Below, piece after piece: positions 1 through 38,668 of a stretch of DNA of 38,668 bases (the first letter of the stretch is position 1; every line of letters starts with the position of its first letter). Position numbers and translations under genes: made by a program. The notes beneath the pieces are model-generated. The model was not told the DNA's origin. It worked only from the letters and a program-made list of their open reading frames with translations, and made no database searches. This DNA is from Arcobacter sp. (GTDB taxonomy: Bacteria > Campylobacterota > Campylobacteria > Campylobacterales > Arcobacteraceae), in the NCBI GenBank assembly GCA_002733685.1, contig NVWN01000006.1:40078-78745 (forward strand), read 5' to 3'.

Positions 1-510
1 CAGTATGTATGTGCTGATTTAAGCACGTATGGAAATAATCGTAGTTTAGATGATGATGGAAATGTTCTTTTACGTTTAAACAAAGAAGTAAAAGGAATAC
101 TTCATGCTTCACAAATCTCAGTAGGTGAAGAAAACGATTTAAATATTCGTATTTATGGTGAACAAGCAAGTATCTCTTGGTCCCAAATGACTCCCAATAC
201 TCTAGCTTTTAAACAACAAGACAAAATAGCGCAAGTATACAGCGCAGGAGCTCCTTATTTAGAAGATATAGCTAAATACAATACCAGACTTCCTTCTGGT
301 CACCCAGAGGGTTTATTAGAAGCTTTTGCCAATCTTTATAGAAACTTTGCCTTTTGTATACAAGACAAACAAAATAATCAAAACAGCAAAAAAGAGAATC
401 TTGATTTTCCAGGAATAAAAGAAGGTATTAGAGGCATGCTTTTTATGCAAGCCTGTGTATACAATTCAAAAAGTGGTGAGAAATGGACAAAAGTAGAGCA
501 GAAGAAATAA
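1..510 (+). CDS. Gfo/Idh/MocA-family NAD(P)-dependent oxidoreductase, C-terminal part
   Basis: The frame is open from base 1 to the TAA at 508-510, so this is the last 169 residues of a gene that starts outside the window. The visible part has the look of the C-terminal alpha/beta domain of Gfo/Idh/MocA dehydrogenases: a strand with GILHASQISVG, then LNIRIYGEQASISW, then a helical tail with PEGLLEAFANLY and a closing GIRGMLFMQACVYNSKSG segment. These enzymes oxidise or reduce sugars and cyclitols with NAD(P). The Rossmann domain and catalytic EKP motif would lie upstream and cannot be seen, so substrate is unknown. The first in-frame ATG visible (187) is internal and not the start. The gene ends convergently with the chemoreceptor at 575. 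Confidence 0.85.
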   Translation, partial: QYVCADLSTYGNNRSLDDDGNVLLRLNKEVKGILHASQISVGEENDLNIRIYGEQASISWSQMTPNTLAFKQQDKIAQVYSAGAPYLEDIAKYNTRLPSGHPEGLLEAFANLYRNFAFCIQDKQNNQNSKKENLDFPGIKEGIRGMLFMQACVYNSKSGEKWTKVEQKK

Positions 511-535
511 AAACTTCTCTCTTAGCTTAAGAAAA

Positions 536-551
536 GTATTTAAATAAATAC
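536..551. terminator. Bidirectional terminator-like hairpin between convergent genes
   Basis: GTATTTAAATAAATAC folds into a 6-bp AT stem with a 4-nt loop. It sits between two gene ends and is T-rich on the outgoing side in both directions (CTTTCTTTTTG on plus, TTTTCTT on minus). The stem is weak, so efficiency is uncertain. Confidence 0.45.
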
Positions 552-574
552 CTTTCTTTTTGTACTACGCTTTA

Positions 575-2851
575 TTATTGTATAAATTGTTTGCCATCAG
601 CACTTTTTAAAATGACTTTTGCAATATCGTCTGTTTCATTAGCTATATCTTTGGTTGTATTAGAAATACTTGCATTCTTCTGCGTTTTATGATCCAGTTC
701 ATTAATAGCAGAATTTATCTGCGCAATTCCTACTTCTTGTTCTTTACTTGCACTTTGCACATCTGTAATAAGCTCTATGGTTTTAGAAATATTTTCTCTA
801 AGTCCCAAATAACCATCAATCATTTTTGAAGCAGTGTTTTTTCCATCGTTTGCTTTTATTGAAGCAGCTTCTACCAGTGCTTTGATTTCATTTGCAGCTT
901 CTGCTGATCTTGAGGCTAAGTTTCTTACTTCTTGGGCAACTACTGCAAAACCTTTTCCAGCTTCACCTGCAGTTGCTGCTTCAACAGCTGCATTAAGAGA
1001 TAAAATATTGGTTTGAAAAGATATTTGATCAATTACTCCTATTGCTTCTTTAATAGAAGATACTTGTTCATTTATGTCATTCATTGCTTGTGTTGTTTCT
1101 TCTGCAAGGTTTTTCCCTCCATTTGCCGAAGTATTTAATTCTTTTGCATACGAAGACATTTTACTTATGGTTTGATTATTGTTTGTAATATTTGCAGTAA
1201 TCTCTTCTAAAGCAGCAGCCGTTTCTTCTAGTGCAGCAGCAGACTCATTTGAATTTGTATTTAATTCATTTACATTATTAAGTAAAACCTTACTGCTTTT
1301 CCCTAAAGCTTGCCCATTTGATTTATTCTCAAGCAACATTTCATTAATAATATCAGCCAAAGAATTTAATCCTAAAGATGTTTTTCCAGTGGCATTTTGT
1401 ATTCTATGCGTAAAATCAAGATTTTGATAACTTATTAACGCATTATGAATTTTATTTAAATCAACAGCTACATCTCTTGCCATTATTTCAAGCATTTCAT
1501 TAATCATAATTTTTAAATCTTCTAGGTTTTTATTATGAGTGCTTTTAGTGATTTCTTGTTTGATTTTCCCCTCTTTTACAAGAGAAACTACTCTTTTAAC
1601 ATCATTAATCAAAACAATATCTTCTTCCATTAGAGTTCTTGTTTTTGTGATATTTTCATTTACTTCATGAGCCATTAAACCAATTTCGTCCTTACTATTC
1701 ACTTCAAGTAAACTTACTGTTTCGCTCTCTTTGTTTAAATACTTGAAAAAATCTCTTAATCCATATTGAAAATTATTCAAAGGTTTGATTACTTCTTTAT
1801 TAATCACAAAATACGTAATAAGAGAAATTATAATCAAAAATACAAGAGAGATAATTGAGCTTTGAATTTTTATATTGTTTGAAGCCATTAATACTTCTTC
1901 TTCTGTGATTTCAGAAATAATCGCCCATTTTAAATCTTCACCAATTTTAATAAGTGAATAAGCAGATAATACAACTTTACCTTCATAGTTTTCAAGAATT
2001 TTAGTATCTGATTTTCCTTTTAAAGCATTTGTAGAAGCCAGCGTTTTTACAGCTCCTTTAGCTGGATTTAAAAAAGATGCTTTTGTACTGTGTGTTTTAG
2101 GTTCTAAATAACTGTCACTTCTCATTAAATAATCAGTTCCCACAAGATAATCTTCTTGGGTTTTAGCATATCCTTTTCTAAACTTCATTACATTATTAAT
2201 TTCAACATCACTTATTTGAAATACTAAAATAGCAGTAATATCTTCATCTTCAAATACAGGAGCACCTAAAAACATAGTTGGATCATTATTGCTAGGGCCA
2301 TAAGGTTTTATATCTACAAAAGTAGCTCTTTTATTTTCCATGGTTTTTGCGAAAACTTCACCTAAACCACTCTTTGTAAGCTCTCCAGTTTTTAAATTTT
2401 CACCATAATCGGATTTTTTATCAACAGCATAAACAACCTGCCCAGTTTCTACATTAATTAAATAAATATTTGCATATTTATTGGCTTTCATATAACTTGA
2501 AAAAAAGTTCTCATGAGGTTTAGTCATAGCTTGAACCAATTCTTCATCAACAGGAAATTTTCCTTCTGCATTAATATTCATTTGACCTTCAATACTGTCC
2601 ATATCGTAAGCCAATTCATTCACATCTTTTGTTTTAGCCAGCACATTAATACTAGCAACTTTTTGTATAAAAAAGTTCTTAATTTGTTCTGTTTTACCAT
2701 CACGTGCGGATGTTAAAGAACCATAACTCATTTGAGTAAGCGCAGAACTTGCTTTATTTACAGAAATAAAACCAACTGCACCTGCTATTAAAAACAATCC
2801 CAAAAGTGTGATTGCTAAAATTTTTATCTTTATACTTAGGGTTTTAAACAC
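575..2851 (-). CDS. Methyl-accepting chemotaxis protein with periplasmic dCache-type sensor
   Basis: This is a 758-residue transmembrane chemoreceptor. TM1 lies at about residues 10-30, a periplasmic region of about 300 residues follows, and TM2 is at about 330-350. The periplasmic part has Cache-type features: [19 protein letters not shown], then a [13 protein letters not shown] segment, which is typical of double-Cache sensors for small ligands. The cytoplasmic part has a HAMP-like linker and a long signalling helix pair. Its tip, around residues 606-640, contains [19 protein letters not shown] and [19 protein letters not shown], which bind CheA/CheW. No CheR-binding C-terminal pentapeptide is seen. 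The start is GTG, chosen because AAGGAGATTTA stands directly before it. The ligand cannot be told from sequence. Confidence 0.95.
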
Positions 2852-3114
2852 TAAATCTCCTTTAAAAAAAATACTTTACATGAAAGATATGACAAATTTA
2901 TGATAAATAATTAAAATAATAGACTATTATATGGCACTTATAGACTAATAATTGAAATAAAATAATAACCATACGAATAGGTATTCTCAAATAAGAAAGA
3001 AAAAGTACGTACTGTACAAATACAAAATAAAGCAGCATATATTCTTATTTTAGATATTTAATAAACACTTGGTTATTATGAATCAAAATAAAAAAAAAGA
3101 AGATAGATATAAAG

Positions 3115-3600
3115 ATGCAAAAACAAGAAAATTCAAGTCCTATAAAAATCAATGAAGCAGAAATATTTATCAAAGAAAATGCAAACTTGATATACGAATA
3201 TATCAATAAAGAAGTACTAAAAAATACAGCAGTAATAAACAAAAAGTATTTTTTAAAAATAATAAAAGATATCTGTACAAAAAAATCAGCTCTTTTAATA
3301 AATCAAAATATTCTACCCTACGTTCTTTTTACACTTATTGGGAATAATGGAAAACTAGATTATACAAGTTTAAGAGAAGACACAATAAATTTAAGCACAT
3401 TAAATAAAGAGTCTTCCACTTATTATAATTATGTAAAATTCTCAATAAAAGAGGATCTTTTCATTATAGAATTAATGCAAAATAAAACAGGAGGCATGGC
3501 TATAAAAGAAGACATAGTAAAGTTTAAAAAAGAGATTTTTATTAATAAAAGTGGTTTAGATGCTTTTATCTTAAAACAAAACAGTAGAAATATAAAATAA
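3115..3600 (+). CDS. Hypothetical protein, 161 residues
   Basis: I do not recognise this protein family. It is a lysine- and isoleucine-rich soluble protein with no signal peptide or membrane segment. The first 60 residues look helical (IKENANLIYEYINKEVLKN), followed by mixed alpha/beta sequence and a short C-terminal helix with AFILKQNSRNIK. The start follows an AAGAAG-like ribosome site about 12 nt upstream, which is weak. Another ATG at 3078 is in a different frame and soon stops. The long open frame and coding-like composition support a real gene. The next gene is 147 nt downstream on the same strand, so co-transcription is possible but not shown. Confidence 0.6.
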   Translation: MQKQENSSPIKINEAEIFIKENANLIYEYINKEVLKNTAVINKKYFLKIIKDICTKKSALLINQNILPYVLFTLIGNNGKLDYTSLREDTINLSTLNKESSTYYNYVKFSIKEDLFIIELMQNKTGGMAIKEDIVKFKKEIFINKSGLDAFILKQNSRNIK

Positions 3601-3734
3601 TGATACTAAAGCTTAAATAAATCCACTTAATAGGACTTAATAATAAGTAACGTTTAAAGTAAAAGCTTTAGATTTTGTACTTTTAAGTATAATGATTCCA
3701 CGAAAAATATTAAACCATAAAAACAAGGAATAAA

Positions 3735-3755
3735 ATGAGAAATTACAATGCTTGA
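3735..3755 (+). other. Six-codon leader ORF overlapping the next gene's start
   Basis: ATG AGA AAT TAC AAT GCT TGA at 3735-3755 has the better ribosome site (AAGGAATAAA at 3725-3734) and its stop overlaps the 3748 start codon region in a different frame. It could feed ribosomes to the downstream ORF by termination-reinitiation. It may be chance. Confidence 0.35.
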
Positions 3756-4224
3756 GATGATTATTGCTTCTTTTTTAAAAATTTGGCACTTAATACCACT
3801 GATTATTTTTATAATATTACTAAAAAAATTTGTTAATAAAAAAGACAAAAAAAGTAGAATAAATAAGAATGAAGAAAATGAAAAAAATGGGCTTACTTTG
3901 GAAGTACGTACACAAAAAAACTATGAAAACTTAGGTTATGAAGTAACACAAGAAAAAAAAGAAGAAGAAAAAATTGATTTTATTTGTAGCAGAGATAATA
4001 AAATACTCCTAATTCAATGTCAAAATGATTCTAAAGAAAAATCAATTACAGAAAATGACATAAAAACATTTTATAAAAATGCACTTCAATATCTAAAAAC
4101 AAATAATATAGAAAAAAAAGATGCACAGTTTAGGTATGTAATAGCCTACAGTGATGTATTAAATAAGTCAGCCATTAAAATACTAAGAGATGATTTTTAC
4201 AATTGTAAGTATGTTGTTTTATAA
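3748..4224 (+). CDS. Membrane-anchored Mrr/restriction-endonuclease-like protein, altered active site
   Basis: This 158-residue protein has one N-terminal membrane segment (about residues 4-26), a charged linker, then a domain resembling the Mrr-like PD-(D/E)XK fold: YENLGYEVT, then IDF (D77), then ILLIQCQND (Q90-Q92). In active Mrr-type nucleases the last motif is usually QxK. Here the codon is CAA, so Gln (Q92) replaces the metal-site Lys. The fold assignment rests on the order of Y-x-x-x-GYxV, IDxI and IQC and is a family-level match. A nuclease function is doubtful because of the Gln; it may bind DNA without cutting. Translation may be coupled to the 6-codon ORF just upstream. Membrane topology would place the domain in the cytoplasm. 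Confidence 0.65.
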   Translation: MLEMIIASFLKIWHLIPLIIFIILLKKFVNKKDKKSRINKNEENEKNGLTLEVRTQKNYENLGYEVTQEKKEEEKIDFICSRDNKILLIQCQNDSKEKSITENDIKTFYKNALQYLKTNNIEKKDAQFRYVIAYSDVLNKSAIKILRDDFYNCKYVVL

Positions 4225-4263
4225 ATAAAAGCACTTATCTTCACTTGTTTTTTAATAGAAAAA

Positions 4264-4285
4264 AAGAACGCAGTGAAGCGTTCTT
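4264..4285 (-). terminator. Rho-independent terminator of the WYL gene
   Basis: AAGAACGC and GCGTTCTT form a perfect 8-bp stem with loop AGTGAA. On the minus strand it is followed by TTTTTCTATT. It lies 33 nt past the stop of the minus-strand WYL gene and also between convergent genes. Confidence 0.75.
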
Positions 4286-4317
4286 CTTACATCTAACCTT
4301 GATTTAATCAAAAATAC

Positions 4318-4608
4318 TTATACCGTCCAATAAATAAAGTTCATTCTTGCATTAGAAGGATGATAATCCTCTCTTAACTCAAAGTTTGTATCCAGTAATT
4401 CTAAATCTCTGATTTCACGTAAAGCAAATTGTCTCCACGTTTTATCACTTGAAGCATCACTTCCACCTTCAAGTTGAAAAGCACTTAAGGTATCTTTTCC
4501 TGCAGATGATTCACCAAAGGTATAAGGTTCTACCAGTCTGTTTTTATTTTTATAAGTAAATCGCAAAACTTGTTTATTTTCAATTGCTACTTTAATTATG
4601 TTTTCCAT
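4318..4608 (-). CDS. Stand-alone WYL-domain protein
   Basis: The 96 residues match a bare WYL ligand-sensing domain: an N-terminal helix (NIIKVAIENKQVLRFTY), the VEPYTFGE turn that precedes the second strand, then WRQFALREIRDLELLDTNFE, the strand-helix-strand typical of the family. Known WYL proteins usually carry an N-terminal HTH and act as regulators that sense nucleic acid or nucleotide ligands. Here no HTH is present, so the protein may work through a partner. The start has AAGGAA four nt before ATG. A hairpin terminator follows. No neighbour suggests a pathway. Confidence 0.75.
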   Translation of the reverse strand: MENIIKVAIENKQVLRFTYKNKNRLVEPYTFGESSAGKDTLSAFQLEGGSDASSDKTWRQFALREIRDLELLDTNFELREDYHPSNARMNFIYWTV

Positions 4609-4766
4609 TTATTTCCTTATTCTTTTAGAAAAGAAGTATACAATACTTCAGTCTTATTTGTACTAGTCATTTCTCATGGCTTTTTTAAAGCTTGAAATTA
4701 TGCTGTATATTTTAAAATTAAAGAACATTTAGTTTTCCTAATTTATTAAAATCATGTTAAGATAAG

Positions 4767-4772
4767 TATAAT
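4767..4772 (+). promoter_or_regulatory. Putative -10 box of the GAF histidine kinase gene
   Basis: A perfect TATAAT lies 33 nt before the ATG at 4806, inside AT-rich DNA. No convincing -35 hexamer is seen, which is common in Campylobacterota. Confidence 0.45.
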
Positions 4773-4805
4773 AGAATTAAATTATTTTTAGTATAGGACT
4801 TCAAT

Positions 4806-6158
4806 ATGTCACAAGTAACTAAGAAAGATATTTTAAAAATTATTACCTCTATTTTAGACATAGATCAAAAACTTACTGGAATAGATTATTTAAAAGAATT
4901 TATAAAAAACATTGCCCTTAATTTGGATGTCAAATATGCTTTAATAGGTCATCCTACAGGGGATTCATTAAGTGAATTAAAAACAGATGTTGTCTGGGCA
5001 GTAAATGATTTTGCTGATAATTTTGTTTATGAACTAAAAGATACCCCTTGTGAATTGGTTCTAACAGGTGAGCGTGTCTGCATACATGACAAAAATGTTA
5101 TTAAAGACTTTCCTGATGATAAACTTTTACAAGACATGGGTATTGAAGCATATATAGGAGCACCTGTAGTATCTCGTACTAAAACAGGAGTATCCAGTAT
5201 TTTAGTTCTTTTAGACGATAAAGCAATGCAAGATAAAGACTTTTTTGTTTCAATTGTAGATTTTCTTGCATTAAGAGCAAGTGCTGAGATTACGCAACAT
5301 TATATAGAAGAAAGTTTACAGAATAAAGTAGAAGAAAGAACATTAGAATTAAAAAAAGCAAAAACAGAGATTGAAAAAATCAATAAAAACTTAGAAAAAA
5401 GAATAAAAGAAGAAATAAATGAGAATAAAGTAAAACAAGAAATCATTTTTCATCAATCCAAAATGGCGGCAATGGGTGAAATGATTGAAAACATCGCACA
5501 TCAGTGGAGACAACCGCTCTCTGTTATTTCTACATCAGCAACGGGACTCATACTTAAAACTGAGATTCAAACAGTGAATAATGAAGAAATAGTAAATACC
5601 ATGGAGTGTATAAATAATCATACACAATACTTATCACAAACAATTGATGATTTTAGAAAGTTTTTTAGTATTACAAAAGAAAAAAATACATTTTGTCTAA
5701 AAGATACAATCAAAAAAGTTTTCAAACTTCTTTCTTCTGAATTTGTAAACTCAAACATAATCATTATAGAAAATACCCAAGAGCTATGTATTCTTAGTTA
5801 TGAATACGAGTTAATTCAAGTACTTATTAATATTTTAAACAATGCAAAAGATCAATTATTTGAAAAAGACATAAAAGAAAAATATATATTTATAGATATA
5901 AAAGTTAAAGAGAACATAGAAATAAGTATAAAAGACAATGCAGGTGGTATTCCTGGTAATTTAATTCATAAAATTTTTAAACAACATTTTACTACCAAAG
6001 CAAAACAAAATGGAACAGGTATTGGATTGTATATGTCAAATATGATTATTAAAAAGAACCTCAAGGGTACAATAGAAGTGTCAAATCAAAAATTCACTTA
6101 TCAAAACACAGAATACAATGGTGCTGAATTTAAAATAATTTTACCGCATAAAATTTAA
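4806..6158 (+). CDS. Soluble GAF-domain sensor histidine kinase
   Basis: The 450-residue protein has no membrane segment. Residues about 15-165 form a GAF-type sensor (LKEFIKNIALNLDVKYALIG, then MGIEAYIGAPVVS). A lysine/glutamate-rich coiled coil spans about 170-220. The dimerisation/phosphoacceptor segment follows, with NIAHQWRQPLSV and H232 as the likely autophosphorylated His. The ATP-binding domain has an N box (INILNNAKDQL), a G1 box (DNAGGIPG) and a G2 box (GTGIGLYMS), all intact, so the kinase should be active. No response regulator lies next to it. AGGA stands seven nt before the ATG. The cue is unknown; GAF suggests a small cytoplasmic ligand or redox signal. Confidence 0.92.
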   Translation: MSQVTKKDILKIITSILDIDQKLTGIDYLKEFIKNIALNLDVKYALIGHPTGDSLSELKTDVVWAVNDFADNFVYELKDTPCELVLTGERVCIHDKNVIKDFPDDKLLQDMGIEAYIGAPVVSRTKTGVSSILVLLDDKAMQDKDFFVSIVDFLALRASAEITQHYIEESLQNKVEERTLELKKAKTEIEKINKNLEKRIKEEINENKVKQEIIFHQSKMAAMGEMIENIAHQWRQPLSVISTSATGLILKTEIQTVNNEEIVNTMECINNHTQYLSQTIDDFRKFFSITKEKNTFCLKDTIKKVFKLLSSEFVNSNIIIIENTQELCILSYEYELIQVLINILNNAKDQLFEKDIKEKYIFIDIKVKENIEISIKDNAGGIPGNLIHKIFKQHFTTKAKQNGTGIGLYMSNMIIKKNLKGTIEVSNQKFTYQNTEYNGAEFKIILPHKI

Positions 6159-6354
6159 AACAAAAACAAATTTTTTTTTCTGCTTTAAATACTTAACTTA
6201 CTCCTTCCTCATTTAAAATTCATCTTTTTTATTAAAAAAGATAATTCACACAGCAGTTTTAATTTTATTGCGTCCTTTGTCCTTTTAATCATTTGTGCTT
6301 TTGTGTATGCAATTTCCACTTTTATGTCTTGAAATAGCCATTTGTATGTGTTAT

Positions 6355-6360
6355 TATAAT
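6355..6360 (+). promoter_or_regulatory. Putative -10 box of the flavin reductase/DUF1330 operon
   Basis: TATAAT lies 26 nt before the ATG at 6387. TTGAAA at 6329 is a possible -35, but the 20-nt spacer is long. AAAAGGATAAAA supplies the ribosome site. Confidence 0.45.
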
Positions 6361-6386
6361 TTCAATTAATACATAAAAGGATAAAA

Positions 6387-6926
6387 ATGAAAAAAACAGC
6401 AATAATTTTAGGTACCTCCAGGGCCAATGGAAATACCGCAAACTTAACAAATATAGTTGCACAAAAAACAAATGCAGTGATCTTTGATATTAGTAAATAC
6501 AATATTTTACCCTTTGATTATGAACATAAAAATAAACATGATGATTTTATAAACTTAATCAAAGAGATTTTGACTTATGATAATATTATTTTATCAAGCC
6601 CAGTATATTGGTTTAGTCCCAGTGTACAAATGAAATTGTTTTTAGACAGACTCACTGATTTACTTACTGTTGAAAAAGATTTAGGCAAACAATTAAAAGG
6701 AAAAAACACAGCACTCATCTCAACAAGTGATGCCCAAAAACCTGAAAGCTGTTTTGAAGATATATTTAAGCATACTTTTGAATATTTAGGAATGAATTAT
6801 AAAGGTATGTTGCATTGTGCTTGTCCTTTTGATAGTAGCTCTACTAGTAGTGATTCTAGTTATAACTTAGATAAATATTTACAAAAGATTAGCAGCTTCA
6901 GCAAACCTTTTGTACATATAAATTAA
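6387..6926 (+). CDS. NADPH-dependent FMN reductase/flavodoxin-fold oxidoreductase
   Basis: A 179-residue flavodoxin-fold protein. The FMN phosphate loop is GTSRANGNTANLTN at residues 9-22, and the SSPVYWFSPSVQMKLFLDRL segment is the second flavin-contact loop of NADPH-dependent FMN reductases and iron-sulfur-flavoprotein relatives. LKGKNTALIST forms the next core strand. The typical Fe-S cysteine cluster of iron-sulfur flavoproteins is not visible. Such enzymes reduce FMN, quinones or nitro compounds with NAD(P)H in the cytoplasm. The DUF1330 gene begins nine nt downstream with its ribosome site against this gene's stop, so the two form an operon. Substrate is unknown. Confidence 0.88.
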   Translation: MKKTAIILGTSRANGNTANLTNIVAQKTNAVIFDISKYNILPFDYEHKNKHDDFINLIKEILTYDNIILSSPVYWFSPSVQMKLFLDRLTDLLTVEKDLGKQLKGKNTALISTSDAQKPESCFEDIFKHTFEYLGMNYKGMLHCACPFDSSSTSSDSSYNLDKYLQKISSFSKPFVHIN

Positions 6927-6935
6927 GGATTTTAA

Positions 6936-7247
6936 ATGGCATATGAAATGCTCGTAGGTTTAGATGTTGTTGATGAAATAAACTACCAAAAATACAGACA
7001 GCTTATACTCCCTTTGGCTTTAAAATATGGAGGAAGTATTCTTTATGATTTTAAAGTATCAGAAGTATTAAAATCACATACAAAGGATAAAATCAATCGC
7101 GTATTTACAATATGTTTTGAAAATGAAGATAAAATGAATGCGTTCTTTTTAAACCCTGATTATTTAATAATAAAAGAAAAGTACTTTAACAACTCTGTTG
7201 CTAGTACAACTATTATTTCAAGTTATACTAAAATAACAACTACTTAA
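6936..7247 (+). CDS. DUF1330 family protein
   Basis: This 103-residue protein has the small alpha-beta (dimeric ferredoxin-like) pattern of DUF1330: an opening strand (MLVGLDVVDE), a helix beginning YQKYRQLILPLALKYGG, then a strand and FENEDKMNAFFLNPDYLIIKEKY, which resembles the family's conserved helix before the final strand. Its function is not known. AAGGATTTTAA precedes the ATG, and the SD touches the stop of the flavin reductase, so translation is probably coupled. It likely acts in the same redox step as its neighbour, but that is inference. Confidence 0.75.
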   Translation: MAYEMLVGLDVVDEINYQKYRQLILPLALKYGGSILYDFKVSEVLKSHTKDKINRVFTICFENEDKMNAFFLNPDYLIIKEKYFNNSVASTTIISSYTKITTT

Positions 7248-7291
7248 ATATCGTATCTCTGGGATTCTTTAATAGTTTTTCATCTTAAACT

Positions 7292-7327
7292 AAAGCTGTT
7301 CTCTTTCGTACTTTTAAGAAGAACAGC
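7292..7327 (-). terminator. Hairpin across the selO stop codon, probable terminator
   Basis: AGCTGTTCT (7292-7300) and AGAACAGCT (7319-7327) are perfect 9-bp complements. The stem on the gene side includes the Ser-Cys-Ser codons at the SelO C-terminus, and the loop holds the stop. The downstream tail on the minus strand (TTAGTTT) is only mildly T-rich. It could terminate both this gene and the convergent operon. Confidence 0.45.
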
Positions 7328-9035
7328 TGACGTGAGATATTCCTGCAAGATCAAAGAAATGTGAGGGTTTACGTCTGTAATACTTCTCTTCTATCTCTTT
7401 GGATTGTTCATCATAGGGATTAATCATAATTTCTTGAAGTTCTCTAAGGAGCGAATATTCCCCCTTATTTGCGCTCTCATATGCAGGCACAAGAAACCAC
7501 TCTCTTAAGATATATTTAGGATTAACAGCTTTCATTTTTAAAGAAAGTGCTTCACTCTCTTTAGCAGATTTAGAATTTCCTTCACTAGAAATGAGAGCTT
7601 GCCATTTTTTAAACCACTGCAACCAACGCTCTTGTATCTCTAGATTACTTGTTATATCATTATAGAAACTTTTTTTCAAAGGCTCTATATCAGAAGGCAG
7701 ATTTGAGAGCTCTCGAAAAAAGATAGTGTAATCTACAGATGTTTGCACCATAAGTATTTCTAACTCAGTATACAAGTTCGCATTAAAGCTTTTAAGTCCA
7801 AGTTTGGAAGCCCACATTTTTTGCATTTTTTCTTGTATTACAGAAGAAAAAGTATTTCTAATTTCCTCTAATAAAAACAAATCTTTTTTCGATGAATTTA
7901 ATAAGAGCTGTAATGCCGTGCAAAACACATGAAAATTTTGTTCCGCTGCTGCTGCTTGGTTAAAAAAGGAGAAATGTTCTCCTCCACCTGTCCAAGGCTG
8001 ATAATACGGATCAAACACATCACAAAATCCAAAAGGCCCATAATCCAAGGTAAAACCACCTGCTGCACAGTTATCACTGTTAAAATTTCCTTGACAATAT
8101 CCAACACGAACCCAGTTTACGATAAGGGTGCTCAAACGCGCAAGAAATGTTTTTGCTAACAATAATACTTTTTCTTCTATGCTTAAATTTTTATCAATTA
8201 CCTCACTATACTCTCGCTCAATCAAATGCAAAACAATTTGTTCCAGCTCTTCTTTTGCTCCTGCATGTTCATTTTTTCTAGCACGTCTGGCAAAAAGCTC
8301 TATTTGTCCAACACGAAGAAAAGAGGAAGATACACGCGTAGAAATTGCGACTGCTTCGTTAATCATTCGGTCCGGATCTTTTGAATAAGAACCTTGAGAA
8401 AACCAAGGCCGTTGTACTTTTTCCGTGTTTGAAGTGTACAAAGACAAAGAACGTGATGTAGGAATTCCTAAAGCATGCATATGTTCTTGTGCCAAAAACT
8501 CCCTAACACTTGATCTTAAAACGGCTCTTCCATCTGCCCCTCGGCAATAAGGTGTTCTTCCTCCTCCTTTTAACTGCATTTCCCAACGTTTAGCATTAAG
8601 TACTCCTTCAAATACAGAAAGAGCTCTGCCATCCCCATATCCATTTCCTGTTTGGAAAGGACACTGAGCATAATATTCTCTGCCATAAATAGAAAGTGCA
8701 TAACCACTTGCCCAGCCTAATTTTTTCATAGGTTCTGGAACCTTACTCATATCGCCAGAAAACATACTAACAAAATCACTTGACGTAGCAAGACTATTGG
8801 AAAAACCCAATTCTTCAAATAAGTTTTTACTGTGAGATACATAGATAGGATCTTTTATTGCTGTTGGTTTTACGCGAACATAGTGTCCAGAAAAAACCTG
8901 CCTAGCTTCATAATCAAGGCCATTTTCTTTAGCATCAGGATCTTCATTTAGCCTGTCCATTAGAGAATAATCTACTAACTTTGCAAGATCATCAAGTGTT
9001 TTTACAAGAGTAACATTTTGTTTTGTTTCATTCAT
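7314..9035 (-). CDS. selO: Protein adenylyltransferase SelO (YdiU family)
   Basis: A 573-residue pseudokinase-fold enzyme. Known SelO proteins transfer AMP from ATP to Ser, Thr or Tyr of target proteins and are linked to redox stress. Visible landmarks: [20 protein letters not shown] (the ATP-site Lys and Gly-rich segment), [20 protein letters not shown], then [21 protein letters not shown] carrying the metal-binding Asn/Asp. The C-terminus is HVSCSS: selenoprotein homologues have Sec at this Cys. The protein is longer than the E. coli one (about 478 residues). The ATG follows AAGGAAGATAT. It is a single gene facing the DUF1330 operon. Confidence 0.95.
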
Positions 9036-9187
9036 ATATCTTCCTTTAAATCCAAGGCCTGTAAACTTAATTATTTACTTATTAGGAATACCCTTATTCT
9101 TGTAATTTTATCATAAAAGATTTATTAGTTTTGTTATATACAGAGGAAATTAAAAAGAAGAGATCTAAGTATTTACTGTCTTTCCTT

Positions 9188-9211
9188 GGAATCCTTAAGA
9201 ATTAGGATTCC
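9188..9211. repeat. Perfect inverted repeat after the chemoreceptor gene
   Basis: GGAATCCT and AGGATTCC form an 8-bp stem with an 8-nt loop, 25 nt past the stop of the minus-strand chemoreceptor. The T run is on the plus-strand side (TTTTC), not on the minus strand where a terminator for this gene would need it. It could be a bidirectional terminator or RNA-stability hairpin. Confidence 0.5.
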
Positions 9212-9235
9212 TTTTCAGAGCTGTTCGTATAAATT

Positions 9236-11503
9236 TTAAGCTTTTTTACCATCAAATTTATTTTTGTTTACATCATCTACTACTCTTTGTGCAATTTGTT
9301 TCGTTTCTTGGGAAATATTATTCGTAAGATCAGCAACTGCAGCATTTTCTTGGGTGAATTTATCCAATTGATTTACCGCATCAGAAATCTGTGACATTCC
9401 AATGGTTTGTTCTTTTGCTGCATTCGTTACATCACTAATTAACTCACTCGTATCTGAAATTTTTTGCTCCAACTCTCCAAAACCTTCAATCATTTTACTG
9501 CTGATTTCTTTTCCGACATTTGCTTTAATAGTTGCATTTTCAACCAATTCTTTGATCTCTTTTGCTGCTTCTGCGGATCTTGAAGCAAGATTTCTCACTT
9601 CTTGAGCAACTACTGCAAACCCTTTTCCAGCTTCTCCTGCTGTGGCTGCTTCAACGGCTGCATTTAAGCTTAGAATGTTGGTTTGGAAAGCAATTTGGTC
9701 AATAATAGAAATAGAGTCATTAATGGTATTAACCGTATCATTGATATCTTCCATTGCAGCAGCCGTTTCATTGGCAAGTTTTTTACCTTCATTTGCACTG
9801 CCTTTAGTTTCTTGAGAAATTTTTAACATTTCTTGTGCTTTTTGACTTGTTTGTTCAATATTACTGGTAATTTCATCAATAGAAGCAGCTGTTTCTTCTA
9901 AAGATGCCGCTTGACTGGTGGCATTGTTATTTAAAGTACTCGTACTCGTACTTAGTTCAGTAGAACCTTCTTGCAGCGCAAGTCCATCTCTTTGGTTACC
10001 AATTAACATCTCAGTAATCATGGTATTCATTTCAATAATTTCACTTCCAATTTTACCTGATGTTTCAGTCTGTAATTTTAAAGTAAAATCTCTTTTAGTA
10101 TACGCTTCTAAAACATAACTGATTTTATTAACATCTTGTCCCACCAAACCTTCTAAATTGTCCAACATAGTATTTAAAATATTTTTCAATTCATTTAAAG
10201 AAGAACTGGAAGTCTTTTTTTCTATTTTTTTATTTAAAAACCCTTTACTAACATTGTTTGCGACTGTTTTAACATCTTCAATTAAAGCATTGTCTTCTTC
10301 TATTGTATTTTGAATATGTTTTACATTCTCATTAATACTATTTGCAATCAATCCAAATTCATCTTTTGTTTTCATTTCTATTTGTTTGGGATTACCCGCT
10401 TTTGTATTTAGATATTCAAAAAACTCATCCAAACCAGTTGAAATGGATTTAAGATTATTGTTTAATTTTTTAACAGAGAAGATAATGATTAGAGCAATAA
10501 CTAAAAGAGCTAATAAACCAGCAAAAATAGAAAAGTTACGAATAAAATTCGCATTAGATAAATATTCTTCTTTGGGTGCTGAGATTATTATAGTCCAGTA
10601 TATTCCACTGTAAAAAAGCTCTATGGGTTGGGCATAAAAGAGAGAGTCTAAACCATTTTTACTGGATGTTTTATAAAACTCTGTAAATTTACCATTTTTT
10701 GAATTAGCAAGAACCTTTAAAAAATCACTGTCGTTTTTAGTCACTTCACTTAAAGCTTTTGATTGAAACTCTTTTGTAGGATGACCAAGAATCGTTCCGT
10801 AATGATCCAGTGTAAAAGAATAACCATTTTCATATAATTTTGTTTCTTTAGCTAGTTTTGAAAAAGAATCCAGATTGATTTCCATTCCTAAAGATCCTAT
10901 AAATTTACCCTCTGCATATAAAGGAAAAGCAACTGTTGTCATTAAAGTTTTTACGCCACCAACTGGATAATAGTATTGTTGAGTAATAAACATTTTAGCG
11001 GCTTTTTTAGGTCCTGCTACCCATGGTTTTGATTCATTGTAAGCAGAACCAGATTGAACTATAATTTCATCTTTTGAACGAACAACATAAGGTGCAAATT
11101 GCCCTTCTGCGTTGTATCCGTTCTTACCAATACTGTTCATGTTTTCTTTAAAAAACATCTCTTTATTGGCAATAGCAAACCAAATACCAAGAATATATTC
11201 ATCTTGTTTTATAATGTGTTTTAAATAATCAATCACTTCTTTTTCATCAAGTTTTATCTTATTTCTTATCGCCCCTTCAAATTTCATGACTAAGAGTTTT
11301 GGTGCCATAATGGCTTTATTTAAATCTCGCTCAATTTTAGTAGCCTGATTTTTAGCAAGTTCTTTTACATATTTATGTGCATCTTTTTCTGCTTCCGCAT
11401 AAGAGTATTTGGTTACAAAAAATATGCTAAGTCCCAAGGCTAAGACAGTTATACTTAAGACTTGAAACAATAATTTATTTCCAAAACTTGATTTTTTTGT
11501 CAT
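9236..11503 (-). CDS. Methyl-accepting chemotaxis protein with dCache_1-type sensor
   Basis: A 755-residue chemoreceptor. TM1 is at about residues 11-33 and TM2 at about 321-342. The periplasmic segment carries dCache_1 features: [18 protein letters not shown], then [21 protein letters not shown] and [19 protein letters not shown], which form the ligand-binding distal pocket in amino-acid and amine receptors of this fold. A HAMP-like region and a long coiled coil follow. The CheA-contact tip at about 598-630 has [19 protein letters not shown]. The tip is almost identical to those of the receptors at 575 and 16372. The ATG is preceded by AAGGATTTTATC. The ligand is unknown. Confidence 0.95.
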
Positions 11504-11693
11504 GATAAAATCCTTATTAATTTATATATTTGATGAAATAATACTGAATATAATTCTATACTCATACATCTTAAATTATAATAAAAGTTATTTTAAAGAA
11601 AATTCTTGAAGTTAAATTCAATGTTAGTTTCTTAAAAGACAAGTTAAACACCTTTTAGCTCTTAAAAATAAATCTATCCTATTCCCTTAATAT

Positions 11694-12089
11694 TTAAGTA
11701 TTTAATTGATTTTCCAGATTTTTCAAATCTCCAAGTACCCATAGATCTGATATTTTTCCAGCCTTGAAAGTAAAAAGAGCACAGCCTTTCCATGTCACAC
11801 GTTTATGTGAAGCTTCATAATTAAGAAATTTGGCTTTATGAATTCCTGTAAAACTCATTTTTGCAAAAACTTTATTTTCTTCTTCTATTAATTCTTCTAT
11901 AATACATTTATAATCTCCTAATGCATTATGAACCATATCTACATATTCACTAAAACCTTTATGACCTTTTTTCTCTTGCCCTAAAGAACCTCTAAAAGTA
12001 AAATTCTCATGCAAAACAGAAGCTATTTCTTCTTTATTATGATCATCCCAAAGCACTTCATAGAATTTACGAACTTGTAATTTATGCAT
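11694..12089 (-). CDS. NTF2-like/SnoaL-like domain protein
   Basis: The 131 residues follow the NTF2-like cone fold of the SnoaL/ester-cyclase type: an N-terminal helix (RKFYEVLWDDHNKEEIASVL), HENFTFRGSLGQEKKGHKGF as the first strand pair with the conserved Gly-His, a helix (FSEYVDMVHNALGDYKCIIE), then strands ENKVFAKMSFTGIHKAKFL and CALFTFKAGKISDLWVLGD. Family members are hydrolases, isomerases or ligand-binding proteins, so no reaction is claimed. The ATG follows AAAGGAAAAACA. It is transcribed alone. Confidence 0.82.
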   Translation of the reverse strand: MHKLQVRKFYEVLWDDHNKEEIASVLHENFTFRGSLGQEKKGHKGFSEYVDMVHNALGDYKCIIEELIEEENKVFAKMSFTGIHKAKFLNYEASHKRVTWKGCALFTFKAGKISDLWVLGDLKNLENQLNT

Positions 12090-12427
12090 TGTTTTTCCTT
12101 TGTTTATAATGATTATGAAAATACGCTGGCGTATATCATTGTTTAGAGAATATAATATGCCTATTCTAAGTTAAAATGTATATTAAAGATATCAATAATA
12201 AAGCCCTGCCCCATTTATTTTACTTCTTTTGTTTAAATTAAAAAAGGAAGAAAGAAAGCTTGACTAAATTCTAATGCAGGCTCAAGAGTAAAAAGTTTAC
12301 CTTGTCAGCTTTGTGTTTTATCGTTTTACTTGAATTGTTGATAGTAGTATAAAATACTTCCTTTAAATAATAAGGAAGTATTGAAGTATTTTCACGAAGT
12401 TTTTCTTATGTATAAAATATATTTCAA
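12090..12427. other. Gene-free stretch of 338 bases
   Basis: Apart from the DoxX terminator at 12353-12382 and the promoter region of the NTF2-like gene near 12100-12160, I see no ORF, RNA or repeat here. Confidence 0.6.
12353..12382 (-). terminator. Terminator of the DoxX gene
   Basis: AATACTTCCTT and AAGGAAGTATT make a perfect 11-bp stem with an 8-nt loop, 45 nt past the DoxX stop. On the minus strand the stem's T-rich 3' arm runs into TTATAC. Confidence 0.75.
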
Positions 12428-12856
12428 TTATTCCTCTTTTGCTTTTATAAACAAATACAGTAAAAATGATGCGGCACTAACACTAAAAACAGAATAATCT
12501 AAGGGTACTTTTATACCCATAATAAAAGTCATGCTTAAAGCAAAAATCAAAAGTAAAGTAGCACTTATTAAAGCTACTGCTTTTAATCTAAAGCCAAGTA
12601 TTAACATTATTCCTAATGCTACTTCTAATATAGTAACAAAGTAAGCAACAATCTTAACTAAAACAATTGATAAAAATGGATTTAAATAAAAAACATAATC
12701 TTCAAAAAGTTTAAAACTTCCCCAAGCCACGTTTGTTTCCCCTGGATTTCCCCATAATCCAAATCTATCTAAAACAGCAGATAAAAATGCTATTCCAAGA
12801 GACAGTCGTACAAAAATAATTATATATTTCTTCTCATTAATTTTGAGTGTGTTCAT
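12428..12856 (-). CDS. DoxX-family membrane protein
   Basis: A 142-residue integral membrane protein with four predicted helices: about residues 12-30, 60-85, 88-108 and 112-136. The opening VRLSLGIAFLSAVLDRFGLWG matches the DoxX family N-terminal helix, and VTILEVALGIMLILGFRLK is its central conserved stretch. DoxX-type proteins act in quinone or thiol oxidation and redox stress at the membrane; the exact role here is not known. AAGGATATACA precedes the ATG. The gene has its own promoter, inferred from a 20-bp element and -10 box shared with the oxidoreductase gene at 14352. Confidence 0.85.
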   Translation of the reverse strand: MNTLKINEKKYIIIFVRLSLGIAFLSAVLDRFGLWGNPGETNVAWGSFKLFEDYVFYLNPFLSIVLVKIVAYFVTILEVALGIMLILGFRLKAVALISATLLLIFALSMTFIMGIKVPLDYSVFSVSAASFLLYLFIKAKEE

Positions 12857-12881
12857 TGTATATCCTTGAAAAATTTAAAGA

Positions 12882-12924
12882 ATAATACAATAAGAAAAAA
12901 TATATTAATTGGAAAAAAAAGACA
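12882..12924 (-). promoter_or_regulatory. DoxX promoter with shared AraC-type operator
   Basis: The 20-mer ttaattggaaaaaaaagaca (12905-12924, plus strand) lies upstream of a TATTAT -10 box (minus strand, 12887-12882). Exactly 17 nt separate them. The same 20-mer with the same 17-nt spacing to a TATACT box occurs at 14372-14414. The overlap with where a -35 would sit suggests a class II activator site. Binding by the AraC gene at 12926 is inferred. Confidence 0.6.
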
Positions 12925-12925
12925 C

Positions 12926-13786
12926 TTATTTACGGAACTCTTTAAAGTTCAAACCTTTGGCCATCTTGTATTTTTTTGAGAAATAATCTTTAGGAGTTTC
13001 AGACATAAAAGCTTTGAATTCATTTGAAAAATGAGCTTGATCAAAAAAACCATTATCATAAGCAACACTGGTTAAAGAATCAACCTTAAGTGAACTTAAG
13101 GTTTCTTTAGTATTTACTATTCTTGCAAGCCTTGCAAATAGTTTTGCACTTAAGCCTACTTCTTGTTTAAATCGTCTTGCACATAGTCTTGGACTTATAT
13201 TAAAGTCTTTGCAAAGTGCTTCAATATTTACATAACCTTTATTTTTAAGAATATTATTTATAAAATCGAATATCCATAGAGAATTATTTTTAGAAGAACT
13301 CTGTATTTTTTTTATTAAAAAAGATTCTATAATGGAAATTTTATTCTCAATTTCACTAGTATTTATCAATTTTTCATATAATGCATCTATTTTCAAAACA
13401 GTGCTGTTTTGCATCTCAACTACTATATCTTTAAAAGAAGAGATATCTTCATTAAAAAATCGATAGGCACCCCCTGCTTTGAACCTAATACCTATAGCAT
13501 CTATTTGATTCTCAAACTCCATAAACAAAGGATATTTTGTAGGACCGCAATACGTGAAATGATTTTTACTTATAAAATTTTTTTGATTAATTTTTGTTAA
13601 AAAAGAAGAAGATGCAAAATTTATTACTATTCCAGAATTACCATCGCTTAATATCTTATTTGAAATAGTTTTATGTAGTTTCTCTTTTCTAATAATCCAG
13701 TAGTTATAAATATAGGGTTCAAGCTCTTTACATGGGAGAATCAGTTTAAAACCAATATCTGCTAAATCACTGTTATAATAATTCAT
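12926..13786 (-). CDS. AraC-family transcriptional regulator
   Basis: A 286-residue regulator. Residues about 10-150 form an effector/sensor domain of the DUF6597-like kind (ELEPYIYNYWIIRK, then AIGIRFKAGGAYRFF). The C-terminal 100 residues carry the two HTH motifs of AraC/XylS: NIEALCKDFNISPRLCARRF and TSVAYDNGFFDQAHFSNEFK, then FMSETPKDYFSKK. It sits between the oxidoreductase and DoxX genes, 29 nt after the former, and is likely co-transcribed with it. AAGG stands before the ATG. It is the natural candidate to bind the 20-mer shared by the two flanking promoters, which would make a small autoregulated regulon. The inducer is unknown. Confidence 0.92.
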   Translation of the reverse strand: MNYYNSDLADIGFKLILPCKELEPYIYNYWIIRKEKLHKTISNKILSDGNSGIVINFASSSFLTKINQKNFISKNHFTYCGPTKYPLFMEFENQIDAIGIRFKAGGAYRFFNEDISSFKDIVVEMQNSTVLKIDALYEKLINTSEIENKISIIESFLIKKIQSSSKNNSLWIFDFINNILKNKGYVNIEALCKDFNISPRLCARRFKQEVGLSAKLFARLARIVNTKETLSSLKVDSLTSVAYDNGFFDQAHFSNEFKAFMSETPKDYFSKKYKMAKGLNFKEFRK

Positions 13787-13815
13787 TTTTACCTTAGCTA
13801 CTTATACTAAAAGAA

Positions 13816-14352
13816 TTATACTATATATTCTTTTAGTAAGTCACTAATTTGTCTAAAATCTTCTTTTTCAAACTTTTCAAAAACAGTCCCATAAATCAAA
13901 CAAGGATCAAGTTCTTTCATTCCTAACATCTTTGCTGTATAAGAATAGGCATTTAAACACTCTTTTACACTTAGTCTATCTTCTCCAGTAAAAGACTCTT
14001 CTTTTGAACCAATCGTAACTAATAAGCGGAATTCTTTTTCTTTTAAATGCAAAGCTTGAAAAGTACCCTCTTCAATCTTATATGCAAAATCATAATCAAA
14101 TACTAAATCCACATACTGCTTTAAAATAGCAGGACTTGAGTACCACTGCATAGGAAACTGAAAAACTATTCGTGATGCTTTCATTAGATCTTCTTGTTCT
14201 TTTTTAACATCAATTTTAAAACTAGGATACAAAGAACTTAAATCTTTGAATATTACATTCTTTGCCCCCTCTAACTCTTCTTTTATATATTTATTAAATG
14301 TTGAAGCTTCTAAATTTGGGTGAGCCATAATGACAAGTGTTGTTTGTGAAAT
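13816..14352 (-). CDS. NAD(P)H oxidoreductase, flavodoxin_2 (KefF/MdaB-like) family
   Basis: The protein begins ISQTTLVIMAHPNLEASTFN, the first strand and FAD/FMN loop of flavodoxin_2 quinone reductases, and goes on with VFQFPMQWYSSPAILKQYVD, which contacts the flavin, and VTIGSKEESFTG. These enzymes reduce quinones or electrophiles with NAD(P)H. A TTG at 14388 would extend the N-terminus by 12 residues, but it has no ribosome site and lies upstream of the inferred transcription start. The codon with an ideal site (AAGGA, six nt, then ATT at 14352) gives the family's normal N-terminus, as in the DoxX gene, where AAGGA also stands six nt before ATG. I therefore place the start at ATT. The AraC gene follows 29 nt downstream. 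Confidence 0.85.
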   Translation of the reverse strand: MSQTTLVIMAHPNLEASTFNKYIKEELEGAKNVIFKDLSSLYPSFKIDVKKEQEDLMKASRIVFQFPMQWYSSPAILKQYVDLVFDYDFAYKIEEGTFQALHLKEKEFRLLVTIGSKEESFTGEDRLSVKECLNAYSYTAKMLGMKELDPCLIYGTVFEKFEKEDFRQISDLLKEYIV

Positions 14353-14371
14353 GATATATCCTTTTTTCAGA

Positions 14372-14414
14372 AGTATATAGAAAAGCAAAATATTTTAATT
14401 GGAAAAAAAAGACA
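14372..14414 (-). promoter_or_regulatory. Oxidoreductase promoter with shared AraC-type operator
   Basis: The 20-mer ttaattggaaaaaaaagaca at 14395-14414 is identical to that at 12905-12924. A TATACT -10 box lies 17 nt away (minus strand, 14377-14372), the same spacing as at the DoxX promoter. The predicted transcription start (near 14365) falls just before the AAGGA site at 14363-14359. Confidence 0.6.
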
Positions 14415-14488
14415 TTTCAAAAAAACTCATTGTTAGATATGTAAGAAAGAAGAAAAACAGGCAGTACTAAGTCCTTTTAAGAAACTCT

Positions 14489-14516
14489 TAAATAGTAAAT
14501 AGTAAATAGTAAATAG
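14489..14516. repeat. Four perfect tandem copies of TAAATAG
   Basis: Bases 14489-14516 are TAAATAG repeated four times without error. The tract lies between the permease stop and the oxidoreductase promoter, about 75 nt upstream of the 20-mer operator. Seven-base tracts can vary in copy number by slippage; a role here is not shown. Confidence 0.9.
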
Positions 14517-14540
14517 TCTAGTATAGGATTTTTCATAGAA

Positions 14541-14570
14541 ATTAACATTAAGTTTTAACTTAATGTTAAT
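14541..14570 (-). terminator. Terminator of the amino-acid ABC operon
   Basis: ATTAACATTAAGTT and AACTTAATGTTAAT form a perfect 14-bp stem with only TT between them (all A+T except four pairs). The arm overlaps the permease stop codon (14566-14568). On the minus strand TTCTATG follows. Confidence 0.7.
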
Positions 14571-15234
14571 AGGCTTTATTTAGTCTTTTTTCATATCTTT
14601 TTTGCAAATATGTAAACATAAGTACAATGACCCAATATACTATAGCAACAGCTAAGAAGGACTCAAAGTATTTAAACGAACTAGCAGCTTCTAGTTGTGC
14701 TTTTGCCATAATTTCAGGAACACCCAAAGTAAAAGCTAAAGAAGTACTTTTTAATAAATCAATAAAATTATTCATTAAACTAGGAACAGCTACTCGTATT
14801 GCTTGAGGTAAAATGATATAAAAAAAGGTTTGTGTTTTATTCATACCTAAAGAATAAGCTGCTTCAAACTGGCCTTTTTCAACCGATTTAATAGCACCTC
14901 TAATAGATTCAGCCATATAAGCAGAAAAATGCAAAGATAAGCCAAGAATACTTGCCCAATACGCATCCATTGCTGCAAAAATAGGGAAAACCTGAGGCAG
15001 GCCATAATAAAATAAAAACAGTTGTACCAAAAGTGGAGTTCCTCTTAAAAAAGACACATACACATCTGATATTTGAGAAAGTACTTTGATATTATTGGTT
15101 TTAATAATAGCAATTATTATAGCAATTATTAAAGCAATGACTGTTGAGATAACAGCCAAGCTAAGCGTAATATTTATATATTTTAATAAAATAGGGAAAA
15201 GCCCTAAGGTATAATCTACATCAAAAGTAAACAT
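14566..15234 (-). CDS. Polar amino-acid ABC transporter permease (His/Glu/Gln/Arg type)
   Basis: The 222 residues hold about five membrane helices: roughly 15-40, 55-80, 90-110, 150-175 and 190-212. RGTPLLVQLFLFYYGLPQVF is the HisM/GlnP-type signature in the second helix region, and QFEAAYSLGMNKTQTFFYII contains the EAA motif that contacts the ATPase. These permeases carry polar amino acids or their analogues inward. The gene starts directly after the stop of the binding-protein gene (TAA ATG) with no separate ribosome site, so translation is coupled. The ATPase subunit is not in the following DNA, which holds a terminator. Confidence 0.92.
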   Translation of the reverse strand: MFTFDVDYTLGLFPILLKYINITLSLAVISTVIALIIAIIIAIIKTNNIKVLSQISDVYVSFLRGTPLLVQLFLFYYGLPQVFPIFAAMDAYWASILGLSLHFSAYMAESIRGAIKSVEKGQFEAAYSLGMNKTQTFFYIILPQAIRVAVPSLMNNFIDLLKSTSLAFTLGVPEIMAKAQLEAASSFKYFESFLAVAIVYWVIVLMFTYLQKRYEKRLNKAY

Positions 15235-16011
15235 TTATTTTTTAGTAATATCCGTATTAAACCATTTCATAGAAATGCTGTTTAAGGTACCATCTTCTCT
15301 TAAAGAACTTAGTGCGGAATCAACTTTATTAATTAAAATTTTATTTTTTTCATTTCGTAAAAAAGGAAAAGAATTTTTAATTACAACAATAGGAGAACCC
15401 ACTAGTTTTAAAGGTAAGTTCGCTTTTTTGATTAATTCAACAGAAGAAACTCGATCTTGTACAAAAGCATCAATTCTTTTTAAAACAACATCTTGTTCAA
15501 AACCATTTCCATCATAAGATATTACTTCTATTTCATTTTCAGTATCAAATTCTTTTACAATATTTACATAATTAGTACCTAAAGAAACACCTACTTTTTT
15601 ACCTTTTAAGTCTTCCAAAGATGAAATATCATTTCTATCTTGATGTACAACCAATTGCGCTCCATCAATAACATAGGCTTGAGCAAAATCATACTTTTCA
15701 AGTCTTTTTTGCGTCATTGTAATTTGATTAGAGATAGTATCTATTTTATTTGTTTCTAACATTCCAAATAAACCAGAAAACTTTGCTGTTTTAAATTCAA
15801 CATTCATATCTAGTTTTTCTGCAATCGCAGTCCATACATCAATTTCAAAACCTTGAAGTTTATCTTTTTCAAAGAATGTAAAAGGATAATATCCTCCAGA
15901 TGTACCAATTCTAATAGTTTGTTTTTCTTCAACTTTTTTTTCATCTGTATCAAAACACCCTGTAAAAAGTGTTGCAATTAATACCAGTAAAATTATTGAT
16001 AGTTTTTTCAT
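15235..16011 (-). CDS. Amino-acid ABC transporter substrate-binding lipoprotein
   Basis: A 258-residue SBP_bac_3-type binding protein. The N-terminus is a lipoprotein signal with LFTGC and the lipidated Cys at residue 19. The mature part opens IRIGTSGGYYPFTFFEKDKL, then LQGFEIDVWTAIAEKL, then SLEDLKGKKVGVSLGTNYVN, and ends with DSALSSLREDGTLNSISMKW, all standard lobes of the family. Such proteins catch polar amino acids in the periplasm and deliver them to the permease. Ligand is not told by sequence. The ATG has AAAGGA five nt before it. The permease gene is fused to its end without a gap. Confidence 0.93.
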   Translation of the reverse strand: MKKLSIILLVLIATLFTGCFDTDEKKVEEKQTIRIGTSGGYYPFTFFEKDKLQGFEIDVWTAIAEKLDMNVEFKTAKFSGLFGMLETNKIDTISNQITMTQKRLEKYDFAQAYVIDGAQLVVHQDRNDISSLEDLKGKKVGVSLGTNYVNIVKEFDTENEIEVISYDGNGFEQDVVLKRIDAFVQDRVSSVELIKKANLPLKLVGSPIVVIKNSFPFLRNEKNKILINKVDSALSSLREDGTLNSISMKWFNTDITKK

Positions 16012-16371
16012 AAAAATCCTTTATATTTTGGGGATATTACTACTTTATGTATTAAGTAAAACTTAAATAATCCTTAGAAAATCACTTGGGATTCAACACT
16101 TTTGTAATAATAAAAGCATCTTATCCAAAAGAAAAGACTTAAACATGGCTTTTGAATATTTAATAGTATTAAAACATAAGTTTCTGTGATTTAAAAAATA
16201 AGTAAATAAAAATAGCCCAGTGACTATATTCTGTTAGTAGAGAAAGAGTAATCTTATTTTGTATACGTTCTTAGATTTCTAATAATTTACTATCGTGTCC
16301 GTTGAAGTTTAAAAAACTTCTATTAAACACAATATCTTGTAATCAATTCTTCCTAAAGGCCTTAATAAGAC
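16012..16371. other. Gene-free stretch of 360 bases
   Basis: No ORF, RNA or clear repeat is seen. An imperfect hairpin AGGcCTT/AAGaCCT at 16357-16373 touches the chemoreceptor stop and could be its weak terminator. The right part holds the AT-rich region upstream of the binding-protein gene start. Confidence 0.5.
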
Positions 16372-17631
16372 CTAAATGGAAGCTTGAATATTTTCTTTGC
16401 CAATAAACTTTATATTTTCACTTACTTCTACCATTTCTTTAGCAACATTATAATTTTTAAGAGAAATGTTACTTACATCATGTGCTATTACTGTATTTTC
16501 TTGTGTTGCTTGATCAATACTGTTAATTGCTCTGTTGATTTGTTCAACACCTACTTCTTGTTCTTTAGAAGAACTTGAAATAGTATCAATTAAAGCAACT
16601 GTTTTTTTAATATTTTCAATCATTTCTTCATAATCTAAGGTCATTACTGTGGCGATTTTTTTCCCACTTTCTACTTTTGTACGTAAAACACCCATTAAAT
16701 CTTCAATTTCTTTTGCAACACTAGCACTTCTATTAGCAAGATTTCTTACTTCTTGAGCTACTACTGCGAACCCTTTTCCAGCTTCACCAGCTGTTGCTGC
16801 TTCAACAGCTGCATTTAAACTTAAAATATTCGTTTGAAAAGCAATTTGTGATATTTGAGAAATGGCATCAAAGGTTTTATTCGTAAAACCATAAATATCA
16901 TCCATTGCATTGTCTGTATCTTTAGCTAAAGCAAGACCTTTAATAGAAGACTGCTCAACATCATTTCCTACTTCAATAATCGAAGTAATGTGTTTTGAAT
17001 TACTTGTGAATATCGATGATATTTCAACAATAGCAGCCGCTGTTTCTTCAATGGCACTTGCTTGATGTTGTGTTGAATCAGAAAGTGTTTTGGCTTTTTT
17101 AGTAAGTTCGCTTGATTCTTTCTCCAAACTTAGACCTTGTTGATAAGTAGATGAAACTTGTTCAACAATTTTTTCATTTAAAGCATTAATTCCTTCAAAC
17201 AATACTTTAAAAGCCCCACCTCTGAAAATTTCTGCATCAATTTTATTTAAATAGTTTTGATTTGAATATTGATCCAATACTTCTAAAGCTTCACTGATTC
17301 CCATATTTAGTTTATCAAACATAGTATTCATACTTTTTGCAATATAGTTTATTTTAATATCATCCGATTGTGAAGTAACTTTATCATCAATAAAACCATC
17401 CGATAGTTTTTCACAAGCTAACATGATTTCACCATAAACCGTAAGGTTTTTTTGATTTCTTTTTTGCATCAAAGCAGTTATTGAGGAGAGTTTTTTCTCA
17501 ATTTCATTATATTTAGAAGAACTACATGTTGAAGTATTTTCTATTTTATTGATATCTTCAATAATATATTGTTCTAATAAGTCCAAGTTATCTAAAATAG
17601 TTTGTTTGTCTTTTTTCGCATTTAAAAACAT
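16372..17631 (-). CDS. Soluble methyl-accepting chemotaxis protein (partner of PAS protein)
   Basis: The 419 residues lack any membrane helix, so the receptor is cytoplasmic. The front 120 residues are helical with two short Cys-containing segments (STCSSSKY). A HAMP-like or linker stretch at about 80-150 ([16 protein letters not shown]) precedes the helical signalling domain. The tip at about 258-290 has [19 protein letters not shown] and [19 protein letters not shown]. The gene starts eight nt after the stop of a PAS gene, and its AAGGA site overlaps that stop. The pair mirrors Aer-type energy-taxis receptors split in two, as with Campylobacter CetA/CetB, except that CetA is membrane-bound. 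Confidence 0.92.
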
Positions 17632-17639
17632 ATTAATCC

Positions 17640-18020
17640 TTATTCACTTAAGCCATATAATAAAATAGCATTTTTAATTTCTTTGTCAGTTGGTTTGATT
17701 CGTATTGAAATATAACGTTTGTTTCCCTTAGCATCTAAAGAAGAATAAGCCGTAGCATTTAACCAATAAAAATCGCCATTCTTAGTTTTATTTTTCACAA
17801 TACCATTCCAGATTTCTCCTGCTTGAATTGCATTCCACAATTCTAGGGAGGTTTCTTTTGGCATATCAGGGTGCCTTACTATATTGTTATCTTGTCCAAT
17901 TAATTCATCTTTGCTATATCCTGAAATTTTACAGAATTCTTCATTGGCATAAATAATAATTCCCTTGTCATTTGTTTCTGAAACGATTAATGTATCTTTT
18001 TTTAGTTTTATCTCACCCAT
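17640..18020 (-). CDS. Aer/CetB-like PAS-domain redox sensor
   Basis: A single PAS domain of 126 residues. It opens with [20 protein letters not shown], then [20 protein letters not shown], which closely matches the FAD-binding PAS of Aer (NIVRHPDMP), then [20 protein letters not shown] and [11 protein letters not shown]. Aer-type PAS domains bind FAD and report redox state to a chemoreceptor. The gene is followed directly by a soluble chemoreceptor, so the protein probably signals through it. AGGACCTCTTT precedes the ATG. FAD binding is inferred from the motif only. Confidence 0.9.
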
Positions 18021-18234
18021 AAAGAGGTCCTTTTAAATATCAAATATATCTTTCAAATAATACAGCAGTATATCAAAAATAATTAAAAATCATTGTTGAT
18101 TTTATAACATTATAATAAAGAAAATAGGTAGTATAGTATGAGTATGTTAAGACATTGTAAAGTCAAAGTGAAACAAACATTTTATTACTGCTTTTAATAC
18201 TCATATTTTTATTTTATAGAAAACAAAAATATAA

Positions 18235-18263
18235 GAGCTCTTAAATATCAAATAATTTAGTAT
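18235..18263. repeat. 29-bp repeat, left copy
   Basis: This sequence, starting GAGCTCTTAAATATC and ending AATAATTTAGTAT, recurs at 31527-31555 in the same orientation with one mismatch. The copies bracket the accessory region. The AATATAAGAGCTC that leads into it also starts the long repeats at 21411 and 23455. Confidence 0.8.
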
Positions 18264-18308
18264 ACCGTCCTCTAAGTTTGCACTTATCCTATTGACAAGA
18301 ATCTTTCA

Positions 18309-19784
18309 TTAAATTTTCTTTAATTTATTAAGTATCTTTACCATTGCCAAGGTATCTAATTCACAATACCTTAAAAGAGATTTTCTTATTCTTTTTTTAT
18401 CTACCTCAGCTTGTTTAGATAAATTTGCATAAGCATTCATAGCTTGACTTCCATTTTGCACACCCTCGAGTTTTTTATAAGATTCTTGCATTTTTTTATC
18501 TAAAGCTGGAAGTACATACTTTATTGAATAAGAACCTTTCATTTCTGGAGTTACATAATATTTCTTTAAAAAAGGGAACATTAGGTCTTTCATATTTTCA
18601 TTTATTGCTAAAAGGTGAGAACTTTTCTTTGGAAAGTTTGCCGCTAGTTTTTTTATCACGCTTTGCTCAAAACTCATATTATAAGCAAGTACTGTTACAT
18701 CAGAAGGAATATCTTTACACAGTTTTTTACTTAGTTCTTTTCTTGGATCTATTCCATCTACTGCTAAAAATTCTTTATGCTCAATACTTCCATCTTCTTG
18801 TTCTATATGAAGTGAGTATTGAAAAGGTATTTGCATAAAAGCAGATATCCCTTGCCATTGTGGAATGGCTTGTTGAAAAGTCTCAAAATCAAGATGATAA
18901 ATTGGATACGTAAGCGTATTTAAAAACTCTTGTATTTTTTCTTTGTTTATATAGCTTTCTTTTGTTTTATAGTTTTGTAAAGCTTGAGTTTGATTCGAAG
19001 TCATGTCAAAGTCTTCTGGAATATCTTCTATTTTTATAATACCTTTTGAATATAACTCTATTTGTTTTTTACTTCCTAAATTAAAGAGATTAAAGATTGA
19101 ATACTCAGGTATTTTTCTTTGGTTTGTCCAACAATACTCTTTGGCATCACAAACATAAGGATTCTTACAGTGTTTTCCTATATCAATATTGGGTTCGTTT
19201 ATTTTATCATCTAAATAAAGTTTGAAGTTTTTTAAAACATCTGGAATATCTTTTTGTAAGTCATCTACTTCTTTGCTAATATTAACCACAGTAAAAAGTT
19301 TATATAAATCTAAGTATTCTTCTCTTATATAAGAGCTATTAATATGTACTAGGTTTGAACTTAGAACATTAAAACCAAGCTTTTTTAAGACATAAGTTTG
19401 AATAGAAGTATCATGAATATACATATCTTTTATATGACTTGAACTTTTAACTTCATATATATGAACGCCCTCTTCTTTTACAACAAGAATATCTACTAAT
19501 ACTAAAATACCCTCATACATAAAAGTAGCTTCATAGATATTTTGCACGCCTTGTTCTATATACTCTTTAGTACTATCTATCATAGAAGAGAAGTCTTTAG
19601 AATAAACAACTTCTTTTCCCTTAGGAAAAAGTTTACATGCTAATTCTCCTACTTCATTTCCTGTATCAAATACAGCAAGTGCAGCTTCGCTAGGAGGACT
19701 TAGAACATCTTTTTTATACTTCTTTAACCAAAGTGCTTTTGAACATTGTATGCCTCTTGTATATAGGGATTTAGATAGTTTCAT
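18309..19784 (-). CDS. DUF2779 protein: Cas4-like Fe-S nuclease fused to DEDD exonuclease domain
   Basis: The 491-residue protein has two nuclease folds. Residues 1-230 look like a RecB/Cas4 nuclease: DILVVKEEGVHIYEVKSS gives the D...ExK metal site near residue 110, and C14 plus the three cysteines of CKNPYVCDAKEYC near 207-220 make the four-Cys Fe-S cluster pattern. From about residue 295 a DnaQ-like exonuclease follows: YHLDFET (D, E), then VLAYNMSFEQSVIKKLA (D/E position), and RYCELDTLAMV (Y-x3-D). Such proteins may cut and trim DNA, but no function is established for this family. AAGGAG stands before the ATG. It may belong to a DNA-repair or defence system. Confidence 0.82.
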   Translation of the reverse strand: MKLSKSLYTRGIQCSKALWLKKYKKDVLSPPSEAALAVFDTGNEVGELACKLFPKGKEVVYSKDFSSMIDSTKEYIEQGVQNIYEATFMYEGILVLVDILVVKEEGVHIYEVKSSSHIKDMYIHDTSIQTYVLKKLGFNVLSSNLVHINSSYIREEYLDLYKLFTVVNISKEVDDLQKDIPDVLKNFKLYLDDKINEPNIDIGKHCKNPYVCDAKEYCWTNQRKIPEYSIFNLFNLGSKKQIELYSKGIIKIEDIPEDFDMTSNQTQALQNYKTKESYINKEKIQEFLNTLTYPIYHLDFETFQQAIPQWQGISAFMQIPFQYSLHIEQEDGSIEHKEFLAVDGIDPRKELSKKLCKDIPSDVTVLAYNMSFEQSVIKKLAANFPKKSSHLLAINENMKDLMFPFLKKYYVTPEMKGSYSIKYVLPALDKKMQESYKKLEGVQNGSQAMNAYANLSKQAEVDKKRIRKSLLRYCELDTLAMVKILNKLKKI

Positions 19785-19873
19785 AAATAATTTCTCCTTT
19801 ACTATAATTTGTATAAGGTCTGCGCTATTTATTTACGTAAAACTACATTCCTATCTTATTTTAACTAACCTGC

Positions 19874-19891
19874 GTCACAGTTTGCGTCACA
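19874..19891. repeat. 18-bp repeat gtcacagtttgcgtcaca, left copy
   Basis: An 18-nt sequence identical to 31450-31467 in the same orientation. It is itself a partial tandem of TGCGTCACAG(TT). It lies just upstream of the DUF2779 gene, on the left flank of the accessory region. Confidence 0.8.
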
Positions 19892-19957
19892 AAAATCAAA
19901 GTATTTACAATTTCCAAAGAAAAGAAGATTATTTATGTTCATTAAGAGCAATCCTTT

Positions 19958-21193
19958 TTATTTAATAGTATTTACAAAATCATTTATTTCACTGTTTATA
20001 CTCTCATAAGAACTAAGTCCTTCTTTTAAATCTTGAGGTATTTCATCGTTTGCAGCACCTACTAACATACCTAATAAAATACCTCTATGAACATTGTCCC
20101 CACCAGCATTAGCATTGGCTAAAATACACGCTCTAAAATCAAATTTATTTTTATACAAAAGATAAGACAAAACAGGAAGAGAATGTTCTGTATAACAACC
20201 CGTAGTAAACACTTTGCCTAAAATCTCATCTTCGCTATACGTATCAAGTAAAAAGTCTAAATCAAGAGTATCATCAGAAAATTCTGTATGGATTTTCCAC
20301 ATTTCATCCTGTGGAATATTTCCTGGTCCCATGTGCGCAGCATATGTTTTTGAAAGTGTAGAACCTTTTATTTTGATAAGTTGGACTTTAGAAGCATGCT
20401 CTCTTATTGTACTCATTGGGTCTTTTTTATCTAAAAGCGCGTGAAATAAAGGCACCAGATAAGCTAAAGCAGAACTTACATTATCAGACCTATGAGTGAT
20501 TTGTTGATGTTGCAGCGCTACTCCTAAAGCTTGAAAAACAGACGAAGAAGTAAGGGAAAGTAAAAGTGGACGAATGGCACCCCCGCTTGAACCTATAGAC
20601 CAAACATTTCTTTGTTCTTGGGCACAAGCATGAGGAGGTACACCATTTGTATAGTTGTGAAACCAAGCTCTGATATATATCTCTGAATATGGGTCTTTAT
20701 TAAGAGCAGGCGTAGTCATATATTTTGTGAATTCATTTATAAAATGTTCTTGTTTATATTCTTTGGTTTTAATCACTGAGCGCATAAGTACACGCATAAG
20801 ATTTGCACCAAGGGTATTATCGCCTTTTTTTAAACCATGATGGTAATGATACCTTTCCTCTAAGTTAGGCATTGCATTGGCATGTTCTCCTGAATGAACA
20901 CGTAGTTTTATATCTGCATGATTGTAGTTGCTATTATAAAAACGAAGATGTTGATGAAGAATATCATAAGGACGCCCAAGTTCATCGGCTTTTGCGATAT
21001 TTGGGAAATATCCTCCTCCCACCATAAAAGATTCAGGATGAGGATGGGGCGCATCATTGTAGCCTGTTATTGCACCATCAAAACCTTCTTTAATATATTC
21101 TCTTTTATAATACCAGTGCGCTGGCATAGACATAGCATCAGAAATAAAAATTCCCCAAAGTGCATTTTTTAATCGTTGTTTATCTAAAGACAT
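19958..21193 (-). CDS. ADP-ribosylglycohydrolase-family protein
   Basis: The 411 residues fit the all-helical ADP-ribosylglycohydrolase fold: near the start ALWGIFISDAMSMPAHWYYK, then PHPHPESFMVGGGYF, and near the end NANAGGDNVHRGILLGMLVGA, which carries the metal-binding GGDN. Members remove ADP-ribose from proteins, DNA or small molecules using two Mg ions. The substrate is not known. The longest frame opens at 21289, but the extra 32 residues are hydrophobic and unrelated to the family, whereas ATG at 21193 has AAGGA six nt upstream, so I use that. The gene precedes an intergenic repeat and is not evidently in an operon. Confidence 0.85.
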   Translation of the reverse strand: MSLDKQRLKNALWGIFISDAMSMPAHWYYKREYIKEGFDGAITGYNDAPHPHPESFMVGGGYFPNIAKADELGRPYDILHQHLRFYNSNYNHADIKLRVHSGEHANAMPNLEERYHYHHGLKKGDNTLGANLMRVLMRSVIKTKEYKQEHFINEFTKYMTTPALNKDPYSEIYIRAWFHNYTNGVPPHACAQEQRNVWSIGSSGGAIRPLLLSLTSSSVFQALGVALQHQQITHRSDNVSSALAYLVPLFHALLDKKDPMSTIREHASKVQLIKIKGSTLSKTYAAHMGPGNIPQDEMWKIHTEFSDDTLDLDFLLDTYSEDEILGKVFTTGCYTEHSLPVLSYLLYKNKFDFRACILANANAGGDNVHRGILLGMLVGAANDEIPQDLKEGLSSYESINSEINDFVNTIK

Positions 21194-21410
21194 AATATTT
21201 CCTTTATTAGTTTGTGAATAATCAAAATACTTAAGACCAAAGAGTATCTCGTAAATTAGTCCTAGTATTAATAGTTTTAAACGTATCATTATAATACTCC
21301 ATATTTTATGAGATAATCATATTTTTCTTTTCTATAGATAAGAAGATAAAAGTATAAAAGTAGTTTTTGAGTTAGATGTTCTTTCATAAGGATCTTGCCC
21401 TGACTTTGAG

Positions 21411-21950
21411 AAAGCTAAGAAAATATAAGAGCTCGTGAAAGCTCGCGCATTCGTTCTTTTTCTTTCTTGATTGCAAGAAAGAAACAAAGAAGCAACTGAC
21501 GGTTGTTGAAGGCAAAGCTTCCCTCACTTGTTATTTTGTGTTTCTGCCTTGCAAAACTCACTAAAACGTGCATTAAAGCACCTTTCTTAACGTTCAAACA
21601 GTTTCAGGCTGTTTCGAAACAAAAAATAAACGCTCGGCTTCAACAAAGTCAGAACCACGCTCCACGTTTCTCTTATAATGTTTTTCTTTTGAAAAGTAAA
21701 AATGTAAGAAATAAATAAATCTAATAAAAGCTACATTCTCAACAGCTCTTTCCCTGACTTTGATAAAGCTAAATCTTTTTATTTTTTAGCGCAAATAGGT
21801 GAAAACTGTCTGAGCGTCAGAAATGTGCTCTTTAGCACGTTTTAGTGAGTTTTTGAACCTAGCTAACAAATAAAAATATTTAGGCACCCGAAGGGCTTTA
21901 TCAATTTGTCAGTTGCTTTCTTGTTTCTTCTTTTCAAGAAAAGAAGATGC
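21411..21950. repeat. Long dispersed intergenic repeat, copy A (inverted-repeat arms)
   Basis: The stretch has two inverted arms (about 21455-21620 and 21800-21950): actcactaaaacgtgc on the left is the reverse complement of gcacgttttagtgagt on the right, and the aagcaactgac end matches on both sides. The block from 21411 to about 21850 recurs as a direct repeat at 23455-23880, and pieces recur at 33411-33475. It is non-coding; short ORFs inside it look spurious. No transposase is seen. It may be a MITE-like or recombination-prone repeat of this genome. Confidence 0.75.
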
Positions 21951-22039
21951 CGGAATGTAAGGACTAAATTCTGCTTGCAGACAAAAAAAAGCGCAAAGGT
22001 TACTTTGTATGAGCTCTTTTTTGTCTTATTTTAAATTAA

Positions 22040-22062
22040 AGGTGCCTGTCCACATTTATCTT
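22040..22062. repeat. GGTGCCTGTCC-type motif, copy 1
   Basis: aggtgcctgtccacatttat follows an ATTAA context like that of the copy at 25083-25106 (attaaaggtttctgttccta). No gene ends here, so it may mark an older junction. Confidence 0.6.
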
Positions 22063-22225
22063 TGAAAAGTATTCAAATATTCAACAGTATTCTTACGTGA
22101 TTAGACAAATAGAGTAAACCCTATGTTAGTTGAAGAAGGGGTAGACTTACAGTGCAAAAGTTGGATATTATATATAGTAGAAGATTTTCTGAAGCACTTA
22201 GTATAAATCAAATTTAGGAAATAAC

Positions 22226-23008
22226 GTGAAAAAAGAAATAATGATACTAAAAAAATATATTAAATTGGCAATATTTATATTACTTACATCAAATATTCTA
22301 TATGCACAACAAATTGATAAAATACTATTTATGACAGAAAACTATCCTCCGTATAACTTTAAAAACAATAATAAGATGGAAGGTATTGCAGTTGAATTAT
22401 TACTTGAAATGTTAAAAAAAGTGAATGCGAAACAAACACGTAAAGATATTCTATTAATTCCTTGGCAAAGAGGATATCACTATACATTAACTAAAAATAA
22501 CCATGCGTTATTCTCAACAACAAGAACTAAAGAAAGAGAAAAACTATTCAAATGGGTAGGCCCTATTTCAAAAACAAGCGTTGGATTAATTGCAAAAAAA
22601 TCAAAAAAAATCAAAATCAAAAATATTTCTCAAATAAGTAAATATTCTGTAGGAGTTGTAAGAGAAGATATTGGAGAGCAGCTCATTTTAAAATTAGATA
22701 TACAACCAAAGTATGTTCGAAGTATTGGAGGATCCGATGCAAGTAATAAACTAATCTTGATGTTACAAAGAAACAGATTTGACTTGTTGGCTTACGAAAT
22801 AAATGTAATAAAATGGGCAATGAAGAAAAACAATTTTATCTTAAGTAACTATGAAAACATTTATACTTTAAAAGATGCAGAACTATATTATGCTTTTCAT
22901 AAAGATACTCCTGATGAAACAATTAAACTTTTACAGTCAGCATTAGATTCAATCAAAAAAGAAGGCTTGTTCAAAAAAATACTTAATCAAGATAAATTTA
23001 CACGTTAA
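22226..23008 (+). CDS. Periplasmic substrate-binding protein, SBP_bac_3-like
   Basis: A 260-residue secreted binding protein. A signal peptide runs over about residues 1-27 (IKLAIFILLTSNILYAQ), with no lipobox. The mature protein opens ILFMTENYPPYNFKNNNKMEG, then GIAVELLLEMLKKV, then HALFSTTRTKEREKLFKWVGP and SVGVVREDIGEQLI, which are typical of the bacterial solute-binding family 3. No transporter gene is beside it, so it may serve a distant transporter or a receptor. The start is GTG, with AGGA six nt upstream. Nearly all nearby coding DNA is on the minus strand, and copies A and B of the long repeat bracket this gene and the next. Confidence 0.85.
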   Translation: MKKEIMILKKYIKLAIFILLTSNILYAQQIDKILFMTENYPPYNFKNNNKMEGIAVELLLEMLKKVNAKQTRKDILLIPWQRGYHYTLTKNNHALFSTTRTKEREKLFKWVGPISKTSVGLIAKKSKKIKIKNISQISKYSVGVVREDIGEQLILKLDIQPKYVRSIGGSDASNKLILMLQRNRFDLLAYEINVIKWAMKKNNFILSNYENIYTLKDAELYYAFHKDTPDETIKLLQSALDSIKKEGLFKKILNQDKFTR

Positions 23009-23014
23009 ATCTTT

Positions 23015-23368
23015 TTATTTTTTACTAAGATGAAAACCATTTTGATGAGGGCAAGAATAAACATTTAATAAAACACCATTGCTTTTAAATAAAATATCTG
23101 CTCTTTTTTGTGCTTTATAGTTAGAAACATATAACTGTTTTAATCCTCCCTTACTATCTGTACAATAGCTACACTCCTCACTTTGCGTATGTCTACTTTT
23201 AGGAGATAAATGCCACATCTTGCACTTTTCGCATAAATAAGGAAGTAAACTATGTCCATAACGTTTTTTTGCATATTTTGCTGAAGAAAAAGCTTCCTCT
23301 TCTGAGCTAAAAAAACTTAAAGGTTTTTTATCATGATTAGAAAAACAAGTTTCACTTTTTACATTCAT
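23015..23368 (-). CDS. Zn-ribbon-like protein with two repeated segments
   Basis: I do not know this family. The 117 residues are two imperfect copies of one pattern: about residues 20-57 (AFSSAKYAKKRYGH..LLPYLCEKCKMWHLSPK) and about 75-117 (LKQLYVSNYKAQKRADILF..VYSCPHQNGFHLSKK), with C46, C49, H53 in the first and C106, H113 in the second; C66 and C69 between them add another pair. This suggests metal-binding knuckles. It is convergent with the binding-protein gene, six nt away. The ribosome site is weak (AAAAAGAG). Confidence 0.6.
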   Translation of the reverse strand: MNVKSETCFSNHDKKPLSFFSSEEEAFSSAKYAKKRYGHSLLPYLCEKCKMWHLSPKSRHTQSEECSYCTDSKGGLKQLYVSNYKAQKRADILFKSNGVLLNVYSCPHQNGFHLSKK

Positions 23369-23454
23369 ATTTACTCTTTTTTTTACTTTGTTTTTTAAAT
23401 TATATCAATTTTTTAAATATAAAGGTGACTCTCCCCTTTTATTCTCTGGATTTG

Positions 23455-23890
23455 AGAAAGCTAAGGAAATATAAGAGCTCGTGAAAGCTAGCGCATTCGT
23501 TTTTTTTCTTTCTTGATTGCAAGAAAGAAACAAAGAAGCAACTGCCACGTTGTTGAAAGCAAAGCTACCCTCACTTATTGTTTTCTTCTTTCTGCTCTGC
23601 AAAACTCGTTAAAATATGCTAAAGAGCACATTTCTTAACACTCAAACAGTTTCGAGCTGTTTCGAAAGAAAAAACAAACACTCAGTTTCAACAAAGGCAG
23701 GATCTCCGCTCCACGTTTTACTAGTAATATTTTTTTCTAAATAAAGTAGCACCATAAGAAATAATAAGCCTAATCAAAAACTTAATTCCCCACTGGTCTT
23801 CCCATGACTTTGATAAAGCTAAATCTTTTTATTTTTTAACGGAAAAAGGAGAGGACTGCCCGAGCGTTAAAAATGTGCCTCGTATCACTT
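23455..23890. repeat. Long dispersed intergenic repeat, copy B
   Basis: Same family as 21411-21850 and in the same orientation, with many point changes. It matches from GAGAAAGCTAAG through GATAAAGCTAAATC, and its right arm is broken off near 23880, where the accessory island's motif (tgtccccatttatttatc) begins. No ORF is credible inside. Confidence 0.75.
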
Positions 23891-23895
23891 GATAT

Positions 23896-23916
23896 AATGT
23901 CCCCATTTATTTATCA
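23896..23916. repeat. GGTGCCTGTCC-type motif, copy 2
   Basis: atgtccccatttatttatc overlaps the stop of the gene that ends at 23907; the GGTGCC half is lost. It coincides with the break in the long repeat. Confidence 0.6.
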
Positions 23917-24836
23917 CCATCATCTTCAGGATTAAAACATACAGAAGAATCACCTAATAAATTTAAAGTATTTATTCTATCTCTTGGATTTTCTATTCCT
24001 TCATACAAAGTTTCAAGTTCTTCCATTATTTCTAGTTTTTTTTCTAATGAGTTCATACATTCAAGATAACTCCCCTCTAATCCCATATCAAAATCTAAAG
24101 GTTTTATATTTCTAATAAAGTCAATGTGGTCGCCATTTTGCTTAGAGTTTATAAAGAAAATCAATAATTCTTTCAAAAGGATATCTTCGTTTTCAAAATT
24201 ATATTCTTCTCTAACAAATATTTTTGATGCTTTTGTATCATATCTAATTTCATCAGTATATATATTCAAACGAGTTGTTTCATTTTTTAAAACTTCATAT
24301 AAAGATTTTGAAATTTTTCCAATAACTTTTCCAATAAACTTTTTCAATTTCATGTCAATAAAGGTTATATCAAAAGGAAAATTATCAGAAATTTTTATAT
24401 CATAATTATGTTCAATAAAAGTATGAAGTGATTTTTTTTCTTTATCTCTTTCTTCACTAGAAATTAGACTATATCTATCGTATCTATGAGTCTTATAAAA
24501 TTGACCTAACATTTCTAAAAAACTTAAGTGAACTTTCCCAATTTTTAATTTATTCTTTTTTTGAATTCTAGATAATAATTCTAAATGATTATGAGTTATA
24601 AGAGATTTCTCAAATTCTTCTTGGTTCGTTTTATCATCATGTTCAATTAATACAATTGTGACTTTAAATAATCTTTCAAGTCCAACAGATACATTGTATA
24701 AAAATTCAAATACTTCTTCTCCATAGTGCAATGTTTTCATTTCATGTAAACACTGCAGTCCATTAAAAATAAACCTTCCAGATATGTCTAATTCAGTCCC
24801 AAGATTAAAATTTTTCCACAACTCTGATTTATTCAT
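23907..24836 (-). CDS. Helical protein of unknown function, HEPN-like features
   Basis: I cannot name this 309-residue family. It is soluble and helical. Residues 45-100 (FLYNVSVGLERLFKVTIVLIEHD, then ITHNHLELLSRIQKK) resemble the core helices of HEPN-type proteins, but no clear R-x4-6-H catalytic motif is seen. The rest alternates charged helices and short strands (YDTKASKIFVREEYNF), and the C-terminus is acidic. It lies at the left edge of a defence-like island, next to a helicase remnant. AAAGGG precedes the ATG. Its last codons overlap a motif found at the ends of other island genes. HEPN is a suggestion only. Confidence 0.55.
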   Translation of the reverse strand: MNKSELWKNFNLGTELDISGRFIFNGLQCLHEMKTLHYGEEVFEFLYNVSVGLERLFKVTIVLIEHDDKTNQEEFEKSLITHNHLELLSRIQKKNKLKIGKVHLSFLEMLGQFYKTHRYDRYSLISSEERDKEKKSLHTFIEHNYDIKISDNFPFDITFIDMKLKKFIGKVIGKISKSLYEVLKNETTRLNIYTDEIRYDTKASKIFVREEYNFENEDILLKELLIFFINSKQNGDHIDFIRNIKPLDFDMGLEGSYLECMNSLEKKLEIMEELETLYEGIENPRDRINTLNLLGDSSVCFNPEDDGDK

Positions 24837-24888
24837 AAAACTACCCTTTAATAAAATATATATTTACTGTTTTTTTGCATACTTAACT

Positions 24889-25080
24889 TCAAGAAGTTTT
24901 AAATTCCTTACACATTGACTTTTTAACAAAAGACATATTTTCCCTAGCTCTTGTACAAGCTACATATAATTTATTTTTTGTTTGAGGGTTAAGTTTTGAT
25001 AAATCATCAAATAAGTATTGACTTAAAGTAGTAGGATTTAATACTATATATATCTTTCTAATTTCATTTTCTACTCTTAA
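24889..25080 (-). pseudogene. C-terminal remnant of a UvrD/GajB-type superfamily 1 helicase
   Basis: The minus strand is open for 63 codons from 25080 to the TGA at 24889-24891 and reads ...LFDDLSKLNPQTKNKLYVAC then TRARENMSFV. KLYVACTRARENMSFV is helicase motif VI of the UvrD family, found near the C-terminus. No start codon fits, and the frame is cut by a TAA exactly where the 25083-25106 motif begins. The fragment is therefore what remains of a larger helicase gene. Short UvrD-type proteins of this kind are partners of OLD-family nucleases in Gabija-like defence; that link is inferred. Confidence 0.78.
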
Positions 25081-25082
25081 TT

Positions 25083-25106
25083 AAAGGTTTCTGTTCCTAT
25101 TTATTT
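25083..25106. repeat. GGTGCCTGTCC-type motif, copy 3
   Basis: attaaaggtttctgttccta followed by tttatttatc is a diverged copy of the motif. It sits at the broken end of the helicase remnant and runs into the stop of the gene at 25105. Confidence 0.55.
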
Positions 25107-25404
25107 ATCTTTCCCATTCATTACAAAACATCATACCTGTACCTTTAACATACTGTAAATATTTATCCTGATTAGTCTCTCTCATTAAAAGAAGATTTTC
25201 AATCTTTTCTGAAGATTCTATCATTAACTTTTTCATTTCATCTTGTGTAATTCTTGAATATTTATCATCATTCAATAATTCTGAATGTTCACCTGCATGT
25301 AAATTTTCTAAAAATGTATTTCTAAATGCATACAATACAATTGCATTTGCCTCATCTCTTTTTGTAAATCCACCAGGGAATGCTTTTTCAAATAATTCTT
25401 CCAT
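25105..25404 (-). CDS. Hypothetical small protein, 99 residues
   Basis: I do not recognise the family. It is a soluble, mostly helical, acidic protein: FTKRDEANAIVLYAFRNTFL, then ENLHAGEH and ITQDEMKKLMIESSEKIENL. No membrane segment, signal or Cys pattern is present. The ATG follows AGGAG ten nt away. The gene stands between two copies of the GGTGCCTG motif, and its stop overlaps the left one, as with its neighbours. A module of defence-island type is likely, but nothing in the sequence shows a role. Confidence 0.55.
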   Translation of the reverse strand: MEELFEKAFPGGFTKRDEANAIVLYAFRNTFLENLHAGEHSELLNDDKYSRITQDEMKKLMIESSEKIENLLLMRETNQDKYLQYVKGTGMMFCNEWER

Positions 25405-25503
25405 TTAACTATATCTCCTATAACTTATTTAATATTTCGAAAGTATCAATCCTCATTTAATTAGAAACGCTCATTCCCAACGGCTCGTCCACGGAGTTAA
25501 ATT

Positions 25504-25516
25504 GGTGCCTAATCCC
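25504..25516. repeat. GGTGCCTGTCC-type motif, copy 4
   Basis: ggtgcctaatccc overlaps the stop of the gene at 25509. The sequence just before it, cattcccaacggctcgtcca (25469-25488), is also found as part of the long repeat at 33445 and, diverged, at 21733 and 23785. Confidence 0.55.
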
Positions 25517-25964
25517 TATTCTGTTGGGGATAACTCATTTTTCTCAATATAAAGTTTTTCACTTCTGTTTCAACATCTTGGTCTTTAAACAACTCTTTAG
25601 AATATAACCAATTTTTATGTTCATTACCTATATCCACATATCCAGTTCTTACTGCTTTTGGTTTTGGTCTTGATTTAATTTTTAATTTAGTACTCTTTCT
25701 ATTCTTACTAATAATTTCATTTTTTGACATTGACCAATTGATATTTAAATTAGTTTTTCGTATATCATCGAGTATGCAATATAATCTTTCTCTTGTGGTA
25801 ACAAGCCATGTTCTTTGCTTTGATGTTTCAAATAATATCATTGCATCTGAATCTTGAGGTACTTCTTTATTTGAACTGAAGTTTTTTGAGCTAATAATAC
25901 AATTCTTTATTTCTAACTCTTCTTTAAACTTTGTTGTTTTTTGAAAAAAATCTGAATATCTCAT
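25509..25964 (-). CDS. Hypothetical protein, 151 residues, paired with a membrane protein
   Basis: No family is recognised. The sequence is basic and soluble, with mixed alpha/beta character (DAMILFETSKQRTWLVTTRE, then RERLYCILDDIRKTNLNINW) and a Lys/Arg-rich middle (KSTKLKIKSRPKPKAVRTG), which could bind nucleic acid. It begins with an ATG four nt after the stop of the membrane protein gene at 25968, and its AAGAAGG site lies inside that gene, so the two are translated together. It ends on a motif copy. A two-gene effector/membrane module is a fair guess, not shown. Confidence 0.55.
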   Translation of the reverse strand: MRYSDFFQKTTKFKEELEIKNCIISSKNFSSNKEVPQDSDAMILFETSKQRTWLVTTRERLYCILDDIRKTNLNINWSMSKNEIISKNRKSTKLKIKSRPKPKAVRTGYVDIGNEHKNWLYSKELFKDQDVETEVKNFILRKMSYPQQNRD

Positions 25965-25967
25965 AAC

Positions 25968-26366
25968 TTAGCCTTCTTCTGTTGATTTTTGTTCTGGTTC
26001 TTCATTTTCTTCTTTCTCTTTTAACTTTTTAATAATTTTTGTGAAAAGTAGTGGCCAAGTAAAACCAACGGCAACTGATGCGGATAGGCTTACTTGGAAG
26101 AGATTGACCATTTGACCCAAAAGTCCAATAACAGCTGCACCAAAACTCCACATAAGTAGAAATACTAATGTTGTTTTAAAACTATGTTCTAATTCTAGAA
26201 CTGACTCCTTTTTCAAAATAAAAATACAAAGATCTAGTAAAACTGCTATAAAGCCTATAATAGCGCATGCAATTATAAAAACTAATACCGCTCGTTCATT
26301 TTCTAAAATTGTTACAACCTTAAGTTGAAAAAACATTGTATGTAAGCCTTCAAATATTAAATTCAT
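25968..26366 (-). CDS. Small integral membrane protein
   Basis: A 132-residue protein with three predicted membrane helices: about residues 25-50 (AVLVFIIACAIIGFIAVLLD), 64-84 (TTLVFLLMWSFGAAVIGLLG) and 88-110. The C-terminus is strongly charged (KIIKKLKEKEENEEPEQKS) and would be cytoplasmic or exposed depending on topology. No family is recognised. It is the first gene of a two-gene unit with the 151-residue protein. GGAG lies four nt before ATG. Membrane proteins in such units can be toxins or pores, but nothing here proves it. Confidence 0.6.
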   Translation of the reverse strand: MNLIFEGLHTMFFQLKVVTILENERAVLVFIIACAIIGFIAVLLDLCIFILKKESVLELEHSFKTTLVFLLMWSFGAAVIGLLGQMVNLFQVSLSASVAVGFTWPLLFTKIIKKLKEKEENEEPEQKSTEEG

Positions 26367-26510
26367 TTTTCTCCATTTATATTAGTGATGTATAACTATT
26401 TATTATTAGTAGTAAAAAAAGAAATGAGAACAGATACCTTTTGTCTTTAACTAAAATTTAATATTTTTTTGTTATTTTTAAATTTTTGTTAAGAAAAGTT
26501 ACTAATTTGT

Positions 26511-26525
26511 GCCTGCACCTTTTCT
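26511..26525. repeat. GGTGCCTGTCC-type motif, copy 5
   Basis: gtgcctgcacctttt lies 10-24 nt past the stop of the ABC-3C ATPase gene and is the most diverged copy. Confidence 0.45.
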
Positions 26526-26534
26526 TTATTCCTA

Positions 26535-28556
26535 TTAGTTTAATTCCTTTATTGCCCTATCATCTATAGAAATAACTCTATAATTTTCTGGATTTAAACC
26601 CTTTGTTACTTCTTTAAACTTATCTTGATTCTTATCAACTTTATTCTCAAATGATGCGAAAACTATACTTTGGCACCCTAATTTACTTAATGTTTTAAAT
26701 AATGCAGCTTGACTTGTTTCTGTCATAGCGTGCTGTGCTGGTTCATCAAATAAAAATAATCCGAGATGATTACCATTTCTAATATTTGAAACTTCATAAA
26801 GTGCAATTAAATATGCCCAAATAGAGCGCACAAAATCACTTGCAGAAGAGTTATGTTTAATATGTTGTGGCTTGTTATATTCGATTGTTACTACTGGAAA
26901 ATATTTCGCAAAATCTTGTTTAGATATATTTACCTGATCATCCCTTTTACTATCATATTTAAAGTCCCTCAATAATAGTTTAAATGATGATTCTAATAGT
27001 TTTAACTTTTCAGTATCTTTAAAATTCATTGTAAATGGTTCTCTAGATTTTTCATTAATATCCCATAGTTTAGAAACTTTTTTAATTTCCAAACTAAACT
27101 CAATCAATTCTTTTTTTATCAGATTTGCTTTTTCTATTTTATCTTCTACAAGGATTAATTCTTTCATATTTGCAAGTGATGGTACATTTGAATTACTTAA
27201 TAAGTCTTTTTCTAAATATTCAATAATTTTTTTATCAGATTCATATTCTTCTAATATTTGCTTGTAATATGACTTTTCATTAACTATCTCTTTCTTAAGT
27301 ATTTTTATATATGTTGATAGAATATCTTTTTGTGATTTAATATATTTTTTATTATCATCCAATCCCATTACCTTTATATGCTTGTAAACACTGGGTGCAA
27401 TTGGATTATCACAAGTGGGGCATAATCCTTTAAATATTTTATTGGTATTAATTTGATCACTTGTATATTTTTTTATTTTTAATAAATCAGTAAGATTTGT
27501 TATCTCTTGAGTTAAATGAAGTTCTTCACTTTTTAATTCTTCTAGTTCATTTGTTTTTATATTTAAACCATCATCAATTGATATCAAATCATTTAAAAAG
27601 TTTTTTAACTTTTCTTTTAATTCAAGAAGATTTTTTTCTGTATCATTTTTTGGTAAATTTATTCTTTTATCTAATTCACCCTTCTTATTTATCAATCTTA
27701 CTAAATAGTTTTCAATTGATAAACTATCTTCATTATTAACTTTATACCAAATGTCGTATTGTTTTTTTGATAATAAATCTATTCCCATAGTTTCTTCTGG
27801 CAGTCCTAATATAGTAGCTGATACAGATTCTATTTTATTTTTTATTTTATTAACTAATTTATCCCATTCCAATACAATATCTTTTTTTGTATCTTCATAC
27901 CTATTTCTTTCAATTTCATATTCAAAAGTTTTTAAATCAAGAATATACTCAATAATTCTTTTTTTAGCATCCTTTATTCCATAGTTTGGTATAGCAGGAA
28001 AAAAATCGGTCCAACCTTTTACTTGTTCTATAAAAAAAGCATTAAATATAACTTGCAAATATAATTTTGTTTCACTACCTTCGTATTTAGGGATAACAGG
28101 AAGTGATAAGTCAAGAAACTTTTCAAGATAATTATAAAATCCTTTCTCATTTGTTGCTGATCCACCATCATGTAAATAATAAAATTCTTCACTACTTTCA
28201 GATTTTATCTCTATAATTTTTGGTTCAATTTCATAATGTTTGATATATCTTTTCAATACTATTTTATCACCTAAGCTATTTTCTATTTCTAGTAACACCA
28301 TAGAAGTTATTATATTTAAATCTAAACTATTATATGGGACTTTTGATGTTAATATAGAATCAAGAGCAACTACATTTTTACCACCCAATAATTCTTCCAT
28401 CCCTAAAGCATAAAAAATTGCAGAGGCTATTGTACTTTTTCCAGAGTGATTGTCACCCTTTATAATGGTCAAGCCATTTGTTAAAAATTCTATCTCTCTT
28501 CCAAAATTTTTATCTTTTGTTTCAATTTCAATTTTTAATTTATTTATTTTTAACAT
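26535..28556 (-). CDS. ABC-3C ATPase: Rad50/SMC-like with zinc hook
   Basis: The 673-residue ATPase has an N-terminal Walker A (GDNHSGKST, about residues 34-42), a central coiled coil, a CPTC zinc-hook motif near 380-383 (LCPTCDNP), a second coiled coil, and a C-terminal signature-like segment (SASDFVRSIWAYLI) followed by Walker B (GLFLFDEPAQ). This is the Rad50-like layout of the ATPases in ABC-three-component systems, which join an ATPase to a middle component and an effector. It is the last gene of a four-gene minus-strand operon (1 nt after the preceding gene's stop, with GGAG just before ATG). It probably senses or binds DNA; the trigger is unknown. Confidence 0.88.
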   Translation of the reverse strand: MLKINKLKIEIETKDKNFGREIEFLTNGLTIIKGDNHSGKSTIASAIFYALGMEELLGGKNVVALDSILTSKVPYNSLDLNIITSMVLLEIENSLGDKIVLKRYIKHYEIEPKIIEIKSESSEEFYYLHDGGSATNEKGFYNYLEKFLDLSLPVIPKYEGSETKLYLQVIFNAFFIEQVKGWTDFFPAIPNYGIKDAKKRIIEYILDLKTFEYEIERNRYEDTKKDIVLEWDKLVNKIKNKIESVSATILGLPEETMGIDLLSKKQYDIWYKVNNEDSLSIENYLVRLINKKGELDKRINLPKNDTEKNLLELKEKLKNFLNDLISIDDGLNIKTNELEELKSEELHLTQEITNLTDLLKIKKYTSDQINTNKIFKGLCPTCDNPIAPSVYKHIKVMGLDDNKKYIKSQKDILSTYIKILKKEIVNEKSYYKQILEEYESDKKIIEYLEKDLLSNSNVPSLANMKELILVEDKIEKANLIKKELIEFSLEIKKVSKLWDINEKSREPFTMNFKDTEKLKLLESSFKLLLRDFKYDSKRDDQVNISKQDFAKYFPVVTIEYNKPQHIKHNSSASDFVRSIWAYLIALYEVSNIRNGNHLGLFLFDEPAQHAMTETSQAALFKTLSKLGCQSIVFASFENKVDKNQDKFKEVTKGLNPENYRVISIDDRAIKELN

Positions 28557-28557
28557 T

Positions 28558-29004
28558 TCAACTCCATAAGCCTTTTAATTTTTCTACGTTTTTATCTGTT
28601 AATTTTTTACCAATACAAATTAAAAATTCTTGTTCATCTTTCATTATTTCTAAATTCTTAATATTTTTAATAAAAGACAATCCATCTTCCGTTAAAAAAT
28701 ACTTCTTGCCATTAAATCCACAAAGATCATCTTTTAATAAAAATGTTAAAATTGAATTATTTCGAATCTCAATATTCCAGAAACCAATAGATATTTCACA
28801 ATCATTTTGTACACTTTTTAAAAGTTTTTTTCTTCTTTTGGGATTTTGTATTGCCCATAGTAATAAATGTATTTTTAATAATGAGATATTCTTTTCTTTG
28901 CCTGAACCAGTATAATTCATTATAAAGAGTACTATAATAGTCAAATATAAAATTCTTGAATTTGTATCAATATTAATAGGTTTTTTGGTAGTTTTAAATT
29001 CCAT
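28558..29004 (-). CDS. ABC-3C middle component, small wHTH-like protein
   Basis: The protein (148 residues from ATG) is small and helical with a winged-helix look: ILYLTIIVLFIMNYTGSG, SLLKIHLLLWAIQNPKRR, then YFLTEDGLSFIKNIKN as wing and last helix. Operon position and length fit a middle component (MC) of ABC-three-component systems, which links ATPase and effector. GTG at 29010 would overlap the protease stop by four nt. ATG at 29004 has GAGG seven nt upstream, so I prefer it. The family assignment rests on context as much as on sequence. Confidence 0.7.
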   Translation of the reverse strand: MEFKTTKKPINIDTNSRILYLTIIVLFIMNYTGSGKEKNISLLKIHLLLWAIQNPKRRKKLLKSVQNDCEISIGFWNIEIRNNSILTFLLKDDLCGFNGKKYFLTEDGLSFIKNIKNLEIMKDEQEFLICIGKKLTDKNVEKLKGLWS

Positions 29005-29006
29005 TT

Positions 29007-30137
29007 TCACCCCTCTTTAAAATCAATATTGCAATCAAATAACCATTTAGCAATAATATACTGTACCAATTTATTCAATAATAATGTTCTATTTGATAAT
29101 AAGTACTTAAATTCATTATTAATAGATTCTTCAATATCTTTTGTAATTTCATTGATTCTATTTTGCCCAATATTTTTGGTTTCTATATACTTACTATATT
29201 TAATTTCAATATTATCTAACATAGTATCAGTAAGTATTAACCATCTATCTTTAAATTTTGTATCTAAATCTGATAACTGATTAATTGCTACTTCACCATT
29301 AGAATATTGTTTAATACGAATTTTATTTTTTTTCATTACCTCTTCAATATGATATAAATTTTTATTTTTGCGATTTAAATTTTCAAAATTTTCATTATCA
29401 TCATCTTTAAATTTTTCTAACTCTTCTAAAGAGATTTTTTGATTTTGATTTTTCATTTCATTCGTTATGTCAGTTATAGTTTTATATTTAGTAAAAATAA
29501 ACTTATTCTTATATAATGGCACTAATGTTAATGCTTCTACTGCATTAAAAATACCATCTTTATCAATTAAATTATTTATACTTCCTACTAAATAAAGGTT
29601 ATTATATTCTTCAAAAAATACTCCACTACCTGACAATCCATTTATTTTTTCTTTTATGTGATCCCCAGATGAATCAGCAGTTAAATTATTTATAGTTAAT
29701 AACATAATGTTATCTTCACTAGCATTACATATAACATCATTAAATGGAAATGATTTTCCATTAGATATAGCTTTGGGATAACCGTTTAAATGGTATTTTT
29801 TATCATAGTGTGCTTTATCTAAATAAACTACATCTGGTAAAGAAAAACTTATCATAGAAATCTCTATTAAAACAAGTTTATCAAATCTTTTAATCCCAAT
29901 TGGAATAATAGGTACTTCATTAAAATCAATAATTTCGATATCTTCTATCGTAGATTTATAATTATTTTTTTTACCAAAAAGAACATGCTCAACCGTTAAT
30001 ATATAAAACTTCTGATTATCATTAACAATAATACCTGTACCTATTTCTATTCTTGTTTCTTTTTCAATTACAATTGTTAATTTTAGTTTAACTGTTAATC
30101 GTTTTATTTTATCAATAACATTCAAATTATTTGGCAT
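29007..30137 (-). CDS. ABC-3C trypsin-like serine protease with C-terminal domain
   Basis: The 376-residue protein has an N-terminal trypsin-like domain: the His segment is YILTVEHVLFG (H51), the likely Asp is in FDKLVLIEIS (D86), and the nucleophile is in NGLSGSGVFF (S169). After about residue 200 comes a charged coiled region, then a helical C-terminus (LLSNRTLLLNKLVQYIIAKW) that fits the C-terminal domain of ABC-3C effectors, which dock to the middle component. The predicted role is to cleave a host or phage protein when the ATPase is triggered. AAGGAATAATA precedes the ATG. It overlaps or abuts both neighbours, so the operon is tight. Confidence 0.8.
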   Translation of the reverse strand: MPNNLNVIDKIKRLTVKLKLTIVIEKETRIEIGTGIIVNDNQKFYILTVEHVLFGKKNNYKSTIEDIEIIDFNEVPIIPIGIKRFDKLVLIEISMISFSLPDVVYLDKAHYDKKYHLNGYPKAISNGKSFPFNDVICNASEDNIMLLTINNLTADSSGDHIKEKINGLSGSGVFFEEYNNLYLVGSINNLIDKDGIFNAVEALTLVPLYKNKFIFTKYKTITDITNEMKNQNQKISLEELEKFKDDDNENFENLNRKNKNLYHIEEVMKKNKIRIKQYSNGEVAINQLSDLDTKFKDRWLILTDTMLDNIEIKYSKYIETKNIGQNRINEITKDIEESINNEFKYLLSNRTLLLNKLVQYIIAKWLFDCNIDFKEG

Positions 30138-30139
30138 TA

Positions 30140-31153
30140 TTATTCCTTCAAAGTCAATATGGCTTCGTCATATATAGATTTACAATTGTACTCGGTTTCT
30201 TCATCATTTGTTAAAAGCCTTATACCCTTTGACACGTATTCCTCTTTAGGATAATTAAAGTATAAATAAATTTTATCTGAAATTTTCCTATGTGGATGAG
30301 ATAAGATTCTTGCGATTGTTTCTATATTTGGATGATTATATGTTCCATTTGTAGAAAATATAAAATGATTAGTTTCAATTAAAGATAAAAATTCATTACT
30401 TGTATTATATTTACTACCATGATGAGAAAGTTTGACAAAATCTACTTTGTATTTATTAGATACTGTATATTTTTTGCCTCTTAAATAGAATACTATTACA
30501 CTATCTTTTGCGTCACCCAACAATAGTAATACTTTATCTTTATATCTCATTTCAAAAGCTAAACTTGACCAATTTGCAACATCATTTACTAATTTTTTTT
30601 CTTTAAAGTCATCTTTTCCAATTTCTGATAAACGTCTCTCATCCATTATCATAGTTGAAGAAATTAAATTATTTTTCTCTTCTTTCTTTTTCCAATCTCT
30701 TTCTAAATATTCTAATGCTTCCATTGTCGGAGATAAAAATTTAATAGATAACCCATCTATCTCAAAAGTTTTATCCATTGTTATTAAGTCATTATATATT
30801 TTAATATTATTTTGTTCTATGTATTCTGTCAATTTAATACCATCATCAATTGATATTAAATTTGAATTATTTTGTCGTAATAAGCTAGCAGAATTAAAAA
30901 AAATATTTTTTATTTTACATTTATGATTACTTTCTAATAATTTATTTATTCCACCAATATGGTCTAAATCGATGTGAGTAACAATAAGTAAATCCAATTG
31001 ATCTAAGTCTTCAAAAATATTTCGTAAAACTTTTTTATATATTTGACCTGATCCACCATCAATTAAAATATTTCTTTTCTTATTTTTATTATCAACATAA
31101 GTAATGAAAATTGAATCTCCACTACCTGCATGTAATATTTTAAATTCAAACAC
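30140..31153 (-). CDS. MBL-fold hydrolase, ComEC/Rec2-type, first gene of the ABC-3C operon
   Basis: The 337 residues make a complete metallo-beta-lactamase fold of ComEC type: HAGSGDSIFI near the start, VTHIDLDHIGG (H60, D62, D64, H65) as the first metal motif, LLLLGDAKDS as the metal-bridging Asp segment, and KLSHHGSKYNT as the later His motif. The first motif has H-x-D-x-D-H instead of the usual H-x-H-x-D-H. Such proteins are secreted or cytoplasmic nucleases or phosphodiesterases; no signal peptide or membrane helix is seen here. The start is GTG with AGGA six nt upstream. The next gene begins two nt after the stop, so it heads the operon. Confidence 0.82.
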   Translation of the reverse strand: MFEFKILHAGSGDSIFITYVDNKNKKRNILIDGGSGQIYKKVLRNIFEDLDQLDLLIVTHIDLDHIGGINKLLESNHKCKIKNIFFNSASLLRQNNSNLISIDDGIKLTEYIEQNNIKIYNDLITMDKTFEIDGLSIKFLSPTMEALEYLERDWKKKEEKNNLISSTMIMDERRLSEIGKDDFKEKKLVNDVANWSSLAFEMRYKDKVLLLLGDAKDSVIVFYLRGKKYTVSNKYKVDFVKLSHHGSKYNTSNEFLSLIETNHFIFSTNGTYNHPNIETIARILSHPHRKISDKIYLYFNYPKEEYVSKGIRLLTNDEETEYNCKSIYDEAILTLKE

Positions 31154-31449
31154 ACTTTTTCCTAATATATTTAATTTATCTTATAGTGTCAAACGAAGTA
31201 CACCCAGAGGTCATAAATCCACTTTATATTTTAATTTCTCATAAAAATGGAAAATGGTGAGAGTCAACTTTTCAATTAAATTCATGATCTAAATTTTTTC
31301 CATCTTTTATTATAATAAAACACAAACCCTATTCCCTTATCTTAAATCAATATTACTATTAAAAAATAACATTTCAATAACAATAAAATCACTTTATTAA
31401 ATAATTAAACAATATTTATTCATTTTATAAACAATAATAACTAAAAGGT

Positions 31450-31467
31450 GTCACAGTTTGCGTCACA
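31450..31467. repeat. 18-bp repeat gtcacagtttgcgtcaca, right copy
   Basis: Identical to 19874-19891, same orientation, 11.6 kb apart. A third half-unit (gttttcgca) follows. Confidence 0.8.
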
Positions 31468-31526
31468 GTTTTCGCAAATTTCAAAATTTATAATATTTCT
31501 TTATTCTGGATAATAAGCAAATGTAT

Positions 31527-31555
31527 GAGCTCTTAAATAACAAATAATTTAGTAT
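31527..31555. repeat. 29-bp repeat, right copy
   Basis: 28 of 29 bases match 18235-18263, same orientation. With the 18-bp repeat it marks the right flank of the accessory region. Confidence 0.8.
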
Positions 31556-31633
31556 CTAAAAATATTTACTAACTACTATATTACATCTTTGTTGCATTAA
31601 AAGGATAGAGTCCTAATAATAAAAAGGATTACA

Positions 31634-33337
31634 ATGAATAATCTCCAAACAAACAACTTAGTACTAAAAATCTTAGCTGTGATCATCATCTTACAAGTCA
31701 TTTTCTTTAATAATGCTCTTGCTAACTCTTCTCCAAAATCAGAACCTACACGCTGTGTTTACCCTGGTTCATTAGGGGGAACTACCCTTTATAATAACAG
31801 TTATGTAGCTCTTAAATCTGATCCTAAAACTCCTATAGAACAGTGTGAGTATGGTTCAAGTTGCAGACAAGATAAAAGGTTAGATAATGGAAAAGCACAA
31901 TGTATTCGCTCAAGTACTAATGTAAAAAGTCCTTATTACAACTATGCTTGTGGTACCTATACGGAGCACATTCTTTTTCAAACAAAACTTGAAGTCGATT
32001 GTCGTTGTCGTGTAACTGGTACTGGGCATAGGTATTTAAATCCTAAGGATAAAAACGTTGATCCAGAAGAAGGAATCATTAACTGCTCTAATCCAAACAA
32101 ACAAATGAAAACAAGGTGGCCGGTAAAATATGGGAAAGGACCTAAATTTGATGCTTGGAAAAAACAAAAAGGCGCAACAAGATGGACAGGTGGAATTTTT
32201 CGTCCCAAAACGCGTGAATTTTTCTCAGTCGTTAAATGGACCAATCCAAACTATCAAAGTACGGGAACTATTGTTGCATGGAACATAGATACAAAAAACA
32301 GACGAGTGGTTTCTGGGCTTTATCCAGATAAACGTCGTGGAATGAAAGAATATGGTTCAGGATACTTATCCGATGGACTAAGAAAAAATCATAAAAAACA
32401 ACCATTAACGGGTGCATCTATTATGAAATGGGGTAATGATGGGATGATTTACCTTTTAGCAGGAGGTTCTGGTGAATCTACTGGTAAACGAACAGAAATT
32501 ATTAGAATCGACCCAGATACAGGTGCCAGGTCGCTTGTTTGGAAAGCAAAAAATAAAAAGTTTTCTCCAAAAGCAGATGAAAAATATGGGCAGTGTTACA
32601 GACCCAATGGAAAGTATCCAAAACAAAGTAGTGTAGAAATCATGGCTTTAGCTTTTGCTATGGGGCCTAAAAATGAATTTTATCTTTCCATGCATGATAT
32701 ACGAGCAGGTGATGCTATCTTAAAAATTAGCGCAGATGCTAAAACGTGTACACCTTTATCTGTTTGGGGTAATGCTAAAGGGCATAATCCTGGTGGAAAA
32801 CAAAAAAAAGCGCCAGCATATACACATATTGGAAAAGGTAAATTTATACAGTTTCCCGTCAAAGGTATGCTTTATCATGATGATGAAGAATATGGCCCTA
32901 TGATTTTAGGAGTATCTAAAGGAGATATGTATTCTTTTGTAATTGAAGATGGTTTTCGTTCTTTAGAAACTTTTGAAAATGGAACATACAGTGGTATGGG
33001 TTATACAAGAATGGTTTATATGGAAAAAGATGGTCGTGGTTTTGTAATGGCTACTGGGAATAATGCAGGAGCACATGCAATAGTTGAATTAGGAGTTGGT
33101 AGACGAGAACCTATAACTTCTGATACAAAAGATTTTGATGACCCTATTTTTAAATCTGCTTATGGGGTTAGAAGAAGTGTTAATATGAATGGTGCCCTTG
33201 GAAATGCAAACAAAATTAATATGGGAGGATTGATGATTGATCCTCAGAATCCTGATATTGCTTACGGTGTTTTAACGCATGGAGCGTTAGTACAATTAGA
33301 GCTTTCCACGTTCAACAGTATGATTTGGTCCTATTAA
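31634..33337 (+). CDS. Secreted Cys-rich protein, propeller-like, unknown function
   Basis: I do not recognise the family. A signal peptide spans about residues 1-31 (ILAVIIILQVIFFNNALA). The mature 536 residues have an N-terminal Cys-rich part (about eight Cys in residues 41-150, such as CEYGSSC and VDCRCRV), which could be disulfide-bonded. The rest alternates short strands and turns with repeated phrases like TGTIVAWNIDT, GMIYLLAGGSG and GPMILGVSKGDMYSF, consistent with a beta-propeller. It is not in an operon. AAGGA lies five nt before ATG and a 14-bp stem terminator follows. Compared with its left neighbours the gene is richer in G and C. Confidence 0.75.
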   Translation: MNNLQTNNLVLKILAVIIILQVIFFNNALANSSPKSEPTRCVYPGSLGGTTLYNNSYVALKSDPKTPIEQCEYGSSCRQDKRLDNGKAQCIRSSTNVKSPYYNYACGTYTEHILFQTKLEVDCRCRVTGTGHRYLNPKDKNVDPEEGIINCSNPNKQMKTRWPVKYGKGPKFDAWKKQKGATRWTGGIFRPKTREFFSVVKWTNPNYQSTGTIVAWNIDTKNRRVVSGLYPDKRRGMKEYGSGYLSDGLRKNHKKQPLTGASIMKWGNDGMIYLLAGGSGESTGKRTEIIRIDPDTGARSLVWKAKNKKFSPKADEKYGQCYRPNGKYPKQSSVEIMALAFAMGPKNEFYLSMHDIRAGDAILKISADAKTCTPLSVWGNAKGHNPGGKQKKAPAYTHIGKGKFIQFPVKGMLYHDDEEYGPMILGVSKGDMYSFVIEDGFRSLETFENGTYSGMGYTRMVYMEKDGRGFVMATGNNAGAHAIVELGVGRREPITSDTKDFDDPIFKSAYGVRRSVNMNGALGNANKINMGGLMIDPQNPDIAYGVLTHGALVQLELSTFNSMIWSY

Positions 33338-33354
33338 TCAATAGCACTTATTTA

Positions 33355-33387
33355 AGAAAAGAATATCAGCCCTTGATATTCTTTTCT
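33355..33387 (+). terminator. Strong terminator of the secreted-protein gene
   Basis: AGAAAAGAATATCA and TGATATTCTTTTCT form a perfect 14-bp stem with a 5-nt loop (GCCCT), 17 nt after the stop. The 3' arm supplies the T-rich tail (CTTTTCTAAT). Confidence 0.8.
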
Positions 33388-33410
33388 AATCGTTCATTAT
33401 ATTAGTAATG

Positions 33411-33475
33411 TTAAACCTAACTAACAAATAAAAACTACATTCCCAACGGCTCTTCCCATGACTTCACAAGGCTTT
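33411..33475. repeat. Fragments of the long dispersed repeat
   Basis: aacctaactaacaaataaaa matches 21856-21875 (one change) and cattcccaacggctcttccc matches the middle of the long repeat near 21733. Here the two pieces are joined directly, so this is a rearranged remnant. Confidence 0.65.
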
Positions 33476-33618
33476 TATAACTCCTTATAAACGCAGGGAA
33501 ATAAAATAATTCTCTAATCTATAGTAATTTAATAATAATTATTTATCTTATAAACTTCATAAATATTTTAGTTTATTGAGATAAACTAATAGAAGATTTT
33601 ATTTTTCAGGGAGTAATT

Positions 33619-34842
33619 ATGAAAGATACTCTAAAAGAACCCCTCGTTATTGACGAAGATATACGTAAAAAATGGCAGAAGTTCACCAACTTACTTGTGT
33701 CTTTATTTGATGTACCAAGCGCTTTGATTATGCAAATAAACAAAAATAAACTGCATGTTTTTGTAAAAAGCCAAAACAAAGAAAACCCTTATATTTTGGG
33801 AAATGAAGAAGGTTTACAAAACCCTAACTTATTTTGCAGGCAAGTAATATTAAGCAAAAAAAGCCTTTATGTTAAAAATGCTTTAAAAGATAAAAAATGG
33901 AAAGAAAGTCCTGATACTAATCTAAACATGATTAATTATTTGGGTCACCCCATTTTTGATAGGAATGGCGAAGTTTTTGGCACTATTTGTGTACTAAGCT
34001 CTGAAGAAAGAGAATACAGCCAAGCCCAGCTCTCTTTATTAGAAGAATTTTCAAATACCCTTGAAGATGATTTACACTGCAAATACAAACAAGATAGATT
34101 ATTAGAATTAGAAAAAATGGCTTCTTTAGGAAAAAGAGTAGCTGGAATAACCCACGAAATTAATACACCTTTAGGAATTAGTGTAACAGGCATTAGTCAT
34201 TTTTTAGAGCTCAATCAAAATTTACATGATAAGTTTGTAAAAGAAGAAATGAGTGAAGAAGACTTTGTATGTTTTATGAATACAACAGAAGAACTGGGAA
34301 AACTTATCTTTTCTAATTTAAAAAAAGCAAATGTTTTATTGAAAAGTTTTAAACAAATTTCTTTGGATCAAAGCAATGAAGAAAAAAGAGTATTTAATTT
34401 AAAAAAGTATTTAGAAGAAATAGTATTAAGCCTGTCAAGTGAAATCAAAAAAAAGAAAATAGAAGTAGAAATAAACTGCGAGAGTAAATTACACATGTAT
34501 GCAAATGCGGGTTTGTTTTCTCAGATTATTACCAACCTAATTATAAATTCTATTAAGCATGGATTTAAAAATAAAAAAGATGGCAAAATAACTATAAACT
34601 GCACAAAAGAAGAAGACAAAGTTTTGCTTTCTTATTTTGACAATGGAGCAGGTATTAAAAAAGAAAACTTAGGAAGAATTTTTGATACTTTTTTTAGCAC
34701 CAATAAAAAAGAAGGTGGTTCTGGTTTAGGTCTTAGTATTACTAAAAATATCATTTTAAAGGATTTTGCAGGTTCAATTTCCTGTACAAGTTCTGAAAAT
34801 GAAAAAACAGAGTTTAAAATAGAGTTAAATGAAACAGCATAG
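33619..34842 (+). CDS. Soluble GAF-domain sensor histidine kinase
   Basis: A 407-residue cytoplasmic kinase. Residues about 15-155 form a GAF sensor (FTNLLVSLFDVPSALIMQIN, then NYLGHPIFDRNGEVFGTICV). The phosphoacceptor helix is MASLGKRVAGITHEINTPLG with H179. The ATP domain has an N box (ITNLIINSIKHGF), a G1 box (FDNGAGIKKENL), an F box (FDTFFSTNK) and a G2 box (GGSGLGLSITK). All motifs are intact. No regulator lies alongside. GGAG lies five nt before ATG. It ends 14 nt before a convergent GNAT gene. The signal is unknown. Confidence 0.92.
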   Translation: MKDTLKEPLVIDEDIRKKWQKFTNLLVSLFDVPSALIMQINKNKLHVFVKSQNKENPYILGNEEGLQNPNLFCRQVILSKKSLYVKNALKDKKWKESPDTNLNMINYLGHPIFDRNGEVFGTICVLSSEEREYSQAQLSLLEEFSNTLEDDLHCKYKQDRLLELEKMASLGKRVAGITHEINTPLGISVTGISHFLELNQNLHDKFVKEEMSEEDFVCFMNTTEELGKLIFSNLKKANVLLKSFKQISLDQSNEEKRVFNLKKYLEEIVLSLSSEIKKKKIEVEINCESKLHMYANAGLFSQIITNLIINSIKHGFKNKKDGKITINCTKEEDKVLLSYFDNGAGIKKENLGRIFDTFFSTNKKEGGSGLGLSITKNIILKDFAGSISCTSSENEKTEFKIELNETA

Positions 34843-34856
34843 ATAAACTATACTCT

Positions 34857-35300
34857 TTATATGGTTTTTCTCATACAGATATGAGGAATCCCATCTTCAA
34901 GAAATTCATCTGAACTTTCTTCAAAACCAAAACCTTGATAAAACTTTTTAAGATAAGATTGTGCGTCAATAGTTATTGTGTTATCTTTATATGTTTTTTC
35001 TATATGCTGTATTGCTTTTTTTACAATTAATTTTGCATAACCTTTTCCTCTGCCTTTTTGTCTGACTAAAACTCTTCCAAAAGATATTTCTGCACTGTTT
35101 TCTTTTGTTTTTAATATTCTTAAATATGCAATTATTTCTAAATCTTCTTTTAGGATGAGATGAAGTGCAGTTAAATCTTTATTGTCTAAATCCTTGTAAA
35201 TACAATTTTGTTCCACAATAAATACTTCTTCTCTTACTTGTAAAATTGCATATAATTCAAGCGTTGATAATTCATTAAAGTCTTTAATTTCAATTTTCAT
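34857..35300 (-). CDS. GNAT-family N-acetyltransferase, ElaA-like
   Basis: The 147 residues fit the ElaA branch of GNAT enzymes: LYAILQVREEVFIVEQNCIY, then LDNKDLTALHLIL at the front, RVLVRQKGRGKGYAKLIVKK as the acetyl-CoA motif (R-x-x-G-x-G), and YLKKFYQGFGFEESSDEFLE near the end. The acetyl acceptor is unknown. The start codon is directly next to the MarR stop (TAA ATG), so it is translated with the regulator, which probably controls it. It is the last gene of a two-gene unit. Confidence 0.9.
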   Translation of the reverse strand: MKIEIKDFNELSTLELYAILQVREEVFIVEQNCIYKDLDNKDLTALHLILKEDLEIIAYLRILKTKENSAEISFGRVLVRQKGRGKGYAKLIVKKAIQHIEKTYKDNTITIDAQSYLKKFYQGFGFEESSDEFLEDGIPHICMRKTI

Positions 35301-35753
35301 TTAATAATTTCTCCTCTTTCCTTTTTTTAATTCGAGCCATTCTTCTTCTATATTTTTTCTCATTAAAGATAACATGGATAATAAATGATTTTTATCTTTT
35401 TGACTTAATTCTTTTAAAGACATAGAACTGGTATATTCTTCTTCTTTTTTTAAAAAAGAATAAATTTCTTCTGTTTTTTTAGTACAAAAAAGTTTAAATT
35501 CTTTTTTATTTTCTTCGCTTTTAGTTTTTTTGATATAACCCATTTCAATGAGTTTTTTAATTGCTTTTGAAGTAGTGGTTCTATCTACTTTTAATAAATA
35601 AGCAAGTTTTTCTTGAATGATTCCTGGGTTCTCATAAACTCTAACTAAATATAAATATTGACTTTTTGCAAGATTTATATCTTTAAATTCAATATCGCTA
35701 ATGGTGGATAAACATCTTGCAATCATTCCAATTTCTCTTAAAACTTCTTTCAC
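35301..35753 (-). CDS. MarR-family transcriptional regulator
   Basis: A 150-residue winged-helix regulator. The recognition helices are at about residues 45-80 (IIQEKLAYLLKVDRTTTSKA), followed by IKKLIEMGYIKKTKSEENKK and the wing EFKLFCTKKTEE. N- and C-terminal helices would make the dimer interface. MarR proteins repress nearby genes and release on binding phenolic or oxidant ligands; the ligand is unknown. The start is GTG with AAGGA seven nt upstream. The GNAT gene follows with no gap, so the pair forms an operon and the GNAT is the likely target. Confidence 0.92.
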   Translation of the reverse strand: MKEVLREIGMIARCLSTISDIEFKDINLAKSQYLYLVRVYENPGIIQEKLAYLLKVDRTTTSKAIKKLIEMGYIKKTKSEENKKEFKLFCTKKTEEIYSFLKKEEEYTSSMSLKELSQKDKNHLLSMLSLMRKNIEEEWLELKKGKRRNY

Positions 35754-36000
35754 TTATGCATCCTTTGTTTTAATACCTCTAATCAAAGAGTACATGAAAT
35801 AATAAACTTTTATATAGTGTATGAACTCTGGGTATATCTTAGCCATTTTTTGTTGAATTTTCTATAATTTTTGTTGAAAATTCAATAAAAAAATGAAATA
35901 ACTTTTCTTTTTAATATACAAATTGTTTTTAGTATTCTTTTCTTATACAGTAAAAATATATTCTAGAGAAAAAGAGGAGATAAGAGATAGTAAGGTTATT

Positions 36001-37596
36001 TTAGGAAAGAGGAAGTGTAATAGTAAATAAAGCTCCTGTGTAGTTTTTATCCTCATAGGTATAACTTTCATTCACAACAGTGATATTTCCTTGTAATTTA
36101 TTTTCAATGACTTCTTGGGTCATATATAAACCAATTCCAATGCCATCTTTTTCACCTTTGGTTGTAAAGTATGCTTCAAAAACTCTGTTTAATACTTCTT
36201 TTTTAATTCCTTTTGCATTGTCTTTAATTTTAATTATGATTTTCTTTTCTTTTTTAATAACATCTACAAAAATGAATCTTTTTCCTTTTATTTCACGTAA
36301 AGCATCAATAGCATTGTTTAATAAATTAATCAGTGCTTGTATAAGCTCATTTTCATAAGAATTCATTCTAATATCATCAATATTTTGAATCACTGTAATA
36401 TCTTTTTTATCGTATTTAAAAGAAGTTATATTAAATACTTTTAAAAAAACATCTTTAAAAGAAAAAGAACTTTTTTTCTTTGTTGGCTTTAAAAAATCAC
36501 TGAAATCATCAATAGTTTTAGACATATACGAAAGTTGTATTTTGCAATTATCGACATTTTCTTCTATTTCTTTATGATTTAAATTAAGACAATTGTCTCT
36601 TAAATAATGAATTAATAAAGAAACATTATTTAAAGGCTGTCTCCATTGATGGGCAATATTCCCAATCATTTCACCCATGGCCGATTTTTTTGATTGTTGG
36701 GATAAAATGATATTTTTTCTATGAATTTCATCATTGGCTATTTCAACTTCTTTTTTATTTGTAATATCTTCACAAAGACAAAGATAATACAAAAACACAT
36801 TTTTATCATCAAATTTTGCACTTATTTTCCATTTTATATAAAAAACACTGGCATCTTTTCTTATGTTTTCTTGCTCGAAAATAAAAGTATTCTTCTCTTT
36901 ATCTATGGTTTTGATTTTTTTATAAAAACCTTCTTCTTGATCTTTCTTTTTTAGAATTTGAAAAATATCTTTTTTTAATTCTTCTTGCTTCAAAGCAGCC
37001 AAAATACAGAAACATTTACTAACAGCTATTATTTCTCTTTCTTCATTGATTTGACAAGAAAGTACATTTTCATCAAAATTTGATAAAAGGTTTGCTAGGC
37101 GTAAATTTAATTTTGATATTTTTTCATTTTTTTCATCTAAGGCTTTTAAATTTTCATACGATCTAATTGCAGTTAAAACAGAGGTACGTAAACTAAGTGT
37201 ATTAAAGTTTGTTTTTTCTTTATAATCATTGATGCCATAATTATGAAGAACCTCCATTTGCGCTAATTTTCCTGCAACTCCTGTACGTAAAATAACTTGT
37301 GTAAAATCATTTTTAAGCTCTTCTCTTAAATACTTAACAACCAATAAACCCGCATCATCACTTTCCATTACTACATCTAATAAAATAAGTACGATATCTT
37401 TAGTATCTGCTAATATTTTTTTAGCTTCTTTTCCAGAGTAAGCATTAAGGATTTCTAAGTTTTTATTTTTATAAGTAAAATTATTCAAAACAATTTTACT
37501 TAAGGAATGAATGTCTTTTTCATCATCAACCAATAAAATTTTATATGTTTTTTTTAATACAGTAGTAGCAGAAGATTTTTTATCAAAAAAGACCAT
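36001..37596 (-). CDS. Receiver plus PAS-like plus histidine-kinase hybrid protein
   Basis: The 531-residue protein starts with a receiver domain: ILLVDDEKDIHSLS gives the acidic pair (24-25), and VLILLDVVMESDDAGLL gives the phosphoacceptor D74. After a coiled linker, residues about 170-280 look PAS-like (CQINEEREIIAVSKCFCILA, then IKWKISAKFDDKNVFLYYLC). The phosphoacceptor His is in GNIAHQWRQPLNNV (H316), followed by N, G1 (IKDNAKGIKKEVL) and G2 (DGIGIGLYMTQEV) boxes, all intact. A receiver in front of a kinase means it takes input from another kinase or relays a chain. AAAAAGGATAAAC precedes ATG. It stands alone. Confidence 0.92.
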   Translation of the reverse strand: MVFFDKKSSATTVLKKTYKILLVDDEKDIHSLSKIVLNNFTYKNKNLEILNAYSGKEAKKILADTKDIVLILLDVVMESDDAGLLVVKYLREELKNDFTQVILRTGVAGKLAQMEVLHNYGINDYKEKTNFNTLSLRTSVLTAIRSYENLKALDEKNEKISKLNLRLANLLSNFDENVLSCQINEEREIIAVSKCFCILAALKQEELKKDIFQILKKKDQEEGFYKKIKTIDKEKNTFIFEQENIRKDASVFYIKWKISAKFDDKNVFLYYLCLCEDITNKKEVEIANDEIHRKNIILSQQSKKSAMGEMIGNIAHQWRQPLNNVSLLIHYLRDNCLNLNHKEIEENVDNCKIQLSYMSKTIDDFSDFLKPTKKKSSFSFKDVFLKVFNITSFKYDKKDITVIQNIDDIRMNSYENELIQALINLLNNAIDALREIKGKRFIFVDVIKKEKKIIIKIKDNAKGIKKEVLNRVFEAYFTTKGEKDGIGIGLYMTQEVIENKLQGNITVVNESYTYEDKNYTGALFTITLPLS

Positions 37597-37746
37597 GTTT
37601 ATCCTTTTTAAGTTTACACTAGTTTTTTTGGAACAGTTAGAATTAAATGTATATTAATACTACTATTATAGCTATTTAAAAACTAATTTACACCTAATTT
37701 ATAAAAATTTACTTGAAATTGAAAGAAAAAGAGATTATTTTAAATA

Positions 37747-37834
37747 TGGCAGACGGTAGGGGATTTGAACCCCTGGTTCCGTGAAGAACACTAACTTTCC
37801 AAGCTAGCGGATTAAACCGCTCTCCCAACCGTCT
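37747..37834 (-). tRNA. tRNA-Ser(GGA)
   Basis: Read on the minus strand: acceptor arms AGACGGT and ACCGTCT pair fully, followed by the discriminator G and an encoded CCA. The anticodon stem CTAGC/GTTAG encloses TTGGAAA, giving anticodon GGA. A long variable arm (GTTC...GGAAC) marks a type II tRNA, as expected for Ser. The T-arm (GGGG TTCAAAT CCCC) is intact. It reads serine UCC/UCU codons. Confidence 0.93.
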
Positions 37835-37967
37835 TTAAGTTTATTCTACAAAAGATGTAAAATAATTTTGCGTGTAGAGTTTTATCAAGTTTTTACTTTA
37901 GCTTGGATTAGTTTGGGCCTATTTATACTTTTAATTTTTGAATTTGGAACTTAGCGTACAGGCTTAA

Positions 37968-38324
37968 TCATTTTTTTGCTTTTACACATTGATAATAATA
38001 TTGATAAGCCCCTCTTCCTTTTTTAGGAACAAGGCCAAGACCCAAGTTTATATCCAATAAAAGCATTGTTTTTTCATTTGAATAAGAAATCAATTCATTC
38101 TTTTTCATTTTAAATTCATAAATTTCATCTGCACTGGAATAAAGTTTGTTTTTATTCAACATTATCTTTAAAGGTTTTTTAATTGCTTCATCATAAGTAA
38201 GCGTAATTCTTTTTCCTTGTATAATATTGTAAGTATTTAAGCAGACATACTTAATATTTTGTTCAAAAACTTTTGAAGCTAAGAGCCCTGTACTTAATAA
38301 TACAAAAAACAATAAATATTTCAT
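37968..38324 (-). CDS. Small periplasmic protein, unknown
   Basis: The 118 residues begin with a signal peptide (KYLLFFVLLSTGLLAS, cleavage near residue 17). The mature part is beta-rich (YVCLNTYNIIQGKRITLTYD, then YEFKMKKNELISYSNEKTML) with two Cys (near residues 28 and 113) that could pair. I do not recognise the family. The ATG overlaps the stop of the M48 gene (TAATG), so the two are co-translated and may work together in the periplasm. A role in envelope protein handling is inferred from the partner only. Confidence 0.65.
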   Translation of the reverse strand: MKYLLFFVLLSTGLLASKVFEQNIKYVCLNTYNIIQGKRITLTYDEAIKKPLKIMLNKNKLYSSADEIYEFKMKKNELISYSNEKTMLLLDINLGLGLVPKKGRGAYQYYYQCVKAKK

Positions 38325-38668
38325 TATTGTTTCTTCTCAATCTTAGTAATCACATCATTAATCTTTTTGATTCTGGTACTTGAACTGGGATGCGTTGAGA
38401 AAAATTCATTTTTTTCTTTTTTGCCAAGGCTCATATTTTGCCAAAACTTAAGAGCTTCTTTTGTATCATAACCTGCTTTGTCCATTAAATAAATACCTAT
38501 TTCATCGGCTTCACTTTCTTGCATTCTTCCATAAGGCAACATAACACCAAATTGGCTTCCAATACCGTAAGCTTGATTAAAAGTATTCGTATATTCAGGA
38601 GCTTGTGATGCTACTACAACATTTCCAATAACTAACAAACCTTTTTGCAGCATTGAAGAAGTCATACG
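38324..38668 (-). CDS. M48-family metallopeptidase, C-terminal part
   Basis: The frame is open to the window edge, so only the last 114 residues are visible. GRMQESEADEIGIYLMDKAG contains the glutamate that is the third zinc ligand in M48 peptidases, and FFSTHPSSSTRIKKIND is the family's closing motif. The HExxH site lies outside. The layout fits a periplasmic BepA/YfgC-like or Oma1-like peptidase that degrades misfolded envelope proteins. The following gene overlaps its stop by one base. Confidence 0.88.
   Translation of the reverse strand, partial: RMTSSMLQKGLLVIGNVVVASQAPEYTNTFNQAYGIGSQFGVMLPYGRMQESEADEIGIYLMDKAGYDTKEALKFWQNMSLGKKEKNEFFSTHPSSSTRIKKINDVITKIEKKQ

Follow-up and report, generated by a model that had tools for sequence, protein, structure and literature searches.

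The window, a stretch of 38,668 nucleotides from the genome of an Arcobacter sp., contains two long non-coding sequences, A and B, on either side of a gene for a solute-binding protein and a gene for a small cysteine-containing protein. This arrangement raises a simple question: what are these two sequences, and do they have anything to do with the genes that they enclose? The first-pass annotation of the locus described them as direct copies of a repeat with about 440 nt in common, starting at position 21411, between which recombination could remove or duplicate the two genes. The window is part of contig C8 of genome G000 (3.3 Mb, 36 contigs), and the main comparison below is with G001, the genome of a sister species. 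The features around A and B are as follows.

21314-21418, plus strand: relic of an older copy (spacer and ~20 nt from the start of a right unit), ~105 nt, upstream of A
21426-22020, plus strand: copy A, a full two-unit element, non-coding, ~590 nt
21492-21652, minus strand (its sense strand): left unit of A, a predicted hairpin of 162 model positions (covariance model R2, 177.5 bits)
21653-21753, no strand: central spacer of A, variable in sequence, between the divergent units
21754-21916, plus strand (its sense strand): right unit of A (R2, 136.2 bits; first 147 nt folded)
21948-21985 (right border approximate), plus strand: short insert in the right terminal hairpin region of A, read by eye and also present in copy B of G001
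22038-22059, plus strand: REP-like 22-mer AAAGGTGCCTGTCCACATTTAT adjoining A, a separate small repeat
22226-23008, plus strand: solute-binding protein family 3 (SBP_bac_3; Pfam, E 5.5e-13), kept in G001
23015-23368, minus strand: 117-aa Cys-containing protein, family unassigned, kept in G001
23472-23880, plus strand: copy B, its right unit cut at the island border; complete in G001
23538-23700, minus strand: left unit of B (R2, 167.1 bits)

Copies A and B are indeed direct repeats. The alignment of positions 23451-23878 with the A region is 429 nt long and 82.3% identical (E = 3e-116), with ungapped blocks of 95%, 80% and 82% identity at spacings of 2046-2050, and the longest exact blocks measure 42, 34 and 23 nt. 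The length of A is ~590 nt rather than 440; the shared part is shorter, ~430 nt, because B lacks the right part. In A, the left terminal GAGCTC has its first base at 21429, and its right counterpart has its last at 22016, so that the start first assigned to A was ~15 nt too early, while the terminal GAGCTC of B begins at 23475. Two inverted arms are present in A, as had been described, and are 78% and 86% complementary. No ORF of at least 80 amino acids was found inside A or B. Two features are additions to the first-pass annotation: the relic upstream of A, which is 93% identical to G001 sequence located directly after a left unit there, and what is left of a third copy, C, namely 11 nt at 31522-31532.

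At the same locus in G001, the two genes lie between A and B in unchanged order, within a block that is 97% identical. There, A is cut down to its left unit and spacer, and B is complete (601 nt), confirming that the B of the window is cut where the island begins. Upstream of the locus, G001 harbors a further ~1.1 kb in which a DUF2975 gene and a small gene judged by eye to be of the HTH type are located. In G002 and G003, which belong to the same genus, the gene of the 117-aa protein is covered among the matches listed and the binding-protein gene is not; the 117-aa protein itself has no match in Pfam or NCBIfam at E 0.001. The locus is unstable, A being reduced in G001, and B truncated and C deleted in the window. 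These differences between species, together with the 42-nt exact block, are what can be said for the view that the copies matter mainly as direct repeats deleting or duplicating the two genes between them. Such recombination is possible in principle on a block of this length. Yet in G001, the one relative in which the locus has been read, the spacing is stable and both genes are kept, so that neither their loss nor their duplication is seen, and this view is extremely unlikely to be the correct one.

The element is dispersed: copies are not absent elsewhere but occur in many genomes, and a comparison of the A region with its own genome yields 107 matching pieces. Twelve places are near-full, matching over at least ~475 nt of the query: A itself and eleven more with 80-88% identity; B matches over 418 nt, and many further pieces match the right half only. 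In an alignment of 13 long copies (including B) and 13 half copies, the parts inspected have the ends AGAGCTC...GAGCTCT in common, whereas the central spacer varies. From the spacer, two homologous units of ~162 nt point outward in each long copy, the left one on the minus strand and the right one on the plus strand. Covariance model R2 gave 118 matches in 65 sources, these being sources picked for holding matches. Counted on 117 of them, one of two overlapping matches in L024 having been dropped, the units make up 38 divergent pairs, whose spacers measure 63-116 nt, and 41 solo units; within 200 nt, no pair is convergent or tandem. The genes next to 30 elements form 8 and 8 co-directional, 9 convergent and 5 divergent neighbour pairs; this context is without clear preference, and a role as 3'-UTR or terminator was rejected on that basis. 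A and B are not specially linked to the two genes that they enclose and are one ordinary instance of the family.

The history of the individual copies can be followed in part between the two species. Among the 31 G000 elements of at least 180 nt, 19 have at least one 700-nt flank that matches G001 stretches, namely those around G001's own copies. At shared sites the variants can differ, as seen by eye for the terminal hairpin of B in G000 and G001, and at two shared sites a half copy in one species faces a full copy of another variant in the other. Given these shared flanks and differing variants, copies are largely inherited in place but rewritten.

Several minor features of the family were recorded along the way. 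In one G001 copy, ~850 nt split the two halves (L104:2694-3541), and the G000 element is uninterrupted (L013:8025-8591). A 23-nt sequence, CTCACAGAGAGTGCAAGCACAAG, and close variants of it are inserted in element hairpins in two genera (L023:2724-2910, L010:2789-2976, L111:5108-5295, and the G017 copies in L069, L074 and L076). Hairpins of the GGTGTCAGGCACC type lie upstream of several solo units in G000 and G001. In genome G105, a solo unit is located downstream of the 5S rRNA at all six rRNA operons examined (L182, L184-L188), four in the sense of the operon and two facing it, and L183:4611-5876 contains three units ~560-590 nt apart, one of them partial.

The evidence that the units fold is comparative. 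Folds of the single sequences of most of A's two units are only modestly better than those of shuffled sequences (z -2.73 and -0.90), and the support comes from the way in which the pairs change. Within the genus, 67 of 80 candidate units were retained (23 left, 44 right); the others were removed by eye, 10 of them as spurious or partly duplicate, two for carrying the 23-nt insert and one for an internal deletion. Double changes that keep the pair are observed in 11 of 47 predicted pairs of the left units (alignment A1, n=23) and in 5 of 52 pairs of the right units (alignment A2, n=44). Model R1, built from left units alone and searched over 32 sources, a subset of the loci, returned 58 matches from six genera, 56 of which span all 162 model positions. 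In the resulting alignment A3 (54 distinct rows, six genera), both sides change in 39 of 47 pairs and 91.8% of the cells are paired. The double-change cells number 393, as compared to 104.6 +/- 8.6 in shuffled alignments (0 of 500 reach the observed value) and at most 83 when the structure is slid, and the covariation score is 0.446 as compared to 0.153 +/- 0.007 (0 of 500) and at most 0.102, respectively; as A3 was fitted to the structure, these counts lean towards it. This large structured repeat is without a match in Rfam 15: the gathering scan of the window identified one tRNA and nothing in the element, and an E-value scan of 21300-22100 returned only two matches, with E 0.33 and 0.38, far below the cut-offs.

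Covariation of this kind could have a less direct origin, since arm-to-arm correction of palindromes can yield double changes. The units would then be old palindromes kept perfect by mutation alone, through template switching or conversion between arms, and the fold would not be selected; an exchange of variants between copies is visible, which is in line with this idea. Such correction would, however, be expected to erase loops, whereas helices and unpaired internal loops are kept in six genera, almost all matches of R1 extend over the full model, and two distinct unit types persist. An origin by mutation alone is therefore very unlikely.

Which strand folds is less straightforward. The sense strand of the unit folds better than its complement in 22 of 23 left units, in 44 of 44 right units and in 50 of 52 further units, the last set excluding matches that span at most 110 model positions and loci outside the named genomes. 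Shuffled sequences give the same strand offset and the antisense z-scores are no worse (-3.16 and -1.77); base composition hence explains most of this asymmetry, which was weighed only weakly. G.U pairs and A.C mismatches in the stems were also compared. With structures chosen on the sense strand the balance amounts to 61:4 and 106:7, with structures chosen on the antisense strand to 11:36 and 5:10, and for the pairs common to both structures to 9:2 and 4:4: the ratio flips with the strand used for folding, and the choice of structure matters. For 43 units of genera outside the structure training, G.U exceeds A.C by 119:61, and by 105:30 once helix 3, which pairs poorly, is omitted, the slid controls being near 1:1 (177:196, 200:252, 225:151 and 152:163). 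The unit-sense strands contain 22% G and 16% C, an excess that by itself favours G.U slightly. A mutation bias linked to the replication strand should not give the same sign in both units, since within an element they are on opposite strands. Overall, this amounts to moderate evidence that the folded form is single-stranded, either RNA or ssDNA.

A replication-strand bias was also considered for the orientation of whole copies. In G017, orientation agrees by eye with the replichore in 16 of 19 copies, with the origin placed from dnaA, the terminus assumed opposite, and two symmetrical and at least three short or weak matches excluded, two of which would count against; the idea was formed after seeing these data. 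The pattern is not repeated in G000, where 17 copies agree and 11 disagree (earlier rough counts were 8:13 in G000 and 12:14 in G001), and the bias was rejected as a general rule.

The element is almost confined to Arcobacteraceae, with matches in about one genome in three of that family. A DNA search detected it in 12 of 41 genomes (its own included), all Arcobacteraceae, four of the 12 with a single weak match. Using R2, 36 of 104 Arcobacteraceae genomes, from 9 of 20 genera, exhibit matches, with 1 to at least 28 units each; the upper figure is a lower bound, as at most 28 candidates per genome were scored, under strict filters. The remaining 68 of the 104 genomes have no R2 match. In an order-wide sample of 248 genomes, 10 matched: eight Arcobacteraceae, plus G188 and G315, which share a genus in another family. 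Exact 17-mer matches led to 18 stretches in taxonomically scattered genomes, which were set aside as chance except for L056 (Arcobacteraceae). No description of such a repeat in Arcobacter was found among the titles and abstracts listed in searches of open-licence literature, and the words Arcobacter, Campylobacter and Epsilonproteobacteria do not occur in the text of PMC12306157. In a tree of 51 units, 14 pairs outside G011 are represented by both units, and all 14 are split between two clades (support 0.91 and 0.99) that mix genera; in the copies of G011, both units fall inside the larger clade, in separate subclades. Given this mixing, the form with two units either predates most of these genera or has been passed between them, a reading that conversion blurs.

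Much of the above would also fit a divergent pair of structured ncRNA genes, transcribed outward from the spacer and acting in trans, with copies arising by gene duplication: the arrangement is fixed and divergent, the stems covary, G.U exceeds A.C in the stems of other genera, and the two units of all 14 pairs outside G011 belong to different genus-mixing clades. Short conserved blocks beside the units, for example GTCCTTATCCC before right-type units in several genera (by eye), point the same way, as do four of the six rRNA-operon copies of G105, which lie just downstream of the 5S gene in the same sense. Genes of this type accord poorly, however, with a spacer that is mostly poorly conserved and by eye lacks a clear promoter, with copy numbers from 1 to at least 28 next to so many matchless genomes of the family, and with the existence of broken, half and tandem copies. 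An ncRNA gene pair is unlikely for these reasons.

The interpretation that we consider somewhat probable is that A and B are copies of a large, non-coding, non-autonomous, REPIN-like dispersed element whose folded halves are what matters. When complete, it comprises two ~162-nt hairpin units that point away from each other, along with small terminal hairpins. The folded single strand, RNA or ssDNA, would be recognised by a putative enzyme acting in trans; if so, active copies would have kept their pairing while their sequence changed. Most copies here would now be old: they would have stayed at their inherited positions, where recombination rewrote or broke them. We infer movement rather than observe it because no clean empty site was found: two G001 copies without a known ortholog were searched in G000, where one corresponds to the remnant of C and the other matched on one side only. 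Nor did the 10 copies caught by their end pattern show an excess of target-site duplication.

Candidate partners were surveyed among two protein families. Of 41 genomes, 17 have Y1_Tnp and 14 have RVT_1, and neither family tracks the element: Y1_Tnp has no match in the carriers G002, G011 and G019 (the last only 74% complete), and RVT_1 is absent from G001, G012, G017, G019 and G021. The sole Y1 transposase match of G000 is partial and holds a stop (G000:C28:237707-237922, L048). A Y1 transposase or a reverse transcriptase was rejected as partner, since its presence does not follow the element.

Three known types of repeat invite comparison. The element resembles a MITE in being non-coding, dispersed in many copies and bounded by the short inverted ends AGAGCTC...GAGCTCT. 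In an ordinary MITE, a DDE transposase would read double-stranded terminal inverted repeats and the internal palindromes would be passengers. Contrary to this, the 10 copies showed no excess of target-site duplication, the survey of Y1_Tnp and RVT_1, the only families covered, provided no parent insertion sequence or transposon, and the mechanism needs no covarying structure over the whole unit, yet such structure is seen in six genera. An ordinary MITE is decidedly unlikely. The small REP sequences (20-40 bp) are likewise palindromic and intergenic, and one REP-like 22-mer adjoins A, but the element is more than 10 times longer and constitutes a separate family.

REPINs are a closer parallel. 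As described in PMC3116915, they form inverted doublets, of which singlets are remnants; tandem clusters occur too, and changes in the sequence are compensatory. The element shares with that description two inverted palindromic units around a variable spacer, an extragenic location, singlets, tandem clusters and compensatory changes. By contrast, its unit has 162 model positions and 47 pairs, as compared to a REP around a 16-mer in REPINs, its full length is ~560-600 nt with several helices per unit, and REPINs are linked to RAYT transposases whereas some carriers of the element are devoid of a Y1 transposase. In architecture, REPINs are the nearest precedent; the element is not filed among them because neither the unit size nor the transposase link corresponds. 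A bolder proposal may be put forward tentatively, though it is doubtful: the family could represent mobile structured nucleic acids of a new class. Its unit, selfish and RNA-like, would measure ~260 nt with the hairpin and terminal hairpins taken together, and would spread in divergent back-to-back pairs by way of a folded single-stranded intermediate, moved by a putative enzyme and almost confined to Arcobacteraceae. Should the folded unit be what moves, the family would offer a REPIN-like system, rich in covariation data, for testing structure-guided mobility.

Beyond B, the window continues with a variable island, which ends at what is left of copy C.

23881-31521, no strand: variable island with Lamassu-like genes and unknown genes (PADLOC matches)
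26535-28556: LmuB (PADLOC)
28558-29010: LmuC (PADLOC)
29007-30137 and 30140-31153: two LmuA-like genes (PADLOC)
31522-31532, plus strand: remnant of copy C, 11 nt of its right end; full copy at this place in G001 (L098:2551-3114)

In G001, copy C is found on the far side of the island and has the orientation of B; the body of C and a histidine-phosphatase gene are absent from the window. Between B and C, G001 encodes SIR2, HerA and a NACHT-like protein of 1629 aa (C2, ~84.6-96.1 kb; L098, L093). With different defence genes between them in the two sister species, B and C bracket a defence hotspot. A general role of the element as synteny breakpoint was rejected, as the other flank is lost at 6 of 10 judged element sites and at 10 of 28 control gaps, which is not clearly different. 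At this particular place, B and C flanking the hotspot may serve as a recombination aid for swapping immunity genes. The short REP-like repeat (AAAGGTGCCTGTCCACATTTAT and variants) found at 22038-22059 recurs in similar form at 23410-23442, 23898-23915 and 25072-25104; repeats of this type, beside A, beside B and at the island border, belong to a small family of their own.
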